Source: an uncultured Oscillospiraceae bacterium (lineage in GTDB: Bacteria > Bacillota > Clostridia > Oscillospirales > Oscillospiraceae). From it: 64,000 nt of DNA. The number at the start of each line of letters is the position of its first letter. The first letter of the stretch is position 1. The stretch is from contig CANQSF010000008.1 in assembly GCA_947626345.1 (NCBI GenBank), positions 1 through 64,000 on the forward strand, read 5' to 3'. The notes beneath the pieces were generated by a model, which was not told the DNA's origin, searched no databases, and saw only the letters and a program-made list of their open reading frames with translations. The position numbers and the translations under genes are program-made. Shown one piece after another: positions 1-64,000 of the stretch.

Positions 1-34
1 TTGCTGTTCTTTGCCATTGTCGACGCTCCCCCCT

Positions 35-967
35 TCAGTCTCTCTTCTGCGCCTGGCTGCTCTCAGGCCGCACCGCCTGGCCGGCGCCGCGCTGGGACTG
101 CCCCTGCTGCGGACGCGCCTGCGCCTGGGAAGGGCGCTGCGGCTGGGCGGGGCGGGCGTGCTGGGAATGGCCGCTCTGCTCCTCCCGCGGCTTCTTCCCG
201 CCGCTGCGCTTGGGCTCGCTGGCATTGGAGGGGGCATAATAATACCCCTTTCCCTCGCTGCTCAGCATATCCGGCACCACCGCCAGAAGCGGGATATCCG
301 GGTAAGTCTGGGTCAGGTAGTCCTCCTCGTGGATCTGGTCGTCGAACATGTACCGCAGGATCACAATCGCCGCCGACACCACAAGACCCACCAACGCGCC
401 GATCACCGTGTTCAGCGTGAAGCTGGGCGACGTCCGCTCCGACGGCACCACCGCGTAGTCCACGATGCGCACGTCGCTGCCGTCCACGATGTCCGCGATG
501 CGCGCCGGCAGAACCTCCGTGATGGTGTTGGCGATGCGCTCCGCCTCATGGGGATCCGTGCTGGTCACGTCGATGGAGAAGATCTCCGTGGAGTTCACCG
601 CCTCCGACTCGATCATCTCATCCAGTTCCTCGTAGTCATAGTCAAGATGATCCAGATCAATGATCTCCTCCAACGTGGTCCGGCTCTTCAAGATGACCAC
701 GTATGTATCCACCAGGCTCTGGGCAGCCGACAGCTCTCCCGACGAGATGCTGAAGGAGGTATTGCCCAGGGTAAAGCTGGAGTTGTTGACGTACATCATG
801 GCGGTGGCCGTATACTTCGGTGTGATGAGATAATAGGTCACCGCGAAGGTCCCGGCCGCTGCCAGCAGTGTGATGGCGATGATGAACTTGAGCTTACGAA
901 TCAGCACCTGTGCCAGCTTCAAAAGGTCGATCTCGATCTCGTCTGTCTCTGGACGGTTGTTGTACAT
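35..967 (-). CDS. Wzz/YveK-like polysaccharide chain-length protein
   Basis: This 310-residue protein has the Wzz layout: a short cytoplasmic start, a membrane segment at about residues 29-50, an extracytoplasmic domain containing the family-like stretch TPKYTATAMMYVNN, and a second membrane segment at about 187-207. A tail of about 75 residues follows that is rich in Pro, Gln, Ala and Arg. Family members control chain length or export of capsular or exopolysaccharide, and in Firmicutes they usually activate a separate tyrosine kinase. No kinase domain is fused here and any partner would lie left of the window. The ATG is preceded by AGGAGAAGG. A promoter is visible about 140 bp upstream. The low-complexity cytoplasmic tail is unusual and could be an interaction region. 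Confidence 0.85.
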   Translation of the reverse strand: MYNNRPETDEIEIDLLKLAQVLIRKLKFIIAITLLAAAGTFAVTYYLITPKYTATAMMYVNNSSFTLGNTSFSISSGELSAAQSLVDTYVVILKSRTTLEEIIDLDHLDYDYEELDEMIESEAVNSTEIFSIDVTSTDPHEAERIANTITEVLPARIADIVDGSDVRIVDYAVVPSERTSPSFTLNTVIGALVGLVVSAAIVILRYMFDDQIHEEDYLTQTYPDIPLLAVVPDMLSSEGKGYYYAPSNASEPKRSGGKKPREEQSGHSQHARPAQPQRPSQAQARPQQGQSQRGAGQAVRPESSQAQKRD

Positions 968-1100
968 GTCCTTCTCCTGTCTTCTCTTCCGATTGTTGTA
1001 TGGGGGTGCGGGAGCCTTCCGCTTCCCCGAAAAACCATATTTGAATAAACGTAGAAAAATGCGATAGATTGGTGCGCGTAAAAAGGCCTAAATTCACCTT

Positions 1101-1129
1101 ATTCTACTCTCTGCGGGGGGACTTGTCAA
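1101..1129 (-). promoter_or_regulatory. Promoter of the chain-length gene
   Basis: On the minus strand a perfect TTGACA (1124-1129) is separated by 17 bp from TAGAAT (1101-1106). This is a near-consensus housekeeping sigma promoter pointing at the Wzz-like gene, and it predicts a leader of about 125 nt. Confidence 0.8.
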
Positions 1130-1155
1130 TTACATTTAGTTACTATTTTATGGTA

Positions 1156-1165
1156 CCCCCCCCCC
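1156..1165. repeat. Homopolymer of ten C (G10 on the minus strand)
   Basis: A run of ten C lies 27 bp upstream of the -35 box of the chain-length gene promoter. Tracts of this length are prone to slipped-strand length change; whether that happens here is inference. Confidence 0.8.
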
Positions 1166-1403
1166 GCTAACTCCATCTACGACAACACATTCAGCCCGAT
1201 ATTGCCCTCCCTTTGTGGAAAACGCCGGAAAAATTTTCCTCCTGCCGTCTCATCCACGGCCCGGTTTTCGTCCGCAGATCGGCATAAACGGCCCTCCCCC
1301 GCCCTCTATGATTATTCGGCTGTTTTTTATGCCGTTGTATACTGCCTAATATGATGAAAATATATGATACATTTTATGATTTCACGCCCCCCACGAACAC
1401 GCG

Positions 1404-1454
1404 GAAGATCCGCGCCCGTTTTCAGCGAACGGGTGCGGATCTTCGTTTCTTTTG
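1404..1454 (+). terminator. Long hairpin, possible terminator
   Basis: Arms 1404-1419 and 1429-1444 pair over 16 positions with one G-U. On the plus strand the stem is followed by GTTTCTTTT. The nearest gene ending here (PH-domain protein) is on the minus strand, where no T tract follows, so the direction of action is unclear. Confidence 0.5.
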
Positions 1455-1472
1455 TCCCGCCGGGGAAGGGGC

Positions 1473-2048
1473 TCACCTTCCCGCGCCGCGCTTCAGCCGC
1501 TTTCCGTGGCGGTGGCAGCGACGGCTGCGGGCGCGGCCGGCCACGGCGGCGGCCATGGCCTCGTTGCGGCGCTTATCGTCCGCGTCCTGGACCAGCTCCA
1601 CCTGCTTCATCAGCGCGTCCCGCACCTTCACGCAGGCGGGGATGTGGGCAAAGACGAACAGGCTGCCCGCCGCGCTGATGGCCACGGTGCCCCGCCCGGT
1701 GATGCGGCCGAGGGGGTTCTGCTCGATGTACACGCCGCCCACCTGGCTCAGGGGCACCTCCATGGTCCGGGTGACGAAAAAGCCCAGCTCCCCGTACACC
1801 CGCCGGTCGGTGAGCACCAAAAACGCCCGCAGGCGCAGGGCATAAAACCGCAGGGCCCACCCCGCCAGGGCGACCACCACCGCCAAAAGCAGGGCGCGCA
1901 GCAGCCACCCGCTGAGCTGGAACGCCGTATACGTCACCCCGCCCAGGATGAGCGCCACACACGCGGGTTGGATGTAGCTGCGCCAGCCGGATCTGGCCGT
2001 GAGGATGATCTGCTCACCCTCCGACAGCCGGTCGAACTGTTTGCTCAA
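1473..2048 (-). CDS. PH-domain membrane protein
   Basis: This is a 191-residue protein with two adjacent hydrophobic segments (about residues 28-45 and 49-68). A bacterial PH-like domain (about 75-150) follows, with the typical start FLVLTDRRVYGELGFF and later RGTVAISAA. The tail of about 30 residues is strongly basic. Proteins of this build sit in the membrane with the PH-like domain in the cytoplasm; their ligands are mostly unknown. The start is a TTG chosen because AGGAGG lies eight bases upstream. The Sel1-repeat gene is 60 bp upstream on the same strand and may be cotranscribed. Confidence 0.75.
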   Translation of the reverse strand: MSKQFDRLSEGEQIILTARSGWRSYIQPACVALILGGVTYTAFQLSGWLLRALLLAVVVALAGWALRFYALRLRAFLVLTDRRVYGELGFFVTRTMEVPLSQVGGVYIEQNPLGRITGRGTVAISAAGSLFVFAHIPACVKVRDALMKQVELVQDADDKRRNEAMAAAVAGRARSRRCHRHGKRLKRGAGR

Positions 2049-2108
2049 GGGTCCTTCCTCCTCTCATTGGTCGCCAGGGGACCGCCCTGGCCGGGGCATC
2101 GGGCCGCA

Positions 2109-5100
2109 TCACAGCTCCCGCAGGAGCTTCGTCGCAACCTCGTCTCCCTGTTTGGCGGCCCTTTGGAGCCACTTTCTCGCGTGCAACTCAGCGATCGACG
2201 ATTCGGTGTTCCTGTACTCCTCAAGGTACATCACGCCGGCGGCGCGCTGGGCCACAGCCAGCCCTTGGTCGCCGGCCATCTCGAACCAGTACCGGGCATT
2301 TACCTTGTCAATGGACACGCCATCGCCTTTGTAGTACATCACGCCGCAGCGGAACTGGGCCTCGGGCACGCACTGCTGGGCGGCCTTTTCAAACAAGGAG
2401 AAGGCCTTTTTCTTGTCCACGTATGTGCCCGCGCCATCGTAGTACATCCGGCCCAGATAGTACCGGGCATCGGCGTGTCCCTTATCGGCGGCCTTCTGGA
2501 ACCAGTGCAGGGCCATGGGCTCGTTCTTCGACGTGCCCTCACCTGCATAGTACAGCAGCCCGCAGGTGAACTGGGCATCCTCGTCGCCCTGGTCGGCCGC
2601 CTTTTCATACCAGTACAGCGCCTTTTTCCTATTCTCCTCATCGTTGCCCTTGCGGAGGTACATGTGGCCGCAGTTGTACTGGGCGATGCTGAACCCCTGC
2701 TCCGCGGCCTTTTCGTACCAATACAGGGCCTTGGCCTCGTCCTTCTCCACACCTAAGTAACCTCTTTCGTAGATGCTGCCTGCGTGGAATTGGGCATACA
2801 TGTTCCCCTTCTCCGCCAGCCACAGGTACTTCAGCAGATAGAACTTCCGCTTGTCCGAATCGCTTTCCTCGCTGTCCTTCTCCGGGTCCCCCACCAGTAT
2901 CGTCAGTTCCAATAACAGCGCGCCATACCAAGCGTAGTAGTCCAGGTACTCCGGGTTTTTATGTTCGTAGCCGATCTCCTCCATCAGCTTCTTCAGGCGC
3001 TCCGGCTCCTCCAGCTTTGCCTTGGCGTCCTCGTTGCCTAGCTCGGCAGCGGTGGTGAAACAGAGTCGGGCAGCGCGGATGTCTTCGTACCGGGCGGCCA
3101 GCAAGCCCAGGGTATAGGCTGCCCGTCTGTCGCCGTTTTGATGGGCCTTGATGTACCAGTCTTCGGCCTTTTCCTTGGTCTCCTCGCGCTTTTTCTTCTT
3201 CTCCTCCTCGCTGAGGCCCTCCTCATCGGCACCGATGGCCTCCTCATAGCAGTTGCCGCAGGCGAACTGGGCCCTGGCATCGCCCTGCTCCGCCGCCTTT
3301 TCGTACCATTCCAGAGCCTTGGACATGTCCTTCTCCACGCTCTCCCCGTGCTCGTACATCACGCCCAGGGAGTACTGGGCCTGGGCGCTGCCCTGCTGGG
3401 CCGCCTTCTCAAACCAGTAAAATGCCTTGGCATCGTCCTTGTCCGTGCCCTCGCCGAGATAGTAACTGTTGCCGCTCCTGAACTGGGCTCTGGCATTGCC
3501 CTGCTGGGCGGCCTTCTCGAACCACTCCAGGGCTTTGGCCTTGTCCACCGCCGTGCCCTCACCCTGACTATACATGTTGCCGCAGTTGAACTGGGCATAA
3601 GCGTCGCCCTGTTGGGCCGCCTTTTCGTACCACGCCAGGGCCTTGGCCTTGTCCGCCGGCACACCGTCGCCCTGGTCATACATGACGCCGCAGTTGAACT
3701 GGGCCTGGGCGTCGCCCTGCTGGGCCGCCTTCTCGAACCACGCCAGAGCCTTAGCCTTGTCTACCGCCGTGCCTATGCCCTCGTTATACATGACGCCGCA
3801 GGTCCCCTGGGCCCGGGCGACGCCCTGTTGTGCGGCCTTCTCATACCAGGAAAGGGCCTTGGCCTTGTCCGCCGCCGTGCCCATGCCCTGGAAATACATA
3901 TTGCCGCAGTTGAACTGGGCGCTGGCATGGCCCTGCTCCGCCGCCTTCTCATACCAGGAAAGGGCCTTGGCCTTGTCCATGGCCGTGCCCTCGCCGGTGT
4001 CATACATGGCTCCGCAGTTGAACATGGCTGCGACGTGGCCCATCTGGGCGGCGCGCAGATACAGCTCCAGCTCCCGGACATGGTCGCCGGCCTTGTCCGC
4101 CGCCACGCCCTCTCTGAAAAGGCGCTCCGCCTCTTCCTGCTGTGCCTGGGCCTCAGCCTTGGCCCGCTCCCTCTCCCGGGCCTGGGCCAGCTTCCCCTCC
4201 AGCACGGGGATCAGGGAGTTGCACCCGGCATCGTTCAGCTCCCGGGCATAGTCCAGGGCCGTTTGGTAGCTCTCCGCGCTGGCGTCGTCCTTCCGGGCCG
4301 TCAGACGGACCATCCCGGCCTTGCCGTCCCGGTCTCCCATCATGGCGGCGATGTTGTAGTGGCTGCTGGCCCAGGAGCTCTTCCCGCTGACGCCCCGCTC
4401 GTTCTCATACATCCATGCCAGGGCGGCGTGGGCGTCGGCCCAGCGCTTTTTCCCGCGGGCGAGGATGGGGCTGCAGTCCTTCAGCAGTGGGAACGCCTCG
4501 TCGTACTTCCCGGCCCGGTACAGCTCCATGCCCCGGACGTAGTGCTCCTCCCGTTCCCGCTCCCGCTGGTCGGCCTTGGCCTGGGCGTCGGCCTCCTCCT
4601 TCTCCAGGGCGGCCACCTTTTCCAGCAGCTCCTTTGCCCCCGCCTCGTTCTGGGCGGCGGCCTTTTCCAGCCACTGGCGGGCCTTGGCCAGATCCTTGTC
4701 CACGCCGTCGCCCTTCATGTACGAGACGCCCATGTTGTACTGGGCCTGGGCGATACCCTGCTGGGCGGCTTTCTCGTGCCAGTAAATGCCTTTGGCCTTG
4801 TCCACGGCCGTGCCCCTGCCCGCTAAATAGTCGTTGCCCGCGTTGAACTGGGCCGGGACATAGCCCTGCTCCGCCGCCTTCTCATACCAGTACAGGCTCT
4901 TGACCAGGTCCTTGGCCGTGCCCTCGCCCTTTTCGTACAAGACGCCCAGGCCGAACTGGGCGCCCATATGGCCCTGCTCCGCCGCCTTTTCATACCAATA
5001 GAAAGCCTGTTTCTTGTCCACGGCCGTGCCTTCGCCGAAGTCATAGTCGTAGCCGCAGCTGAACTGGGCCTTGGCCTCGCCCTGGTCCGCCGCCTTCTTA

Positions 5101-5573
5101 TACCAGTAGAAGGCTTTTTTCTTGTCCACCGCCGCGCCTTCGCCGTTGTCGTAGCCGTAGGCGAGGTTGAACTGGGCCGCGGCATGGCCCTGTTCGGCGG
5201 CCTTTTCATACCAGTACATGGCCTTTTGCTTGTCCACGGCCGTGCCCTCGCCGAAGTCATAGCCGTAGCCGCAGCAATACTGGGCCTTGGCGTGGCCCTG
5301 CTCCGCGGCTTTCTTATACCAATAGAAGCCCTTGGCCTTGTCCACCGGTGTGCCCTCGCCTCTGTCGTACATCGAGCCGCAGTTGAACATGGCCTTCACG
5401 TGGCCCTTTTCGGTGGCCTTGAGGTACAGCTCCAGCGCCCGCTCATACTCGCCGGCCTTATCCGCCGCCAAGCCCTCGCTGTAGAGCCTGCGCCCCTCCT
5501 CGATCTCGGCCTCAGACAGCGCCGGGGCCTTGGGCGCCTCTTGTTTCTTCTTTCCGAATCCGAACAGTCCCAT
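2109..5573 (-). CDS. Giant Sel1-repeat (SLR) protein
   Basis: The protein has 1154 residues, built almost wholly of Sel1-like repeats of about 36 residues. A typical unit reads KAKALSWYEKAAEQGHASAQ followed by FNCGNMY. There is no signal peptide; it begins MGLFGFGKKKQEAPKAP, so it is probably cytoplasmic. A first array covers roughly residues 20-315. A charged coiled-coil and TPR-like section rich in Glu and Arg covers 320-480. A second array covers 485-830, and a last group of repeats runs from about 920 to the end. Sel1 repeats form alpha-solenoid scaffolds for protein-protein binding. The partner is unknown. The ATG has GGAGG eight bases upstream. The near-identical units make this locus prone to copy-number change. 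Confidence 0.9.
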   Translation of the reverse strand: MGLFGFGKKKQEAPKAPALSEAEIEEGRRLYSEGLAADKAGEYERALELYLKATEKGHVKAMFNCGSMYDRGEGTPVDKAKGFYWYKKAAEQGHAKAQYCCGYGYDFGEGTAVDKQKAMYWYEKAAEQGHAAAQFNLAYGYDNGEGAAVDKKKAFYWYKKAADQGEAKAQFSCGYDYDFGEGTAVDKKQAFYWYEKAAEQGHMGAQFGLGVLYEKGEGTAKDLVKSLYWYEKAAEQGYVPAQFNAGNDYLAGRGTAVDKAKGIYWHEKAAQQGIAQAQYNMGVSYMKGDGVDKDLAKARQWLEKAAAQNEAGAKELLEKVAALEKEEADAQAKADQREREREEHYVRGMELYRAGKYDEAFPLLKDCSPILARGKKRWADAHAALAWMYENERGVSGKSSWASSHYNIAAMMGDRDGKAGMVRLTARKDDASAESYQTALDYARELNDAGCNSLIPVLEGKLAQARERERAKAEAQAQQEEAERLFREGVAADKAGDHVRELELYLRAAQMGHVAAMFNCGAMYDTGEGTAMDKAKALSWYEKAAEQGHASAQFNCGNMYFQGMGTAADKAKALSWYEKAAQQGVARAQGTCGVMYNEGIGTAVDKAKALAWFEKAAQQGDAQAQFNCGVMYDQGDGVPADKAKALAWYEKAAQQGDAYAQFNCGNMYSQGEGTAVDKAKALEWFEKAAQQGNARAQFRSGNSYYLGEGTDKDDAKAFYWFEKAAQQGSAQAQYSLGVMYEHGESVEKDMSKALEWYEKAAEQGDARAQFACGNCYEEAIGADEEGLSEEEKKKKREETKEKAEDWYIKAHQNGDRRAAYTLGLLAARYEDIRAARLCFTTAAELGNEDAKAKLEEPERLKKLMEEIGYEHKNPEYLDYYAWYGALLLELTILVGDPEKDSEESDSDKRKFYLLKYLWLAEKGNMYAQFHAGSIYERGYLGVEKDEAKALYWYEKAAEQGFSIAQYNCGHMYLRKGNDEENRKKALYWYEKAADQGDEDAQFTCGLLYYAGEGTSKNEPMALHWFQKAADKGHADARYYLGRMYYDGAGTYVDKKKAFSLFEKAAQQCVPEAQFRCGVMYYKGDGVSIDKVNARYWFEMAGDQGLAVAQRAAGVMYLEEYRNTESSIAELHARKWLQRAAKQGDEVATKLLREL

Positions 5574-5631
5574 GATATAACCTCCTCAATAATTAAGATC
5601 GTTTCGGGCGCATACACGCGCCGCGGCGGTT

Positions 5632-7251
5632 TTATTTTCTCTTTGCCCAGCCGGACAGTTTGTCCGCCAGGGAGTTGACCTGGCCGGTGAATTTGGATAT
5701 CTCCTTGTTGGGGATGCCCCGGCAGCCGCGGGCCATGTCGGTGAGCCGCTGGCAGGCGGCCAGCAGCGCGGCGAACACGCCGTCGTTGCGCTCCTGCTTG
5801 GTGGTCTTCTTCTCCACGGGGATGCCCTCGGTCACCTCCGTGAACCGGCCGGCCAGCAGGTCGAAGGCCGTGCCGGAATAGGGGGCGAAGGTCTCGAAGC
5901 CGTATTCGTCGTGCAGGCACTGGGCGTAGCTGTCGCACACCGTGGGGTCGCCGTGGTTGACGAACACCATCTTGGGCTTGTTCTTGAAAGCGGTGATCCA
6001 TTTGATGAGCCCCGTCTTGTCCGCATGGCCGCTCTTGCCCCGGAACACGCATATCTCCGCGTTCACGGCCACATCCTCGCCGAAGAGGCTGACGTGGTCC
6101 TTCCCGCTCTGGATGGCCCGGCCGGTGGTGCCCGCCGCCTGATAGCCCACGAACAGCACCGTGCACTCTTTCCGCCACAGGTTGTGCTTCAGGTGGTGGC
6201 GGATGCGCCCGGCGTCGCACATACCGCTGGCGGAGATGATGACCTTGGGCTCCTTGTCGAAGTTGATCTGCTTGGACTCCTCGCTGGACACCGCCACGTG
6301 CAGCCCCGGGAACACCAGGGGATTCACCCCCTGGTCCAGCAGCGCGCGGGTGTCGTCGTCAAAGTAGGACCGGTCGCACTGCAGGAAGATGCCCGTGGCC
6401 TCGTTGGCAAGAGGGCTGTCCATGTACACGGGCCAGTCCCCGTGGCCGGTGACCAGGCCCGCCAGCTTCACCTCCCGGATGAAGTACAGCAGCTCCTGGG
6501 TGCGGCCCACCGCGAAGGCGGGGATCACCAGGTTCCCGCCCCGGTCCAGCGTCCGCTGGATCACGTCGGCCAAAAACTGGACGTTGTTCACGTCGGCCTT
6601 CTCGTGGTCCCGGTCGCCGTAGGTGCTCTCCGTGATCACGTAGTCGGCCTCGTCCAGATACTGGGGGTCGTTGATGATGGGCTGGTCCAGGTTGCCGATG
6701 TCGCCGGAGAAGACCACCTTCCGGCTCTCTCCCTTCTCCGTCAGCCACACCTCGATGCTGCCCGAGCCCATGAGGTGGCCCGCGTCGGTGAAGCGGATGA
6801 TCACGTTCTCGGAGATGTGGATCTGCTTGCCGTACTCGCAGGGGCGCAGATGGCCGATAGCGGCCTCCGCGTCGGCCATGGTGTACGGCGGCTCCACCGC
6901 CGGGCCGCCGGACCGCTTGGACTTGCGGCTTTTCCACTCCGCTTCCGACTCCTGGATGTGGGCGCAGTCCCGCAGCATGATCTCGCACAGATGGCTGGTG
7001 GCCTCGGTGGCGTAGATGGGGCCGGAATAGCCCCGCTTGCACAGCAGCGGCAGGTTGCCGGAATGGTCGATATGGGCGTGGGTCAGCAGCACGAACTCCA
7101 GCTGGTTGACAGGGACGGGGATGTCCTGGTTGACGAAGAAGTTCTCCCCCTGCTCCATGCCGCAGTCCACCAGACCGTACACGCCGCCCACCTCGATGAG
7201 CGTGCAGCTGCCGGTCACCTCGTGCGTAGCGCCAAGAAATGTCAATTCCAT
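5632..7251 (-). CDS. Beta-CASP metallo-beta-lactamase-fold hydrolase
   Basis: The 539-residue protein carries the metallo-beta-lactamase signature LLTHAHIDHSG (about residues 56-66), a later SGDIG motif, and the beta-CASP region with ESTYGDRDH, AVGRTQELL and a final HGD motif in VFVNHGDP. Beta-CASP proteins with this arrangement are zinc-dependent nucleases acting mostly on RNA. A C-terminal extension of about 80 residues is present. The ATG is preceded by AGGGGGA. It lies downstream of pfkA but is separated from it by a clear terminator, so it is probably transcribed separately. The substrate cannot be assigned from sequence. Confidence 0.85.
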   Translation of the reverse strand: MELTFLGATHEVTGSCTLIEVGGVYGLVDCGMEQGENFFVNQDIPVPVNQLEFVLLTHAHIDHSGNLPLLCKRGYSGPIYATEATSHLCEIMLRDCAHIQESEAEWKSRKSKRSGGPAVEPPYTMADAEAAIGHLRPCEYGKQIHISENVIIRFTDAGHLMGSGSIEVWLTEKGESRKVVFSGDIGNLDQPIINDPQYLDEADYVITESTYGDRDHEKADVNNVQFLADVIQRTLDRGGNLVIPAFAVGRTQELLYFIREVKLAGLVTGHGDWPVYMDSPLANEATGIFLQCDRSYFDDDTRALLDQGVNPLVFPGLHVAVSSEESKQINFDKEPKVIISASGMCDAGRIRHHLKHNLWRKECTVLFVGYQAAGTTGRAIQSGKDHVSLFGEDVAVNAEICVFRGKSGHADKTGLIKWITAFKNKPKMVFVNHGDPTVCDSYAQCLHDEYGFETFAPYSGTAFDLLAGRFTEVTEGIPVEKKTTKQERNDGVFAALLAACQRLTDMARGCRGIPNKEISKFTGQVNSLADKLSGWAKRK

Positions 7252-7312
7252 CGGTTCGTCCCCCTATGGTCGTTTTTTCTTCATGATACACCAATTCCCC
7301 TGGCCGCGCAAT

Positions 7313-7343
7313 AAAAAACGCCCGCCGCGCAGGGCGGCGGGCG
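7313..7343 (-). terminator. Intrinsic terminator of pfkA
   Basis: Perfect 10-bp arms (7319-7328 and 7334-7343) with a 5-nt loop are followed on the minus strand by a run of six T (7313-7318). Confidence 0.9.
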
Positions 7344-7461
7344 GGACATTCTGCAGCCCCATTGCGGGGCCGGACCGTATCCATTTTCGGCCATATCAGG
7401 GGAGGCATGCGCTCCCCAAAAAACAATACTTTTATCCTTTGTAATGCCAATGTGCGGCGCT

Positions 7462-8448
7462 TCAGCGCTTGGTGGCGTGCATGGCCTCCAGCACGGCGTA
7501 GCGCTCCATCTGCAGGTGTTTGGTCTGCTGCAGGGCCTCCTCGATGGGGGTCACCACGATGCCGCCCTCCCGGGTGCAGACGATGCTGTTGCCGTTGCCC
7601 TCCATCAGGGCCTTGACGGCGTTGTAGCCCATGCGGGCGGCCATCTCCCGGTCCCGGGCGGTGGGGCTGCCGCCCCGCTGGATGTGGCCCAGCACGGTGA
7701 CCCGCGGGTCCAGGCCGATCTCCTCATGGATGCGCTTGCCGATCTCCACGGCGCTGCCGGCGCCCTCGGCCACCACGATCATGAAGTGGGTGTTGCCCAT
7801 GAGCCGGGACTGGCGGATGCGCTCCACCACGTCCTGGTCGAAATCCAGCTCCCGCTCTGGGATGAGCACGGCCGTGGCGCCCACGGCCAGACCCACGTAC
7901 AGCGCCAGGAACCCGGCGTGGCGGCCCATGACCTCCACCACCGAGCAGCGCTCGTGGCTCTGCATGGTGTCCCGCAGCTTGTCGATGCACTCCACGGCGG
8001 TGTTGCAGGCGGTGTCGAAGCCGATGGTATAGTTGGAGCAGCCCACGTCGTTGTCAATGGTGGCGGGGATGCCCACCACGGTCACGCCCAGCCGGGACAG
8101 CTCCAGCGCCCCCTTGAAGGTGCCGTCGCCGCCGATGGCCACGACGCCGTCCAGCCCCAGCATCTTGCAGGTGGCCAGGGCCCGCTCCCGGCCCTCGACG
8201 GTCATGAATTCCTTGCTCCGGGCGGTGTAAAGGATGGTGCCGCCGGCGGCCAGGATGTGGCTGACCGAGTCGGTGTCCATGGGGAAGAAGTCGCCGAACA
8301 CCAGGCCGTTCCAGCCCCGGCGGATGCCCACGCACTCGATCCCGTAGCCGATGGCCGAGCGCACCACGGCACGCACTGTGGCGTTCATGCCGGGGGCGTC
8401 GCCGCCGCTGGTGAGCACGCCGATACGCTTGATCTGTTTATCGCTCAT
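7462..8448 (-). CDS. pfkA: ATP-dependent 6-phosphofructokinase
   Basis: This is a 328-residue protein that phosphorylates fructose 6-phosphate in glycolysis. Visible motifs are the nucleotide-binding GVLTSGGDAPGMNA near the N-terminus, GGDGTF, the catalytic-region sequence TIDND, and the substrate-binding stretch MGRHAGFLA. The GGDGT form is the one usually found in ATP-dependent enzymes rather than PPi-dependent ones, so ATP use is likely. The ATG at 8448 is preferred over an in-frame GTG six codons upstream because AGGTGGGAG lies just ahead of it. The gene has its own promoter and terminator. Confidence 0.95.
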   Translation of the reverse strand: MSDKQIKRIGVLTSGGDAPGMNATVRAVVRSAIGYGIECVGIRRGWNGLVFGDFFPMDTDSVSHILAAGGTILYTARSKEFMTVEGRERALATCKMLGLDGVVAIGGDGTFKGALELSRLGVTVVGIPATIDNDVGCSNYTIGFDTACNTAVECIDKLRDTMQSHERCSVVEVMGRHAGFLALYVGLAVGATAVLIPERELDFDQDVVERIRQSRLMGNTHFMIVVAEGAGSAVEIGKRIHEEIGLDPRVTVLGHIQRGGSPTARDREMAARMGYNAVKALMEGNGNSIVCTREGGIVVTPIEEALQQTKHLQMERYAVLEAMHATKR

Positions 8449-8507
8449 AGTCGCTGAATCTCCCACCTATATGTTTGACCGGCCGATATCCTGCCGGTCC
8501 CAGCATG

Positions 8508-8536
8508 ATTATACGCTCCCCGATCGCCCTCTGCAA
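8508..8536 (-). promoter_or_regulatory. Promoter of pfkA
   Basis: On the minus strand TTGCAG (8531-8536), a 17-bp spacer and a perfect TATAAT (8508-8513) lie about 60 bp upstream of the pfkA start. Confidence 0.75.
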
Positions 8537-8658
8537 GGGCAATCCTGCCAGACTTGCGCGCTTTTTTCCGGTGACATTCCCGTCAAATTTCCGGCTCGTT
8601 TAAACGCCATCTGTTACAAGAAAAAACAAGTTATTAAAAATAACCACGAAAGAGCGTG

Positions 8659-8695
8659 TTGATTTGCGTCTTTTTGTGTGATATATTCAAATCAA
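8659..8695 (+). promoter_or_regulatory. Promoter inside an inverted repeat (aldolase operon)
   Basis: TTGATT (8659-8664), 17 bp, then TATATT (8682-8687) form a plus-strand promoter. It is bracketed by perfect 8-bp arms TTGATTTG (8659-8666) and CAAATCAA (8688-8695). One arm overlaps the -35 box and the other follows the -10 box, a layout fitting a repressor operator. Confidence 0.65.
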
Positions 8696-8776
8696 CAGTT
8701 CTTCTATTTTTTGCCAGCCGGGGCGGCTGACCGGGCTCCGCGGACCGCGGGGCCACATCTCCGGGAGGATGGAAAG

Positions 8777-9865
8777 ATGATGGCAGATGTCCGAAAGACC
8801 TATGAGAGCATCCGCTCCCAGCTCGCCCAGCTGGGGCTGTTCGGTCCCGACAGCCTGGTCATGCTGGGGGCCGGGGGCGAGCGGGCGGTGCTGGACGCCG
8901 CCGGGAACGAGACTTCTCCCGCGCTCTTTGCCGGCGTCAGCGCGCCGCTGGCGGTGCTGACCCGGGGGCCCCATTTTCCCTCCTGCGACGGAGCGGGCGG
9001 CCCGCTCCGGGCCTGCACGGACGACATGGCCCAGATGTTCGGCGCCCGGGTGCGCCGGACGGCGAGGCCGGGCGACGGGCCGGCCTGGCTGATCCCGGGC
9101 CGTGGCTTTCTGGTGACGGCCCGGTTCGGGAGCGAGCTCATCGCCGCCTGCATCCTGATGGAGAAGATGTGCCTGGCCCAGGCGGCCGCGCCGAAGCTGG
9201 GCGGCCTGCATCCCCTGAGCGGGCCGCTGTGCGCGCTGGAGCACGCGGTCTATCTGAAAAAGTACTCCCGGAACGCCCGGAAGGCCGCGGCCGGCGAGAC
9301 GCCCGGTCCGGCGAAACCGGCGGGGGATATCCCCGATCTGGCGCTGCGGCAGGCGGTGATCGAATACGGCAAGCGCCTGGTGGCGGAGCGGCTGATCCAG
9401 GCCACATGGGGCAACGTGTCCGTCCGCATCGACGACGGCCGCTTCCTCATCACCCCCTCCGGGGTGGATTACGACCGCATCCGGCCAGAGGACGTGGCGG
9501 AGGTCCGCATCGCGGACGGGTCCTACGCCGAGGGACTGCACCCCTCCAGCGAGCGGAAGATGCACCGGCTGATCTATGCGGCCAGGCCGGATATCCGGGC
9601 CGTGATCCACACCCACTCGGCCTGCTGCCAGGTGTTCGCCGCCTGCCGGAAGGATCTGCGGGCGGACGGCGCGCTCTACCCCTGCGCGGGTTACGCCGTC
9701 AGCGGCTCGGAAAAGCTGGCGGAAAAGGTGGCCGCCGTCATGGCCGGTCACGACGGCTGCGTCATGGCCAACCACGGCTTTGTCGCCGGCGGGCCGGGAC
9801 TTGAGGAGGCCTTCGCCCGGGCGGCGGAGGCGGAGGCGCTGGCGGGCACGCTGCTGCAGATATGA
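8777..9865 (+). CDS. Class II aldolase/adducin protein, two-domain form
   Basis: This is a 362-residue protein with two aldolase/adducin-like halves. The C-terminal half (from about residue 180) keeps the family features: TWGNVSVR, LITPSGVDY, a Glu in HPSSERKMH, and zinc-ligand histidines in VIHTHSACC (about 277-280) and ANHGF. The N-terminal half is similar in outline but lacks these histidines and is probably non-catalytic. Family enzymes cleave or epimerise sugar phosphates such as fuculose or ribulose phosphates. The ATG follows GGGAGG by eight bases. An APH-fold kinase and a 2-hydroxyacid dehydrogenase follow on the same strand, suggesting a small sugar- or hydroxyacid-catabolic route; the substrate is not known. 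Confidence 0.8.
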   Translation: MMADVRKTYESIRSQLAQLGLFGPDSLVMLGAGGERAVLDAAGNETSPALFAGVSAPLAVLTRGPHFPSCDGAGGPLRACTDDMAQMFGARVRRTARPGDGPAWLIPGRGFLVTARFGSELIAACILMEKMCLAQAAAPKLGGLHPLSGPLCALEHAVYLKKYSRNARKAAAGETPGPAKPAGDIPDLALRQAVIEYGKRLVAERLIQATWGNVSVRIDDGRFLITPSGVDYDRIRPEDVAEVRIADGSYAEGLHPSSERKMHRLIYAARPDIRAVIHTHSACCQVFAACRKDLRADGALYPCAGYAVSGSEKLAEKVAAVMAGHDGCVMANHGFVAGGPGLEEAFARAAEAEALAGTLLQI

Positions 9866-9891
9866 TGGGATCTTAAGAAAGGATGGATGAC

Positions 9892-10704
9892 ATGGGCGAG
9901 TATTTTGCGAGAGGGAGATCCGCCGAGATCTTCCATGTGAGCGACGGGAAGATCATGAAGCTGTTCTTCAGCAACTATCCCCGGGAGTACGCGGAGAAGG
10001 AATACCGCAACACCAAGGTCGCCGCCGATCTGGGCTGCACGGGGATGAACGTGTACGAGATGGTGGAGCAGGACGGCCGCTTCGGCTTTATCATGGACCT
10101 GGTGGACGGCGTGTCCCAGAACGATATGCCGGGCAAGAACCCGCTGTATCTGCTCCGGGGCGGCAAGGATCTGGCGAAGTGCCACGTCCGGGTCCAGTCC
10201 AAGCACACCCGCCAGCTGGACGACGTGCGCCAGGTCTGTCTGGACCTGCTGGGGGACAGGACCATGGCCTTTCTCTCCGACGGGGAGAAAAAGCGGGCCG
10301 AGACCTATCTCCGCTCTCTTCCCGAGGACGACACGGTCCTGCACCTGGACTTCCACACCGGCAACGTGCTGGTGGACAAGGACGGCGCCTGCAAGGTCAT
10401 CGACTGGATGACCGCGGCCCGTGGCAACCGGGCGGTGGAGGAGGCGCTGATGGAGTTTTTGTTCACCGAGGCGGAGCTGTTCCCGGAGGCGTCGGAGACC
10501 CAGAGGAAATTCTTCCACGCGGTCCGCGGCTTCGTGGGCAAGCAGTTTTTCAAGGAGTATCAGAAGCTGACGCCCCTCTCCGCGGAGGAGATCGACCGCT
10601 GGCGGCTGCCGGCGCTCATCATCCGCCGCAGCTGGGGCATCGAGTTCGAGCGCCCCTACCTGGAGAAGACCATCCGGGCGCTCCTGGACAAATACGCGCC
10701 CTGA
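9892..10704 (+). CDS. Aminoglycoside-phosphotransferase-fold kinase
   Basis: This 270-residue protein has an APH-type kinase fold. The catalytic loop is HLDFHTGNVL (Asp153, Asn158) and the metal-binding Asp is in VIDW (Asp171). The N-lobe includes a short Gly-rich stretch (ARGRSAEIF) and a Lys in KIMKLF. It resembles small APH-family kinases of uncharacterised substrate. Linkage to an aldolase and a dehydrogenase argues for a sugar or small metabolite as substrate rather than an antibiotic. Of two in-frame ATGs the second is preferred because AAGAAAGG lies at proper distance from it. Confidence 0.75.
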   Translation: MGEYFARGRSAEIFHVSDGKIMKLFFSNYPREYAEKEYRNTKVAADLGCTGMNVYEMVEQDGRFGFIMDLVDGVSQNDMPGKNPLYLLRGGKDLAKCHVRVQSKHTRQLDDVRQVCLDLLGDRTMAFLSDGEKKRAETYLRSLPEDDTVLHLDFHTGNVLVDKDGACKVIDWMTAARGNRAVEEALMEFLFTEAELFPEASETQRKFFHAVRGFVGKQFFKEYQKLTPLSAEEIDRWRLPALIIRRSWGIEFERPYLEKTIRALLDKYAP

Positions 10705-10732
10705 CGGACAGGGCCTGAAAGGAGATGGACAG

Positions 10733-11761
10733 ATGAAGATCGTATGTGTCTGCGACGCCGGCGTGCCTGAGATGCTGATGAAGATGATGCAGGGCCTGCC
10801 CGGATGCGAGGTGAGCCTGTACACCGAGAAGACCCTCATGGACATCAAGGCCATCACCATGATGGGCCGCAACGCGGAGGTGAACGGCGCGGAGAGCTGC
10901 CCGGTCACGGCGGAGATGCTCCAGGCGGTCCGGGACGCGGACGCCATCGTGGTCCACACCGCGCCGGTGAACAGGGCGGTGCTGGACGCGGCCCCGGCGG
11001 TGAAGCACATCGGCGTGCTGCGCACCGGCGTGGAGAACGTGAACGTGGAGCTGTGCTCCCAGCGGGGCATCGCGGTCTACAACGCCGACGGCCGTAACGC
11101 CGCGGCGGTGGCGGATCAGACGGTGGCCATGATGCTGTGCGAGATGCGCAACATCGCCCGGGGCCACGCGGCGCTGATGGCCGGCAAGTGGATCAAGGTC
11201 TTCCCCAACGTATACGACAGCCACGACATGGCCAACTGCACCGTGGGCATCCTGGGCGTGGGCAAGATCGGTTCCCTGGTGGCCCGGCGGCTTTCCGGCT
11301 TCGGCTGCAGGATCCTGGGCTGCGACCCCTTCCTGCCGGAAGAGGAGGTCCTGGCCCGGGGCTGCCACGAGGCGGTGGACAAGCAGACGCTCCTGCGCCG
11401 GTCGGATTTCGTGACCATGCACATGGTCTATCGGGAGGGCGACGCCCCCCTCATCGGCGCGGAGGAGCTGGCCCTGATGAAAAAGAGCGCCATTCTCGTC
11501 AACTGCGCCCGGGCTGGCCTGGTGGACACCCAGGCGCTGATAGCCGCCCTGCAGGAAAAGCGCATCGGCGGCGCGGCCATCGACGTGTTCGACGCCGAGC
11601 CCCTGCCGGAGGGGCACCCCTTCCTCTCCCTGCCCAACGTGACCCTGACGCCCCACTCCGCCGGCACCACGGTGGACGCCTTCGCAAACTCCGTTTCCAT
11701 CATCCGCGGCCAGTTCCAGCAGCTGCTGGACGGCCGGACGCCCAAGAACAAAGTGAACTGA
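10733..11761 (+). CDS. D-isomer-specific 2-hydroxyacid dehydrogenase
   Basis: The protein has 342 residues and is typical of NAD-dependent 2-hydroxyacid dehydrogenases. The Rossmann motif is GILGVGKIGS. The catalytic Arg lies in VNCARAGLVD, the Glu in FDAEPLP and the His in TPHSAGTT. It interconverts a 2-hydroxyacid and the 2-oxoacid. It closes the three-gene run with the aldolase and the kinase, with a 28-bp gap and a good ribosome site (AAAGGAG). A strong terminator follows. The exact substrate cannot be read from sequence. Confidence 0.85.
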   Translation: MKIVCVCDAGVPEMLMKMMQGLPGCEVSLYTEKTLMDIKAITMMGRNAEVNGAESCPVTAEMLQAVRDADAIVVHTAPVNRAVLDAAPAVKHIGVLRTGVENVNVELCSQRGIAVYNADGRNAAAVADQTVAMMLCEMRNIARGHAALMAGKWIKVFPNVYDSHDMANCTVGILGVGKIGSLVARRLSGFGCRILGCDPFLPEEEVLARGCHEAVDKQTLLRRSDFVTMHMVYREGDAPLIGAEELALMKKSAILVNCARAGLVDTQALIAALQEKRIGGAAIDVFDAEPLPEGHPFLSLPNVTLTPHSAGTTVDAFANSVSIIRGQFQQLLDGRTPKNKVN

Positions 11762-11777
11762 AGCTGGATATGCCTGA

Positions 11778-11805
11778 GGGGGAGCCGAGACCGGCTCCCC
11801 CTTTT
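11778..11805 (+). terminator. Intrinsic terminator of the aldolase operon
   Basis: Perfect 10-bp arms (11778-11787 and 11792-11801), a 4-nt loop and four T follow the dehydrogenase stop codon by 16 bp. Confidence 0.9.
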
Positions 11806-11833
11806 CATGTCTTTTTCCTCTGGCCCGGACGCC

Positions 11834-13597
11834 TCACGCCGTCTCGAACTGGGCCTGATACAGCTGGTGGTAAAACCCGCCGGCCGCCATCAGCTCCTCG
11901 TGGGTCCCCTGCTCCACCACCTGGCCGGCCCGCATCACCAGGATATGATCGGCGGCCCGGATGGTGGACAGCCGGTGGGCGATGACGAAGCAGGTCTTGT
12001 CCTTCATCAGCTCCCGCATGGCCGCCTGGATCTGCTGCTCCGTGCGGGTGTCCACGTTGGAGGTGGCCTCGTCCAGGATCAGCATGTTGGCGTCCAGCAG
12101 CATGGCCCGGGCGATGGTGAGCAGCTGCTTCTGGCCCTTGGATATGCTGGCGCCGTTGTCGGCGAGGACCGTGTCGTAGCCCTCCGGTAGCCGGGAGATG
12201 TAGGAGTGGATCTTCGCCGCCTTGGCCGCCGCCACCACGTCCTCCATAGTGGCCCCGGGCTTGCCGTAGGCGATGTTGTCGAAGACCGTCCCGTGGAACA
12301 GCCACGTGTCCTGCAGCACCATGGTATAGGACCGGCGCAGGGAGTCCCGGGTCACCGTCCGGATGTCCCGTCCGTCCACGGTGACCGCGCCGCGGTCCAC
12401 GTCGTAAAACCGCATGAGCAGGTTGATGATGGTGGTCTTTCCCGCGCCGGTGGGCCCCACGATGGCGGTGAGGGAGCCGGGCTTGGCCAGCATGCTGAAG
12501 TCCCGGATGACGGGCTTTTCCGGCACGTAGGAGAAGTCCACGTGCTGCAGCTCCACCTGTCCCTGCACATCGGCGAGCACCTCGGCGTCCGGCGCGTCCG
12601 GCTTTTCCGGCTCCGCGTCGATCAGGCCGAACACCCGCTCCGCGGCCGCGAAGGCGCTCTGCAGCTCCGCGAAGATGTTCGCCACCTCGTTGATGGGGCC
12701 GGAGAACTTGCGGGAGTACTGCACGAAGCTGGACAGGTCCCCCAGCCGGATGTCCCCCCGCAAAAACAGCAGCGCGCCGAACACGCACACCATGGTCAGG
12801 GAGATGTTGTTGATGCAGGTCACCGCCGGCCCGGTGACGGTGCCGTTGGCCTCCGCCCGGGTATAGGCCGCTATGGCCACGTCATTTTTCCCCTTGAACC
12901 GCTCCTGCACGGCCTTCTCCCGGCCGTAGGCCCGGATCGTCTTCTGGCCGGAGATCATCTCCTCCACAAAGCCGTTGAGCTCGCCCAGCTTCGCGCTGCG
13001 CTCCCGGAACATGGGCCGCACCCGGTTGGCCAGCCACCGGGTGAACACCGCCGTGGCCGGCACCGTGAACGCGAAGATGATCACCAGCTTCGGCGCGATG
13101 GTCAGCATCATGACGAAGGACACCACCACGGTCACCACGCTCTGCAGGATCTGCAGCAGGTCCGAGGACAGAGACTGGTTCACCGTGTCCACGTCGTAAA
13201 TGACGATGCTGATGATGTTGCCGGTCTGATACTTATCGTAAAAGCTGACGGGCAGCCGGGACATGTTCTCGAATATGTCGTGGCGCATCTGCTTGGAGAT
13301 GATCTTGGAAAGCCGGATCATCACGGCGTTCAAAAGATAGGTCAGCACCGCGGACAGCAGATAGAAGATCCCCATCAGGATCACGCAGGTATACACCGTG
13401 TGGAAATCCACGCGCCCCTGCCCCAGGTCGATGGCGTTGATGGCCTGGCCGGAGAGCTTGGGCCCGTACAGGGCCAGCAGGCTGCTGGAGACGGACAGCA
13501 CCAGCGCCAGCGCCAGCAGCAGCCGGTTCCGCCCCAGGTATTGCCACAGCCGCCGGAGCAGCCGGTTCTTGGACTGTTTTTCGGCCGTCTTTCCCAT
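11834..13597 (-). CDS. ABC exporter half-transporter, canonical Walker B partner
   Basis: This 587-residue protein has six membrane segments in the first 310 residues and then a nucleotide-binding domain. Walker A is GPTGAGKTT and Walker B is LILDEATSNVD with the catalytic Glu present. The signature motif reads SKGQ instead of the usual SGGQ. It starts with ATG inside the stop codon of the upstream half-transporter (TGATG), so the two are translationally coupled. Together they should form a heterodimeric exporter with one degenerate ATP site, as in the TM287/288 or LmrCD type. Cargo (drug, peptide or lipid) is unknown. Confidence 0.9.
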   Translation of the reverse strand: MGKTAEKQSKNRLLRRLWQYLGRNRLLLALALVLSVSSSLLALYGPKLSGQAINAIDLGQGRVDFHTVYTCVILMGIFYLLSAVLTYLLNAVMIRLSKIISKQMRHDIFENMSRLPVSFYDKYQTGNIISIVIYDVDTVNQSLSSDLLQILQSVVTVVVSFVMMLTIAPKLVIIFAFTVPATAVFTRWLANRVRPMFRERSAKLGELNGFVEEMISGQKTIRAYGREKAVQERFKGKNDVAIAAYTRAEANGTVTGPAVTCINNISLTMVCVFGALLFLRGDIRLGDLSSFVQYSRKFSGPINEVANIFAELQSAFAAAERVFGLIDAEPEKPDAPDAEVLADVQGQVELQHVDFSYVPEKPVIRDFSMLAKPGSLTAIVGPTGAGKTTIINLLMRFYDVDRGAVTVDGRDIRTVTRDSLRRSYTMVLQDTWLFHGTVFDNIAYGKPGATMEDVVAAAKAAKIHSYISRLPEGYDTVLADNGASISKGQKQLLTIARAMLLDANMLILDEATSNVDTRTEQQIQAAMRELMKDKTCFVIAHRLSTIRAADHILVMRAGQVVEQGTHEELMAAGGFYHQLYQAQFETA

Positions 13598-15339
13598 CAC
13601 GCGGACTCCCTTCCCTCGCCCATCTGGGAGCGGGCGATGATCCGGTACTCCTCGCAGCCGGCCATCAGCTCCTCGTGGGTGCCGTAGCCGATGGTCTTGC
13701 CGTCGGACAGCACCAGGATGTGGGTGCAGCCGCGGATGGAACTGATCCGCTGGGCGATGAGGATCATGGTGGTGTCGCCGTAACCGTTGTGCAGCGCCCG
13801 GCGCAGGAGCGCGTCGGTGCGGTAGTCCAGCGCCGAGGAGGCGTCGTCCAGCAGCAGGATGTCCGGCCGGGAGGCCAGCGCCCGGGAGATGAGAAGCCGC
13901 TGCTTCTGGCCGCCGGACAGGTCGTTTCCCCGCACCGCCACAGGCGCCTGCATCCCGCCCTCCCGGGCGGCGATGAACTCCGCCGCCTGGGCGTCCTGAG
14001 CGGCCCGGGTCAGATCGCCGTCCGCCAGGGGGCGGAAAAAGCGGATGTTGTCGGCGATGGTCCCCTCCATGACGAAGTCGTTCTGGAAGGCGGCGCCGAA
14101 CTTGGCGGTCAGCTCCTCCCGGGGGATGGTCCGCACGTCCCGCCCGTCGATGAGCACGGCCCCCTCCTGGGGATCGTAAAACCGCATGAGCAGGTTGAGG
14201 ATGGTGGACTTGCCGGAGCCCGTGCCGCCCAGCACGCCCAAGCTCTCCCCCCGCTTGAGGGAAAAGCTCAAATGCTCCAGATTGGCGCCGATGCCGTTGT
14301 AGGAGAAGGTCACGTCCCGGAACTCGATGTGGGCGGGCTCTTCCCCCTCTTCGGTCCGGGCCTCTTCCTCTTCCTCCGGCGGCCGGACCGTCAGGTCCTC
14401 CGGCATGGCCAGCACCTCCGCCACCCGGTGGGCGCTGGCCTCGCCCCGGGACCACATGACGAAGATCCTGGTGATGCCCAGCATGGCGTTGAGGATCATG
14501 ACGAAGTACTGCAAAAACGCGATGATGACGCCGCTCTGGCATCTGCCCGCGTTCACCCGGAAGGCCCCTGCCAGCACCACGATCGTCAGGCCCAGGTTCA
14601 GGATCAGGGAGGTGGAGGGGTTGGTGATCGCCGTGATCATGCCCGCCTTCTGGTCGATGCGCGTCAGCTCGCTGTTGACCCGGTGGAACCGCTGCTTTTC
14701 ATAGTCGGTCTTGCTCAGCGCCTTGATCACCCGCACGCCGGTGATGTTCTCCTGCAGCACCCGGACCATCACGTCCAGCTCGCCCTGCTCCTCCTTGTAG
14801 AGCGGCACGCTCTTTTTCGTCACCACGTATACGATGACGCCGATGAAGGGCAGCAGGCCGATCAGCGACAGGGACAGTACCGGCTCCATGCCCAGCATCA
14901 TGACCACGCCCCCCATCAGCATGATGGGCGCGCGGATGCCCAGCCGCTGCATCCGGGCCAGCAGCTGGTTGATGTTGTAGGTGTCGCTGGTGAGCCGCGA
15001 CTCGGCGGAGGAGGCCGTCAGCCGGTCCATCTGCCTGGCAGACAGGTGCTCCAGCTTCTCAAAAAGATCGTACCGCAGGCTGCGGGTGATCTTGCCGGAG
15101 CTGACGGCGGACATGCGGTTGGCGCACACGTTGGCGGTCAGGCACGCCGCGGCGCAGGCCAGCATCAGCCCGCCGTAGAGGAACACCGTGTCCCTCTGGC
15201 CCGTGGGCACCACGTCGTCCAGGATGATCTCCATAAAGAAGGGGATCAGCAGCTCCATGACCGCTCCCAGCAGCTTGATCCCCATGGTCAGGGCTATGAA
15301 CCAGCCGTAGGGCTTGATGTACCGTCCCAGCTTTTCCAT
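13597..15339 (-). CDS. ABC exporter half-transporter, degenerate Walker B partner
   Basis: The protein has 580 residues, with an N-terminal membrane domain and a C-terminal nucleotide-binding domain with Walker A GGTGSGKST and signature LSGGQKQR. Walker B is ILLLDDASSALD, so the catalytic Glu is replaced by Asp. Its intact signature would complete the partner's good ATP site, while its own Asp site would pair with the partner's altered SKGQ. This fits heterodimeric exporters with one catalytic and one structural site. The start ATG is chosen because GGAGGACGG lies just upstream; the reading frame is open further upstream but looks non-coding there. An Asp/Glu-rich insert lies before the ATPase domain. 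Confidence 0.9.
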   Translation of the reverse strand: MEKLGRYIKPYGWFIALTMGIKLLGAVMELLIPFFMEIILDDVVPTGQRDTVFLYGGLMLACAAACLTANVCANRMSAVSSGKITRSLRYDLFEKLEHLSARQMDRLTASSAESRLTSDTYNINQLLARMQRLGIRAPIMLMGGVVMMLGMEPVLSLSLIGLLPFIGVIVYVVTKKSVPLYKEEQGELDVMVRVLQENITGVRVIKALSKTDYEKQRFHRVNSELTRIDQKAGMITAITNPSTSLILNLGLTIVVLAGAFRVNAGRCQSGVIIAFLQYFVMILNAMLGITRIFVMWSRGEASAHRVAEVLAMPEDLTVRPPEEEEEARTEEGEEPAHIEFRDVTFSYNGIGANLEHLSFSLKRGESLGVLGGTGSGKSTILNLLMRFYDPQEGAVLIDGRDVRTIPREELTAKFGAAFQNDFVMEGTIADNIRFFRPLADGDLTRAAQDAQAAEFIAAREGGMQAPVAVRGNDLSGGQKQRLLISRALASRPDILLLDDASSALDYRTDALLRRALHNGYGDTTMILIAQRISSIRGCTHILVLSDGKTIGYGTHEELMAGCEEYRIIARSQMGEGRESA

Positions 15340-15508
15340 CCGTCCTCCTCCGAAGGGTCGTCCGTCCCGCCGCCGCGCCGATGGCCCGGCAGCTCCTGCA
15401 AAAGCGCAGACGCCGGCGGCTCCATGCGCCCGCGTCTGCGCCTGCGTATTATATCGAAAAAGCGCCCCCGCGTCAACAATAAGCCGCCCCGCGTACCTCC
15501 AGCCCCCG

Positions 15509-15530
15509 GCGCGACCGATCACGGTCGCGC
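15509..15530. terminator. GC hairpin downstream of PD-(D/E)XK gene
   Basis: Perfect 9-bp arms (15509-15517 and 15522-15530) with a 4-nt loop lie just after the stop of the minus-strand gene. No T tract follows, so termination is uncertain. Confidence 0.4.
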
Positions 15531-15542
15531 GGGCATGGCTGA

Positions 15543-16184
15543 TCAATCTTTGTTCTTTTTCTTATTTGATAAGGTTATCTCCCCCACCTTTATCTCCCCA
15601 AAGAACGGCAGCAGGATAGACAGCAGCAATCCTCCAAACAGGATCAGGCGTTCTGTCGTCAGATGATAGCAGGAAAGAGCGTCCAGCAGGAAGAGTGCGA
15701 TGATAAGCAGGGGGATAATGATCCAGCATACGAGTTTTAATCCGTTGACATATGTCTTCCGTTTCTCTTTCTGCGCATTTATGTATTTGTTCTCCGCACC
15801 TATCCGTAAAGTGTCGTAGCTTGGCACGGATACCGGCTTAAAGTCAGATGCCAGGCGCGAATCGTCGCTGACCTCATCGGTGAAGTCATAAAAGTCAACG
15901 CCCGACTTGCCGGCAAACGCAACGAACGCCCTGACCGGACAGTCGAAACACTTGCTAAGATTGCGCAAGGATCTCACCAGCGCAGCATAGTCGTATTGCC
16001 CTCTTATCGATTTGCATTCAATAAACATGAGAGGGATCTTTGTGCTCTCATCAAATACGACGATATCGATGCGATGATTCTTGCTGCGCCAGCCCGCTAC
16101 GATCGCATCCTTGGGATACCCGGCATCTATCAGCTTCCGGATCGCTGCTGATTCCAATTCGCACTCATTAAACGCATACGCCAT
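15543..16184 (-). CDS. Membrane-anchored PD-(D/E)XK nuclease-like protein
   Basis: This 213-residue protein has an N-terminal domain (about residues 1-110) resembling the type I restriction HsdR N-terminal nuclease. The core is RIDIVVFDE, then MFIECKS, giving the Asp and Glu-x-Lys of a PD-(D/E)XK site. Two hydrophobic helices follow (about 150-170 and 182-200), and the tail is lysine-rich. A nuclease fold tethered to the membrane is unusual. Its base composition is lower in GC than neighbouring genes, suggesting transfer. The fifth codon ATG is chosen as start because AAAGGAG abuts the upstream ATG. Function could be defence or nucleic-acid processing at the membrane; this is inference. Confidence 0.65.
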   Translation of the reverse strand: MAYAFNECELESAAIRKLIDAGYPKDAIVAGWRSKNHRIDIVVFDESTKIPLMFIECKSIRGQYDYAALVRSLRNLSKCFDCPVRAFVAFAGKSGVDFYDFTDEVSDDSRLASDFKPVSVPSYDTLRIGAENKYINAQKEKRKTYVNGLKLVCWIIIPLLIIALFLLDALSCYHLTTERLILFGGLLLSILLPFFGEIKVGEITLSNKKKNKD

Positions 16185-16226
16185 ATGCCATATCATCTCC
16201 TTTCTCTTGCAAAGCCCCCGCCGGCC

Positions 16227-18554
16227 TCACCCGCGGAGCATCTTTCCCAGGCCCCGGAAAAAGCGGCCGTTGGCCATGTCCAGCAGCCCCTGGAAGAGGC
16301 CGCCCTTCATGCCGCCGAAGATCTGCATGCTCCGCAGAGGACTGCCCGCGCTGCACTCCATCATCATCCGAAAATCCGGGTCCTCATAGTCCTTTTTCCC
16401 GCCGAAGCCCTTGGCGACAGTGCCCTCCACGAACTTATAGAGGATCTTCATGACCAGGGAGCTGTCCTTCATCTCCGACACCGTGCTGTCCATGGTGAAC
16501 CGCCCCTTGACCGGCTGGTCCGGCGTGTAGGTCCGGCCCAGCATGGCCTCCCACTGGCTCTGCGCCGGCTTTCCCCGGCATGTCTCGTACCAGCTCCCCG
16601 CCTGCCACGCGGGAGCGGGGACCTGACCGCCCTCTATGTCGATGGCGGCGGACAGTCCGCCCACGGTCAGGGTATACCGGCCCCCGGGCGTCTTCCATCC
16701 GTCCTGCCACAGGGCGAAGGACCGCTCGTCCAGCTCGAAGGTGACCGTGCGCCGCTCTCCCGGCTGCAAAAACACCTTCTCAAAGCCCTTCAGCTCCCGC
16801 ACCGGGCGGTGCAGGCCGCCCTGGGGCGGCGCGATATAGAGCTGGACCACCTCCGCGCCGGGGAGGCCGCCGGTGTTCTCCACCGTGACGGCCGCGCGCC
16901 GGCCGTCCACCCGCAGATCCCCATAGGCGAAGCTGGTATAGCTCAGCCCGTAGCCGAAGGGCCAGCGCACCGCCGCGCCCGCCTTGTCGTAATAGCGGTA
17001 GCCCACATAGACGCCCTCCTGATACAGGGCATCCTTCGCCCGGCCGTATATCGCCGAGGAGGGCACGTCCTCATAGGCCACGGGCCAGCTCTCCGCCAGC
17101 TTGCCGCTGGGGACCACGTCCCCGTACAGGAGCCGGGCGGCGGCCTCGCCTCCCGCCTGGCCCGGCAGGCCCATATAGAGGATGGCCTTCACCCGATCCG
17201 CCCACGGACACTCCACCGGCGCGCCGCACAGCAGCACCACCACCGTGTTGGGATTTGCCGCCGCCACCGCGTCGATGAGCCGCAGATGGCCCTCCGGCAT
17301 CCGCATATCCGCCCGGTCAAAGCCCTCCGACTCATAGCGGGCGGGCAGTCCCGCGAACACCACGGGCACCTCCACGTCCTTCGCCAGGGCCGCCGCCTGG
17401 GCGATGAGCTCGTTTGTGGTATCGCCCCTCTCGTCGCAGCCGGGGGCGAAGGGCAGCTGGGCCATGGCGTCCACAGGCTCGGTCACCCGGGTGGGGTTGA
17501 TGTGGCTGGAGCCGGCCCCCTGAAAGCGCAGATGGCCCGCCATGTGGCCGATCAGCGCCGCGCTCTGGCCGGCACGCAGGGGCAGGACGCCCCCCTCGTT
17601 TTTCAGCAGCACCGCGCCCTCCGCGGCGACGCGGGCCGCCAGGGCGTGGTGGGCGTCATAGTCGCATTTCGCCTCTCCCGGCGCGCTCTCCGCCGCCCGG
17701 AAGGCCAGGCGCAGCACCCGGCGGACGCTGTCGTCCACGGCGGACTCCGGCAGAGAGCCCTCCCGGACCGCCTGCAGGACCTCTCTCTCCATATAGCCAC
17801 TGCCGCCGGGCATGTTCAGATCGCACCCCGCCCGAAAGCCCTCGACGCGGTCGTTCATGGCGCCCCAGTCCGTGACCACCATGCCGTCGAAGCCCCACTG
17901 CGTCCGGAGGATGTCCGTCAGCAGCTTCCGGTCGTCGGAGCAGTGGACGCCGTTCAGCTTGGGATAGGCGCACATGACGGCGGAGGGCCCGCTCTCCTTC
18001 ACGGCGATCTCAAAGGCGGTCAGATACAGCTCCCGCAGGGTGCGCTCATCCATGACGCTGTCCGAGTTGAAGCGGCTCAGCTCCTGGGAGTTGGCGGCGA
18101 AGTGCTTCAGGCAGCCGGCGACGCCCCGGGCCTCCAGCCCGCGGATGAAACCGGCAGCCAGCTTGCCCGCCAGGTAGGGGTCCTCGCTGAAGTACTCAAA
18201 ATTCCGCCCGCATAGGGGGTTGCGCTTGATGTTGACCCCGGGGCCCAGCACCATCCCGACGCCCTGGTCCGCGGCCTCCTCGGCGATGGCCCCGGCCTCC
18301 TCCTCCAGCAGCGCAGGGTCCCAGCTGGAGGCGGCGGTGACGGCGGTGGGAAAACAGGTGGCGGGCCGGGACTGGTTCACGCCCACCATGTCCACGCCCT
18401 GCTCCTGCCTGCGCAGGCCGTTGGGTCCGTCGCTCATGCGAAGGGACTGCACGCCGTATTTGGCAAAGGCCTTCGTCTCCCAGAAGTTCTCCCCTGAGCA
18501 CAGGGCGATTTTGTCCTCCAGGGTCATGCTCTTGCATATCGCTTCGATGTCCAT
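16227..18554 (-). CDS. Glycoside hydrolase family 3 beta-glycosidase
   Basis: This 775-residue protein shows GH3 landmarks: LRMSDGPNGLR near the start, KHFAANSQE (Lys150, His151), and the nucleophile Asp229 in MVVTDWGAM. An alpha/beta sandwich domain and a fibronectin-III-like domain follow. About 110 further residues form a tail with no assigned role. There is no signal peptide, so it probably acts on imported oligosaccharides or glycosides. The ATG has GGAGGG eight bases upstream. It follows the radical SAM gene by 40 bp and may belong to the same transcript. The exact sugar is not determinable. Confidence 0.9.
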   Translation of the reverse strand: MDIEAICKSMTLEDKIALCSGENFWETKAFAKYGVQSLRMSDGPNGLRRQEQGVDMVGVNQSRPATCFPTAVTAASSWDPALLEEEAGAIAEEAADQGVGMVLGPGVNIKRNPLCGRNFEYFSEDPYLAGKLAAGFIRGLEARGVAGCLKHFAANSQELSRFNSDSVMDERTLRELYLTAFEIAVKESGPSAVMCAYPKLNGVHCSDDRKLLTDILRTQWGFDGMVVTDWGAMNDRVEGFRAGCDLNMPGGSGYMEREVLQAVREGSLPESAVDDSVRRVLRLAFRAAESAPGEAKCDYDAHHALAARVAAEGAVLLKNEGGVLPLRAGQSAALIGHMAGHLRFQGAGSSHINPTRVTEPVDAMAQLPFAPGCDERGDTTNELIAQAAALAKDVEVPVVFAGLPARYESEGFDRADMRMPEGHLRLIDAVAAANPNTVVVLLCGAPVECPWADRVKAILYMGLPGQAGGEAAARLLYGDVVPSGKLAESWPVAYEDVPSSAIYGRAKDALYQEGVYVGYRYYDKAGAAVRWPFGYGLSYTSFAYGDLRVDGRRAAVTVENTGGLPGAEVVQLYIAPPQGGLHRPVRELKGFEKVFLQPGERRTVTFELDERSFALWQDGWKTPGGRYTLTVGGLSAAIDIEGGQVPAPAWQAGSWYETCRGKPAQSQWEAMLGRTYTPDQPVKGRFTMDSTVSEMKDSSLVMKILYKFVEGTVAKGFGGKKDYEDPDFRMMMECSAGSPLRSMQIFGGMKGGLFQGLLDMANGRFFRGLGKMLRG

Positions 18555-18594
18555 GGTCCGTCCCTCCGAAATATATGATCGTTCCAGGCGCGGG

Positions 18595-19686
18595 CTATTT
18601 TGCCAGGAGCGCCTCCACGGCCGCCCGCTTTTCAAAGAGCACACAGCCGCCCGCGTGGTCGTCCGCCAGAAGCTCCCCCTCCCGCAGGGCAGAAAACAGC
18701 GGCGAGGCCAGTGCCTGGCGCAGGGATGTGTCCCGCACGTTCACGTCCGAGTAGGGGGAGAAGGGGCAGGGCTCCGCCCCGCCGTGGGAGCTGATGTGGA
18801 AAAAGCCACGCCCCGCCGCGATGCAGCCGCCGGAGCTCTTCTCGTCTCCGGGGAAAGACACGAACACCACCTCGGGGACCTGCTCCCGCAGGCGGGCGAT
18901 GCCATCCCGCAGCCGGACCCGCTCCGGCTCGCCGGGGGCCAAATCGACGCTCTCCTCCGTCACCGGCACATACTCCACGTAGATCACCAGCTTACAGCCC
19001 CGGTCCGCCAAGGCGTCTATAAAGTCCGATGACACAGCCTCGTCCACATTTTGGGTGGTCACCGTCACAGACGCGCCGAACAGCAGGCCCTTTTCGTGCA
19101 GCGCGTCCATGTTGGCGATCTGGGTATCATAGATGCCCGCGCCCCGGCGCGCGTCCGTCTCAGCCCGGCCGCCCTCGATGCTCAGCACCGGGATCAGGTT
19201 CCGGCAGGTATCGAACAGCTTGAAATAGCCCTCGTCCATGTATGTACCGTTGGTGAAGATGGGAAAGAGGATATTGGGCAGCTTCCCGGCCGCCTCCAGC
19301 ACGCCCCGGCGGAGCATGGGCTCGCCCCCGGCCAGCAGGATGAAGCTGACGCCCAGGTCCTCTGCCTGGCGAAAGAGGCTCAGCCATTCCTCGTCCGTGA
19401 GCTGGAGCACAGGCGCGGCGTCCACGGTGGCGTGGTTACACCGGGAGTAGCACCCGGCGCAGTGGAGGTTGCAGGCGCTGGTGATGCTGGCGATGAGAAA
19501 GGGCGGGATGTGCTCCCCGGCCCTTTCCGCCTTCGCCCGGCGCTGGGATGCCCTGCGGCTGGCCGCCGCGAACCAGACCATGAAGGCGCTCTCCCGGGGG
19601 TCTTTCAGCGTGGCCCGCAGCGCGCCGGAGACGATGTTCTCCACCCCGCGGGTCATGTAGGCTTGTATGTCAAATCTCTCGTCCAT
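18595..19686 (-). CDS. Radical SAM protein
   Basis: This 363-residue protein has the radical SAM cluster motif CNLHCAGC (Cys72, Cys76, Cys79) followed by YSRC. The GGEP motif (LAGGEPML) and a glycine-rich SAM region follow. Additional C-terminal cysteines (SSGGCIAAGRG, EPCPFSPY, GGCVLF) could bind a second iron-sulfur cluster in a SPASM-like way, but the spacing is not classical. It starts nine bases after the nitroreductase stop, so the two are cotranscribed. The target is unknown. Oxygen-sensitive chemistry fits the neighbouring flavoproteins. Confidence 0.85.
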   Translation of the reverse strand: MDERFDIQAYMTRGVENIVSGALRATLKDPRESAFMVWFAAASRRASQRRAKAERAGEHIPPFLIASITSACNLHCAGCYSRCNHATVDAAPVLQLTDEEWLSLFRQAEDLGVSFILLAGGEPMLRRGVLEAAGKLPNILFPIFTNGTYMDEGYFKLFDTCRNLIPVLSIEGGRAETDARRGAGIYDTQIANMDALHEKGLLFGASVTVTTQNVDEAVSSDFIDALADRGCKLVIYVEYVPVTEESVDLAPGEPERVRLRDGIARLREQVPEVVFVSFPGDEKSSGGCIAAGRGFFHISSHGGAEPCPFSPYSDVNVRDTSLRQALASPLFSALREGELLADDHAGGCVLFEKRAAVEALLAK

Positions 19687-19695
19687 CGCTTTCTC

Positions 19696-20487
19696 TCACA
19701 GCTTCACCGTGGCGATGTATTCACGGCCCTCTCCCGCGGGGATGCCCGGGTCGGAGAGGACCAGCTCGCCGCCTGCCGCGCCCATGAAATGGCACAGGGC
19801 GATGCCCATGTCGATCTTCTGCATATCCCAGCCGGCGTCGCTGGTGTAGCCCTTGGTGTGCTCCAGATAGAAGTGGAAGGCGCTCCCGTCCCGGAGGATG
19901 CGCCAGGGCTGGGAGTTAGTGGCGGACGGCGCCCAGCGCACCATCTCCAGGGCGTCCCGGAGCTTTTCGTCCTCCGCCGTCAGGGGCGTGGAGAAGTCCC
20001 GGTCAAAAAAGAGCTGGGACGCGCTCTTGCGCTCATCCGCCTTGATCGCCTTGCGCATGATGCTCTCCCGGGCGGACATCTTCTTCGCCGGATAGCCCAG
20101 GGGGCTGACGCAGAACATCCACTCCCCGTCCCGCACGTCCGCCGCCCGCTCAAAGAGCGAGCGCTTCATGGTCCCACCGATCCAAGTGGTGCCGATCCCC
20201 GTCGACCAGGCGTAGAGCACCAGCTTCTCAAAGGAGTAGCCGACGGCCTCCTCGCCGTGGGGGACCCTGTCCACCTTCGCCGCCACGTAGCGGCTCTCCC
20301 CCACGATCACCGGACTGGAAAGACCGTGCTCCTTGGCGTCCAGCAGGACGAACCGCACCGGGATGCCGTAGGGATTTTCTATCTCCCGCATATACTCCCG
20401 GAGCTTGCTCTCGTCCTCCGCTTTGAGCGGCTGTCCGTCAAAGGTGCGCACGCTCCGTCTCGTCCTGACCAGCTCCATCATGTCCAT
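19696..20487 (-). CDS. Nitroreductase-family flavoprotein
   Basis: The protein has 263 residues. The FMN-binding start RTRRSVRTFDGQPL and the later WAPSATNSQPWRI are typical of nitroreductase-family proteins. The chain is longer than the usual 190-220 residues and resembles the tandem type with a second N-terminal-like segment. These enzymes reduce nitro groups, quinones or flavins with NAD(P)H. The ATG has GGGGAGG nine bases upstream. It sits 26 bp after the flavodoxin gene, which could supply electrons. Confidence 0.8.
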   Translation of the reverse strand: MDMMELVRTRRSVRTFDGQPLKAEDESKLREYMREIENPYGIPVRFVLLDAKEHGLSSPVIVGESRYVAAKVDRVPHGEEAVGYSFEKLVLYAWSTGIGTTWIGGTMKRSLFERAADVRDGEWMFCVSPLGYPAKKMSARESIMRKAIKADERKSASQLFFDRDFSTPLTAEDEKLRDALEMVRWAPSATNSQPWRILRDGSAFHFYLEHTKGYTSDAGWDMQKIDMGIALCHFMGAAGGELVLSDPGIPAGEGREYIATVKL

Positions 20488-20513
20488 GCTCTTGTTCCTC
20501 CCCGACCACCGGC

Positions 20514-20993
20514 TCAGGCGTTCTTCTTCGCCCAATCGGCCCAGAAGGCCTCGTCCTTCTTGCTGTGGACCAGGACGCCCTCCCGGATCACCGTGTCGCC
20601 GCTCACGCTCTTTTTCAGGTCTCCCACGGTACCGCCAAATCCGCTGCCGCCGGACGTGGCAAACAGGACCACGGTCTTGCCGGAAAAGTCGTAGCTCTCC
20701 AGAAACGTGTTGACGATCCTGGGGGCAGTGCCCCACCAGATGGGGAAGCCCAGCAGGATGGTGTCGTATCCGGCGACGTCCGCGTCCCGGTCGGCCAGGG
20801 CGGGGCGGCTGGACCTGTCGGTCATCTCCAGTGTACTGCGGGAGCGCTTATTTGTCCAGTCCAGATCCCCGGCCGTATAGGGCACCTGGGGGGCGATCTC
20901 ATATAGGTCGGCTCCCTCGGCTTCCGCCAGCTTCTTCGCCGCGTCAGCGGTCACGCCGCTGGCGCTGAAATAGGCCACCAATGTCTTGCTCAT
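20514..20993 (-). CDS. Flavodoxin
   Basis: This 159-residue protein begins KTLVAYFSASGVTADAA, where the SASGVTA loop corresponds to the FMN phosphate site. Later motifs LGFPIWWGTAPRIV and ATSGGSGFGG match flavodoxins of the FMN-dependent reductase kind. It is a soluble electron carrier. It is the first gene after a near-perfect promoter, and the nitroreductase and radical SAM genes follow closely, so it probably serves them. Confidence 0.9.
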   Translation of the reverse strand: MSKTLVAYFSASGVTADAAKKLAEAEGADLYEIAPQVPYTAGDLDWTNKRSRSTLEMTDRSSRPALADRDADVAGYDTILLGFPIWWGTAPRIVNTFLESYDFSGKTVVLFATSGGSGFGGTVGDLKKSVSGDTVIREGVLVHSKKDEAFWADWAKKNA

Positions 20994-21035
20994 CGTATCT
21001 TCCTCCTTTTCGATCCGTTCTCCCGGATCGAGTTT

Positions 21036-21064
21036 AGTATAATTAACTATTGCACAACTGTCAA
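21036..21064 (-). promoter_or_regulatory. Promoter of the flavodoxin operon
   Basis: On the minus strand a perfect TTGACA (21059-21064), 17 bp, and TATACT (21036-21041) lie about 45 bp upstream of the flavodoxin start. The spacer contains ATTG-N9-CAAT symmetry overlapping the -35 box, a possible regulator site. Confidence 0.8.
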
Positions 21065-21120
21065 TAGCGGCGTATCGGTTTTTTGAAAACCCGCGCCGTC
21101 CCCTCGCCGCCCGAAACGGC

Positions 21121-21155
21121 AAAATGCAGCGCTCCCTCCCCGGACGCTGCATTTT
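21121..21155. terminator. Bidirectional-type terminator after the CMD gene
   Basis: Perfect 11-bp arms (21121-21131 and 21145-21155) start with AAAA and end with TTTT. It separates the CMD/aldo-keto reductase unit from the flavodoxin promoter. A second G/C hairpin lies near 21188-21205. Confidence 0.75.
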
Positions 21156-21223
21156 CGCCTCGCACTATTTTATTTATATTTCCGCCAGCGGGGGCGAAGC
21201 CCCGCTTCCCGGACCTTTTTCAC

Positions 21224-21553
21224 TCAGTCCGCCTCGTTCCAAACATCCTTCGCCAGACGGAACACCGCCCACGCCTTGGGCCAGCCCACATAGAAGCCCA
21301 CGTGGGTCACGATGGCGGCGATCTCCGCACGGGTGACGCCGTGGGTCTTGGCGTTCTCCAGATGGTAGGTCAGTGACGAGTCCGTGATGCCGGAACTCAT
21401 CAGCGCCACCACGGTGATGATGCACCGGGTCTTCAGGTCGATGTCGTGGTTGTTCCAGTTCTCCCCGAAGAGAACGTCGTCGTTGAAATGGGCGAAATCC
21501 GGCGCGAAATCGCCGAGCTGATTCCTTCCCGCGGTCTGTGTGATCTTCTCCAT
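21224..21553 (-). CDS. Carboxymuconolactone decarboxylase family protein
   Basis: This small protein of 109 residues is related to the AhpD/CMD fold. It includes the family-like segments VALMSSGITDSSLTYHLENA and VTRAEIAAIVTHVGFYVGWP. The paired Cys of AhpD peroxidase partners is absent, so an antioxidant peroxidase role is not supported. The ATG follows GGAGG by seven bases. It is just downstream of the aldo/keto reductase and probably cotranscribed. Confidence 0.85.
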   Translation of the reverse strand: MEKITQTAGRNQLGDFAPDFAHFNDDVLFGENWNNHDIDLKTRCIITVVALMSSGITDSSLTYHLENAKTHGVTRAEIAAIVTHVGFYVGWPKAWAVFRLAKDVWNEAD

Positions 21554-21573
21554 GATGATACCTCCGATCAAAT

Positions 21574-22584
21574 TTAAACTACATTTCCGGCCTTTTGCTT
21601 GCCGTTCTGAGCCATGACGCCCACCAGGGCGTGGGGCACATACAGCTCCTCCAAGTATTCTGTTTCCTCCTGTGTCAGCTCCAGGTCTACGGCCTTTGCC
21701 GCGCCCTCCACATGGGAGAACTTCGTCGCGCCTACCACCGGGGCGGTCACCCTGGTGAGCAGCCACGCCAGGGACACCTCCGTCATGGACACGCCCCGCC
21801 TATCGGCCAGCTCCGCCACACGGGCGATGATCTTCCCGTCCGCCTCAGCGGTGGCGTCATACTTGAACTTGGCGTAGGCGTCCTCCCGCAGACGCTTGCT
21901 GGTCTCACCGGGGTGACGGGAGAGCCTGCCGCTGGCCAGGGCGCTGTAAGGCATCATGGCGATGTTCTGGTCGGCGCAGAAGGGGGCCATCTCCCGCTCC
22001 TCCTCCCGGGCCAGCAGATTGTAGTGGGTCTGGACGGACACGAATTCCGTGAGGCCGTTTTCCCGGGCGTAAAAGTTGGCCTTGGCAAGCTGCCAGGCGA
22101 AGCAGTTGGAGATGCCGATGGCCCGCGCCTTGCCTGCCTTCACCGCGCTGTGCAGACCCTCCATGATCTCCTCCATGGGCGTATGGTAGTCCCACATGTG
22201 ATAGATGTACAGGTCCATATAGTCCATGCCCAGATTGCGGAGGCTCTGGTCCAGATAGTTCTCGATGTGCTTCTGCCCGGTGACGCCCGCGTCGATCTCC
22301 TCCTGGGTCCGGGGCGTGAACTTGGTGGCGATCACATAATCGTCCCGCTTGGCCAGCTCCCGCAGCGCCTTGCCCACGTACTGCTCGCTGGTGCCGTTCT
22401 GATAGGCGATAGCGGTGTCAAAGAAATTGACGCCCAAGTCCAGGCCCCGCTTGATGATCTCCTTTGTCTCGGCCTCGCCCACCGTCCAGCTGTGCTGCCC
22501 CGTGGCGGCGTTGCCAAAGCCCATGCACCCCATGCAGATGCGGGATACGGTCAGGTCGGACTTTCCCAGCTTCGTGTACTTCAT
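21574..22584 (-). CDS. Aldo/keto reductase
   Basis: The protein has 336 residues and an AKR barrel. The catalytic tetrad is visible: Asp and Tyr in FFDTAIAYQNG, Lys in ATKFTPR and His in LYIYHMWDY. It should reduce aldehydes or ketones with NADPH. The ATG overlaps the stop of a 47-codon gene upstream (ATGA), so translation is probably coupled. The promoter has two palindromic operator-like sites, pointing to inducible control by a redox or electrophile sensor encoded elsewhere. Confidence 0.9.
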   Translation of the reverse strand: MKYTKLGKSDLTVSRICMGCMGFGNAATGQHSWTVGEAETKEIIKRGLDLGVNFFDTAIAYQNGTSEQYVGKALRELAKRDDYVIATKFTPRTQEEIDAGVTGQKHIENYLDQSLRNLGMDYMDLYIYHMWDYHTPMEEIMEGLHSAVKAGKARAIGISNCFAWQLAKANFYARENGLTEFVSVQTHYNLLAREEEREMAPFCADQNIAMMPYSALASGRLSRHPGETSKRLREDAYAKFKYDATAEADGKIIARVAELADRRGVSMTEVSLAWLLTRVTAPVVGATKFSHVEGAAKAVDLELTQEETEYLEELYVPHALVGVMAQNGKQKAGNVV

Positions 22585-22724
22585 GCCTTTTCCCCTTCCT
22601 CTCCACCGGCTTCTATGGCGCGGCCCTTCAGAGAAAGGCACTTGCAGAGCACATCGCCGGTTTTCAGATAGTGATAGGTGGGAAACTCGAACAGCGCCAG
22701 CTTGGGCCCGATGTTCTTCTTCAT
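22581..22724 (-). CDS. Small 47-residue protein upstream of aldo/keto reductase
   Basis: This short open frame begins MKKNIGPKLALFEFPTYHYL and ends in an acidic tail. It has CGGAGG nine bases upstream, lies directly after a strong promoter, and its stop overlaps the next ATG. These features support real translation. The start vaguely recalls flavin-reductase-like proteins (KKNIGPKLAL), so it may be a truncated remnant or a coupling leader peptide. No function is assigned. Confidence 0.5.
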   Translation of the reverse strand: MKKNIGPKLALFEFPTYHYLKTGDVLCKCLSLKGRAIEAGGEEGEKA

Positions 22725-22749
22725 GACTGCAACGCCTCCGTCTATGTTC

Positions 22750-22797
22750 TGACATCTTGTCAGAGCATAGTATAGCACCATTCTGACACAGTGTCAA
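22750..22797 (-). promoter_or_regulatory. Promoter with two TGACA-N3-TGTCA operators
   Basis: On the minus strand a perfect TTGACA (22792-22797), 17 bp and TATACT (22769-22774) form the promoter. Two palindromes with identical arms, TGACA-N3-TGTCA, lie at 22784-22796 (overlapping -35) and 22750-22762 (near or after the start point). Their centres are 34 bp apart. This indicates cooperative binding of a dimeric repressor. Confidence 0.8.
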
Positions 22798-22802
22798 CAG
22801 CA

Positions 22803-22846
22803 AGGATACCGCGGACGACACGATCGTTCGTCCGCGGCATCCTTTT
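22803..22846. terminator. Hairpin after the zinc-ribbon gene
   Basis: Arms 22808-22817 and 22827-22836 are perfect and extend by GGAT/ATCC after one mismatch. Five T follow on the plus strand. It lies 32 bp past the stop of the minus-strand zinc-ribbon gene; the T tract on that strand is weak. Confidence 0.5.
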
Positions 22847-22877
22847 TCCCATTGCAGCACACCGGCCGCCTCTCGCT

Positions 22878-24329
22878 TTATGTGTCCAGGTAATCCAGCA
22901 GGATATTGAAGGTGAGCAGCTCATCGGCGGAGGTGCTGGCATAGGTCCCGGAATAGCCGATCGACGCCAGGACCTGATAGCACTCCTGGGCGTTGGCTCC
23001 CGCCCAGGCCTTGATGCGGGCGAAATCGGCCTGGTCAGCGAAGCGCACCGTGAGCACATTGGACCCGGCGGCGTACTGCCGGGCGAAAGCAGACGTGATG
23101 GCGTCCAGGTCGAAGGCCGTCAGGTAATATCCCTCGTGCTTGTGGTAATTGAACGTCTCGCCGTCCGCGCCGCCCGTCGCCATTGTAAACAGACGGGACC
23201 CGGACCGGATGTGGGAGTCCACAAGGCTGATCTCCGACGAGGTCAGGCCAAAATAGTTGTACAGGATGTAGGGCTGACCGTATTTGTCGGTCACGTCGAG
23301 GTCGTCCCAGGTGACGTCCAGGTTGCCGTCCGGCGTCTGTACGCTGTAGACCAGGTTCCAGCCGTGGTCCTCGCTCATGACGGCCGGGTAGCAGTTCGTC
23401 CCGAAGTTTTCCTGCCAGTAGTCGCTGTCGCTCTGATAGGGCTTCCGGCCGGCCCGCTCGTCCCAGGCATGCATCAGGTAGCTGAAGGTATAGGTATACC
23501 CGGAGCAGACCGCTGAATTCTCCACCAGTCCGCCGTAGATATCGGCCCGGTGCGTCCGGCTCATGCTCTGGTCGTAGGTGATGCGGCGGACCATCTCGTC
23601 GTGGACGATCTTCGCGGCCTGCCACTCATCGGCGCCCGCCGGGATCAGGGCCATATACTGCTCCACAGCGGCGTCGATCTGGGCCTGCATGGCGTCCCGG
23701 CCGTCGGCGTCCACGTTGTATTCCAGCGTGTAGTAGCGGAAGGCCGTCATCTCTCCCTCCCAGGACACCCACTGCAGGTCGGAGACGGAGATGCCGTCGG
23801 CGTCGATCCAGAAATAGGGATAGGCAAAGGCCTGCCCCATGGTATCGAAGCTGATCAACTCGTCGAAGGACACCACCAGGATGTGCTCCGCCATGTCCCG
23901 GATCGCGTCGTCCAGCTGGGTCTGCATGTCCGGTATCTGTTCGCCGGCGAACTTCTCCGGCAGCGCGCGTCCGTCGACGATGACCCGGGTGTCGGCGTCG
24001 ACGGCGAGATGGTCCGCCTTCAGCGCCTTGAGAAAGTCATTCCCCACCTCGGAGTTCTCCTTGCTGCCGAGGGGAGAGGGCCACAGCCCCCAGAGAATGG
24101 CCCCGATGACGATGACCGCCACGAGCAGGCCCGGGGACAGCAGTCTCCGCTTTTTCGCCGGCGCGGCTGCCGGACGGGAGCTTGTCTCATGAGCAGATCC
24201 CGGTCCCGGAGAAGGCAGCGGAGCGCTCTGCCCTCCCGCGCCGGCGTTCCAGGCCTTCTGTTCTGCGCCGCAGGCGGGACAAAACTTCGCCCCCTCGGGC
24301 AGCGGCTTGCCGCAGTTATGACAATACAT
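22878..24329 (-). CDS. Zinc-ribbon, membrane-anchored transglutaminase-like protein
   Basis: The protein has 483 residues. An N-terminal zinc ribbon (Cys3, Cys6, Cys17, Cys20) is followed by a proline-rich linker and one membrane helix (about residues 64-84). The outer domain contains a transglutaminase-like core: Cys in NSAVCSGYTYTF, His in EDHGWNLVYS and Asp in LDVTWDDLDV. The order Cys-His-Asp matches papain-like transglutaminase-superfamily proteins, many of which are proteases or of unknown activity. The ATG is preceded by GAGAGGGG. The zinc ribbon would be cytoplasmic and the catalytic domain outside. Confidence 0.8.
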   Translation of the reverse strand: MYCHNCGKPLPEGAKFCPACGAEQKAWNAGAGGQSAPLPSPGPGSAHETSSRPAAAPAKKRRLLSPGLLVAVIVIGAILWGLWPSPLGSKENSEVGNDFLKALKADHLAVDADTRVIVDGRALPEKFAGEQIPDMQTQLDDAIRDMAEHILVVSFDELISFDTMGQAFAYPYFWIDADGISVSDLQWVSWEGEMTAFRYYTLEYNVDADGRDAMQAQIDAAVEQYMALIPAGADEWQAAKIVHDEMVRRITYDQSMSRTHRADIYGGLVENSAVCSGYTYTFSYLMHAWDERAGRKPYQSDSDYWQENFGTNCYPAVMSEDHGWNLVYSVQTPDGNLDVTWDDLDVTDKYGQPYILYNYFGLTSSEISLVDSHIRSGSRLFTMATGGADGETFNYHKHEGYYLTAFDLDAITSAFARQYAAGSNVLTVRFADQADFARIKAWAGANAQECYQVLASIGYSGTYASTSADELLTFNILLDYLDT

Positions 24330-24417
24330 ATATGTTCCCCTCTCCTTATCCCGTCCCGTGGCTGCGCGAAAGCCTCGGACGCAGGCCCCGACAGTTTTCC
24401 GCGGCCCGTGGGCTCTT

Positions 24418-25491
24418 TCAATTCAAGATGTGGACGTCCTCTGTTCGCGGCTGCCCCAGCGGGAGCGATGTATCGCTGGGCCAAAACGTATGCTCGGGAT
24501 CGATGCTGAAGGTCACGTGCTGGCCGGCATACGCCTCCAGTCCCGCCGGCTCCGAGACCCAGATCATGGACGCCTCATTGCTGAACATCCCGGGGCCGCC
24601 CCCCGACATGATCTCTATGGTCTGCGGCTCATCCAGCACGATGAGCCAATAGGTGGGGTTGCTCTGCCGCTCGTAGTCATTGGTCAGATGGCTGCCCGTC
24701 ATCGCCGCGACGTCGTCATAGCTGTACGCATCCAGCGTCCCGGTGAGCACGAGCCTGCCCTCGTCCTCCGGCGGCGCGTCCGCCACCGGGTCCGCGGGCG
24801 TCCCCGGCTGCGGCACCTCTCCCGGCGTCCAGCCGTCCAAGGCGGCGGTATCGCCGGTCTCATGCCACTCGATCTGGATGAAGCTCAGCTCTGCCGGCAC
24901 CGCGTCCATCAGGCCGGACCACTGCTGCTCCGTCTTCAGGCAGTCCCCGTCCAGGGTCACCCGATAAATATCCGTCTGCCCGGTCCCGCCGGACATCTCC
25001 GTTATCCGGATGCCGTTCCCGTCTCCCTGCATGGTGAGGCCGCCGCGATAGCCGCCCATCTGGGACATGCCCTCCATCAGGCTGCCGGTGAGCTGGATCG
25101 CGCTCCCGCTCGCGGGGTCATAGCGGAACGCCAGCGCATAGTAGAGATAGTCCGCCGTCTCCTGTTCCAGCAGGAGCGTCGGCGCCGTGTCCTCCGGCTG
25201 CATCTGCACCAGCGCATAGCGGTAATTGCCGGACGGCTCCGCGTCAGGATCGTATAGATAGGTATCCGCCTGGCCGACGACGATCCGGTACTGTTCCAGC
25301 GCGTCCGCCACCGGGTCCGCGGGCTCCTCCGTCGGCTCGGGCGTGGGTACTTCTGTCGGCTCCGGCACGGCCGGCCCTGTCGCCGCTGGCTGCGGCTCCG
25401 GCGTCCCGGCCGGTGCAGACGGCTCTTCGCCGCATGCCGCCAGCAGCATCAGCAGCGCCAGCACCGGCAGCAGCCATTTTGCTCTTCGCAC
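24418..25491 (-). CDS. Secreted lipoprotein of unknown function
   Basis: This 357-residue protein has a lipoprotein signal peptide: basic start, hydrophobic stretch, and lipobox LLAAC with Cys20. A Thr/Pro/Glu-rich linker (about 22-65) leads to a domain of about 290 residues that I do not recognise. The start is a GTG. A promoter lies about 65 bp upstream. It is encoded just upstream of the transglutaminase-like gene on the same strand, so both may act at the cell surface. Confidence 0.75.
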   Translation of the reverse strand: MRRAKWLLPVLALLMLLAACGEEPSAPAGTPEPQPAATGPAVPEPTEVPTPEPTEEPADPVADALEQYRIVVGQADTYLYDPDAEPSGNYRYALVQMQPEDTAPTLLLEQETADYLYYALAFRYDPASGSAIQLTGSLMEGMSQMGGYRGGLTMQGDGNGIRITEMSGGTGQTDIYRVTLDGDCLKTEQQWSGLMDAVPAELSFIQIEWHETGDTAALDGWTPGEVPQPGTPADPVADAPPEDEGRLVLTGTLDAYSYDDVAAMTGSHLTNDYERQSNPTYWLIVLDEPQTIEIMSGGGPGMFSNEASMIWVSEPAGLEAYAGQHVTFSIDPEHTFWPSDTSLPLGQPRTEDVHILN

Positions 25492-25556
25492 TTTCGCGTC
25501 ATCTCACATCGAAGATCGCACGGGAATGCCTGCAAATATGCATATACTGATATGTA

Positions 25557-25585
25557 ATACTATCACATCTCCCGCGCACCGTCAA
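25557..25585 (-). promoter_or_regulatory. Promoter of the lipoprotein gene
   Basis: On the minus strand TTGACG (25580-25585), a 17-bp spacer and TAGTAT (25557-25562). Confidence 0.65.
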
Positions 25586-25601
25586 TTCCGGGGCCCGGCC
25601 G

Positions 25602-25631
25602 TTTACAAGCGGGGGCGTTCTGCGGTATAAT
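25602..25631 (+). promoter_or_regulatory. Promoter upstream of birA
   Basis: TTTACA (25602-25607), 18 bp, and a perfect TATAAT (25626-25631) on the plus strand. The -10 box is the arm of a palindromic element. Confidence 0.6.
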
Positions 25632-25733
25632 AGCGATAAAATCGCCATTATACCCAAAATACCGGTCGCGCTCCCGGCAAACGCCGGAACCGCGCGACAT
25701 GGTATAATAGCGCCAAAGCCGCTATTATACCGC
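25622..25733. repeat. Nested palindromic element with TATAAT arms
   Basis: The element has perfect 14-bp terminal inverted repeats: GCGGTATAATAGCG at 25622-25635 and its complement at 25720-25733. Each end also forms its own hairpin (25624-25654 and 25701-25731) with arms GGTATAAT/ATTATACC. The centre has a further G/C hairpin (CCGGC-AAAC-GCCGG). A related hairpin is found upstream of smpB (38528-38557). This looks like a small dispersed palindromic repeat that also supplies -10 hexamers. Confidence 0.75.
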
Positions 25734-25752
25734 AAAGCCCGAGGTGATGGAT

Positions 25753-26577
25753 TTGAGCAGAATAGACACCCTTCCGGCGCCGACGGAGCGTGACGACGGC
25801 GTGACGGAGGCCGGCGTGCGCAGGTATCTGGGCGCTCTGGCGGGGACGATCCCCCTGGAGGTGCTGCCGGTGTGTGCGTCCACCAACCTTGAGCTGAAGG
25901 CGCGGGCGGCGGCGCTGCCCGCCTGGCACACGCTCATCGCCCGGCGGCAGACAGGCGGCCGGGGCCGGATGGGCCGCAGCTTCTATTCCCCGGATGGGTC
26001 CGGCCTTTACATGAGCGTGCTGCTGCGGCCGGAGCTGGCGGCGGAGGACGCGCCGCTCATCACCACGGCGGCAGCGGTGGCGGTGTGCAGGGCGGCTGAG
26101 GCGCTGGGCTCGGACCGGGCGGAGATCAAGTGGGTCAACGACGTGCTCATCCGGGGCAAAAAGGTCTGCGGCATCCTGACGGAGGCGGCCGCCGGCACAG
26201 CGCCGGGGACGCTGGACTGGGCCGTACTGGGCGTGGGCATCAACGTGACAGAGCCGGCGGGCGGCTTTCCCGCCGACATCGCGGCAGTGGCCGGGGCGGT
26301 ATTCCCCTCCCCCGGGCGGGATCTGCGGGCCCGCCTGGCGGCGGAGTTCCTGCGGCAGTTCTATGAGATATACACGGCCCTGCCGGACAGGGCCTTCGCG
26401 GCGGAATACCGGTCCCGGAGCTGCCTTGCGGGCAGGTACGTGGATGTGCTGCGCGGCGAAACGTCCCGCCGGGCCCTGGCCCTGGGGGTGGACGACGCCT
26501 GCCGGCTTTTGGTGCGCTACGAGGACGGGACGGAGGAGACCCTCTTTTCCGGTGAGGTCAGCATCCGGCCCTGTTGA
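25753..26577 (+). CDS. birA: Biotin-[acetyl-CoA carboxylase] ligase
   Basis: This 274-residue protein attaches biotin to carboxylase carrier domains. Motifs are the biotinyl-AMP loop GGRGRMGRSFYSP, the core IKWVNDVLIRGKKVCGILTE, and GVGINV. The N-terminal DNA-binding domain of regulatory BirA is missing, so it is a ligase without repressor function. The start is uncertain: a TTG at 25753 fits the strong site GAGGTGAT, while an ATG at 25747 lies inside that site. A terminator follows. Confidence 0.9.
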   Translation: MSRIDTLPAPTERDDGVTEAGVRRYLGALAGTIPLEVLPVCASTNLELKARAAALPAWHTLIARRQTGGRGRMGRSFYSPDGSGLYMSVLLRPELAAEDAPLITTAAAVAVCRAAEALGSDRAEIKWVNDVLIRGKKVCGILTEAAAGTAPGTLDWAVLGVGINVTEPAGGFPADIAAVAGAVFPSPGRDLRARLAAEFLRQFYEIYTALPDRAFAAEYRSRSCLAGRYVDVLRGETSRRALALGVDDACRLLVRYEDGTEETLFSGEVSIRPC

Positions 26578-26600
26578 GGGGACGGCGTCAAATAGAAAGA

Positions 26601-26634
26601 GGGACTGGCAGTATTCCTGCCAGTCCCGTTTTTT
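26601..26634 (+). terminator. Terminator between birA and nifJ
   Basis: Perfect 11-bp arms (26601-26611 and 26617-26627), a 5-nt loop, then G and six T on the plus strand. The minus strand has a T-rich stretch as well, so it probably ends both convergent genes. Confidence 0.9.
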
Positions 26635-26644
26635 CGTCCGTCTC

Positions 26645-29600
26645 TTAGTTGGCGGGCCCCTTCTCGATGGGATAGTCCTTGAGCACGTCCAGCATGTGGG
26701 AGTAATCCTGGTTGGCCAGGTGGTTGTACCGCGCCCAGCGGTCCCGGATCTGGGACCTGGCCTCCGCCAGCAGTTCCTCCGCCTGGTCCGGGAAGGTCCG
26801 CAGCAGGGAGTTGAAGCGCACCTCGCCCATGAAGAACTCCCGCAGATCGTACTTGGGGTCCTTGAAGTCCAGCATGAAGGGGTTCAGGCCCTGGGCCTTG
26901 CGCTTGGGATCGTACCGGTACAGCACCCAGTAGCCGCTCTTCACCGCCAGCTTCGCCTCCTCCTGGGAGAAGGCCATGCCCTTGACGATGCCGTGGTTGA
27001 TGCAGGGGGCATAGGCCACGATCAGGGACGGCCCGTCGTGCTCCTCCGCCTCCTTCAGGGCCCGGATGAACTGGGCCGGGTCCGCGCCGATGGCTACGGA
27101 GGCCACGTACACGTTCTGATACTGGGTGGCCAGCATGCCCAGGTCCTTCTTGGCCGTGCGCTTGCCCGCGGCGGCGAACTGGGCCACCGCGCCGTAGGGC
27201 GTGGCCTTGGAGGCCTGGCCGCCGGTGTTGGAGTATACCTCCGTGTCCACCACCAGGATGTTCACGTCCACACCGGAGGCCAGCACGTGGTCCAGCCCGC
27301 CGTAGCCGATATCGTAGGCCCAGCCGTCGCCGCCGTACATCCACATGCTCTTTTTCACCAGCTGATCCTGGGCGGCCCGGACGGCGTCGATGACGCCGCC
27401 CTTCTCCGGGCATGCCTTCAGCGCCTCAATCACCGCGTCGCTGAGAGCCAGGGTGTTCTTCTTATCCTCAAAGCCGTCCAGCCAGGCCTTCAGCGCGGCC
27501 TTCAGCTTTTCGTCCCCGGTCTGGTCCATCAGCTCCATGACCTCCTTGGCCAGGCGCATCCGCTGCTGGCGCACGCTCAGCACCATGCCCAGAGAGTATT
27601 CGGCATTGTTTTCAAACAGGGAGTTGGACAGCGCCGGGCCCCGGCCGTTGGGCTTGGTGGTATAGGGATAGCTGGGGGCGCTGAAGCCCCAGGCCTGGGT
27701 GCAGCCGGTGGCGTTGGCCACCACCATCCGCTCGCCGAACAGCTGGGTCATCATCTTCATGTAGGGCGTCTCGCCGCAGCCGGCGCAGGCCCCGGAGAAC
27801 TCCAGCAGGGGCTGCTCGAACTGGCTGCCCTTCACGGTGAATTTGTCCATAGGATTGGCCTTGGGCTTCAGGGACAGGCTGTAATCCCAGTTGGGCTGCT
27901 CGTGCAGCTGGCTCTCGATGGGCCGCATGACGATGGCCTTCTCCTTGGCGATGCAGGCGGCGGCGCAGCTGCCGCAGCCGGTGCAGTCCAGCGGGTCCAC
28001 CTGCATCCGGTAGCGCAGGCCGGCCAGGCCCTTGCCCTTGGCCTCGTTGGTGATATAGCCCTCGGGGGCGTTTTTGACCTCCTCCCCATCCAGCAGGAAG
28101 GGCCGGATGGCGGCGTGGGGGCACATGACGGAGCACACGTTGCAGCCGATGCAGTTTTCCGGGACCCAGCTGGCCACGTGGGCGGCAAAGCCCCGCTTTT
28201 CATACTTGGATGTGGCCATGGGCACGCTGCCGTCCGCCGCACCGGCGAAGGCGCTCACCGGCAGGCTGTCGCCCTTCTGGGCGTTCACCGCGGCCATCAC
28301 CGTGCGCACGTACCAGGGCGACGCGGTGTCCTCGCTCTCCGCTTCGTCGGTGAGGGCCGCCCATGCGGCGGGCACTTTCACCTCATGCACGCCCGTGAGC
28401 CCCGCGTCCACCGCGGCGCAGTTCATGGCAACGACCTTATCGCCCTTGCGGCCGTAAGTCTTCTCGATGGCGGCCTTCATGTACCCTACCGCCTCGTCCA
28501 CGGGCAGCACGCCGGAGAGCTTGAAAAACGCCGCCTGGAGCACGGTGTTGGTCCGGTTGCCCAGGCCGATGTCCTCGGCGATGTCCGTGGCGTCGATGAT
28601 GTAGAACCTGGCCTTCCTCTCCGCCAGCAGGCGCTTGACCTTGTTGGGCAGCCGCTCCTCCAGCTCCCCGTCGGACCAGTTGCAGTTGAGCAGGAACGTT
28701 CCGCCGGGCTTCAGCTCCGTGACGATGTCGTATTTGGGGATGTAGCTCTGGTTGTGGCAAGCGATGAAGTCCGCCATGGTCACGTAGTAAGTAGACAGGA
28801 TGGGGTTATGGCCGAAGCGCAGGTGGCTCTTGGTGACGCCGCCGGACTTTTTGGTGTCGTACTCGAAATAGGCCTGCACGTACTGGTCGGTGTTGTCGCC
28901 GATGATCTTGATGGAGTTTTTGTTGGCCCCCACCGTGCCGTCGGAGCCCAGGCCCCAGAACTTGCAGGAGATGGTCTTGGCATCGGCGGTGACCACGTTC
29001 TCCCCGATGGGCAGGGAGTGATGGGTCACATCGTCGGTGATGCCCACGGTGAAGTGGTCCTGCTGCGCCCCGGCCATGTTGTCGTACACGGCGATCATCT
29101 GGGCGGGGGTGGTGTCCTTGCTGGAAAGGCCGTACCGGCCGCCCAGCACCTTGATGTGCCGGCCGCCGTGGATCAGCACGGAGCACACATCCTCGTAAAG
29201 GGGCTCGCCGTTGGCGCCGGGCTCCTTGGTCCGGTCCAGCACCGTGAGCACCTTGCAGCTGGCCGGCAGCGCCGCCAAAAACCGCTCCGCGGAGAAGGGA
29301 CGGTACAGCCGCACCTGCAAAAAGCCCACCTTCCGGCCCCGGGTGTTGAGATAGGCCGCCACCTCCTGCAGGCAGCCGGACACGCTGCCCATGGCCACCA
29401 CCACGTGCTCCGCGTCCGGATCGCCGTAGTAGTTGAAGAGCTTATAGTCCCGGCCGGTGAGCGCGCTCATCTGGCGCATATACTCCTCCACGATACCGGG
29501 TACTGCCTCGTAATAGGGGTTCACCGCCTCCCGCAGCTGGAAGGCCGTGTCCGGGTTGACCACGGTGGAGCGCATCAGCGGATGCTCGCTGTTCAGGGCA

Positions 29601-30211
29601 TTGGCCCGAAACCGGGCCAGGGCCTCCCGGTCCACCATCTTCGCCAGGTCCTCATAGTCCAGCACGTCGATCTTCTGGATCTCGTGGCTGGTGCGGAAGC
29701 CGTCGAAGAAGTGCATGAAGGGCACCCGGCTCTTGATGGCGGAGAGATGGGCCACCGCCGCCAGGTCCATGCACTCCTGCACGCAGGAGGAGGCCAGCTG
29801 GGCAAAGCCCGTCTGCCGGCAGGCCATCACGTCCGAGTGGTCGCCGAAGATGGAGAAGGCGCTGGTGCCCACGGTCCGTGCCGCCACATGGATGACGCCG
29901 GGCAGCAGCTGCCCCGCGATGCGGTACAGCGGCGGGATCATCAGCATCAGGCCCTGGGAGGCGGTGTAGCTGGTGGACAGGGCCCCGGCCTCCAGCGAGC
30001 CGTGCATGGCGCCGCAGGCGCCGGCCTCCGACTGCATCTCCATCAGCTTCACCGGCTGGCCGAACATATTCAGCTTGCCGTTGGCGGCCCAGGTATCCAC
30101 GTGCTCCGCCATGGGGCTGGAGGGGGTGATGGGATAGATCGTCGCCACCTCCGTAAAGGCATAGCTGGCATACGCGGCGGCCTCGTTGCCGTCCATCGTC
30201 TTTTTGATCAT
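26645..30211 (-). CDS. nifJ: Pyruvate:ferredoxin (flavodoxin) oxidoreductase, single chain
   Basis: This 1188-residue enzyme converts pyruvate and CoA to acetyl-CoA, CO2 and reduced ferredoxin. It starts with MDGNEAAAYASYAFTEVATIYP-like pyruvate/TPP domain sequence, and ATYPITPSSPMAEH-type residues follow. Two ferredoxin-type clusters are seen in the middle (CIGCNVCSVMCPH and CTGCGSCAAAC). The TPP-binding region near the C-terminus includes GDGWAYDIGYGGLDH and TEVYSNTGGQ. Length and domain order are those of bacterial homodimeric PFOR. It is the central catabolic step in saccharolytic anaerobes. The reduced carrier could feed the [FeFe]-hydrogenase at the right end of the window. It has its own near-perfect promoter. 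Confidence 0.97.
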   Translation of the reverse strand: MIKKTMDGNEAAAYASYAFTEVATIYPITPSSPMAEHVDTWAANGKLNMFGQPVKLMEMQSEAGACGAMHGSLEAGALSTSYTASQGLMLMIPPLYRIAGQLLPGVIHVAARTVGTSAFSIFGDHSDVMACRQTGFAQLASSCVQECMDLAAVAHLSAIKSRVPFMHFFDGFRTSHEIQKIDVLDYEDLAKMVDREALARFRANALNSEHPLMRSTVVNPDTAFQLREAVNPYYEAVPGIVEEYMRQMSALTGRDYKLFNYYGDPDAEHVVVAMGSVSGCLQEVAAYLNTRGRKVGFLQVRLYRPFSAERFLAALPASCKVLTVLDRTKEPGANGEPLYEDVCSVLIHGGRHIKVLGGRYGLSSKDTTPAQMIAVYDNMAGAQQDHFTVGITDDVTHHSLPIGENVVTADAKTISCKFWGLGSDGTVGANKNSIKIIGDNTDQYVQAYFEYDTKKSGGVTKSHLRFGHNPILSTYYVTMADFIACHNQSYIPKYDIVTELKPGGTFLLNCNWSDGELEERLPNKVKRLLAERKARFYIIDATDIAEDIGLGNRTNTVLQAAFFKLSGVLPVDEAVGYMKAAIEKTYGRKGDKVVAMNCAAVDAGLTGVHEVKVPAAWAALTDEAESEDTASPWYVRTVMAAVNAQKGDSLPVSAFAGAADGSVPMATSKYEKRGFAAHVASWVPENCIGCNVCSVMCPHAAIRPFLLDGEEVKNAPEGYITNEAKGKGLAGLRYRMQVDPLDCTGCGSCAAACIAKEKAIVMRPIESQLHEQPNWDYSLSLKPKANPMDKFTVKGSQFEQPLLEFSGACAGCGETPYMKMMTQLFGERMVVANATGCTQAWGFSAPSYPYTTKPNGRGPALSNSLFENNAEYSLGMVLSVRQQRMRLAKEVMELMDQTGDEKLKAALKAWLDGFEDKKNTLALSDAVIEALKACPEKGGVIDAVRAAQDQLVKKSMWMYGGDGWAYDIGYGGLDHVLASGVDVNILVVDTEVYSNTGGQASKATPYGAVAQFAAAGKRTAKKDLGMLATQYQNVYVASVAIGADPAQFIRALKEAEEHDGPSLIVAYAPCINHGIVKGMAFSQEEAKLAVKSGYWVLYRYDPKRKAQGLNPFMLDFKDPKYDLREFFMGEVRFNSLLRTFPDQAEELLAEARSQIRDRWARYNHLANQDYSHMLDVLKDYPIEKGPAN

Positions 30212-30305
30212 AGCGATCCAGGCTCCTTTCAGTTTCTGTTCTTTTCGCGAAGAAAAAGGGAACGGTGCGCCTAATCGGATATTCTAATCTTTCTAATTAC
30301 TTTTT

Positions 30306-30334
30306 ATTATAGTTCTTCCCGCTCCGCTCGTCAA
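30306..30334 (-). promoter_or_regulatory. Promoter of nifJ
   Basis: On the minus strand TTGACG (30329-30334), 17 bp, then a perfect TATAAT (30306-30311), followed by an AT-rich leader of about 90 nt. Confidence 0.85.
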
Positions 30335-30415
30335 GCAAATGCCGCAAAAAAACTGCGCGCACAGAGGCAAATGCCGTCATTCATGCCGTATCCTCACCGT
30401 TTCAGGGCGCAGCCG

Positions 30416-30444
30416 TTGACAAACGCCCCCTGCTTTGCTACAGT
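30416..30444 (+). promoter_or_regulatory. Promoter of the PAP2 gene
   Basis: A perfect TTGACA (30416-30421), 17 bp, and TACAGT (30439-30444) on the plus strand, about 90 bp before the start codon. Confidence 0.6.
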
Positions 30445-30533
30445 CGTTCCGCGCGCAGGCGGGGGCAGATGCCCCTCCCCCTCCGATACGGCGGGCGCGC
30501 GCGAAAGTTCAATGGATCGAGGGGATCGAAAAC

Positions 30534-31487
30534 ATGGATCTGCAATATCTGCTCCTGCTGCAAAAGTTCCGCGAGGCCACGGGAGGGGTGCTGAACGACT
30601 TCTTCCTACAGATCAGCGACCTGTCCTACGGCATCTTCATCTGGATGCTGGCCTGCATCCTGTTCTGGGCCGTGGACAAGAAGACGGGAGCGTTCCTGTT
30701 TCTCAATATAGCGGTCAACCGGTTTTTGATGCAGCTTTTGAAGCTGACCTTCTGCGTGTACCGGCCCTGGATCCGCTCGGCCGACATCGTGCCGGTGGAG
30801 ACGGCCTCCGGCTACTCCTTCCCCAGCGGCCACAGCGTGACCAGCGCCTCCAATTACGGCACCGTGCTGGCCCGGTACGGGAAAAAGCACAAGCCCCTGG
30901 GCGCGCTCATGATCGTCATGCTACTGCTGACCATGTTCTCCCGCAACTACATCGGCGTCCACACCCCCCAGGACGTGGCCGTGGGCGCGACGCTGGGCCT
31001 CGTCATGGTGTTCCTGGGCATCCGCGCCTGGGAGTGGATCGACGAAAAGCCCGGCCGGGAGCGGATCATCCCCCTTGCGGGCGTGGCGCTGACGGCGCTG
31101 TTCCTCCTGTACATCAACCTCAAGTCCTATCCCCTGGACTATGACGCGTCGGGCAAGCTGCTGGTGGACCCGGCCAAGATGATGAAGGACGGCTACAAGG
31201 ACGCCGGGCGCATCCTGGGCGTGAGCCTGGGGTGGTATCTGGAGCGGCGCTATGTGCGCTTCTCCATGGACGTGCCCGTGCTGACGAAGGTGACCCGCTG
31301 CGGCGTGGGCGCGCTCATCATCATGCTCTACGAGATGGCGGTCATGCCGGCCGTCACGGGGGCGGTGAGTGCCGGCTGGATCGGCTTCGTGCTGACCTTC
31401 GTGGAGCTGATGGTGCTGATGGCGGTCTATCCGCTGTGCTTCTCCCGGCTGGAGGCCAGATTTGGCCGGAAAGCCGCCGCATCGTGA
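30534..31487 (+). CDS. PAP2-family membrane phosphatase
   Basis: This 317-residue protein has several membrane helices. The three PAP2 motifs are present: KLTFCVYRPW, FPSGHSVTS with the catalytic His, and SRNYIGVHTPQDV with the second His. Such enzymes dephosphorylate lipid phosphates, for example undecaprenyl pyrophosphate or phosphatidic acid, at the outer membrane face. The C-terminal third (after about residue 175) adds further helices beyond the minimal domain. The ATG has GAGGGG nine bases upstream. Confidence 0.9.
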   Translation: MDLQYLLLLQKFREATGGVLNDFFLQISDLSYGIFIWMLACILFWAVDKKTGAFLFLNIAVNRFLMQLLKLTFCVYRPWIRSADIVPVETASGYSFPSGHSVTSASNYGTVLARYGKKHKPLGALMIVMLLLTMFSRNYIGVHTPQDVAVGATLGLVMVFLGIRAWEWIDEKPGRERIIPLAGVALTALFLLYINLKSYPLDYDASGKLLVDPAKMMKDGYKDAGRILGVSLGWYLERRYVRFSMDVPVLTKVTRCGVGALIIMLYEMAVMPAVTGAVSAGWIGFVLTFVELMVLMAVYPLCFSRLEARFGRKAAAS

Positions 31488-31542
31488 CCACAAAAGCTCC
31501 CGTTCGCGGCGCTGGAAAGCCGTACTTTCCTTGCGACCTATC

Positions 31543-31583
31543 AAAAAAGGCTGCCTTCCCGGAACGGGAAGGCAGCCTTTTTT
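31543..31583. terminator. Bidirectional terminator
   Basis: Perfect 19-bp arms start with six A and end with six T, with a very short loop. It lies between the convergent PAP2 and condensation-like genes. Confidence 0.95.
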
Positions 31584-31606
31584 CAGTTTTCTATGCCGGT
31601 GCGGAT

Positions 31607-32866
31607 CTACATCTCGATCTTCGCCAGGATCAGGGGCTCCGGCTCGTCGATCTCCGGTTCGATGCCCTCCCGGCGCAGCTCCTCCGCGATGGCGCGGATA
31701 TAGGTGTCCTCCGCGAAGCCCTGCATCAGCGTACAGCAGAATCGGCCGTTCACCGCGTTGATCTCCATCACCAGCGTGCCCATGGCGCCCACGACGCTGT
31801 AGATGCCCTCCACGACCGCGTCCATCTGGCGGGGGAAGCACCTGCCCACATAGCTCACCGCGGCGCAGCGGCGGGACGCCTCCCGGAAGGAGTCGCGGAT
31901 CCTGTCGCTGATCTCCTGGGGGTCCTTCGCGGCGTACAGCTGCTGGATGAACGCGCGCTTGTCATGGATGCTGGTGAGCATCGCGTCCCGGTCGGTGTTC
32001 AGGTATACGATGCCCCGGCTGACCCCGCCCAGCCGCTCCACGCTCCAATCCCGGCACTTGGCCGGATAGCACAGCAGGAACGCGTCCGCCAGCGAGTGGT
32101 GCGCCAGGGGCGTGCCGAAGCCCGGGCGGAGGTTGCGGGCCAGCATGATGTTGACGTCCCACGTCAGATCCGGGTGCAGGCGGAACATCGCCTTGGCGAT
32201 GAACACCGCGAACATGGTGGCGGGGCTGCCGTCGTTTTCCCGGCTGTAGCGCAAAAAGGCGTCCTCTTCCACGCGAAAGCGCCAGAGCGTGGCCGGGCCG
32301 GCGTCCGATACGCCGTCCTCCGCCAGAGAGAAAGAATCCGGCGCGCCCCTCCGTCCCGGCGAAAACCGCTCCTCCAGCGGCGGCGGGTCCAGGTAGGGGT
32401 CGTCGGTCTCCTCCGCCGTGATGGGCGTCTCCACCGTTCGGATGCCGTCGGCGGGCAGCCACTGCCCCGTCGCCTCATGGAAATAGTAATACAGCAGCGT
32501 TTTCACCATCTCCATAAGGCCGGTGCCGTCGGCCAGGCCGTGGGAGAAATCCACGATGACCGTCCTTCCCTCATAGCCGAAGGCCAGCAGGTGCCGGTTC
32601 GTCTCCTCAGAGCCCAGCGTCGGCGCCCCACGCCCCGCCCGCACGACGACGGGCCGCGGATTATACACGATCTCGGGCAGGATATCGCCCTGTTTGGGCA
32701 CGAACTGCACGGTGAAATAGGGATACCGCTCCATGGTGGTCTTCACCGCGCGCCGCAGCGCGTCCGGCCGCACAGGCTCCTTCAGCTCGATGTAGAGCCG
32801 TATCATGGAATTGTCCCGCAAAAGCGGATAGCAGAGCATCCCCATCGCGGAAGGATTCTTTCTCAT
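31607..32866 (-). CDS. Condensation/acyltransferase-domain-like protein
   Basis: The protein has 419 residues and carries the motif FSHGLADGTG (His109, Asp113, Gly114). This is one His short of the classical HHxxxDG of NRPS condensation domains and matches free-standing acyl- or acetyltransferases of the same fold. The start MRKNPSAMGMLCYPLLRD is not a signal peptide. No carrier protein or NRPS gene is nearby, so a stand-alone transfer of an acyl group to an alcohol or amine is most likely. The ATG is chosen because AGGAGG lies seven bases upstream, rather than a GTG six codons earlier. Confidence 0.65.
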   Translation of the reverse strand: MRKNPSAMGMLCYPLLRDNSMIRLYIELKEPVRPDALRRAVKTTMERYPYFTVQFVPKQGDILPEIVYNPRPVVVRAGRGAPTLGSEETNRHLLAFGYEGRTVIVDFSHGLADGTGLMEMVKTLLYYYFHEATGQWLPADGIRTVETPITAEETDDPYLDPPPLEERFSPGRRGAPDSFSLAEDGVSDAGPATLWRFRVEEDAFLRYSRENDGSPATMFAVFIAKAMFRLHPDLTWDVNIMLARNLRPGFGTPLAHHSLADAFLLCYPAKCRDWSVERLGGVSRGIVYLNTDRDAMLTSIHDKRAFIQQLYAAKDPQEISDRIRDSFREASRRCAAVSYVGRCFPRQMDAVVEGIYSVVGAMGTLVMEINAVNGRFCCTLMQGFAEDTYIRAIAEELRREGIEPEIDEPEPLILAKIEM

Positions 32867-32933
32867 CCTCGTTCCTCCTGTCACATCCGGTCTCTATGCG
32901 CCGCCAAATGGAACACGGCCGCACGCACATACA

Positions 32934-33224
32934 TCACTCGCCGAGGACCTTCTCCCGGTATTTTTCTTCATCGCTTTTCCACTCGATATACTTCTCCCGC
33001 AGGCACCTGCCGCACGGACGGTAGCCCGCGGCGACCGCCGTCCTCTCATCGGCGAAGAACACTCTGCCCTTCTCATAGCTTCCCGGATGCGCCTTTATCG
33101 CGGACAGGGCAGCCGGGCAGTCCAGGCGGCCGTAGATCCTGGCATTGCTGTTTCCCCCATAGGTCCCTGGGGTCGCAGAGGTATAGAACTTTCCGTCAGC
33201 ACCCAGCAGCTTATATTCTTTCAT
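32934..33224 (-). CDS. Ada-type metal-binding domain protein
   Basis: This 96-residue protein resembles the zinc domain of Ada: YGRLDCPAAL, then RVFFADERTAVAAGYRPCGRC. The three Cys (one in DCP, two in PCGRC) correspond to metal ligands. In Ada this domain repairs methylphosphotriesters; stand-alone copies are common and uncharacterised. The helix-turn-helix and alkyltransferase domains of full Ada are absent. A GGGAG site lies seven bases before the ATG. Confidence 0.8.
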   Translation of the reverse strand: MKEYKLLGADGKFYTSATPGTYGGNSNARIYGRLDCPAALSAIKAHPGSYEKGRVFFADERTAVAAGYRPCGRCLREKYIEWKSDEEKYREKVLGE

Positions 33225-33254
33225 CGGATCTCCCGCTCCTTTTCGTTCAGCTGT

Positions 33255-33344
33255 TCACTTCTCCCGTTTCATCCCCGCCGCGATCCCGGGCAGATCACCA
33301 GCAGTCTCAAAGACGCCAAAGGTCTTAGCATGCCTTGGCATGCT
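33255..33344 (-). pseudogene. Possible 3' fragment of an unknown gene
   Basis: A minus-strand frame ends here with KTFGVFETAGDLPGIAAG and a basic end. It reads like a protein C-terminus and is cut off upstream by the IS derivative at 33353. The source gene is not recognised. An 8-bp palindrome (33327-33344) overlaps its first codons. Confidence 0.3.
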
Positions 33345-33352
33345 CACCTGCT

Positions 33353-33542
33353 GCGCTATTATAGCCCCATTTTCACGAAAGGGCAAGGCCACAGCCGTGC
33401 TCTGCATCGAAGCGTTCAAGCAGCAAGTCGTCAGCCTCCACCAGGCGGGCACGCCTATTACGGAGCTGTGCCGCCAGCAAACAAAAAAGTGCCTACAGTA
33501 TCCGATCAGTCCGAAACAGACTGTCCAAAATACTGTAGGCAC
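33353..33542 (+). mobile_element. Internally deleted 190-bp copy of the IS3 element
   Basis: The left part matches the first ~130 bp of the intact element at 35821, including the start of the transposase with several changes. It then jumps to the last ~55 bp with the same hairpin end. The internal ~1.06 kb is missing. Both ends are kept, so it has the form of a non-autonomous (MITE-like) derivative. It is in the same orientation as the intact copy. Confidence 0.85.
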
Positions 33543-33556
33543 TCAGTTTTAGGGCT

Positions 33557-33660
33557 CCCAGCGCAAACCAGCGCAGCGTTTGCGCTGGGAAAAAGGAGAA
33601 AGACTCTTGGCCGATGGATGGAAGGCTGTTCACAGCCTCCCACCATCTCCAAGAGTCTTT
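33557..33660. repeat. Two strong hairpins downstream of the IS derivative
   Basis: A 12-bp perfect inverted repeat (33557-33568 and 33578-33589) is followed by another (33599-33610 and 33649-33660) that contains an inner 7-bp stem. The second ends in TTTT on the plus strand and is followed by CTCCTTTTT on the minus strand, so it can act as a terminator for the radical SAM gene or mark another element end. Confidence 0.6.
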
Positions 33661-33690
33661 TGACGTGGCTCCATAGGGGTCAAATAATAC

Positions 33691-33770
33691 AATGGCACTA
33701 TTTCCCCTATTCGCCTTTCAAAATGGCACTTTCCAAAGCCACCGCCGAGGAATCGTTAAACAATGGCACT
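33691..33770. repeat. Three direct copies of AATGGCACT
   Basis: The 9-mer occurs at 33691-33699, 33722-33730 and 33762-33770, spaced 31 and 40 bp. Repeats like these occur at the ends of IS21-family elements as transposase-binding sites. No istA or istB gene remains, so this may be a leftover end. Confidence 0.45.
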
Positions 33771-33793
33771 GCCCCAAGATCAGGCCATATCAT

Positions 33794-34570
33794 TTACGAG
33801 TGTGTTATCGTTCCGTCCTTGATGTGATAGTCAATACCACGCTCGGTGCAGAACGCTACCACCTCTGCAACCCTATCATTGAAGAATTGCCTGTATAAGG
33901 GGTAGGCAGTAACTTCTGTGCTATAATTCATCCGCCCGAAAATGATCCGATCGACGAAGCTCACTTCCTCCAGCAACGCCTGCAAATCCTGCCTGACAAT
34001 ATTGGGTGTTGGGAAAGGCTCAATGCTCACCCATGTCTTACACCCGGCGTCATGTAGAGCTCTTAATGAAGCAAGCCGCTTCTTCCAAGGTGCAGAACCC
34101 GGCTCCATACGCTTTCTAAACGCTTCATTTGTAGTAATAAGCGTGATGCCATATTCGTTTTCTTTTGAAAGTTCTACCAGTTCAATCGGTAAAACACCTT
34201 TTGTCAGAACAGAACACTTGATTCCAGATTCATTGAGCTTCTTGATCGACGCCAAGCTCATATTCTGTATTTCAGGATACTGATACATAAATGGATCCGT
34301 TGAAAAGCACAACTGCACAGATTGGATTTTATCCTTCAGGCGAGGAATTTCCTTATCCAGCAGTTCCAGTGTGTTTGACACCAGATATGGCTCCAGCCAT
34401 TCCTCATAGGTTTTTATTTGCCCGAAACGCTTCTTCATCATGAAAGCGTAGCAGGGATATTTACAACCATGGGCGCAGCCCTGTATATGATTCATCGTAT
34501 AGTCACCATACTCTACACCGGTTTTGTAGAGCATGGTTTTTCTTTCGATGTAACCCTTTACTTTCTTCAT
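33794..34570 (-). CDS. Radical SAM partner of TcmP (three-Cys-motif protein)
   Basis: This 258-residue protein has a CxxxCxxxC cluster motif in GCAHGCKYPCYAF (Cys32, Cys36, Cys40). Later parts (CFSTDPF, SVLTKG, WVSIEPFPTP) recall spore-photoproduct-lyase-like and phage Gp37/68-like radical SAM proteins. Such proteins are found next to TcmP genes, as here: the TcmP stop lies four bases before this ATG. I choose this ATG rather than a TTG seven codons earlier because GGGG lies nine bases upstream. The pair is thought to modify a macromolecule, but the reaction is unknown. GC content is well below the host's. Confidence 0.8.
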   Translation of the reverse strand: MKKVKGYIERKTMLYKTGVEYGDYTMNHIQGCAHGCKYPCYAFMMKKRFGQIKTYEEWLEPYLVSNTLELLDKEIPRLKDKIQSVQLCFSTDPFMYQYPEIQNMSLASIKKLNESGIKCSVLTKGVLPIELVELSKENEYGITLITTNEAFRKRMEPGSAPWKKRLASLRALHDAGCKTWVSIEPFPTPNIVRQDLQALLEEVSFVDRIIFGRMNYSTEVTAYPLYRQFFNDRVAEVVAFCTERGIDYHIKDGTITHS

Positions 34571-34574
34571 CGGC

Positions 34575-35684
34575 TCAGCCCCTATCAACAAAACTAATTG
34601 TGCTTCGGCTTACGCTGGCACCGTAGTTCTGTTTCAGTTCGTTTTTTATCTGAGTCCTGAACCCATCGGAAGGAAATATCGGATGGGCGTCAAGAAGCGC
34701 CCATACATCGTCCAGAAGAACATCGGATCTTCCGTTGAATGATTTCTGCAGGTATTCAGCGATATCCTTTATGTAAAAGCAAAACTCATCGGTATTAGTC
34801 TTCGGGGCGTCCATTCCTTCTAAATCGAACATAAACTGGCTCTCTAAGCCATGTGTATTCTTTGTTGAGGACTTGCCTCCGAATGTCTGCCACGCAGACT
34901 GTTTGTATAATCTGAACCCTTTGATATTGCTCGTACAGTGAATCAGGTTGTAAACAATTGCATTCTTCTCATTAAAAAACGGGAAAGCCGCAATATAGTA
35001 CTGGTAGCCGCTGTCACGTCTTAGAGCCTTGATTATATCCTCAATTCGTTTTTCATAAGCCTTCTTATCACTACCGTAAGGAATGAGATCCTTCAGATCC
35101 ATCAAATAAGTCTTCTCATATTTACTTCTGGCCTCGTCTTTCTTGACCATCTTGACGGCCCGCATGGAATCCGAAACCATGTGGTTAAGAATGACCTCAC
35201 CCCAATTATTGATGAACGGCATGATTGCATTCCAATCAATAGTGGCCTCAAACGGATCATAGACGAGAAGGTAGTGCTTCTTACTAGACATTTTATGGCC
35301 TAAACGCTTTGCCAGCTCATTTCCGTCCTCGGTAGTAATGTGGACATGAAAGTTGTGGCTTTCATTCGGCATCAAGCCCTTTAAGTGGTCTGTTCTGGCA
35401 TCACACAAATCGCTAAAATACAAGTCTATTTGCTTATAGGGATACTGCCCCGCAACGTTTCGGAGGTACTTTGCAACTCGGACCGGCGTACCGAACACCT
35501 GCTTACCATCGTCATCAACGTACTCTCCGCTGTTTGACATACAGTCAATGAAGACAAGTCCGGAGCAGTATTGATTTTGGAGCAGTTTATGAGCCCATGC
35601 CTCTACATACTTTTCAATCAGTTCAAATTTCTTAATCGTGTGCGGATTAGCGTGGCCGATTATCTCATCACTGCTACTCACCAT
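34575..35684 (-). CDS. tcmP: Three-Cys-motif partner protein TcmP
   Basis: This 369-residue protein matches the TcmP family by overall pattern: an N-terminal HTIKKFELIEKYVEAWAHKL, then FIDCMSNSGEY, LYFSDLCDAR and YLLVYDPFEATIDW. These resemble a methyltransferase-like Rossmann core, with a helical C-terminal part. TcmP proteins occur beside three-Cys-motif radical SAM proteins in variable genomic regions and are suspected defence or modification systems. The ATG has GGAGGAGG seven bases upstream. The ribosome site lies in the 3' end of a broken XRE gene. Confidence 0.8.
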   Translation of the reverse strand: MVSSSDEIIGHANPHTIKKFELIEKYVEAWAHKLLQNQYCSGLVFIDCMSNSGEYVDDDGKQVFGTPVRVAKYLRNVAGQYPYKQIDLYFSDLCDARTDHLKGLMPNESHNFHVHITTEDGNELAKRLGHKMSSKKHYLLVYDPFEATIDWNAIMPFINNWGEVILNHMVSDSMRAVKMVKKDEARSKYEKTYLMDLKDLIPYGSDKKAYEKRIEDIIKALRRDSGYQYYIAAFPFFNEKNAIVYNLIHCTSNIKGFRLYKQSAWQTFGGKSSTKNTHGLESQFMFDLEGMDAPKTNTDEFCFYIKDIAEYLQKSFNGRSDVLLDDVWALLDAHPIFPSDGFRTQIKNELKQNYGASVSRSTISFVDRG

Positions 35685-35820
35685 TTGCCTCCTCCGAGAT
35701 AAGATCCATTATATTTCCGATGTTGCAGTCCAACGCCTTACAGGTTTATGTTAGGACTTCCGCTCTTACGGTTTCTTCCTTGGATAGTTTCGTGACGGAG
35801 GCCCATCTGATGCCCTTTTT
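35674..35820 (-). pseudogene. Truncated XRE-type regulator
   Basis: A minus-strand frame reads WASVTKLSKEETVRAEVLT, stop, then TCKALDCNIGNIMDLISEE. This is the C-terminal half of a small XRE (YozG-like) DNA-binding protein with one in-frame TAA. The helix-turn-helix N-terminus is missing where the IS3 element begins. Its end overlaps the TcmP start, so it was probably the first gene and regulator of the cassette. Confidence 0.7.
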
Positions 35821-37071
35821 GTGCTATTATAGCCCTATTTCTATGAAAGGGCAAGGATAACCACCATGCGTTACAGCGAAGAGTTCAAGCAGCACGTCGT
35901 CAGCCTCCACCAGTCGGGCACGCCTATCGAGGAGCTGTGCCGGCAGTACGGTGTGGCCCGGAGCACTCTGTTTCTCTGGGTCAGGGAGTATTCGCCGGAT
36001 GAGACCGGCCAGCTCCCGCGAAATATCTATCTGCTGCAAAAGGAGGTGGAACGGCTGCGGACAGAAAACGAGATATTCCGCGTCTGCGGCTGTTCCGCCG
36101 CTTCACCCTTGCAGGAGAGGTTTGCCGCTATTGACGCCCATCAGGACCGATTCTCCCTCCATGCCCTCTGCCGCGTGCTCAAGGTGAACCGTTCCGCCTA
36201 TTACCATCACGCCCGCTATGCGCCCAAGGTCACGCAGGTGCAGGCCGATGATGAAGCATTCAAGCCCCTCATCCAGGAGATTTTTGAAAAGAGCCATGGG
36301 CGGTTCGGCGCACGCCGGATACGCGCCAAGCTGAAGCAAAACGGACACACCATCAGCGAACGCAGGATCACCCGCCTAATGAAGGAGATGGGCCTGTCGT
36401 CCACGGGGCCGCGCCCGCGTCTCAACTCCGCCAACGACCGGCAATATCAATACTATCCCAACAAGTTGAAGCGCCGGTTCCTCACCGACGCGCCAAATAC
36501 CGTCTGGGTCAGCGACATCACCTGTGCCAAGGTCGGCATGGACTTTCTGTATCTCTGCGTCGTCATCGACCTGTATGCCCGGAAGGTCGTAGGGTACAGC
36601 ATATCTGAGTATATCGATACCGCATTGATCACCGACGCCTTTCAGCGTGCGTATTCCTCTCGCGGAAAGCCATCCGGCCTCACGTTCCACAGCGACCAAG
36701 GCACCCAATACACCAGCTACGAGTTTCGCACCTTGCTGAAACAGTACGGCGTTTCGCAGTCTTTCTCCGCACCGGGAAATCCCTATGACAACGCCGTAGC
36801 GGAGTCATTTTTTGCCTCCATAAAGAAGGAGGAATTTCGCCGCAACTATTATGCCAGCGAAGAGGAATTCCGCGCCGCCGTTGACAGCTATATCGAATAT
36901 TACAACGACTATCGTCCCCACCAGCGGCTGGGTTTTCTCACTCCCAATCAGGCGGAGGATGAATGGTTTTCCACCACAGCATCCACATAAATTAAAAGAC
37001 AAAAACAAGAATAAAAAGTGCCTACAGTATCCGGTCAGTCCGAAACAGACTGTCCAAAATACTGTAGGCAC
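35821..37071 (+). mobile_element. IS3-family insertion sequence (intact, 1251 bp)
   Basis: The left end GTGCTATTATAG and the right end (complement GTGCCTACAGTA) are imperfect terminal inverted repeats. The length suits IS3-family elements. It contains one uninterrupted transposase gene. The right end is a strong hairpin. I see no clear target duplication. It ends seven bases from the 3' terminus of ssrA. Confidence 0.8.
35866..36990 (+). CDS. IS3-family transposase, OrfAB in one frame
   Basis: This 374-residue protein combines an OrfA-like helix-turn-helix (EEFKQHVVSLHQSGTPIEEL) and leucine-zipper-like region with an OrfB integrase core. The catalytic triad is visible: Asp in VWVSDITC, Asp in TFHSDQGTQY and Glu in NAVAESFFASIKKEE. 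Many IS3 elements make this protein by frameshifting between two frames; here it is one continuous frame. It appears intact and may be active. Confidence 0.95.
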   Translation: MRYSEEFKQHVVSLHQSGTPIEELCRQYGVARSTLFLWVREYSPDETGQLPRNIYLLQKEVERLRTENEIFRVCGCSAASPLQERFAAIDAHQDRFSLHALCRVLKVNRSAYYHHARYAPKVTQVQADDEAFKPLIQEIFEKSHGRFGARRIRAKLKQNGHTISERRITRLMKEMGLSSTGPRPRLNSANDRQYQYYPNKLKRRFLTDAPNTVWVSDITCAKVGMDFLYLCVVIDLYARKVVGYSISEYIDTALITDAFQRAYSSRGKPSGLTFHSDQGTQYTSYEFRTLLKQYGVSQSFSAPGNPYDNAVAESFFASIKKEEFRRNYYASEEEFRAAVDSYIEYYNDYRPHQRLGFLTPNQAEDEWFSTTAST

Positions 37072-37072
37072 T
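37017..37072. terminator. IS3 right-end hairpin, possible ssrA terminator
   Basis: Arms of 14 bp (37017-37030 and 37059-37072) enclose a small inner stem. On the minus strand the stem is followed by TTTTTATT, forming a terminator for ssrA. On the plus strand it lies 26 bp past the transposase stop. The same hairpin is present in the deleted copy (33488-33543), so it belongs to the IS. Confidence 0.7.
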
Positions 37073-37077
37073 CCACT

Positions 37078-37438
37078 TGGTGGAGCTGAGGGGAATCGAA
37101 CCCCTGTCCGAAAGCGTTTCAACGGAACCTTCTCCGGGCGCAGACGGTCATTTTGCGCTTACGCGCTGTTCCCTTTCCCGGCGCAGGCCGACACGCGGTA
37201 CGAGTCAGGTAGCTTCATGATGCATGGTGCGCTCAAAGCTTTGCGCACGCACGGACGCTGCTAGTCGACGCCCAGGTCCCGGGCCGCAGCGCTCCCGGGC
37301 TGGACGGGCCTGCCTTAAGCGGCGGCCAGAACGGCGTTGTCGTTCTCAGTTAATTTGAAGGTTCCCGGTTTTATGGATGGCCGGGGCATCCGCCCGCTTA
37401 TTCCGCCCCCACACCCCCGTCGAAACCATTGCAGCCCC
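37078..37438 (-). ncRNA. ssrA: Transfer-messenger RNA (tmRNA)
   Basis: The 5' GGGGCTG pairs with the 3' CAGCTCC, followed by A and CCA. The T arm reads AGGGGTTCGATTCCCCT. The 5' part has the conserved GGTTTCGACGGGG. The tag frame reads ENDNAVLAAA then TAA, preceded by TTAACT. It rescues stalled ribosomes together with SmpB, whose gene lies just upstream. The length of 361 nt is normal. Confidence 0.95.
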
Positions 37439-37489
37439 TCGGAGCGCGCCCGTCCGGGCGCGCGGCATGAGAACGAACGATCTATATTA

Positions 37490-38008
37490 TTATGCTTTTT
37501 TCGGCGCGGGATAATCCTGGCCGAAGGTGTCCACCGTGACCTTCTGCATGATCTGGGGGACCAGGGGCTTATCGCCCCAGCCGGTCTTGGTGGCGGCGAT
37601 CTTATCCACCACGTCCATGCCCTCCAGCACCTGACCGAAGGCGGCGTACTGGCCGTCCAGGTGGGGCGCGTCCTCATGCATGATGAAAAACTGGCTGCCG
37701 GCGCTGTCCGGGTCCATGGCCCGGGCCATGCTCAGCACGCCGCGGGTGTGGCGCAGGTCGTTGGTATAGCCGTTGGCGGCGAACTCCCCGGGGATGGAGT
37801 AACCCGGCCCGCCGGTGCCGTTGCCCTGGGGGCAGCCGCCCTGAATCATGAAGCCGGGGATGACCCTGTGGAAGATCAGGTTATTATAGAATCCCTTCTG
37901 CACGAGGGAGATGAAGTTGTTCACCGTGTTGGGGGCGATCTCGGGATAGAGCTCGGCCTTGATGACGCCGCCGTCATGCATCCGGATGGTCACGATGGGA
38001 TTTTTCAT
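37490..38008 (-). CDS. Cyclophilin-type peptidyl-prolyl isomerase
   Basis: This 172-residue protein is a cyclophilin. Key segments are [13 protein letters not shown] (catalytic Arg), GVLSMAR, SQFFI and [11 protein letters not shown]. It catalyses cis-trans isomerisation of prolyl bonds. No signal peptide is present, so it is cytoplasmic. The ATG overlaps the smpB stop (ATGA). It lies between smpB and ssrA, so all three may share one transcript. Confidence 0.95.
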
Positions 38009-38475
38009 GCGTTTGCCTCCTTGAATTTCCGATCCATTTCGCGCTTGGCGCTCTTTTCCGCCGCGTCCGAGCGCTTGTCGTAGAGCTTTTTGCCCTTGCA
38101 CAGGCCCAGCTCCACCTTTACCAGACTGTCCTTGAAGTACAGGCTCAGGGGCACCAGGGCCAGCCCCTCCTGCTGCACCTTGGCCCCCAGGCGGACGATC
38201 TCCCGCCGGTGCATGAGAAGCCGCCGGTCCCGGTCCGGGTCGGCGTTGAAATAGCTGCCCTGCTTGTAGGGACTGATGTGCATCCCCTTCACCCAGAGCT
38301 CGCCGTTCTTCACCCGGGCATAACAGTCCTTCATGTTCAGCGTCCCGGCCCGGATGGACTTGACCTCCGTGCCGGTCAGCTCGATGCCCGCCTCATAGCG
38401 GTCCAGGATGAAATAGTCGTGCCGGGCCTTGCGGTTGTCCGCGATGGTCTTGGTGCCCTTTCCCTTCACCGGCAT
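38005..38475 (-). CDS. smpB: SsrA-binding protein
   Basis: This 156-residue protein is SmpB. It has [10 protein letters not shown] near the start, [15 protein letters not shown], and a lysine-rich C-terminal tail that inserts into the ribosome. It binds tmRNA, encoded some 570 bp downstream. A GGAGGTGAT site lies six bases before the ATG. Its promoter overlaps a TATAAT palindrome. Confidence 0.97.
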
Positions 38476-38527
38476 GACGTATCACCTCCGCTCCTCCGGC
38501 GCGCTTTCTGTCTGACAGTCTCATTGT

Positions 38528-38578
38528 GGTATAATAGCGCGCAGCGTTTATTATACCGTAATCCGGCCGATTTGGCAA
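38528..38578 (-). promoter_or_regulatory. smpB promoter within a TATAAT palindrome
   Basis: On the minus strand TTGCCA (38573-38578), 17 bp, and TATAAT (38550-38555). The -10 box lies in a hairpin (38528-38557) with arms GGTATAATA/TATTATACC, similar to the elements in front of birA. Confidence 0.7.
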
Positions 38579-38606
38579 ACGGTTCCGGTCACTATTTGAA
38601 AAAAGT

Positions 38607-39074
38607 TTACAGTCCGCTCCCGCCCCGGGAGAAAAACCGCCGCAGGCAGGCGACGGCGTCCTCTCGGATGAGGCACGCGCCCTGCTCGGCGGCGTGCGCC
38701 TCCCATCCGGCGTTCACCGGCCGCGCCTGGCCGTATTCATACAGCGCCGGCGCCGCCCCGTCGGCTGCCACCGCCAGCAGATACCCGTCTTCCGTGACAT
38801 ACAGGCTGGAGGGCACGTCGGCGCAGGCCAGCGCCCCGCCCAGCAGCGCCTCCAGATCGGCGAAGAAAAAGCCCTGGCGGCCGTGGACCGGCCGGGCGAT
38901 GACCAGGGTGTCCTCCCCCGCGGCGAAGCACTCCGCCTCCGTCTCCGCCCAGGGGGCCAGCCCCCGCTCCTCAAGCGCCTGGCGCACCAGAGAGAGCATC
39001 TGCTCCCGGGTGGGCGCCGCCTCCCGGCTGATCCATATGGACACCGCCGTGTCCGTGGCCTGTACCGTTTTCAT
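38607..39074 (-). CDS. MecA-like adaptor protein
   Basis: This 155-residue protein resembles the C-terminal domain of MecA/YpbH ClpC adaptors: FFFADLEALLGGALAC, then SSLYVTEDGYLLAV, and LYEYGQ before a final helix with DAVACLRRFF. The N-terminal substrate-binding domain is short or diverged. If the family call is right it delivers proteins to ClpCP. The ATG has GGGAGGGC ten bases upstream. No clpC is in the window. Confidence 0.55.
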   Translation of the reverse strand: MKTVQATDTAVSIWISREAAPTREQMLSLVRQALEERGLAPWAETEAECFAAGEDTLVIARPVHGRQGFFFADLEALLGGALACADVPSSLYVTEDGYLLAVAADGAAPALYEYGQARPVNAGWEAHAAEQGACLIREDAVACLRRFFSRGGSGL

Positions 39075-39175
39075 GCTATGTATGCCCTCCCGCGCACAAA
39101 AGATCCTCATCCTGATTATAATGCAAAGAAAGTGGCGAGGCATAGAATAAAAATGTGGTAATTTAGCCAGAAACG

Positions 39176-39184
39176 TGCTATACT
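39176..39184 (+). promoter_or_regulatory. Extended -10 promoter before nudF
   Basis: TGCTATACT is an extended -10 box; the -35 region is poor. It lies about 65 bp before the nudF start. Confidence 0.4.
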
Positions 39185-39251
39185 GGGGAAAGAGCTGGTA
39201 TTATGTAACCTGTTTCGTCTTCTGTACCATCTGAAAGAGGGGGCATAGGGT

Positions 39252-39791
39252 TTGGAATATGTGGAAAAGCCCATCCGCCGGATCAGCTCCTACCAGGGCG
39301 TGGTCGTGGAGCTGACGGAGGATATGGTGGAGCTGACAAACGGTGCGCACACCGTCCGGGAGGTGGTCCACCACCCCGGCGGCGTATGCGTGGCCGCGGT
39401 GGATGAGGCGGGCCGGGTGGCCGTGGTGCGCCAATACCGCTATCCCTTCGCCCGCACGCTGCTGGAGCTGCCGGCGGGCAAGCTGGAGAAAGACGAGGAC
39501 CCGGACCAGGCCGTGATCCGGGAGCTGAGCGAGGAGACCGGCCTGGAGGCCGACCGTTGGCGTCCGATGGGCTCCATCTACGTCTCCCCCGGCATCTCCA
39601 CGGAGCGGCTGTACCTGTATCTGGCCACGGGCCTGCGCCAGGGCGCGGCCCATCCGGACCCCAACGAGTTTCTGGACGTGGCCTGGATGGACCTGGCGGA
39701 GCTGGTCTCCATGGCGGAGCGGGACGAGATCCACGACGCCAAGACGGTGATCGGCGCGCTGCGGGCGGCAAGACTTCTCGCCGGGAATTGA
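39252..39791 (+). CDS. nudF: NUDIX hydrolase, ADP-ribose pyrophosphatase type
   Basis: This 179-residue protein has a NUDIX box, AGKLEKDEDPDQAVIRELSE followed by ETGLE, and an upstream QYRYPFARTLLELP typical of ADP-ribose pyrophosphatases. It should split ADP-ribose and similar nucleoside diphosphate derivatives. The start is TTG, with GAGGGGG ten bases upstream. It is the first gene of a plus-strand run. Confidence 0.85.
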   Translation: MEYVEKPIRRISSYQGVVVELTEDMVELTNGAHTVREVVHHPGGVCVAAVDEAGRVAVVRQYRYPFARTLLELPAGKLEKDEDPDQAVIRELSEETGLEADRWRPMGSIYVSPGISTERLYLYLATGLRQGAAHPDPNEFLDVAWMDLAELVSMAERDEIHDAKTVIGALRAARLLAGN

Positions 39792-39816
39792 TTTTCCCGC
39801 ACAAATATGGTAGAAT
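39788..39816 (+). promoter_or_regulatory. Promoter of murA
   Basis: TTGATT (39788-39793), 17 bp, TAGAAT (39811-39816), overlapping the end of nudF and about 70 bp before murA. Confidence 0.6.
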
Positions 39817-39892
39817 ACTGATAACTTTGCCATGCAACCCCATCGGGCCGGCGGCCGGCCCACCGTTATAATACATCTCATTGGGAGCTCTT

Positions 39893-41212
39893 ATGGAAAA
39901 GTATGTGATTCATGGCGGAAAGCCCCTCCGGGGCGAGGTGGATATCTCCGGCGCGAAAAACGCGGCGGTGGCCATCATCCCGGCGGCCCTCATGGTGCGG
40001 GGCGTATGCCGTCTGGAAAACCTTCCCGAGATCAGCGATACCGACACGCTTCTGCGTATCCTCACCTATCTGGGCGCGAAGGTGAATATGATCAACCGTT
40101 CCACCGTGGAGCTGGACTGCACCAGCGTCCAGATGGATGTTTTGCCCAAGCAGATGTGGGCTCTGACCCGGAAGATCCGGGCCAGCTATTATCTCATCGG
40201 CGCCATGCTGGGCCGGTTCGGCCGCGCCCGCAGCACCATGCCCGGCGGCTGCAACTTCGGCGAGCGGCCCATCGACCAGCACATCAAGGGCCTGACCGCC
40301 CTGGGCGCGGACATGGACGTGAACGGCGGCTTCATCCGCGCCGCCGCCAAGGGCGGCCGGCTGAAGGGCGCCACCGTGTATCTGGATAAGGTCTCCGTGG
40401 GCGCCACCATCAACATCATGATCGCCGCCGCCACCGCCGAGGGACGCACGGTGATCGAGAACGTGGCCCGGGAGCCCCACATCGTGGACCTGGCCAACTT
40501 CCTCAACTCCATGGGCGCGGACGTGCGCGGCGCGGGCACCGACGTGATCAAGATCCGGGGCGTGCGGGAGCTGCACGGCGGCTCCTATACCCTCATCCCC
40601 GACCAGATCGAGGCCGGCACCTACATGGCGGCGGTGGCCGCCGCCGGCGGTGCCATCCGGGTGTCCAACGTGATTCCCAAGCACCTGGAGTGCATCTCCA
40701 GCAAGCTGCGGGAGATGGGCGTGTCCGTGGAGGAGGGCGACGACTATGTCCTGGTCCGCCGGGACGGTCCGCTCCACCGGGCGAATCTGAAGACCATGCC
40801 CTACCCCGGCTTCCCCACCGACATGCACCCGCAGATGACCGCGGTGCTCTGCTGCGCCCCCGGTCTGAGCGTGGTGACGGAGGGCGTGTGGAGCAACGGC
40901 CGGTTCAAATACGTGGGCGAACTGAAAAAAATGGGCGCCGACATCCAGGTGGAGGACCAGTCCGCCTTCATCCAGGGCGTGGATCAGCTCACCGGCGCCG
41001 TGGTGAAGGCCTGCGACCTGCGGGCCGGCGCCGCCGTCGTGATCGCCGGCCTGGCCGCCCAGGGCACCACCACCGTGGAGGACATCAGCTATATCGAGCG
41101 CGGGTACCAGAACCTGGTGGGAAAGTGCCGCGCTCTGGGCGCGGATATCACCTGCATCGACGAGCCGGAGGAGTCGGACAGCCGCTCCGCCCGGCCCCAT
41201 ATCGCCGGGTGA
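39893..41212 (+). CDS. murA: UDP-N-acetylglucosamine 1-carboxyvinyltransferase
   Basis: This 439-residue enzyme carries out the first committed step of peptidoglycan synthesis, adding enolpyruvate to UDP-GlcNAc. The substrate lysine lies in GAKNAA (Lys22). The active-site Cys120 lies in MPGGCNFGERPID, so it should be fosfomycin-sensitive. The ATG at 39893 is preferred over an upstream TTG because GGGAG lies seven bases before it. Confidence 0.97.
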   Translation: MEKYVIHGGKPLRGEVDISGAKNAAVAIIPAALMVRGVCRLENLPEISDTDTLLRILTYLGAKVNMINRSTVELDCTSVQMDVLPKQMWALTRKIRASYYLIGAMLGRFGRARSTMPGGCNFGERPIDQHIKGLTALGADMDVNGGFIRAAAKGGRLKGATVYLDKVSVGATINIMIAAATAEGRTVIENVAREPHIVDLANFLNSMGADVRGAGTDVIKIRGVRELHGGSYTLIPDQIEAGTYMAAVAAAGGAIRVSNVIPKHLECISSKLREMGVSVEEGDDYVLVRRDGPLHRANLKTMPYPGFPTDMHPQMTAVLCCAPGLSVVTEGVWSNGRFKYVGELKKMGADIQVEDQSAFIQGVDQLTGAVVKACDLRAGAAVVIAGLAAQGTTTVEDISYIERGYQNLVGKCRALGADITCIDEPEESDSRSARPHIAG

Positions 41213-41213
41213 G

Positions 41214-41993
41214 ATGCGTCTGACCGTTTTCGCCAGCGGCTCCACGGGCAACTGCGCTCTGGTGCGGGGCGGCGGGCGGGCCATCCTGCTGGACGCGGGC
41301 ATCTCCGCCAGGCGCATCTGCGCCGCGCTGGAGTCCGTGGCCGTGGACCCGGCCGGATTGGACGGCATCTTCATCACCCATGAACACGCGGACCATGTCT
41401 CGGGGCTCTCTGTTTTCACCAAGCGGTATCCCCTGCCGGTCTATGCCCCTGGGACAGTGGCGGGCGCTCTGCGCCGGTCGTTCCCGGGGGTATGCCCGTT
41501 TCTTGAGGACATCGAGCCGGAGCGGCCCCTGTCCCTGGGCTGCATGACCGTGACGGCCTTTCCCACCAGCCACGACACGGCCCAGAGCGTGGGCTACCGC
41601 ATCGAGGCGGACGGCGCGGCGCTGGTCACCGCCACCGACACCGGCTGCGTCACGCCCCTGATGCTCCGGTATTTCTCCGGCGCGGACACGGCCCTCATCG
41701 AGGCCAACCACGACGAGGCCATGCTCCGCAACGGGCCCTACCCCGCCTATCTGAAGCGGCGCATCCTCTCCGACCGGGGCCATCTGTCCAACGCCGAGTG
41801 CACGTGGCTGGCGGCGGTGCTGGCCCGGCAGGGCACGGGGCGGATCGTGCTGGGCCATCTGTCCAAAAACAACAACATCCCCTCCCTGGCCCGGCGGACG
41901 GTGATCCGGGGCCTGGAGGGCACTCGGACGGAGCTTTTCCTGGCGCCGGAGCTGGGCTGCCTGGAAGTGGAGGTGTCCCCTTGCTGCGTGTGA
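41214..41993 (+). CDS. walJ: WalJ/YycJ-type metallo-beta-lactamase-fold hydrolase
   Basis: This 259-residue protein begins LTVFASGSTGNCALV and has the metal motif ITHEHADHVSG plus HLSNAE. This pattern is that of WalJ/YycJ (nuclease-like) proteins. In Firmicutes it is often linked with the WalKR cell-wall regulator; here it is coupled to murA (one base between TGA and ATG) and rlmH. Confidence 0.9.
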   Translation: MRLTVFASGSTGNCALVRGGGRAILLDAGISARRICAALESVAVDPAGLDGIFITHEHADHVSGLSVFTKRYPLPVYAPGTVAGALRRSFPGVCPFLEDIEPERPLSLGCMTVTAFPTSHDTAQSVGYRIEADGAALVTATDTGCVTPLMLRYFSGADTALIEANHDEAMLRNGPYPAYLKRRILSDRGHLSNAECTWLAAVLARQGTGRIVLGHLSKNNNIPSLARRTVIRGLEGTRTELFLAPELGCLEVEVSPCCV

Positions 41994-42406
41994 GCCTCAT
42001 CTGCCAGGGCCGGCTGAAGGAGCCCTGGTATGCCGACGCCTGCCGGGAGTATGTCAAGCGCCTGGGCGCCTACTGCAAGCCGGAGGTGATCGAGCTGGCC
42101 GAGGGCGGCGATGTGCTGGCCCGCGTCCCCAGGGGCGCGTACGTGATCGCCATGTGCATCGAGGGGCGCAAGCTCTCCAGCCCGGAGCTGGCGACGCTTT
42201 TGGAAAAACAGGCGAATCTTGGCCGCAGCCACATCTGCTTTCTCATCGGCGGGTCTGACGGCCTTCCTCCCCAGGCCAAGGCCGCGGCGGACTTCTCCCT
42301 GTCCATGTCGGACATGACCTTCCCACACCATCTGGCCCGGGTGATGGTCCTGGAACAGATCTACCGGGCATTTTCCATCACCGCGGGAACAAAATATCAC
42401 AAATAA
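41981..42406 (+). CDS. rlmH: 23S rRNA pseudouridine-1915 N3-methyltransferase
   Basis: This 141-residue SPOUT methyltransferase has RLKEPWYADACREYVKRL, the SAM-binding FLIGGSDGLP and the C-terminal YRAFSITAGTKYHK. It methylates 23S rRNA position 1915. The start is probably TTG at 41981, five bases after GGAGGTG, overlapping walJ by 13 bp. The walJ-rlmH neighbourhood is common in Firmicutes. Confidence 0.95.
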   Translation: MLRVSLICQGRLKEPWYADACREYVKRLGAYCKPEVIELAEGGDVLARVPRGAYVIAMCIEGRKLSSPELATLLEKQANLGRSHICFLIGGSDGLPPQAKAAADFSLSMSDMTFPHHLARVMVLEQIYRAFSITAGTKYHK

Positions 42407-42433
42407 CAGTCATATCGAATGAGGTGATCCTGC

Positions 42434-42748
42434 ATGTCCTGGGGACTGCACAAATTCGGAGAGGAATACGACGCCTGGCCCAAGGGCCCGGACGGAGAGC
42501 CGGAGGAGCCGGCCTTCCTGACCAATCTGTCCCAGCTGGACATGGCCTCGGATATGCTGCGCAACATGCTGTCCGCCTATGGCATCCCCAGCGCCATCCG
42601 CTACCCCGGGGACGGCGCTTTCGGCAAGGTCATGATCGGCATGAGCGGCAACGGCGTGGATATCTTTGTACCAAAAAGCCTCCTGGAAGACGCCCAGGAG
42701 CTTTTGAAAGGAGAGCCTGAAAATGACCAACTACAGGAAGGAATATGA
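42434..42748 (+). CDS. DUF2007-like putative signal transducing protein
   Basis: This 104-residue protein includes ASDMLRNMLSAYGIPSAIRY and GVDIFVPKSLLEDAQELL, the layout of DUF2007 proteins. No enzyme motif is present. It overlaps pgcA by 26 bp, and GAGGTGATCC lies before its ATG. Role unknown. Confidence 0.7.
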   Translation: MSWGLHKFGEEYDAWPKGPDGEPEEPAFLTNLSQLDMASDMLRNMLSAYGIPSAIRYPGDGAFGKVMIGMSGNGVDIFVPKSLLEDAQELLKGEPENDQLQEGI

Positions 42749-44459
42749 ACGCTGGCTGAACAGTCCCGCTCTTTCCGACGAGGAGTGGCGGGAGCTGAAC
42801 GCCATCCGCCAGGACGACGACGAGATCAAAAGCCGCTTCCGCGGCCCGCTGGAGTTCGGCACCGCCGGGCTCCGGGGCATGATGGGCGCCGGCCTGGCCC
42901 GCATGAACATCCACGTGATCCGCTGGGCCACCCAGGCCTTTGCCAGCCTGATCGTGGCCGAGGGCGACGCCGCCCGCCGCAAGGGCGTGGTCATCGCCTA
43001 CGACTGCCGCATCAACAGCCCGGAATTCTCCCGGGAGGCCGCCTGCGTGTGCGCGGCCAACGGCATCCATGTGCGCATCTTTGACTCCCTGCGCCCCACC
43101 CCGGAGCTGAGCTTCGCGGTGCTGCACTACGGCGCCACCGCCGGCATCAACGTCACCGCCAGCCACAACCCCAAGCAGTATAACGGCTACAAGGTCTATT
43201 GGTCCGACGGCGCCCAGCTGCCGCCCCACCACGCGGAGGTGGTGGCCAAGAACATGGCCGCCATCGACATCTTCTCCGACGTGGTCACCATGCCCTTCGA
43301 CGAGGCGGTGGAGAAGGGTCTGATCGAGTATCTGGGCGAGGAGACGGACGAGCTGTTCCTGAAAAACGTCCTGGGCCAGGCCATCGACCCGGCGGCGGTG
43401 CAGGCCGTGGCGGACGACTTCCAGGTGGTCTACACCCCCTTCCACGGCGCCGGCCACATCCTGGTGCCCGAGGCGCTGAAGCGTCTGGGCCTGAAGCACA
43501 TCCACCCGGTGCCCGAGCAGATGGTCATCGACGGCTCCTTCCCCACGGTGGAGAGCCCCAACCCGGAGAACCCCGAGGGCTTCTACCTGGCGGTGGATCT
43601 GGCCCGGAAGGTGGGCAGCGACCTGATCATCGGCACCGACCCGGACTCCGACCGGGTGGGCGTCATGGCCCGGGGCAAGGACGGAGATTACCACACCATC
43701 ACCGGCAACCAGATGGGCTCCCTGCTGGCGGACTATGTGATCACCGCCCGGCAGGCCGCGGGCACCATGCCTGAAAAGCCCGTGATCCTGTCCACCATCG
43801 TGTCCACCTCCATGACCAAGGCCATCTGCGAGGCCAACGGCGTGGCCTTCGGCGAGACCTTCACCGGCTTCAAGTTCATGGCCGAGCGCCTGGCGGGCTA
43901 TGCCGCCGCCGGCACCGGCGAGCAGTATCTGCTGGCCTTTGAGGAGAGCTACGGCTACATGGTGGGCGACTATGTCCGGGACAAGGACGCTGTCACCGCC
44001 TCCATGATGATCGCCGAGATGGCCGCCCACTACTACCAGAAGGGCATGACCCTGCTGGACGCGCTGGACGCGCTGTATGCCAAATACGGCTTCTTCGCCG
44101 AGAAGACCGTGAACATCTACATGGAGGGCGTGGACGGACCGGACCGCATGGCCGCGCTGATGGCCCGGCTGCGGGAGAACACCCCCGCCGAGTTTGCCGG
44201 CCAGCGGGTGATACGCATGCGGGATTACCGGGACGGCACCGTCTCCGTACCCGGCCTGGGCCCCGTGGGCCGCACGCCCATCTCCGGGTCCAACGTGCTG
44301 TATTTTGAGCTGGAGGGCGACACGAACTTTATCATCCGGCCCTCCGGCACCGAGCCCAAGATCAAGGTCTATATCCTGGTCCGCGGAAAGGAGCGGGCCG
44401 AGTGCCAGGCCAAGATCGACGCCTGCGCCGCCGTGGCGGAGGCATTTGGAAAGGAGTAA
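42723..44459 (+). CDS. pgcA: Phosphoglucomutase/phosphomannomutase
   Basis: This 578-residue enzyme has the phosphoserine loop TASHNPKQYNGYKVYW, the metal-binding DPDSDR and the sugar-binding EESYGYM. The phosphate loop RPSGTEPK is near the C-terminus. It interconverts glucose 1- and 6-phosphate, feeding cell-envelope glycans and glycogen. Length matches PgcA of Firmicutes. Confidence 0.95.
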   Translation: MTNYRKEYERWLNSPALSDEEWRELNAIRQDDDEIKSRFRGPLEFGTAGLRGMMGAGLARMNIHVIRWATQAFASLIVAEGDAARRKGVVIAYDCRINSPEFSREAACVCAANGIHVRIFDSLRPTPELSFAVLHYGATAGINVTASHNPKQYNGYKVYWSDGAQLPPHHAEVVAKNMAAIDIFSDVVTMPFDEAVEKGLIEYLGEETDELFLKNVLGQAIDPAAVQAVADDFQVVYTPFHGAGHILVPEALKRLGLKHIHPVPEQMVIDGSFPTVESPNPENPEGFYLAVDLARKVGSDLIIGTDPDSDRVGVMARGKDGDYHTITGNQMGSLLADYVITARQAAGTMPEKPVILSTIVSTSMTKAICEANGVAFGETFTGFKFMAERLAGYAAAGTGEQYLLAFEESYGYMVGDYVRDKDAVTASMMIAEMAAHYYQKGMTLLDALDALYAKYGFFAEKTVNIYMEGVDGPDRMAALMARLRENTPAEFAGQRVIRMRDYRDGTVSVPGLGPVGRTPISGSNVLYFELEGDTNFIIRPSGTEPKIKVYILVRGKERAECQAKIDACAAVAEAFGKE

Positions 44460-44471
44460 TTCCCCATTTTC

Positions 44472-45335
44472 ATGAAAAAAACTCTCAGCATCCTTCTCGC
44501 CCTGTGTCTGCTGCTGGCCATGAGCGCGCCCGCCTTCGCCCTGAGCGAGGGCCAGGAGCGGGCGGTGATCGGCGCGGACCTGACCGAGGACCAGATCCTG
44601 AACGTCTACAGCCAGTTCGGCCTGACCCGGGGCTCCGTGACGGAGCTGACCGTCAGCAACGGCGAGGAGCGGCAGTATCTGGAAGGTCTGGTGGACGAGA
44701 GCGTCATCGGCACCAAGTCCATCTCCTGCGTGTATATCAAGACCCTGCCGGCCGACTCCGGTCTGACCGTCACCGCCAGCAACATCACCTGGTGCACCGA
44801 GGAGATGTACAAGGCCGCCCTGATGACCGCCGGCATCTACGACGCCGAGGTGAAGGTGGCCGCCCCCTTCGGGGTGTCCGGCACCGCCGCTCTCACGGGC
44901 ATCTACAAGGCCTATGAGAACATCACCGGCGTGCAGCTGCAGGAGCAGGCCAAGGAGACCGCCACCGACGAGCTGGTGATCACGGCCCAGCTGGCCGACC
45001 AGATCGACGAGGTGGACGCGGTGGCCATCGTCAACGAGCTGAAGCTGCTGCTGGACGAGACCAGGACCATGACGGACGACGAGCTGCGCGCCCAGGTGGT
45101 CCAGATCGCCTCCCAGTACGGCTACACCCTGGACGACGCCACCATCAGCCAGCTGATCGGCCTGTGCCGGGATCTGGAGGGGCTGTCCACCAACGAGCTG
45201 CAGGAGAAGGTGGAGCAGTTCAAGGACGCCCTCTCCTCCGTCACCCACTACGCCCAGCAGGTCCAGGGCTTCGGTGCCAAGGTGGCCAGCTTCTTCAAGA
45301 GCATCGCGGATTTCTTCCGGAACCTGTTCGGCTGA
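44472..45335 (+). CDS. Secreted DUF1002 protein
   Basis: This 287-residue protein starts with a clear signal peptide (MKKTLSILLALCLLLAMSAPAFA). The mature part follows the DUF1002 pattern, including a segment with GLVDESVIGTKSISCVYI. The C-terminus has a hydrophobic helix. Function is unknown. Its terminator was split by the island insertion, so its transcript now runs into the island. Confidence 0.85.
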   Translation: MKKTLSILLALCLLLAMSAPAFALSEGQERAVIGADLTEDQILNVYSQFGLTRGSVTELTVSNGEERQYLEGLVDESVIGTKSISCVYIKTLPADSGLTVTASNITWCTEEMYKAALMTAGIYDAEVKVAAPFGVSGTAALTGIYKAYENITGVQLQEQAKETATDELVITAQLADQIDEVDAVAIVNELKLLLDETRTMTDDELRAQVVQIASQYGYTLDDATISQLIGLCRDLEGLSTNELQEKVEQFKDALSSVTHYAQQVQGFGAKVASFFKSIADFFRNLFG

Positions 45336-45347
45336 CGCCGGACATAC

Positions 45348-45381
45348 AAAAAAGAGCATGGCCGGAGGTGTCATCCAATAA
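45348..45381. other. attL of the serine-recombinase island
   Basis: Host half AAAAAAGAGCATGG (45348-45361), core CCGGAG (45362-45367), then the island half gtgtca plus TCCAATAA (45374-45381). The matching junction is at 60567-60601. Confidence 0.85.
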
Positions 45382-45421
45382 AACAAGTTTAGATTGTTTT
45401 CGGAGTGCGGCATGATTTCGG

Positions 45422-47359
<1,938 letters not shown>

Positions 47360-47367
<8 letters not shown>

Positions 47368-47746
47368 TGAGCACCTCCCTGTTTTTCTTGGAAATCCTTG
47401 CGGCTTTTCCTTCCCATTTGGTTTCTTCTTTCAAGCGCCCTCTGAGTGCATCGTTTACCTGAGCCATGTCTGCATGAAGCTCTGCGATGTCCTCGGCATA
47501 GAAATGACTGGTGTTCTTCATGCGAGAGGCAATCTGGTTTATGTTGCTGCCGATTTTGCTCACTGCGGCACACAGCTTCCGCAGCTCGGTGTAGTCCACA
47601 TTGATAATGTAACCGTCGATCAGCATCTTGCGGGCATACGACCCGAAGTTGTGCGTCCCAAGCTCCGCCATCTTGGATTTGATGATCTGCTCCTCCTGTT
47701 CGGTCAGGCAGATTTCCTTACGGATTGGTCTTACTCTGTTTGCCAT
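47360..47746 (-). CDS. MobC-like relaxosome accessory protein
   Basis: This 128-residue protein has the MobC pattern: RKEICLTEQEEQIIKSKMAE, FGSYARKMLIDG and KIGSNINQIASRMN-like KIGSNINQIASRMK. MobC helps the relaxase open oriT. The relaxase gene that normally follows is missing here. AGGAGG precedes the ATG. Confidence 0.8.
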
Positions 47747-47805
47747 ATTCGATTCCTCCTTTGGCTGGCAATAGATTTTCAGGTGAGAGGGTATTTCCTC
47801 ACTAT

Positions 47806-48238
47806 ACAACGGACATCTCCGCGCCCTTTTGGGGGTATGCCATCGAAAATATCCCTCTATAAGACAACGGACATTTTTGCGGCGAATAACAGGGCATACC
47901 GAAAGAAAATTTTCCGAAGACGAGAATACCCCTCTACTTTACAACGGACATTTTTTCGCCAAAATGCACCCCTTTAAATTGTAAAATTTTTATGAACAAC
48001 AGTTTCCTCGCTCAATTTACAACGGATAAAATAAAGCCGTTTGACGGGGCATCTCTATTCAAAAACTAAGTCTCTCTATATAACAACGGACACTTCAGAG
48101 CAAAAACTTGACATCTGGAGTGAAATTTTTTCGGGAACCCCCTCACTTTACAACGGACATAAATTGCCCGAAACGCAGGTATCGCCAGAAGAAAATTTTA
48201 TCAAGCAGCGAACATCCCCTCTATTTTACAACGGACAT
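47806..48238 (+). repeat. Diverged tandem array built on ACAACGGACAT
   Basis: Copies of ACAACGGACAT or close variants start at 47806, 47864, 47941, 48019, 48083, 48150 and 48228. Spacing is 58-78 bp. The units share more: the 11-mer is usually preceded by CCTCTA or CTCACTTT and followed by TTTTTTCG, with a GAAAATTTT box mid-unit. The array is noncoding and AT-rich. It could be iterons, an oriT region or an RNA-producing array; it is not a CRISPR array because the conserved block is short and spacers are related to each other. Confidence 0.8.
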
Positions 48239-48280
48239 TTTTTCGACAAATGAGGGGGTGCTGAGAAAGATTATTTTGAG

Positions 48281-48420
48281 AACAGCGGCATCCTCTACTT
48301 TGAAAAGCCGAGGATGCCGCTGTTGCATGGATACATTTTGGGAAGAACAGCAAGCAAATCCGCTGTCCGTACACAGCGGAAAAATGACCATCCTCCACGC
48401 CGCAGAGAACGGTCATTTTT
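48281..48420. other. Cluster of strong hairpins after the array
   Basis: A perfect 15-bp stem (48281-48295 and 48310-48324, 14-nt loop) is followed by an 8-bp stem near 48365-48380, then a terminator-like stem with arms AAAAATGACC (48380-48389) and GGTCATTTTT (48411-48420). This region could encode a small structured RNA. I do not recognise a family. Confidence 0.5.
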
Positions 48421-48466
48421 ATTCGTGGGATAGTCCCACACCCTTATAGAAATCCGTCAAGGTCTC

Positions 48467-48495
48467 TTGATTTCATTCGTGTTTTCGAGTATAAT
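48467..48495 (+). promoter_or_regulatory. Promoter of the small HTH gene
   Basis: TTGATT (48467-48472), 17 bp, and a perfect TATAAT (48490-48495) on the plus strand, 38 bp before the ATG. It may also read into the defence operon. Confidence 0.75.
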
Positions 48496-48532
48496 ATGCT
48501 TGTTGAATTATAGGGAAAAGGGGCGATGGAAG

Positions 48533-48733
48533 ATGAAATATCTGTCTGTCCGGCAGACATCGGAACGCTGGGGCATCTCCACCCGGCGCATACAGATTCT
48601 TTGCTGCGAAGGTCGCATTCCCGGAGCGGTGCGGATAGGCTATGCATGGGCAATTCCTGATGACGAGCCAAAGCCAAAGGACGCGAGAATCAAGAGTGGG
48701 AAATATATTAAGGCTACGGCGTCGAAAGAGTAA
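48533..48733 (+). CDS. Small excisionase-like HTH protein
   Basis: This 66-residue protein begins KYLSVRQTSERWGISTRRIQ and continues with CCEGRIPGAVRIGYAWAIP. This is the winged-helix MerR/excisionase pattern of proteins in clostridial mobile elements. It could be the recombination directionality factor or a regulator of the downstream operon, which starts 58 bp later. Confidence 0.7.
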   Translation: MKYLSVRQTSERWGISTRRIQILCCEGRIPGAVRIGYAWAIPDDEPKPKDARIKSGKYIKATASKE

Positions 48734-48791
48734 TGCTTTAATATAAGAATATTTCAACGCACTTCAAATCTATCGTGGTGGGGGGAAAATT

Positions 48792-50252
48792 ATGAGGGAA
48801 CGAGAAATGCCGCCTTTTGCTCCGGTATTGATGGAGTCAACAAGGGCTATTGGATATAGCTTAGAAGCCGCCATTGCGGATTTGATCGACAACAGTATCG
48901 CGGCTAAAGCGGGAAAAGTCCAACTGTTTTTCTTCCCGGTAGATGACGCATATGTGTGTATTCTTGACGATGGCTTTGGAATGGACGATACTCAAATAGA
49001 CCGAGCTATGCAGTATGGCAGCATGAGTCCAAGTGAAGTTAGAGAATCATCTGATTTAGGGCGATATGGCTTGGGATTAAAAACAGCCTCTTTGTCGCAG
49101 TGCCGTGTGTTGACTGTTATAAGCAAGCAGGACAACTGCATAGCAGGGCGGCAGTGGAATTTAGACTATGTCGCAAAAACAGGCAAATGGTCACTGCTCA
49201 TTTTAGACGAAGATGAATTGGACTCCGTACCGCATATTTCTGATTTAAAGAAACAGGATCACGGAACACTTGTTGTCTGGCAGAAACTCGACCGCCTTAT
49301 GATAGGAGAACTTGATTTTGAAAAATCGTTTGGCCGCAAAATGGATGCAGTTCGCAGCCATCTTGAACTTGTTTTTCATAGATATCTTACAGGCGAGCAA
49401 GGGATAAAAAAGCTTGAGATCGATTTTAATGGCGTCAAAATTAACGCGGCAGATCCATTCCTGTTGAAGAAAAGTACACAGGCTATGGATACTGAGACGC
49501 TAATTGTAAGAGAAAAGAAAATACTTGTTAAACCCTACATATTGCCGCATATTTCTAAGCTTACAGACGCTGAGAAAGAACAACTTGGAGGCAAAGAGGG
49601 TATCCGCAAAAATCAAGGATTTTATGTGTATCGAAATAAACGGCTTTTGATTTGGGGAACGTGGTTCCGCATGATGCGCCAGGGGGATTTATCAAAACTT
49701 GCGCGTATAATGGTTGACATTCCAAATGATCTTGATGACTTGTGGACCCTTGACATTAAAAAATCTCATGCAATCCCCCCGGCAGAAGTACGGCAAAACC
49801 TTCAGGTGGTAATAGATAGAATTGCAGATAAAAGTAAAAGGACATGGACGTTCAGAGGAAAAAAAGAAACTTCGGACTCAGTTGAGCATATGTGGTTCCG
49901 CTTGAAAACCCCGAATCAAGGCGTGACATATGAAATTAACCGAGACCATCCTCTGGTAGAACAGATTGTTCGTGCATTCCCAGCAACAAAAACAAAAGTA
50001 GAGACCCTGCTGAGATATATTGAGCAAAACATTCCGCTGAATCAGTTGTATGTTGACTTAAATAATGATGAAAAAATTGAAAATGACTCAGGTGTTAAAG
50101 AAGCGGACGTAAAAAGCACTTTGGAACAGCTGCTTTCTTCTATGACAAGCAAAATTGAAAAAGCAGAGTTCCTTACGCAAATTGAACACACTGAACCATT
50201 TTGCTTTTTTCCTGAAATCATTAAGCAGTTTATGGAGGAGAATTCCAAATGA
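48792..50252 (+). CDS. GHKL (MutL/MORC-like) ATPase of a defence operon
   Basis: This 486-residue protein has a GHKL ATPase fold: N-box AAIADLIDNSI (Asn34), DDGFGM (59-64), and the lid GRYGLGLKTAS (90-100). The layout fits MORC/MutL-type ATPases linked to restriction systems. ATP binding would close a dimer clamp on DNA. The C-terminal half is not recognised. Its stop overlaps the Z1 gene start (ATGA). It is the first gene of the operon. Confidence 0.85.
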   Translation: MREREMPPFAPVLMESTRAIGYSLEAAIADLIDNSIAAKAGKVQLFFFPVDDAYVCILDDGFGMDDTQIDRAMQYGSMSPSEVRESSDLGRYGLGLKTASLSQCRVLTVISKQDNCIAGRQWNLDYVAKTGKWSLLILDEDELDSVPHISDLKKQDHGTLVVWQKLDRLMIGELDFEKSFGRKMDAVRSHLELVFHRYLTGEQGIKKLEIDFNGVKINAADPFLLKKSTQAMDTETLIVREKKILVKPYILPHISKLTDAEKEQLGGKEGIRKNQGFYVYRNKRLLIWGTWFRMMRQGDLSKLARIMVDIPNDLDDLWTLDIKKSHAIPPAEVRQNLQVVIDRIADKSKRTWTFRGKKETSDSVEHMWFRLKTPNQGVTYEINRDHPLVEQIVRAFPATKTKVETLLRYIEQNIPLNQLYVDLNNDEKIENDSGVKEADVKSTLEQLLSSMTSKIEKAEFLTQIEHTEPFCFFPEIIKQFMEENSK

Positions 50253-52981
50253 TGAACCCAAACATTGCTATGCTGGAAAGCGTTATTTCAGCAGCGGTAA
50301 GCACTCAGTACAAAGATGTCCCGCCTACGGAAGAAGAATTTAATGTGCTTGCAGCGACAATGCGTAGTAATATGGCTAGCTTTCCTGTGAAGGATGACGA
50401 ATTTGTTGATATTCTTTTTAGGCTCAGGTCAACAATAGTAATTCAAATGGATGTCGGCGTGTTCATCAACGACCGTAATACTCCGCATAAGTCGTGGTTG
50501 CCGGCAAGGAAAGCGGATTTGGATTTCTTCTTTTGGAAAAGATATAAAAGGTATCTCGAAGAAATAAAGCATTGGAACCCTCGCGTAACAGCTACTCTCG
50601 ATAAGGTGTCCGATGAAATAGTCGATCTTTTGGGGGATCCACACAGCGAAAACCCATTTCAACGCAGAGGATTAGTCCTTGGTGATGTTCAATCTGGAAA
50701 AACGGCAAACTATACTGCCATTTGCAACAAGGCGGCAGACACAGGATACCGCATTATTATTGTCCTTGCCGGAATGACAGAAAATCTTCGGCAGCAGACA
50801 CAATCTCGACTGGATGCTGAATTTTCAGGGCGAAAGAGCGAATATTATCTTGACCCAAAAGCTGAACTTGAAATTAAAAATCAGCCGGTTGGAGTAGGCC
50901 GTTACGGCGTTCAAAAGCGTATAGCGGCATTCACATCTGTAACTAAAGACTTCGATATCAACGTCCTAAAAAGCAATGATCTGAACCTTCAGAGCGTATC
51001 TGATCCGGTCGTGCTCGTTGTAAAAAAGAACAAAAGTATTCTGAACAATTTAATCAGATGGCTGTCGAAAAGCAAGGATTCCGCTTCCGGAAAGATCCTT
51101 CTTCCGATGATGCTGATTGATGATGAGGCTGACAATGCTTCCGTGAATACAAAAAGTGAAGATGAAAATCCTGCGGCAATCAATGCCTGTATCCGCAGAC
51201 TTTTGAAATGCTTCAGCCAAGCATCGTATTTAGGTATTACTGCTACCCCTTTTGCAAATATTTTTATCAATCCTGAAACCGATGACGAAATGGTGGGGGA
51301 CGATCTATTCCCGCGTGATTTTATATATTCACTTGCTCCGCCATCAAATTATATTGGAGCTGACAAAATTTTTGGAGAGGTTCCGGAGTTTGCAAATGCA
51401 TTGGTTCCACTTTCCCGCGATGAAATGGATTTATTCTTTTCATTTACGCATAAAAAGACTTTGGAAGTAGACGCATTGCCTCCAAGTATGTATGAAGCAA
51501 TCAGCTATTTCTTGCTGTTCAATGTCGTTAGAGATATTAGAGGAGACCTAACCGAGCATCGCTCAATGATGATTCATGTAAGCCGTTTTATTGACGTACA
51601 AAATCAAATTACAGATCTTGTCAACGAATGGCTGGTACAAGTTAAATCTGATATTCTTAATTATGCAGCTTTGTCGGCTGAGGAACGTGAAAAAATCACA
51701 AATTTAAAATATCTGCAAAAGATTTGGGAAAAGAACAACCTTGAGCAGATCAGCGGCAAGAATTGGGATAGTGTTTGCCGTCAGTACCTTTATAAGGCAG
51801 TTGCCCCTGTAGCCGTAAGAGCTGTAAACAGTAAAACTGGAGCCACCAGTCTTGATTATTTTAACCATAAAGACGATGGGCTGCGTGTGATTGCAGTTGG
51901 GGGGAACGCACTTTCACGAGGTTTAACTCTGGAGGGGCTGGGGGTTAGTTACTTCTATCGTAAATCTCAGATGTATGATACTCTGCTTCAAATGGGAAGA
52001 TGGTTTGGATATCGGCCAAATTATGAAGACCTCTTTAAAATATGGATCGCAGAAGAAGCAATTGACTGGTATGGATATATAACGAATGCAGCCAATGAGC
52101 TGAAAGATGAAATATCCAAAATGAAACTCGCCAATCAAACTCCAATGGAGTTTGGATTGAAGGTAAGACAAGATCCAAACTCGCTTATAGCAACGGCGCG
52201 TAATAAAATGCGCTCCGCTGTCCAAGTAAGCCGCCCCATTACTGTTTCCGGAAAGCTTCTTGAAACACCTCGATTAAAGGCGAGTAATGAAATTCTCAAA
52301 GCTAATGAAAATACATTTAAGGAGTTTGTAGACAGTTTGGCGGTCGCCGGACGGTTGGATTCTTCAGAAAAACCGTATTACTGGCGCGGTGTTCCAAAGG
52401 AACTTGTTTCTCAGCTGTTGTTGGATTTTGAAACTCATCCTTGGCACTTGCAATTCCAGGGACGGGCCCTTTCAGAATACATAGATACGCAAATGAATGA
52501 TGCTCTTTGGGATGTTGCCTTGATTACAAGCGGTGACGGCAGGTCCTATTCTGAGGGGTTAAAATACGGAGACAAGGTTCTTACCATCGGCGCGACCGAG
52601 AAACGTAAAGTCATCGCTGATGATAAGATGATTAGGATAAGCGGCACAAAGATTAAAGTCGGCTCAGGCGGGTGCACAAAAGTCGGATTGACAAAAGAGC
52701 AAGTCAGAGATGCAGAGCAGAGGTTTAAAGAGCTGAATGGAAATAAACATATGTCAGACAGCGCATATCTCATCAAAGAACGTAATCCGTTGCTGATGCT
52801 GCATATCATTGAGGTTGATTTGCTTGAGCAGGAATCAACAAGCGTGAATGTTCCACCGTTTTTATTCGCATTAGGTGTCGGCTTTCCTGATACGGGCGTT
52901 GGAACCAAGAAAGCAAACTATGTAGTCAATATGGTGGAGCTTAAAAATTGGATGGATCCGGACGAGGAAGAAGACGAATGA
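50249..52981 (+). CDS. Z1-domain P-loop ATPase
   Basis: This 910-residue protein has Walker A GDVQSGKT (Lys151, Thr152) and a DEAD-like Walker B LIDDEADN (about 291-296). Helicase-like motifs LGITATPFANIF and the Z1 segments GGNALSRGLTLEGLG and QMGRWFGYR follow. Z1 proteins are superfamily-II-like ATPases always found in restriction or defence operons. It is probably the motor that works with the GHKL ATPase and the nucleases. Confidence 0.9.
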   Translation: MMNPNIAMLESVISAAVSTQYKDVPPTEEEFNVLAATMRSNMASFPVKDDEFVDILFRLRSTIVIQMDVGVFINDRNTPHKSWLPARKADLDFFFWKRYKRYLEEIKHWNPRVTATLDKVSDEIVDLLGDPHSENPFQRRGLVLGDVQSGKTANYTAICNKAADTGYRIIIVLAGMTENLRQQTQSRLDAEFSGRKSEYYLDPKAELEIKNQPVGVGRYGVQKRIAAFTSVTKDFDINVLKSNDLNLQSVSDPVVLVVKKNKSILNNLIRWLSKSKDSASGKILLPMMLIDDEADNASVNTKSEDENPAAINACIRRLLKCFSQASYLGITATPFANIFINPETDDEMVGDDLFPRDFIYSLAPPSNYIGADKIFGEVPEFANALVPLSRDEMDLFFSFTHKKTLEVDALPPSMYEAISYFLLFNVVRDIRGDLTEHRSMMIHVSRFIDVQNQITDLVNEWLVQVKSDILNYAALSAEEREKITNLKYLQKIWEKNNLEQISGKNWDSVCRQYLYKAVAPVAVRAVNSKTGATSLDYFNHKDDGLRVIAVGGNALSRGLTLEGLGVSYFYRKSQMYDTLLQMGRWFGYRPNYEDLFKIWIAEEAIDWYGYITNAANELKDEISKMKLANQTPMEFGLKVRQDPNSLIATARNKMRSAVQVSRPITVSGKLLETPRLKASNEILKANENTFKEFVDSLAVAGRLDSSEKPYYWRGVPKELVSQLLLDFETHPWHLQFQGRALSEYIDTQMNDALWDVALITSGDGRSYSEGLKYGDKVLTIGATEKRKVIADDKMIRISGTKIKVGSGGCTKVGLTKEQVRDAEQRFKELNGNKHMSDSAYLIKERNPLLMLHIIEVDLLEQESTSVNVPPFLFALGVGFPDTGVGTKKANYVVNMVELKNWMDPDEEEDE

Positions 52982-53919
52982 AAATAACGGCTGAACAACT
53001 TCATAGAAAATGGAGTTCCATCGATTACTATGATGGCGGATATATTCAGATAGAAGCACAGCACCCTCTGGATTGGTTTGTGGGGTATGAAAAAGTCAGT
53101 CAAAAGGCCCTTTTAATTATTTCTGAAAAAGAGCCGGAGCTCCTGCCGACCTCTAAATCAATTATTGTTTCTAAACGGCTGCGCGCGGATAATAAATGGA
53201 CTTTATTACTGACACTGATGCGGACAGAGCAGGAAAGCGTTTTTGAAACGCTGTGTGCTGACATTATTACATATTCAGGGACAGCCGAAGACGAGTCGTC
53301 TGCCTTGGCTTTAACATTAAAAAGATATAAGCAATGGAATAAACTGCTTGAATATCAGAAAAAAGGGTTGATGGACGAAAGTAGCCGCAAAGGCTTGCTG
53401 GGAGAGTTGATATATCTTTGTCATGTTATAAAAAACGGATACCCAGTTTTATCTGCGGTACAAGGATGGGTTGGGCCAGATGGGGCTGATCAGGATTTTG
53501 TGTATGCTGACGGATGGCACGAGATAAAATCTATAGGTTTATCTGCTGCGTCAATTACCATTTCATCTTTGGAACAGTTAGACAGAGAAGATCCGGGTGA
53601 AATTGTTGTTATGCGCATTGATAAATGCGCACCGGAACGCAATGGCACTTTTTCTCTTGGTGATCAGGTGGATGCAGCTATGAATCTCATTAAGGGGGAT
53701 TCTGACGCGCTGTCTCTAATGGAGCGTAAACTTGCAAGCTGCGGATATATTGATTTGCCTGAATATCGGGAACAGAAATATATTCTCTCAGGAGAATCAC
53801 ATTTTACGGTAGATTCAAGTTTCCCAAAACTTACTGGAAGCTCAACACCAGCACAGATTATTTCAGCACAATATGTCATCAGCCTTTCAGGTATTGAAGG
53901 CTGGCGGTTGGAGGGGTAA
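52978..53919 (+). CDS. PD-(D/E)XK motif protein (DUF4420 type)
   Basis: This 313-residue protein has the nuclease core LLGELIYL (Glu143), then DFVYADGWHEIKS with Asp173, Glu182 and Lys184, a complete PD-(D/E)XK set. It belongs to a group of restriction-fold proteins usually encoded next to Z1. It is the likely DNA-cutting subunit. The ATG overlaps the Z1 stop. Confidence 0.85.
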   Translation: MKITAEQLHRKWSSIDYYDGGYIQIEAQHPLDWFVGYEKVSQKALLIISEKEPELLPTSKSIIVSKRLRADNKWTLLLTLMRTEQESVFETLCADIITYSGTAEDESSALALTLKRYKQWNKLLEYQKKGLMDESSRKGLLGELIYLCHVIKNGYPVLSAVQGWVGPDGADQDFVYADGWHEIKSIGLSAASITISSLEQLDREDPGEIVVMRIDKCAPERNGTFSLGDQVDAAMNLIKGDSDALSLMERKLASCGYIDLPEYREQKYILSGESHFTVDSSFPKLTGSSTPAQIISAQYVISLSGIEGWRLEG

Positions 53920-53924
53920 AACAT

Positions 53925-55997
53925 ATGGACGCGCAGGAATTCAGAAAAGATTTTCTTGAAAATGTAAAGGCAGAAGCTGCAGCTACTGGGGAGGGCTCCT
54001 GCGCATCGTTCGTGGAATATATGGCACAGTATCTCGTGGAAGCAGAAGTGCTGCCGGATTTCAATTCATCTTTTTATACTAATACGTCAGGCAGAAAGAA
54101 GTACCGAGTAGATGGGTACGCACTTGATGAGTTTGACTTTACCATGAATTTGATCATTGCGGATTATGATGGGATAGATGAAAGAACGTTGACGAAATCT
54201 GTTGCGAATAATGATTTTTTAAGGCTTGCTTTGTTTGTTGACCAAGCGTTGACCAGCAGCCTTTATAAAGAAATTGAAATGAGCACTCCTTGCGCAGACC
54301 TTGTTGATATGCTTCGCTCATATCGTGACCGCATACGCAAATACAGACTTATTATTTTTACTGATGCAGAAATGAGCGGGTCAATTACTGCGTTGGACAA
54401 TCTTGTAATCTGTGGAGTTGAAGCAGAATGCCAGATTTGGGATATCGACCGTCTTTATCGAGTCTGTTCATCTGATTTGGGAAGGCAGGACATAGAGATA
54501 AATTTCCGCGATTACACAGGCGAGGGCATCCCTTGCCTTGAAGCGAGCAGCGCGGCCACCGCAGAGTACAATAGTTATTTATGCATTATTCCGGGAGAGG
54601 TATTGGCTGATATATATGATAAATATGGAAGTCAGCTTCTCGAAGGGAATGTGCGTTCATTTTTATCGACCAAGGTGGCCGTAAACAAAAAAATCCGTGA
54701 AACTATTTTACGAAATCCATCTATGTTCTTCGCGTATAATAATGGCGTTTCTGCAACAGCAAAAGAAGTCGAAATCGAATCGACAGAAAAAGGAAACTTT
54801 ATTATTGGCGCAAGGGACTTTCAGATAATAAATGGCGGTCAAACAACAGCATCGCTCTCAAATACGAGATATAAAGACCGGGCAGATCTCCGCGGAATAT
54901 ATGTGCAGATGAAGCTGACAGAAATTGATGAGAGCGATCCGGATCGTTCTACAGAATTAATAAGAAATATTTCACGTTCATCAAACAGTCAAAATAAAGT
55001 AAGCGATGCTGATTTCTTTGCCACTCATCCGTTCCATGTCCGTATAGAGCAGTTCTCACGCAGAATATTTGCACCAGCGGAAGCTGGTGCTCAGTATGAA
55101 ACAAAATGGTTTTATGAACGCGCCAGAGGACAATATCTTCAGGCGCAAATGCGTTTGACACCTGCTAAGAAAAAGCAGTTTGCTTTACAGAATCCAAAGA
55201 ATAAAGTCATTACTAAAACAGATTTAGCGAAGGTCAGAAATACTTGGAGCGGATATCCGCAGATCGTAAGCAAAGGAGCTCAGACGAATTTCATGAAATT
55301 CGCTGAGCTTATTGGTGAAGTATGGGCAGAAAAAGACTACGTTTTCAATGAACGTTATTTTACCGAATCAGTTGCGCTCATGATCCTTTTTAAACATTTG
55401 GAGGCAATGATTCCTAAACAATCCTGGTACGAACAAGGATACAGGGCAAATATTGTTACATACTCTATTTCTCTTCTTAGGCTGCTGATAAAGAGGCAAT
55501 TCAAGGATATGGATTTGGATTTGCAGGGGATTTGGCAGCGGCAAAGTGTTCCTGATATTATTTCAAAAGTCCTTGAAGATATTTCTGAACAGGTATTTCG
55601 TAAAATTACTGATCCGAGCAGGCAAACCATTAATGTTACTCAGTGGTGCAAACGGGATGCCTGCTGGAAAAGCGTCCAAGAAATAGATATTCGCCTTCCG
55701 GCTTCATTTACAAGTGTGTTGATCAGCAAAGCGGAAAAGAAAACTGCTGAAAGCGAAGCAAAACAAGATCAACGGATTATTTCCGGTGCAGAAGCCCAGA
55801 CGAGTGTGCTTGCATACAACGCCGAGCAGTGGCGAAAGTTGTCAGAGTTTGCTGCACAAAAGAAAATGTTGAGTCCTGATGAGATGACAGCATTAAGATA
55901 TGCGTGTCAAATACCAAACAAAATTCCAAGCCCTTATCAAAGCCAACGGTTGTTAGGACTTCTTGAGAGAGTTTTCGCAGAGGGATTTAAGTTCTGA
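53925..55997 (+). CDS. AIPR-family (abortive phage resistance) protein
   Basis: This 690-residue protein matches the AIPR family by its core NPSMFFAYNNGVSATA, INGGQTTASL and SRSSNSQNKVSDADF. The first AIPR proteins were linked to abortive phage infection in lactococci. The biochemical activity is unresolved; a nuclease-like fold has been proposed. Its place between the PD-(D/E)XK and methyltransferase genes ties it to the same system. Confidence 0.9.
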   Translation: MDAQEFRKDFLENVKAEAAATGEGSCASFVEYMAQYLVEAEVLPDFNSSFYTNTSGRKKYRVDGYALDEFDFTMNLIIADYDGIDERTLTKSVANNDFLRLALFVDQALTSSLYKEIEMSTPCADLVDMLRSYRDRIRKYRLIIFTDAEMSGSITALDNLVICGVEAECQIWDIDRLYRVCSSDLGRQDIEINFRDYTGEGIPCLEASSAATAEYNSYLCIIPGEVLADIYDKYGSQLLEGNVRSFLSTKVAVNKKIRETILRNPSMFFAYNNGVSATAKEVEIESTEKGNFIIGARDFQIINGGQTTASLSNTRYKDRADLRGIYVQMKLTEIDESDPDRSTELIRNISRSSNSQNKVSDADFFATHPFHVRIEQFSRRIFAPAEAGAQYETKWFYERARGQYLQAQMRLTPAKKKQFALQNPKNKVITKTDLAKVRNTWSGYPQIVSKGAQTNFMKFAELIGEVWAEKDYVFNERYFTESVALMILFKHLEAMIPKQSWYEQGYRANIVTYSISLLRLLIKRQFKDMDLDLQGIWQRQSVPDIISKVLEDISEQVFRKITDPSRQTINVTQWCKRDACWKSVQEIDIRLPASFTSVLISKAEKKTAESEAKQDQRIISGAEAQTSVLAYNAEQWRKLSEFAAQKKMLSPDEMTALRYACQIPNKIPSPYQSQRLLGLLERVFAEGFKF

Positions 55998-56023
55998 ATA
56001 CGCAGGGAAAGAGGAAAAGAAAA

Positions 56024-57628
56024 TTGTATACAGTCATAGATTTGTTTGCCGGAGCGGGAGGCTTGAGTCTCGGCTTTGCGCAAACACAAAAATTTGAAAT
56101 CAAAGTTGCATTTGAGAACAGCCCTTATATGCAGGAAACATACCGCAATAATCATCGAAACGTAGATGTTATGGGGGATGTTTGCGCTGCTGATTATACG
56201 GAAATCAAAAGAAAATACGGAGATATTGATGTCGTTATTGGCGGTCCCCCCTGCCAGGGGTTCTCTAATGCAAATCGGCAGAAGAATCATGCTGTCAGCC
56301 AAAATAATATGCTTGTAAAACAGTATCTCCGTGCAATTCTTGAACTGAAGCCGAAAGCATTTGTTATGGAAAATGTAAGCATGCTGAAGTCAGAAGTTCA
56401 CAGATTTTATATGGAAGATTTGGATGTCAATGTTGTTCAGCAGTATGACATTCCTGTAAAAGTTACGCCTCTAATTTTGCTTGATGAACAATACACGTTT
56501 GACGGTGTTATAGACATTATCCAAGATCCACAGAAGATTGCAGCATATATTTGGGATGAAAATGACTATTTTGAATTGAATGTCATATATAAAGCATCAA
56601 AAAGCAATGATAAGCTGGAAAAGGCGCTTGAAAAGCATGAAGCAAGTTTGAAAAAAATTATCAAGAAGCAGCTTAAGAAAAATGATACGGGATATATATC
56701 TACGGAGTCAAGGAAAGCCTTTTCCGCTGTCTCTGCTTTCTATGAGGGAAACCTGTCGGCAGACAAAATTAAGCAGCAAATTGAACCAGCTGTTATGCTT
56801 CAGAGAATGCTCAGCAAAGCACAGGAAATATATAATAATCGTATCATTGTGGATTCGTATTCATCAACAAAAGGCGTTGCGGCTAACATTAAGTCATTTT
56901 CGGTGTTCGATTATTTAAAAAATATTTTAGAAAAAATAGAGGATGGATATGTAATTGACAGTGATGTTTTATGTGCAGCAGATTATGGGGCCCCACAAAA
57001 AAGAATGCGCTTTGTTGTTGTCGGTATAAAAAAGAGCATATCACCTAAGATAGCACTGCCAAAAGGTCAATTCGACAAAGATGAGTACCGAACTGTCAGA
57101 AATGCAATAGAAGATTTGGAAGATGTGGATCCTGTTTTTGATTTGGACGATGAAAGAAAAGGTATTGCGCTTCCCTCAAAAGAGCTATGTGGAGAGCTCG
57201 CTTTATATTTAAGAGATTCAACAATACTTAGAAACCATATCGTTACAAAGACAACAGACACCGCTATGGATCGATTTAAGGCGCTCAAGCAGGGAGAAAA
57301 TTTCCATTCGCTTGACGAGAGCATGAAATCAAATACGTATACTGATGCCTCTCGGACGCAGAACACGATATATCTTCGCTTAAATTATGATGAACCCAGC
57401 GGCACCGTTGTAAATGTTCGGAAATCTATGTGGATACACCCAACTTTAAACAGGGCAATCAGCGTGAGAGAAGCTGCGCGGCTGCAAACTTTTCCTGACA
57501 GCTTTGTTTTCTGTGGCACTAAAGATAAACAGTATCAGCAGGTCGGGAATGCGGTGCCTCCTATTATGGCAAAGGCTATTGCAGAGAAATTGGCAAAGAT
57601 ACTTAACGATAATTTACCAAAGGACTGA
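56024..57628 (+). CDS. DNA (cytosine-5) methyltransferase
   Basis: This 534-residue protein has all main C5-methyltransferase motifs: I, DLFAGAGGLSLGF; IV, GGPPCQGFS with nucleophile Cys77; VI, ENV (Glu116); VIII, QKRMR; IX, SVREAARLQTFPDSF; and X, QVGNAVPP. Unusually, about 200 residues of lysine-rich sequence separate motifs VI and VIII, longer than usual. The start is TTG with GAGG ten bases upstream. It should mark self DNA. The recognition sequence is not predictable. Confidence 0.95.
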   Translation: MYTVIDLFAGAGGLSLGFAQTQKFEIKVAFENSPYMQETYRNNHRNVDVMGDVCAADYTEIKRKYGDIDVVIGGPPCQGFSNANRQKNHAVSQNNMLVKQYLRAILELKPKAFVMENVSMLKSEVHRFYMEDLDVNVVQQYDIPVKVTPLILLDEQYTFDGVIDIIQDPQKIAAYIWDENDYFELNVIYKASKSNDKLEKALEKHEASLKKIIKKQLKKNDTGYISTESRKAFSAVSAFYEGNLSADKIKQQIEPAVMLQRMLSKAQEIYNNRIIVDSYSSTKGVAANIKSFSVFDYLKNILEKIEDGYVIDSDVLCAADYGAPQKRMRFVVVGIKKSISPKIALPKGQFDKDEYRTVRNAIEDLEDVDPVFDLDDERKGIALPSKELCGELALYLRDSTILRNHIVTKTTDTAMDRFKALKQGENFHSLDESMKSNTYTDASRTQNTIYLRLNYDEPSGTVVNVRKSMWIHPTLNRAISVREAARLQTFPDSFVFCGTKDKQYQQVGNAVPPIMAKAIAEKLAKILNDNLPKD

Positions 57629-57632
57629 GACA

Positions 57633-58052
57633 ATGGCAGATAATCTTACAAAAGAAGTTCGCAGCATGAATATGTCGCATATTCGAAGCAAGAACTCTAA
57701 ACCGGAAGAGATTGTTCGCAAGTTTTTATTTGCAAATGGTTTTCGGTATCGAAAGAATGTAAAATCACTGCCCGGCTGCCCTGATATTGTATTGCCAAAA
57801 TACCATACCGTGATTTTTGTTAACGGTTGTTTTTGGCATAAGCATAATTGCTCCAGATTTGTTTGGCCGACATCAAATCAGGAATATTGGCGTCAAAAGA
57901 TTCTGCATAATGTGGAAAGAGACAAGCGTAATACTGATCTGCTTCAGCAAACAGGATGGAACGTTCTCATCGTTTGGGAGTGTGAATTAAAGGCAAAAAG
58001 CAGAAGCGAAACCTTGCAAAGAGTCATTGCAGAATTGGAGGGTACACGGTGA
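57633..58052 (+). CDS. vsr: Very-short-patch repair endonuclease
   Basis: This 139-residue protein has the Vsr pattern: SHIRSKNSKPE, the catalytic Asp51 in LPGCPDIVLP, and FVNGCFWHKHNC with the zinc and catalytic His. Vsr nicks T:G mismatches that arise when 5-methylcytosine deaminates, so it partners the methyltransferase four bases upstream. In such operons Vsr-fold proteins may instead serve as a restriction nuclease. Confidence 0.9.
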   Translation: MADNLTKEVRSMNMSHIRSKNSKPEEIVRKFLFANGFRYRKNVKSLPGCPDIVLPKYHTVIFVNGCFWHKHNCSRFVWPTSNQEYWRQKILHNVERDKRNTDLLQQTGWNVLIVWECELKAKSRSETLQRVIAELEGTR

Positions 58053-58795
58053 ATACAACAAATAGAGCTTTATCAATTATTGCGTTTTATTTGTCTGAAT
58101 ATGATATGAAAGCAGTCAATGCCTTGGGGTTTCAAACTCGCAGTGAAGCGATCAACAGCATTTCTCACAATGTAGGAAATGGCAATAACTATTTAAAACT
58201 CAGGCGTGATGAGTTTGATGCCCTGCCTGAAAGCTCAAGTTCAAGAAAAGGGTGGAGAAATAGACCGCCTATTAGAGAAGTCGTTGAGATGGCCGCGTAT
58301 TTACGACAATTTTCATTTGATGAAATAACTGACATAGTTAAAGCACTTATAGAACATGAAGACAGTATCCCTGTTAATTTAACGGATTCGCAGAACGACT
58401 CTGTTTTGGATACAGTGGATGAAAATGAATTTGAAAGTTTAATTAATTTTTCTGATCCGACTGCAAGACTTGTTGTTAAAACTGAAACAGGCACTTATCG
58501 AGTATACAATCAATCAAAAGTAGTACAGTTGAAAATATTATATCGCGGATGCTGTCAAATATGTGGGATTAATCCGGTAGCACAATTCAATACCAATATC
58601 TGTGAAGCTCACCATATTTTGCCTTTTTCGGAATCTCAAAACAACGATTCAAATAATATCATAATTTTATGTCCTAACCACCATAGATTGATACATAAGC
58701 TCAAACCGGATTTTGACCCGGAAAAATTGACGTTTTCGGTGAAGGGTAAAGACATACTGCATGTAGTATTAGACTACCATTTGAGACGGAATTAG
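58049..58795 (+). CDS. HNH endonuclease
   Basis: This 248-residue protein ends in an HNH domain: CCQICG, CEAHHILPF, NIIILCPNHHRLIH. The N-terminal 140 residues are not recognised and may bind DNA or partners. The start is GTG overlapping the vsr stop (GTGA), so it belongs to the operon. A terminator follows. It could be the operon's restriction nuclease alongside the PD-(D/E)XK protein. Confidence 0.85.
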   Translation: MNTTNRALSIIAFYLSEYDMKAVNALGFQTRSEAINSISHNVGNGNNYLKLRRDEFDALPESSSSRKGWRNRPPIREVVEMAAYLRQFSFDEITDIVKALIEHEDSIPVNLTDSQNDSVLDTVDENEFESLINFSDPTARLVVKTETGTYRVYNQSKVVQLKILYRGCCQICGINPVAQFNTNICEAHHILPFSESQNNDSNNIIILCPNHHRLIHKLKPDFDPEKLTFSVKGKDILHVVLDYHLRRN

Positions 58796-58830
58796 ACTAA
58801 TATTCATTATTGAATGCATTTGGGTTCATC

Positions 58831-58869
58831 AAAATCCGGGTTGACAGCAGCCCGGATTTTGTGTATACT
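58831..58869 (+). promoter_or_regulatory. Terminator hairpin with the next promoter's -35 in its loop
   Basis: Perfect 10-bp arms AAAATCCGGG (58831-58840) and CCCGGATTTT (58851-58860) form a terminator for the upstream operon. The loop contains TTGACA (58841-58846), which with 17 bp and TATACT (58864-58869) is the promoter of the HTH-YhcG pair. Termination and initiation share the same bases. Confidence 0.85.
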
Positions 58870-58899
58870 ATAATTCACCCGAAAAGGAGGTCTCTTAAA

Positions 58900-59259
58900 A
58901 TGAAGCAACTGGGTAACAGACTTCGGGCTTTGCGGGAGAGCATCAATATTTCACAATCTAAGTTGGCAGAGATCCTTGGCTCTACACAGTCCAGTATCAA
59001 CCGCTATGAGAACGGTCAGGCTACGCCTACAGTTGCACTTTTGCGGAAATATGCGGACTATTTCGATGTTTCTATGGACTACATTTTTGCCCGCTGTGAT
59101 GCGCCGCAGGGAAAGTTGTATCAGGCAGTGCCTCCCGTTTCAGATGACAACCCGGAATTGCAGAAATTTGTCGAGATGTGCTTTAATCCGGGTTCGCCCA
59201 TGAATGAGCGGTTGAAGAACACTTTGATTCGGATGTTGGAGGGGAGCATACAGGCATGA
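58900..59259 (+). CDS. XRE-family transcription regulator
   Basis: This 119-residue protein has an N-terminal HTH (LRESINISQSKLAEILGSTQ then SSINRYENGQ). The rest is not recognised. GGAGG lies nine bases before the ATG. It starts an operon with the YhcG-family gene (ATGA overlap) and is likely its repressor through the promoter hairpin. Confidence 0.85.
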   Translation: MKQLGNRLRALRESINISQSKLAEILGSTQSSINRYENGQATPTVALLRKYADYFDVSMDYIFARCDAPQGKLYQAVPPVSDDNPELQKFVEMCFNPGSPMNERLKNTLIRMLEGSIQA

Positions 59260-60272
59260 GCGAAGAATTAACCCCTAAAATGAGTCAATTTGATAAGATC
59301 ATTTCCATCATCGATCAGGCCCGCAATCGCGCTCTGAGAGCAGTCAACGCTGAGCTTATCCGGATGTATTGGGATGTGGGAGAATATCTCTCCGATCTGT
59401 GCGCATCGTCAGGCTTTGGCGACAAGGTGATTGACGAGGTCGCCGCTTATATTGCCGAACATAACCCCGGCGTCAAAGGCTTTAACCGCCGCGGACTATA
59501 TCGAATGAAGCAGTTCTATGAGACCTACAAGGACGACGAATTTGTGTCAGCACTGCTGACACAAATCAGCTGGACTAACCACCTCTTGATCATGTCCGGC
59601 TCAAAGTCCACCGAGGAGCGGCATTTTTACATGGCGCTCTGCGTAAAGGAGCATTATTCTTCCCGCGAGCTGGAACGCCAGATGGACAGCGCCTACTATG
59701 AGCGGTATATGCTGTCCAACCAGAAACCACTTCCGAATCTCGTAACAAAGGACGTGCGAAACAGTATCCTGGATTCCTATGTGCTGGAGTTTCTTGACTT
59801 GCCGAAGGATTACTCCGAGCGCAATCTGCGAAAAGCAATTATTGCAAATTTAAAGGACTTTATTTTGGAATTTGGCAGAGATTTCTCCTTTATCGGTGAG
59901 GAATACCGCATCCAAGTCGGCGGGCAGGATTTTTACATTGACCTGCTTTTCTACAATCGAGCCCTGAGCTGTCTGGTGCCTGTGGAGCTGAAAATCGGCA
60001 GATTCAAGCCGGAGCATATCGGTCAGATCAACTTCTATCTGGAGGCGCTCGACCGGGATGTGAAGAAGCCCAACGAAAATCCCAGCGTAGGAGTGATTCT
60101 GTGTGCGGCTAAGGACGATGCAGTTGTTGAGTACGCGCTCAGCCGCAGCACTTCGCCCACGCTGGTATCGAGCTATACCGAGCATTTGCCGGATAAGAAG
60201 CTGTTGGAGGAAAAGCTCCGTGAATTGACTGACCTTGCGCTGGAGATGGGAGAGGTCGAAGAAACGGATTGA
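59256..60272 (+). CDS. YhcG-family (DUF1016) PD-(D/E)XK nuclease
   Basis: This 338-residue protein has the DUF1016 N-terminal region (NAELIRMYWDVGEYL, FNRRGLYRMKQFYE) and a C-terminal nuclease core with FYIDLLFYNR and VPVELKIGRF. The Asp and Glu-x-Lys are intact. YhcG-family proteins occur in defence islands and next to mobile elements. A repair or anti-invader nuclease role is plausible. Confidence 0.85.
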   Translation: MSEELTPKMSQFDKIISIIDQARNRALRAVNAELIRMYWDVGEYLSDLCASSGFGDKVIDEVAAYIAEHNPGVKGFNRRGLYRMKQFYETYKDDEFVSALLTQISWTNHLLIMSGSKSTEERHFYMALCVKEHYSSRELERQMDSAYYERYMLSNQKPLPNLVTKDVRNSILDSYVLEFLDLPKDYSERNLRKAIIANLKDFILEFGRDFSFIGEEYRIQVGGQDFYIDLLFYNRALSCLVPVELKIGRFKPEHIGQINFYLEALDRDVKKPNENPSVGVILCAAKDDAVVEYALSRSTSPTLVSSYTEHLPDKKLLEEKLRELTDLALEMGEVEETD

Positions 60273-60345
60273 GGCACGTATCTTGGAGCGTTTGGTGCGG
60301 ATAGAACAACAAAAAGGCACTGGAAGTTTAATTTGGAGATGGGGT

Positions 60346-60429
60346 ATGGAAACAAAAGAGTATATGTCATTGGAAGTAGCGGCCGAAAAATGGCATAGTA
60401 AATCTTGGTATGATGTTCAAACGGCTTAA
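60346..60429 (+). pseudogene. Short HTH-like fragment near attR
   Basis: A 27-codon frame reads ETKEYMSLEVAAEKWHSKSW and ends soon after. The start is like excisionase HTH proteins (compare the 48533 gene) but the recognition helix is missing. GGAGATGGGG precedes it. Probably a broken excisionase-like gene. Confidence 0.4.
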
Positions 60430-60474
60430 TTCCTTGATTGCAACAAAAAAATGATAACATATCACAAAGAGAGT

Positions 60475-60505
60475 AGCCATACCCGGAAACTTTCCGAGTA
60501 TGGCT
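60475..60505. repeat. Hairpin near attR
   Basis: Arms AGCCATAC (60475-60482) and GTATGGCT (60498-60505) are perfect and continue inward with few mismatches. No T tract follows on either strand. Confidence 0.5.
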
Positions 60506-60529
60506 GTTCTCCTTGTTGCACCCCTGTTT

Positions 60530-60582
60530 GGCAGCTACCCAATGTCAGTATTGTTTTGATACTGTCTTATTGGAAGCTACCC
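60530..60582. repeat. attP arm repeats
   Basis: GG-c/a-AGCTACCC occurs as direct repeats at 60530-60540 and 60572-60582. Between them CAGTAT (60546-60551) and ATACTG (60559-60564) form an inverted repeat. These look like extra recombinase or directionality-factor sites beside the crossover. Confidence 0.55.
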
Positions 60583-60601
60583 GGAGCCATGCTCTTTTTT
60601 T
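60567..60601. other. attR of the serine-recombinase island
   Basis: Island half TTATTGGA plus agctac, core CCGGAG (60581-60586), host half CCATGCTC followed by seven T (60587-60601). It pairs with attL at 45348-45381. Confidence 0.85.
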
Positions 60602-60614
60602 GCGCCGCGAAGGA

Positions 60615-60644
60615 CAAAAGGCCGGGGAGCGGTCCGCTCCCCGG
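60615..60644 (-). terminator. Terminator of hydA
   Basis: Perfect 11-bp arms (60622-60632 and 60634-60644) followed on the minus strand by CCTTTTG. It lies 19 bp past the hydA stop. Confidence 0.75.
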
Positions 60645-60663
60645 TCTGTCTATATCGCTTTGC

Positions 60664-62364
60664 TTATTTCGACGCTGCCTGATAGTGGACGTGGAGCAGC
60701 TCGTGGGTCCTTTCCTGCAGCTCGTCCAGCACTCTGGCGGCGATGGGGTTGCGCTCGGAGCTCTTGATGAGCGCCCGCCGGTCGGTGTCGTAAAGGCCGC
60801 CGGCCCGCTGGTTCTTCACCGCGGTCAGGCCGTAGGGCTGACCGGCGCCGCCCACGCATCCGCCTTTGCAGGTCATGACCTCGATGAGGTCGTAGTACTC
60901 CTCGCCGGCCTCGATGTCGGCCAGGAGCTTGCGCACGTTCACCAGGCCGTGGACCACCGCGATGCGCAGCATCCGGTCCCCCACGGGAAGGCTCACGGTG
61001 CGCACCGCGTCGGTGCCCCGCAGGCCGGAGAACTCGACGTCCCGGAGGGTGTTCTTGCTCTTGTCCTCCATGACCCGGCGGATCACCGCCTCCGCCACGC
61101 CGCCGGTGGCGCCGAAGATGGTGCCCGCGCCGGTGCCCATGCCAAAGGGCAGATCGGGGGCCTCGCCCTCCAGCTCCGCGAAGCGGATGCCGGACTCCTT
61201 GATCATGTTGATGATCTCCTGGGTGGTCAGCACCAGATCCACGTCCCGGCGGCCGTTGTGGGTGAATTCCTCCCGGGCGGCCTCGCCCTTCTTGGCGGTG
61301 CAGGGCATGATGGCGATGTGGTAGGTGGTCCGGCCTTCGGCCTCATCCAGCTTGTCGTGCTCCTGCCGGAGCACGGCGGCGAACATCTGCATGGGGGATT
61401 TGCAGGTGGAGATGTTCTTCAAAAACTGGGGCGCTTCCTTCTCCACATACTTCACCCACGCCGGGCAGCAGCTGGTGAACATGGGGAAAGGCCCGCCCTT
61501 GGCCAGCCGCTCCAAGAATTCGTCCGCCTCCTGCATCACCGTCAGGTCCGCGCCGAAGGTAGTGTCGTAGACCTCGTCCGCGCCCATCATCTTCAGGGCG
61601 GACACCAGCCGGTTCAGGGTGTTGACGCCGGGCTCCAGGCCGAAGGCCTCGCCCACCGCCACGCGCACCGCCGGGGCGATCTGGAACACCACCCGCTTGG
61701 TGGGGTCGTGCAGGGCCCGCCAGGCGGGGCCGATCTCGTTATAGATGGTGATGGCGCCGGTGGGGCAGGCCGCGGCGCACTGGCCGCAGCCGATGCAGTT
61801 GGTCTCCGACAGCTTTTTGCCGAAGGCGGGCATGACCTGCAGCTCGCTGCCGCGATAGGCGAAGTTCAGGATGCTCATGCCCTGCATCTCCTCGCACACC
61901 CGGATGCAGTCGCCGCACAGGATACACTTGTTGGGGTCCCGGACGATGGAGGGCGAGGTGGAGTCCCGCTCATAGTGGGGGCGGGTGTCCTCGAAGCGGA
62001 TGCGCCGCACGCCGAAGCGCAGCGCCAGCTCCTGCAGCCGGCAGTTGCCGTTTTTCTCGCAGGTGGTGCAGTCCCGGCAGTGGCTGGCCAGCATCAGCTC
62101 CAGATTCATCCGCCGGTGCTTGAGAAGTCTGGCGGTGTTGGTGCGGATGCGCATGCCGTCCCGGGGCTCCATGGAGCAGGACGCGTCGATCTTTCCCCGC
62201 TCGTCCTCCACCACGCACATCCGGCAGGCGCCGTAGACGCTCAGCTCGGAGTAGTAACAGAACGTGGGCATGTCGATGCCCGCCTTGCGGATGACGGCCA
62301 GGACGTTCTTCTCCCCGTCGAAGGGGACACGCTGCCCGTCGATATACATGATGCCTTTTGCCAT
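60664..62364 (-). CDS. hydA: [FeFe]-hydrogenase catalytic subunit
   Basis: This 566-residue protein has an N-terminal [2Fe-2S] domain (FCYYSELSVYGACRMC), a His-Cys cluster (HCRDCTTCEKNGNC), two [4Fe-4S] clusters (CILCGDCIRVC and CIGCGQCAAAC) and the H-cluster domain. H-cluster motifs are TSCCPAW, MPCTAKKGEA and MTCKGGCVGGAGQP. It makes or uses H2. Pairing with a NuoF-like subunit points to a multimeric NAD(P)- or bifurcating-type enzyme. The ATG is nine bases after GGAGG, which overlaps the upstream gene's end. Confidence 0.95.
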   Translation of the reverse strand: MAKGIMYIDGQRVPFDGEKNVLAVIRKAGIDMPTFCYYSELSVYGACRMCVVEDERGKIDASCSMEPRDGMRIRTNTARLLKHRRMNLELMLASHCRDCTTCEKNGNCRLQELALRFGVRRIRFEDTRPHYERDSTSPSIVRDPNKCILCGDCIRVCEEMQGMSILNFAYRGSELQVMPAFGKKLSETNCIGCGQCAAACPTGAITIYNEIGPAWRALHDPTKRVVFQIAPAVRVAVGEAFGLEPGVNTLNRLVSALKMMGADEVYDTTFGADLTVMQEADEFLERLAKGGPFPMFTSCCPAWVKYVEKEAPQFLKNISTCKSPMQMFAAVLRQEHDKLDEAEGRTTYHIAIMPCTAKKGEAAREEFTHNGRRDVDLVLTTQEIINMIKESGIRFAELEGEAPDLPFGMGTGAGTIFGATGGVAEAVIRRVMEDKSKNTLRDVEFSGLRGTDAVRTVSLPVGDRMLRIAVVHGLVNVRKLLADIEAGEEYYDLIEVMTCKGGCVGGAGQPYGLTAVKNQRAGGLYDTDRRALIKSSERNPIAARVLDELQERTHELLHVHYQAASK

Positions 62365-62368
62365 TTTC

Positions 62369-64000
62369 TCAGCCCTCCTTCGCAGCGGCGATGGCCCCGA
62401 AGGGGCAGTTGGCCACGCATGCGCCGCAGTTGACACACTTGGCGGGATCGATGGTATGGGGCTGCTTCACCGTGCCGGAGATGGCCTCCATGGGGCAGTT
62501 CTTGCGGCACTTGCCGCAGCCCTTGCACTTTTCCCCGTCGATGACGGGATGGGGCTTCTCCCGGTTGCAGATGGGGCAGTGATGGTCCACCACGTGGCGC
62601 AGATACTCGTTGCGGAAGTATTTCAGCGTGCTCTGCACCGGCTTGCAGGCGCTCTGGCCCAGGCCGCACAGGGCGGTGTTGGTGATGGTGTCCGCCAGCT
62701 CCTCCAGCAGGTCCAGATCCTCCAGAGTGCCCTCGTTGGCCACGATGCGGTTGAGGATCTCCAGCATCCGCTTGGTGCCCTCCCGGCAGGGGACGCACTT
62801 GCCGCAGGATTCCTTCTGGGTGAACTCCATGAAGAACCGGGCGGTCTCCACCATGCAGGTGTCCTCGTCCATGACCACCAGGCCGCCGGAGCCGATCATG
62901 GCGCCGATGCCCTTGAGGGAGTCGAAGTCCAGGGGCAAGTTCAGATGCTCCTCGCTGGCGCAGCAGCAGCCGCCGGAGGGGCCGCCGATCTGCACGGCCT
63001 TGAAGGCCTTGCCATTGCGGATGCCGCCGCCAATGTCGAAGATGACCTCCCGGACGGTGGTGCCCATGGGCACCTCGATCAGGCCCGTGTTCACCACGTT
63101 GCCGGTGAGGGCGAAGGCCTTGGTGCCGGGGCTGGTCTTGGTGCCGATGGAGCGGTACCAGTCCACGCCGTTGCGGATGATCAGGGGGACGTTGGCAAAG
63201 GTCTCCACGTTGTTGAGCACCGTGGGCTGGCCCCACAGGCCGTGCTCGATGGTGCGGGGCGGCTTGACCCGGGGCATGCCCCGCTTGCCCTCGATGGAGG
63301 CGGTCAGGGCGCTGCCCTCGCCGCAGACGAAGGCGCCCGCGCCACGGTTCACGTGGATGTGGAAGCTGAAGCCGGAGCCCATGATGTTCTCGCCCAAAAA
63401 GCCGTACTCCTCCGCCAGGGCGATGGCCGCCTTCAGCCGGCTCACCGCCAGGGGATACTCCGCCCGGACGTAGATGTAGCCCTCATGGCTGCCCACGGCC
63501 CGGCCGGCGATCATCATGCCCTCCAGCACGGAGTGGGGGTTGCCCTCCATGACGGACCGGTCCATGAATGCGCCGGGGTCGCCCTCGTCGCCGTTGCAGA
63601 CGATGTACTTGACGTCGGCCTTCTGCTTTCTGGCGCCGTCCCATTTCCGGCCGGCGGGGAAGCCGCCGCCGCCCCGGCCCCGGAGCCCGGAGTCGGTGAT
63701 GGCCCGGCAGATCTCCTCGTCGGTCATCTCGAACAGGGCCTTTTCAAAGGCGGCGTAGCCGTCCTTGGCCACATACTCCTCGATGTCCTCCGCGTCGGAG
63801 CGGCCGCAATTGGCCAGCACCACCCGGTGCTGCTTTTTATAGAAGGGGATGTCCTCCTGCCGGGGATAGGCCACCCCGTCCAGCTTGTACACCAGCCGGT
63901 CGATGATCTCGCCGCCGATGACGGTCTTCTCGATGATCTCGTGGCAGTCCTCGGGCTTGACGTGGATGTACATCACGCCCATGGGCTCGATGTGCACCAG
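62369..64000 (-). CDS. NuoF/HndC-like NADH-binding subunit (partial)
   Basis: The 5' end lies beyond the window; about 543 residues are visible. The FMN/NADH domain has GLRGRGGGGFPAGRKWD and CNGDEGDPGAFMDR. The cluster motif SCGKCVPCREG is followed by two ferredoxin-type clusters (CKGCGKCRKNCP and CVNCGACVANCP). The first visible residues (IEPMGVMYIHVKPED) match the end of a thioredoxin-like [2Fe-2S] domain, so only that domain is missing. It passes electrons between NAD(H) and hydA, four bases downstream. Confidence 0.92.
   Translation of the reverse strand: MVHIEPMGVMYIHVKPEDCHEIIEKTVIGGEIIDRLVYKLDGVAYPRQEDIPFYKKQHRVVLANCGRSDAEDIEEYVAKDGYAAFEKALFEMTDEEICRAITDSGLRGRGGGGFPAGRKWDGARKQKADVKYIVCNGDEGDPGAFMDRSVMEGNPHSVLEGMMIAGRAVGSHEGYIYVRAEYPLAVSRLKAAIALAEEYGFLGENIMGSGFSFHIHVNRGAGAFVCGEGSALTASIEGKRGMPRVKPPRTIEHGLWGQPTVLNNVETFANVPLIIRNGVDWYRSIGTKTSPGTKAFALTGNVVNTGLIEVPMGTTVREVIFDIGGGIRNGKAFKAVQIGGPSGGCCCASEEHLNLPLDFDSLKGIGAMIGSGGLVVMDEDTCMVETARFFMEFTQKESCGKCVPCREGTKRMLEILNRIVANEGTLEDLDLLEELADTITNTALCGLGQSACKPVQSTLKYFRNEYLRHVVDHHCPICNREKPHPVIDGEKCKGCGKCRKNCPMEAISGTVKQPHTIDPAKCVNCGACVANCPFGAIAAAKEG

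Follow-up and report, generated by a model that had tools for sequence, protein, structure and literature searches.

Judged by its protein sequences, the seven-gene operon described here from an uncultured Oscillospiraceae bacterium is an MZA-like system and not an undescribed one. We consider it likely that the locus is an ATP-dependent 5-methylcytosine (5mC) restriction-modification (R-M) system that acts against phages and is carried on a mobile island. What the sequences themselves show is the gene content with its intact motifs, the linkage of every complete core examined to a C5 cytosine DNA methyltransferase (MTase), the joint divergence of the core proteins, the exchange of the MTase between cores, an MTase insertion that is confined to MZA loci, the dispensability of the HNH protein and the insertion of the island. 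The kind of system is already known, from the type II loci of Miller et al. (2022) and the predicted operons of Iyer et al. (2008). An earlier note on this DNA had predicted an R-M or defence unit, and it is supported in part, as detailed below.

Results

Operon organization and relation to MZA

The window, that is the whole stretch of 64,000 nucleotides analysed, contains the operon as seven intact open reading frames on the plus strand at positions 48792-58795, as the earlier note had placed them (Table 1). The gene junctions that it described were found again (ATGA at 50249-50252, ATGA at 52978-52981 and GTGA at 58049-58052), and the other intergenic gaps in the operon measure 4-26 bases. 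Start codons were corrected to the ATG at 52978 for MzaD, to 57633 for Vsr and to the TTG at 56024 for the MTase. The defence-database search that had been proposed returned MzaB, MzaC, MzaD and MzaE as best PADLOC models for the first four genes (E-values 1.3e-92, 7.7e-124, 7e-23 and 8.7e-72), and these homologues stand in MZA order. With the NCBIfam Mza models (NF041932-NF041935) all four proteins score below the equivalog cut-offs (354.8 bits against 850 for MzaB, 516.9 against 1500 for MzaC, 118.9 against 420 for MzaD and 334.7 against 1050 for MzaE). Pfam assignments are in line with these matches (HATPase_c_3, 7e-34; Z1, 3e-77; DUF4420, 2.6e-57; AIPR, 7e-101; AIPR_N, 3e-39; DNA_methylase, 2e-64; Vsr, 2e-32; HNH_2, 5e-7), and the Vsr protein exceeds the NCBIfam cut-off for TIGR00632 vsr (152 bits, cut-off 97.85). 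The MzaA sigma factor, sought next to MzaB, is absent; the gene upstream of 48792 is an HTH_17 excisionase-like gene. Sigma factors are annotated in the relatives L050 and L055. The best solved relative of the MzaB-like protein by sequence is MORC2.

Table 1. Coordinates of the operon genes and of the mobile island in the window.
Feature	Position	Strand	Basis
MzaB-like GHKL ATPase (MORC/MutL type), 486 aa	48792..50252	+	PADLOC, NCBIfam, motifs
MzaC-like Z1-domain SF2 helicase/ATPase, 910 aa	50249..52981	+	PADLOC, Pfam, SF2 motifs
MzaD-like PD-(D/E)XK nuclease (DUF4420), 313 aa	52978..53919	+	PADLOC, Pfam, invariant motif
MzaE-like AIPR protein, 690 aa	53925..55997	+	PADLOC, Pfam, AlphaFold2 model, motif counts
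C5 cytosine DNA methyltransferase, 534 aa	56024..57628	+	Pfam DNA_methylase, motif spacing
Vsr very-short-patch-repair endonuclease, 139 aa	57633..58052	+	TIGR00632, Pfam Vsr
Accessory HNH endonuclease, 248 aa	58049..58795	+	Pfam HNH_2, BLASTP
Integrated mobile island carrying the operon, ~15.2 kb	45362..60586		CCGGAG repeats on both sides, empty site
Large serine recombinase (Resolvase, Recombinase, Zn-ribbon, DUF4368)	45422..47152	-	Pfam

The operon lies on a recently inserted mobile island

The GC content of the region is 39-44%, compared to roughly 60-66% for the chromosome, and besides the large serine recombinase the island encodes a MobC/NikA-like protein and the HTH_17 excisionase-like protein. 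The empty site is present in a genome of the same genus (G971, locus L134) as an intact bidirectional terminator hairpin, GCAAAAAAGAGCATGGC-GCG-GCCATGCTCTTTTTT, and it is the loop of this bidirectional transcription terminator hairpin that is split by the island. The operon is part of this recently inserted mobile island. Two further observations concern its other sequences. Between the MobC/NikA-like and the excisionase-like genes (window 47801-48247) lie six to seven TTTACAACGGACAT-like repeats with irregular spacing; possible roles are those of an origin of transfer, of iterons or of an array bound by a recombinase. A second small operon of the island (window 58900-60272) consists of a gene for an HTH_3 regulator that overlaps the gene for a YhcG/DUF1016 PD-(D/E)XK protein, the latter being a PADLOC candidate (PDC-S02, 1e-125).

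A core of four genes and a methyltransferase recurs in 44 loci

Relatives were gathered with the Z1 protein and then with a Z1 alignment; the search covered plasmids, viral contigs, public genomes and a sample of genomes from the class and phylum of the host. MzaB was rejected as locus marker: a search with its profile in the taxonomic family of the host gave, besides this locus, only short GHKL-domain matches, and Z1 was therefore used for collecting loci. The Z1 alignment search yielded 31 loci from viral contigs, which may contain host DNA, and when these contigs were scanned with the single sequences of Z1 and HNH nothing was found; ORFs in unannotated loci are assigned by profile match alone. 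The earlier note would have been refuted by homologues that never co-occur elsewhere. They clearly do co-occur: the complete GHKL-Z1-DUF4420-AIPR core was found in 44 loci from several phyla, this one included, which are not phylogenetically independent of each other. In eight loci (this locus, L038, L047, L060, L061, L071, L073 and L074) the genes for MzaB to MzaE (B-C-D-E), the MTase (M) and Vsr (V) share a strand and are arranged as B-C-D-E-M-V, whereas lineages with another layout have M (and V) upstream or on the opposite strand. A C5 MTase is encoded in the fetched flank of all 44 complete loci, usually adjacent to the core, and Vsr accompanies 31 of them. Roughly 16 C5 MTase genes were counted in 20 related genomes and the host genome has only that of the operon; because C5 MTases are this rare, the linkage of MTase and core is not a matter of chance. 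The locus L039 comprises M-B-C-D-E alone and is flanked by unrelated genes. Compact M+BCDE units of this type suggest that no classical Type II restriction endonuclease (REase) is needed. The recurring unit proposed in the earlier note is thus confirmed for the B-C-D-E core with its C5 MTase, usually joined by Vsr, but not for the set of seven genes, as the full HNH protein occurs only here.

MzaD is the candidate cutter and the AIPR protein a probable pseudo-nuclease

In the GHKL protein the motifs D30/N34, DxGxG (59-63) and GxxGxGxK (90-97) are conserved in 49-50 of 50 sequences. The motifs GKT, DDEAD, TATP and QMGRWFGYR of the Z1 protein are intact and its SF2 motifs are invariant in 21 aligned sequences. 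Comparison with relatives shows that the PCQ and ENV motifs of the MTase are intact and that Vsr has kept its conserved residues. For MzaD, the putative active site E143-D173-E182xK184-Q200 is invariant in 49/49 sequences, and by these alignments MzaD is the only predicted nuclease that is both always present and equipped with an invariant active site. Hence, the earlier statement that all catalytic motifs are intact applies to the GHKL, Z1, MzaD, MTase and Vsr proteins, but not to the AIPR protein, whose N-terminal domain lacks an ExK. The AlphaFold2 model of this protein, MzaE (mean pLDDT 84.6), predicts a restriction-endonuclease fold for residues 1-186; the AIPR domain spans residues 239-564. 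Structural matches of the N-terminus are AF1548 (Z 9.9; 117 residues aligned, 3.2 A), FokI (Z 9.7; 153, 4.2 A), AspBHI (Z 9.0; 132, 3.7 A) and MspJI (Z 8.4). However, when the catalytic ExK was sought in 45 sequences, neither E nor K proved to be conserved on the strand that should carry them. The MzaE N-terminus is therefore probably a pseudo-nuclease, with a predicted non-catalytic role in DNA binding, structure or regulation. Residues ~209-364 have weak matches to PadC (Z 5.6) and ParB-N (Z 5.1), which perhaps reflect only a common arrangement. A possible link of the AIPR domain to the nucleotide-binding fold of ParB/GmrSD is hinted at by these weak matches and, by eye, by the motifs NNG, NGGQT and NxQN; hhalign gave a blank result, but its ParB-GmrSD positive control failed as well, so that this comparison lacked power. 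Among solved structures, none with sequence similarity to AIPR or Z1 was found. As an observation beyond this locus, the predicted restriction-endonuclease fold without ExK in the AIPR_N region (PF22879) of MzaE (window 53925-54480) could also be of relevance to further abortive-infection proteins of the AIPR type.

The methyltransferase has been exchanged between cores and carries an insertion

Normalised pairwise distances from 26 loci show that B, C, D and E co-diverge (Spearman 0.63-0.78) and that the MTase does not follow the core (0.07-0.21), although MTase distances saturate between subfamilies and the low coefficient hence makes exchange look freer than it is. In close clades the MTase stays with its core. 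Between L101 and this locus, in contrast, the MTases are 70% identical while the core proteins share 27-39%. In trees of 12 loci, calculated for Z1, AIPR and MTase, L101 falls outside the clade of this locus for Z1 and AIPR (support 100/100 each) and inside it for the MTase (94/97). Tree placements and identities together demonstrate that the MTase has been exchanged between distant cores.

The MTase also contains an insertion of ~190 amino acids between motifs VI and VIII (residues ~125-315, window 56396-56968), so that 208 residues separate these motifs here, compared to 41 in shorter relatives such as those of L058 and L059. Among 398 genomes of the phylum, 4 gave a match to a profile built from the insertion, all four matches being in MZA loci, and in plasmids the profile matched only the two MZA loci. 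Between this locus and L038 the insertion is 53-70% identical, and most of the flanking catalytic stretches are 83-100% identical. The insertion diverges faster than the catalytic motifs, and it is predicted to fold into a largely helical domain (pLDDT ~90), in an MTase model built from 5 sequences that is confident only in the insertion and poor in the catalytic C-terminal half. The C5 MTases of other core lineages lack the insertion, which is thus a lineage feature. We infer that the insertion contacts the Mza complex.

Vsr is a probable repair enzyme and HNH an optional accessory

In L038 the core is 88-95% and the MTase 81% identical to that of this locus; there an unrelated gene of the opposite strand comes after Vsr, and HNH is missing. 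All 43 other complete loci are devoid of the full HNH protein, and it was therefore rejected as a core subunit. Its N-terminal domain is shared with a NOV_C/DUF3883 protein (BLASTP, 30% identity over 106 aa, 4e-15), whose gene immediately precedes that of MzaB in an MZA operon from Hymenobacter. Because of this shared domain, HNH looks like an accessory module able to carry different nuclease domains. Vsr had been counted as a possible third restriction nuclease. This is disfavoured by the MZA locus L072, which has no Vsr and in which a gene for a HhH-GPD glycosylase (L072:6457-7182) adjoins that of the MTase, as expected if the Vsr slot serves the repair of deaminated 5mC. The idea in the earlier note of three nucleases sharing the work is hence retained in part: MzaD is always present with its invariant site, but Vsr appears to occupy a slot for 5mC-mismatch repair and HNH is optional. 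Independently of this, the MZA locus L055, which also has a C5 MTase, contains an AspBHI-like endonuclease of the modified-cytosine-dependent type (L055:14508-15677), and proteins with possibly similar N-termini are encoded at L056:14528-15748 and L113:6562-7755.

Discussion

Comparison of the 44 loci suggests a division of labour within MZA-like systems, with the MTase providing the self-mark, MzaD cutting, the AIPR protein being a pseudo-nuclease, Vsr acting in repair and extra nucleases being add-ons. According to this model, the C5 MTase would mark a specific sequence in host DNA as self, and MzaB-C-D-E would be the restriction side that engages DNA without the mark. The GHKL protein, a bacterial relative of the MORC chromatin ATPases, may close as an ATP-driven clamp, as judged from MutL and MORC, and the Z1 ATPase may translocate or remodel DNA, as judged from the Z1 ATPases of CglI and NgoAVII, which have been characterised biochemically. 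Cutting would be the task of MzaD, the DUF4420 PD-(D/E)XK protein, to which the invariant active site points. Its predicted structure makes the AIPR protein a probable subunit for DNA binding or regulation without catalytic function of its own. Vsr would mend T:G mismatches arising from deaminated 5mC and would not be a restriction nuclease, while HNH would be an optional accessory nuclease. The insertion in the MTase is a likely site of its contact with MzaB-C-D-E.

Since the name AIPR is short for abortive infection phage resistance, one may ask whether MzaE, or else HNH, attacks host nucleic acid once an infection has been sensed by the remaining subunits, with the MTase as regulator or antidote. 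Apart from the name of the domain, AbiU as second PADLOC match would fit such a function. However, the nuclease-fold domain of the AIPR protein is devoid of an ExK in 45 sequences, the nuclease that is always present with an invariant site is MzaD, and the linkage of an MTase to all loci is easier to reconcile with a distinction between self and non-self, so that we regard abortive infection as very improbable. It is somewhat easier, yet still unlikely, to see two independent systems on one island: a Type II 5mC R-M system with a V gene, formed by MTase, Vsr and HNH, beside MzaB-E as a methylation-independent anti-phage system. The three 3'-terminal genes of the operon, for MTase, Vsr and HNH, would amount to a textbook R-M set, the phylogeny of the MTase is decoupled from that of the core, and in some relatives a Type II REase adjoins the MTase (EcoRII-C in L050). 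Together with the AspBHI-like enzyme of L055, the latter makes a separate R-M pair beside MZA possible in some loci. Against this stand the presence of a C5 MTase with 44/44 cores and of the full HNH in 0/43 others, including L038, as well as the restriction of the MTase insertion to MZA loci and the existence of a compact M+BCDE locus without extra REase (L039).

A single ATP-dependent 5mC R-M system is thus the reading that we prefer, and a more specific version of it can be put forward tentatively, although we find it rather doubtful. Here, MzaB-C-D-E would be a general ATP-driven cutter without a fixed target, and the MTase would be an exchangeable specificity subunit that docks via the MZA-only insertion, marks self and supplies specificity, a logic similar to that of BREX. 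The discrepancy between MTase and core identities in L101, the fast evolution of the insertion, which is predicted to be helical and occurs only in MZA loci, and the fact that no core subunit tracks the MTase distances are in line with this idea. However, docking by the insertion is not universal, because the C5 MTases of other core lineages do without it. Furthermore, the L101 MTase may recognise the same sequence as the one described here, in which case no transfer of specificity is needed, and in CglI/NgoAVII it is the nuclease subunit and not the MTase that reads the site (PMC4267653). If true, this would be a distinct ATP-dependent restriction architecture, with a PD-(D/E)XK nuclease under the control of GHKL and Z1 ATPases and, beside it, an inactive AIPR subunit of restriction-endonuclease fold.

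MZA-like systems occur widely. For mzaABCDE, PMC9523054 cites Gao et al. (2020) and reports that the anti-phage function has been validated. No mechanistic study of MZA-like systems was found in the literature searched. A nanopore study found modification sites at GCAGC in mza-encoding strains and describes mza as methyltransferase-encoding (PMC10687267). With MZA (mzaABCDE) our locus shares the four proteins B-C-D-E in identical order, with the best-scoring models for all four, but it is devoid of MzaA, scores below the equivalog cut-offs and has a C5 MTase, Vsr and HNH in the operon. Miller et al. (2022; PMC9523054) described a MZA-like 'type II' putative defence system, with subtypes II-A and II-B, that is ~20% identical to mzaBCDE and mostly lacks mzaA. 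Its parts, a Z1 protein of ~925 aa, a PD-(D/E)XK protein, a cytosine MTase, an AIPR protein and a MORC-family protein, all recur here, and the operon differs in adding Vsr and HNH at the 3' end. As for the regulator of the Miller type II system, a HTH_3 gene is located downstream (58900-59259, overlapping YhcG), and no regulator gene immediately precedes that of the GHKL protein. The paraMORC/MORC neighbourhoods that Iyer, Abhiman and Aravind (2008; PMC2292703) predicted to be R-M operons comprise a GHKL protein, a SF2 helicase whose C-terminal domain has the motif DThhQxuRhFG, an E-D-ExK nuclease, DNA methylases and Vsr, and some of them, in a figure, AIPR. All these components recur in our locus; added here are the test across 44 loci, the MTase linkage, the exchange and insertion of the MTase and the recognition of HNH as a one-locus accessory. 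Compared to a Type II 5mC R-M system with a V gene, MTase and Vsr are present, but HNH, the candidate REase, is absent from close relatives. The nearest biochemical precedent for the ATP-dependent 5mC R-M reading is CglI/NgoAVII, where N.CglI and N.NgoAVII require ATP hydrolysis for cutting at unmethylated GCCGC and the C5 MTases act on GCSGC (PMC4267653). As described, these are three-gene systems that have a B3-PLD nuclease instead of DUF4420 and neither a GHKL nor an AIPR subunit, but they have in common with the locus presented here a C5 MTase, a Z1-domain SF2 ATPase and a separate nuclease, with ATP-dependent cutting of unmethylated sites as the activity that our locus would share.
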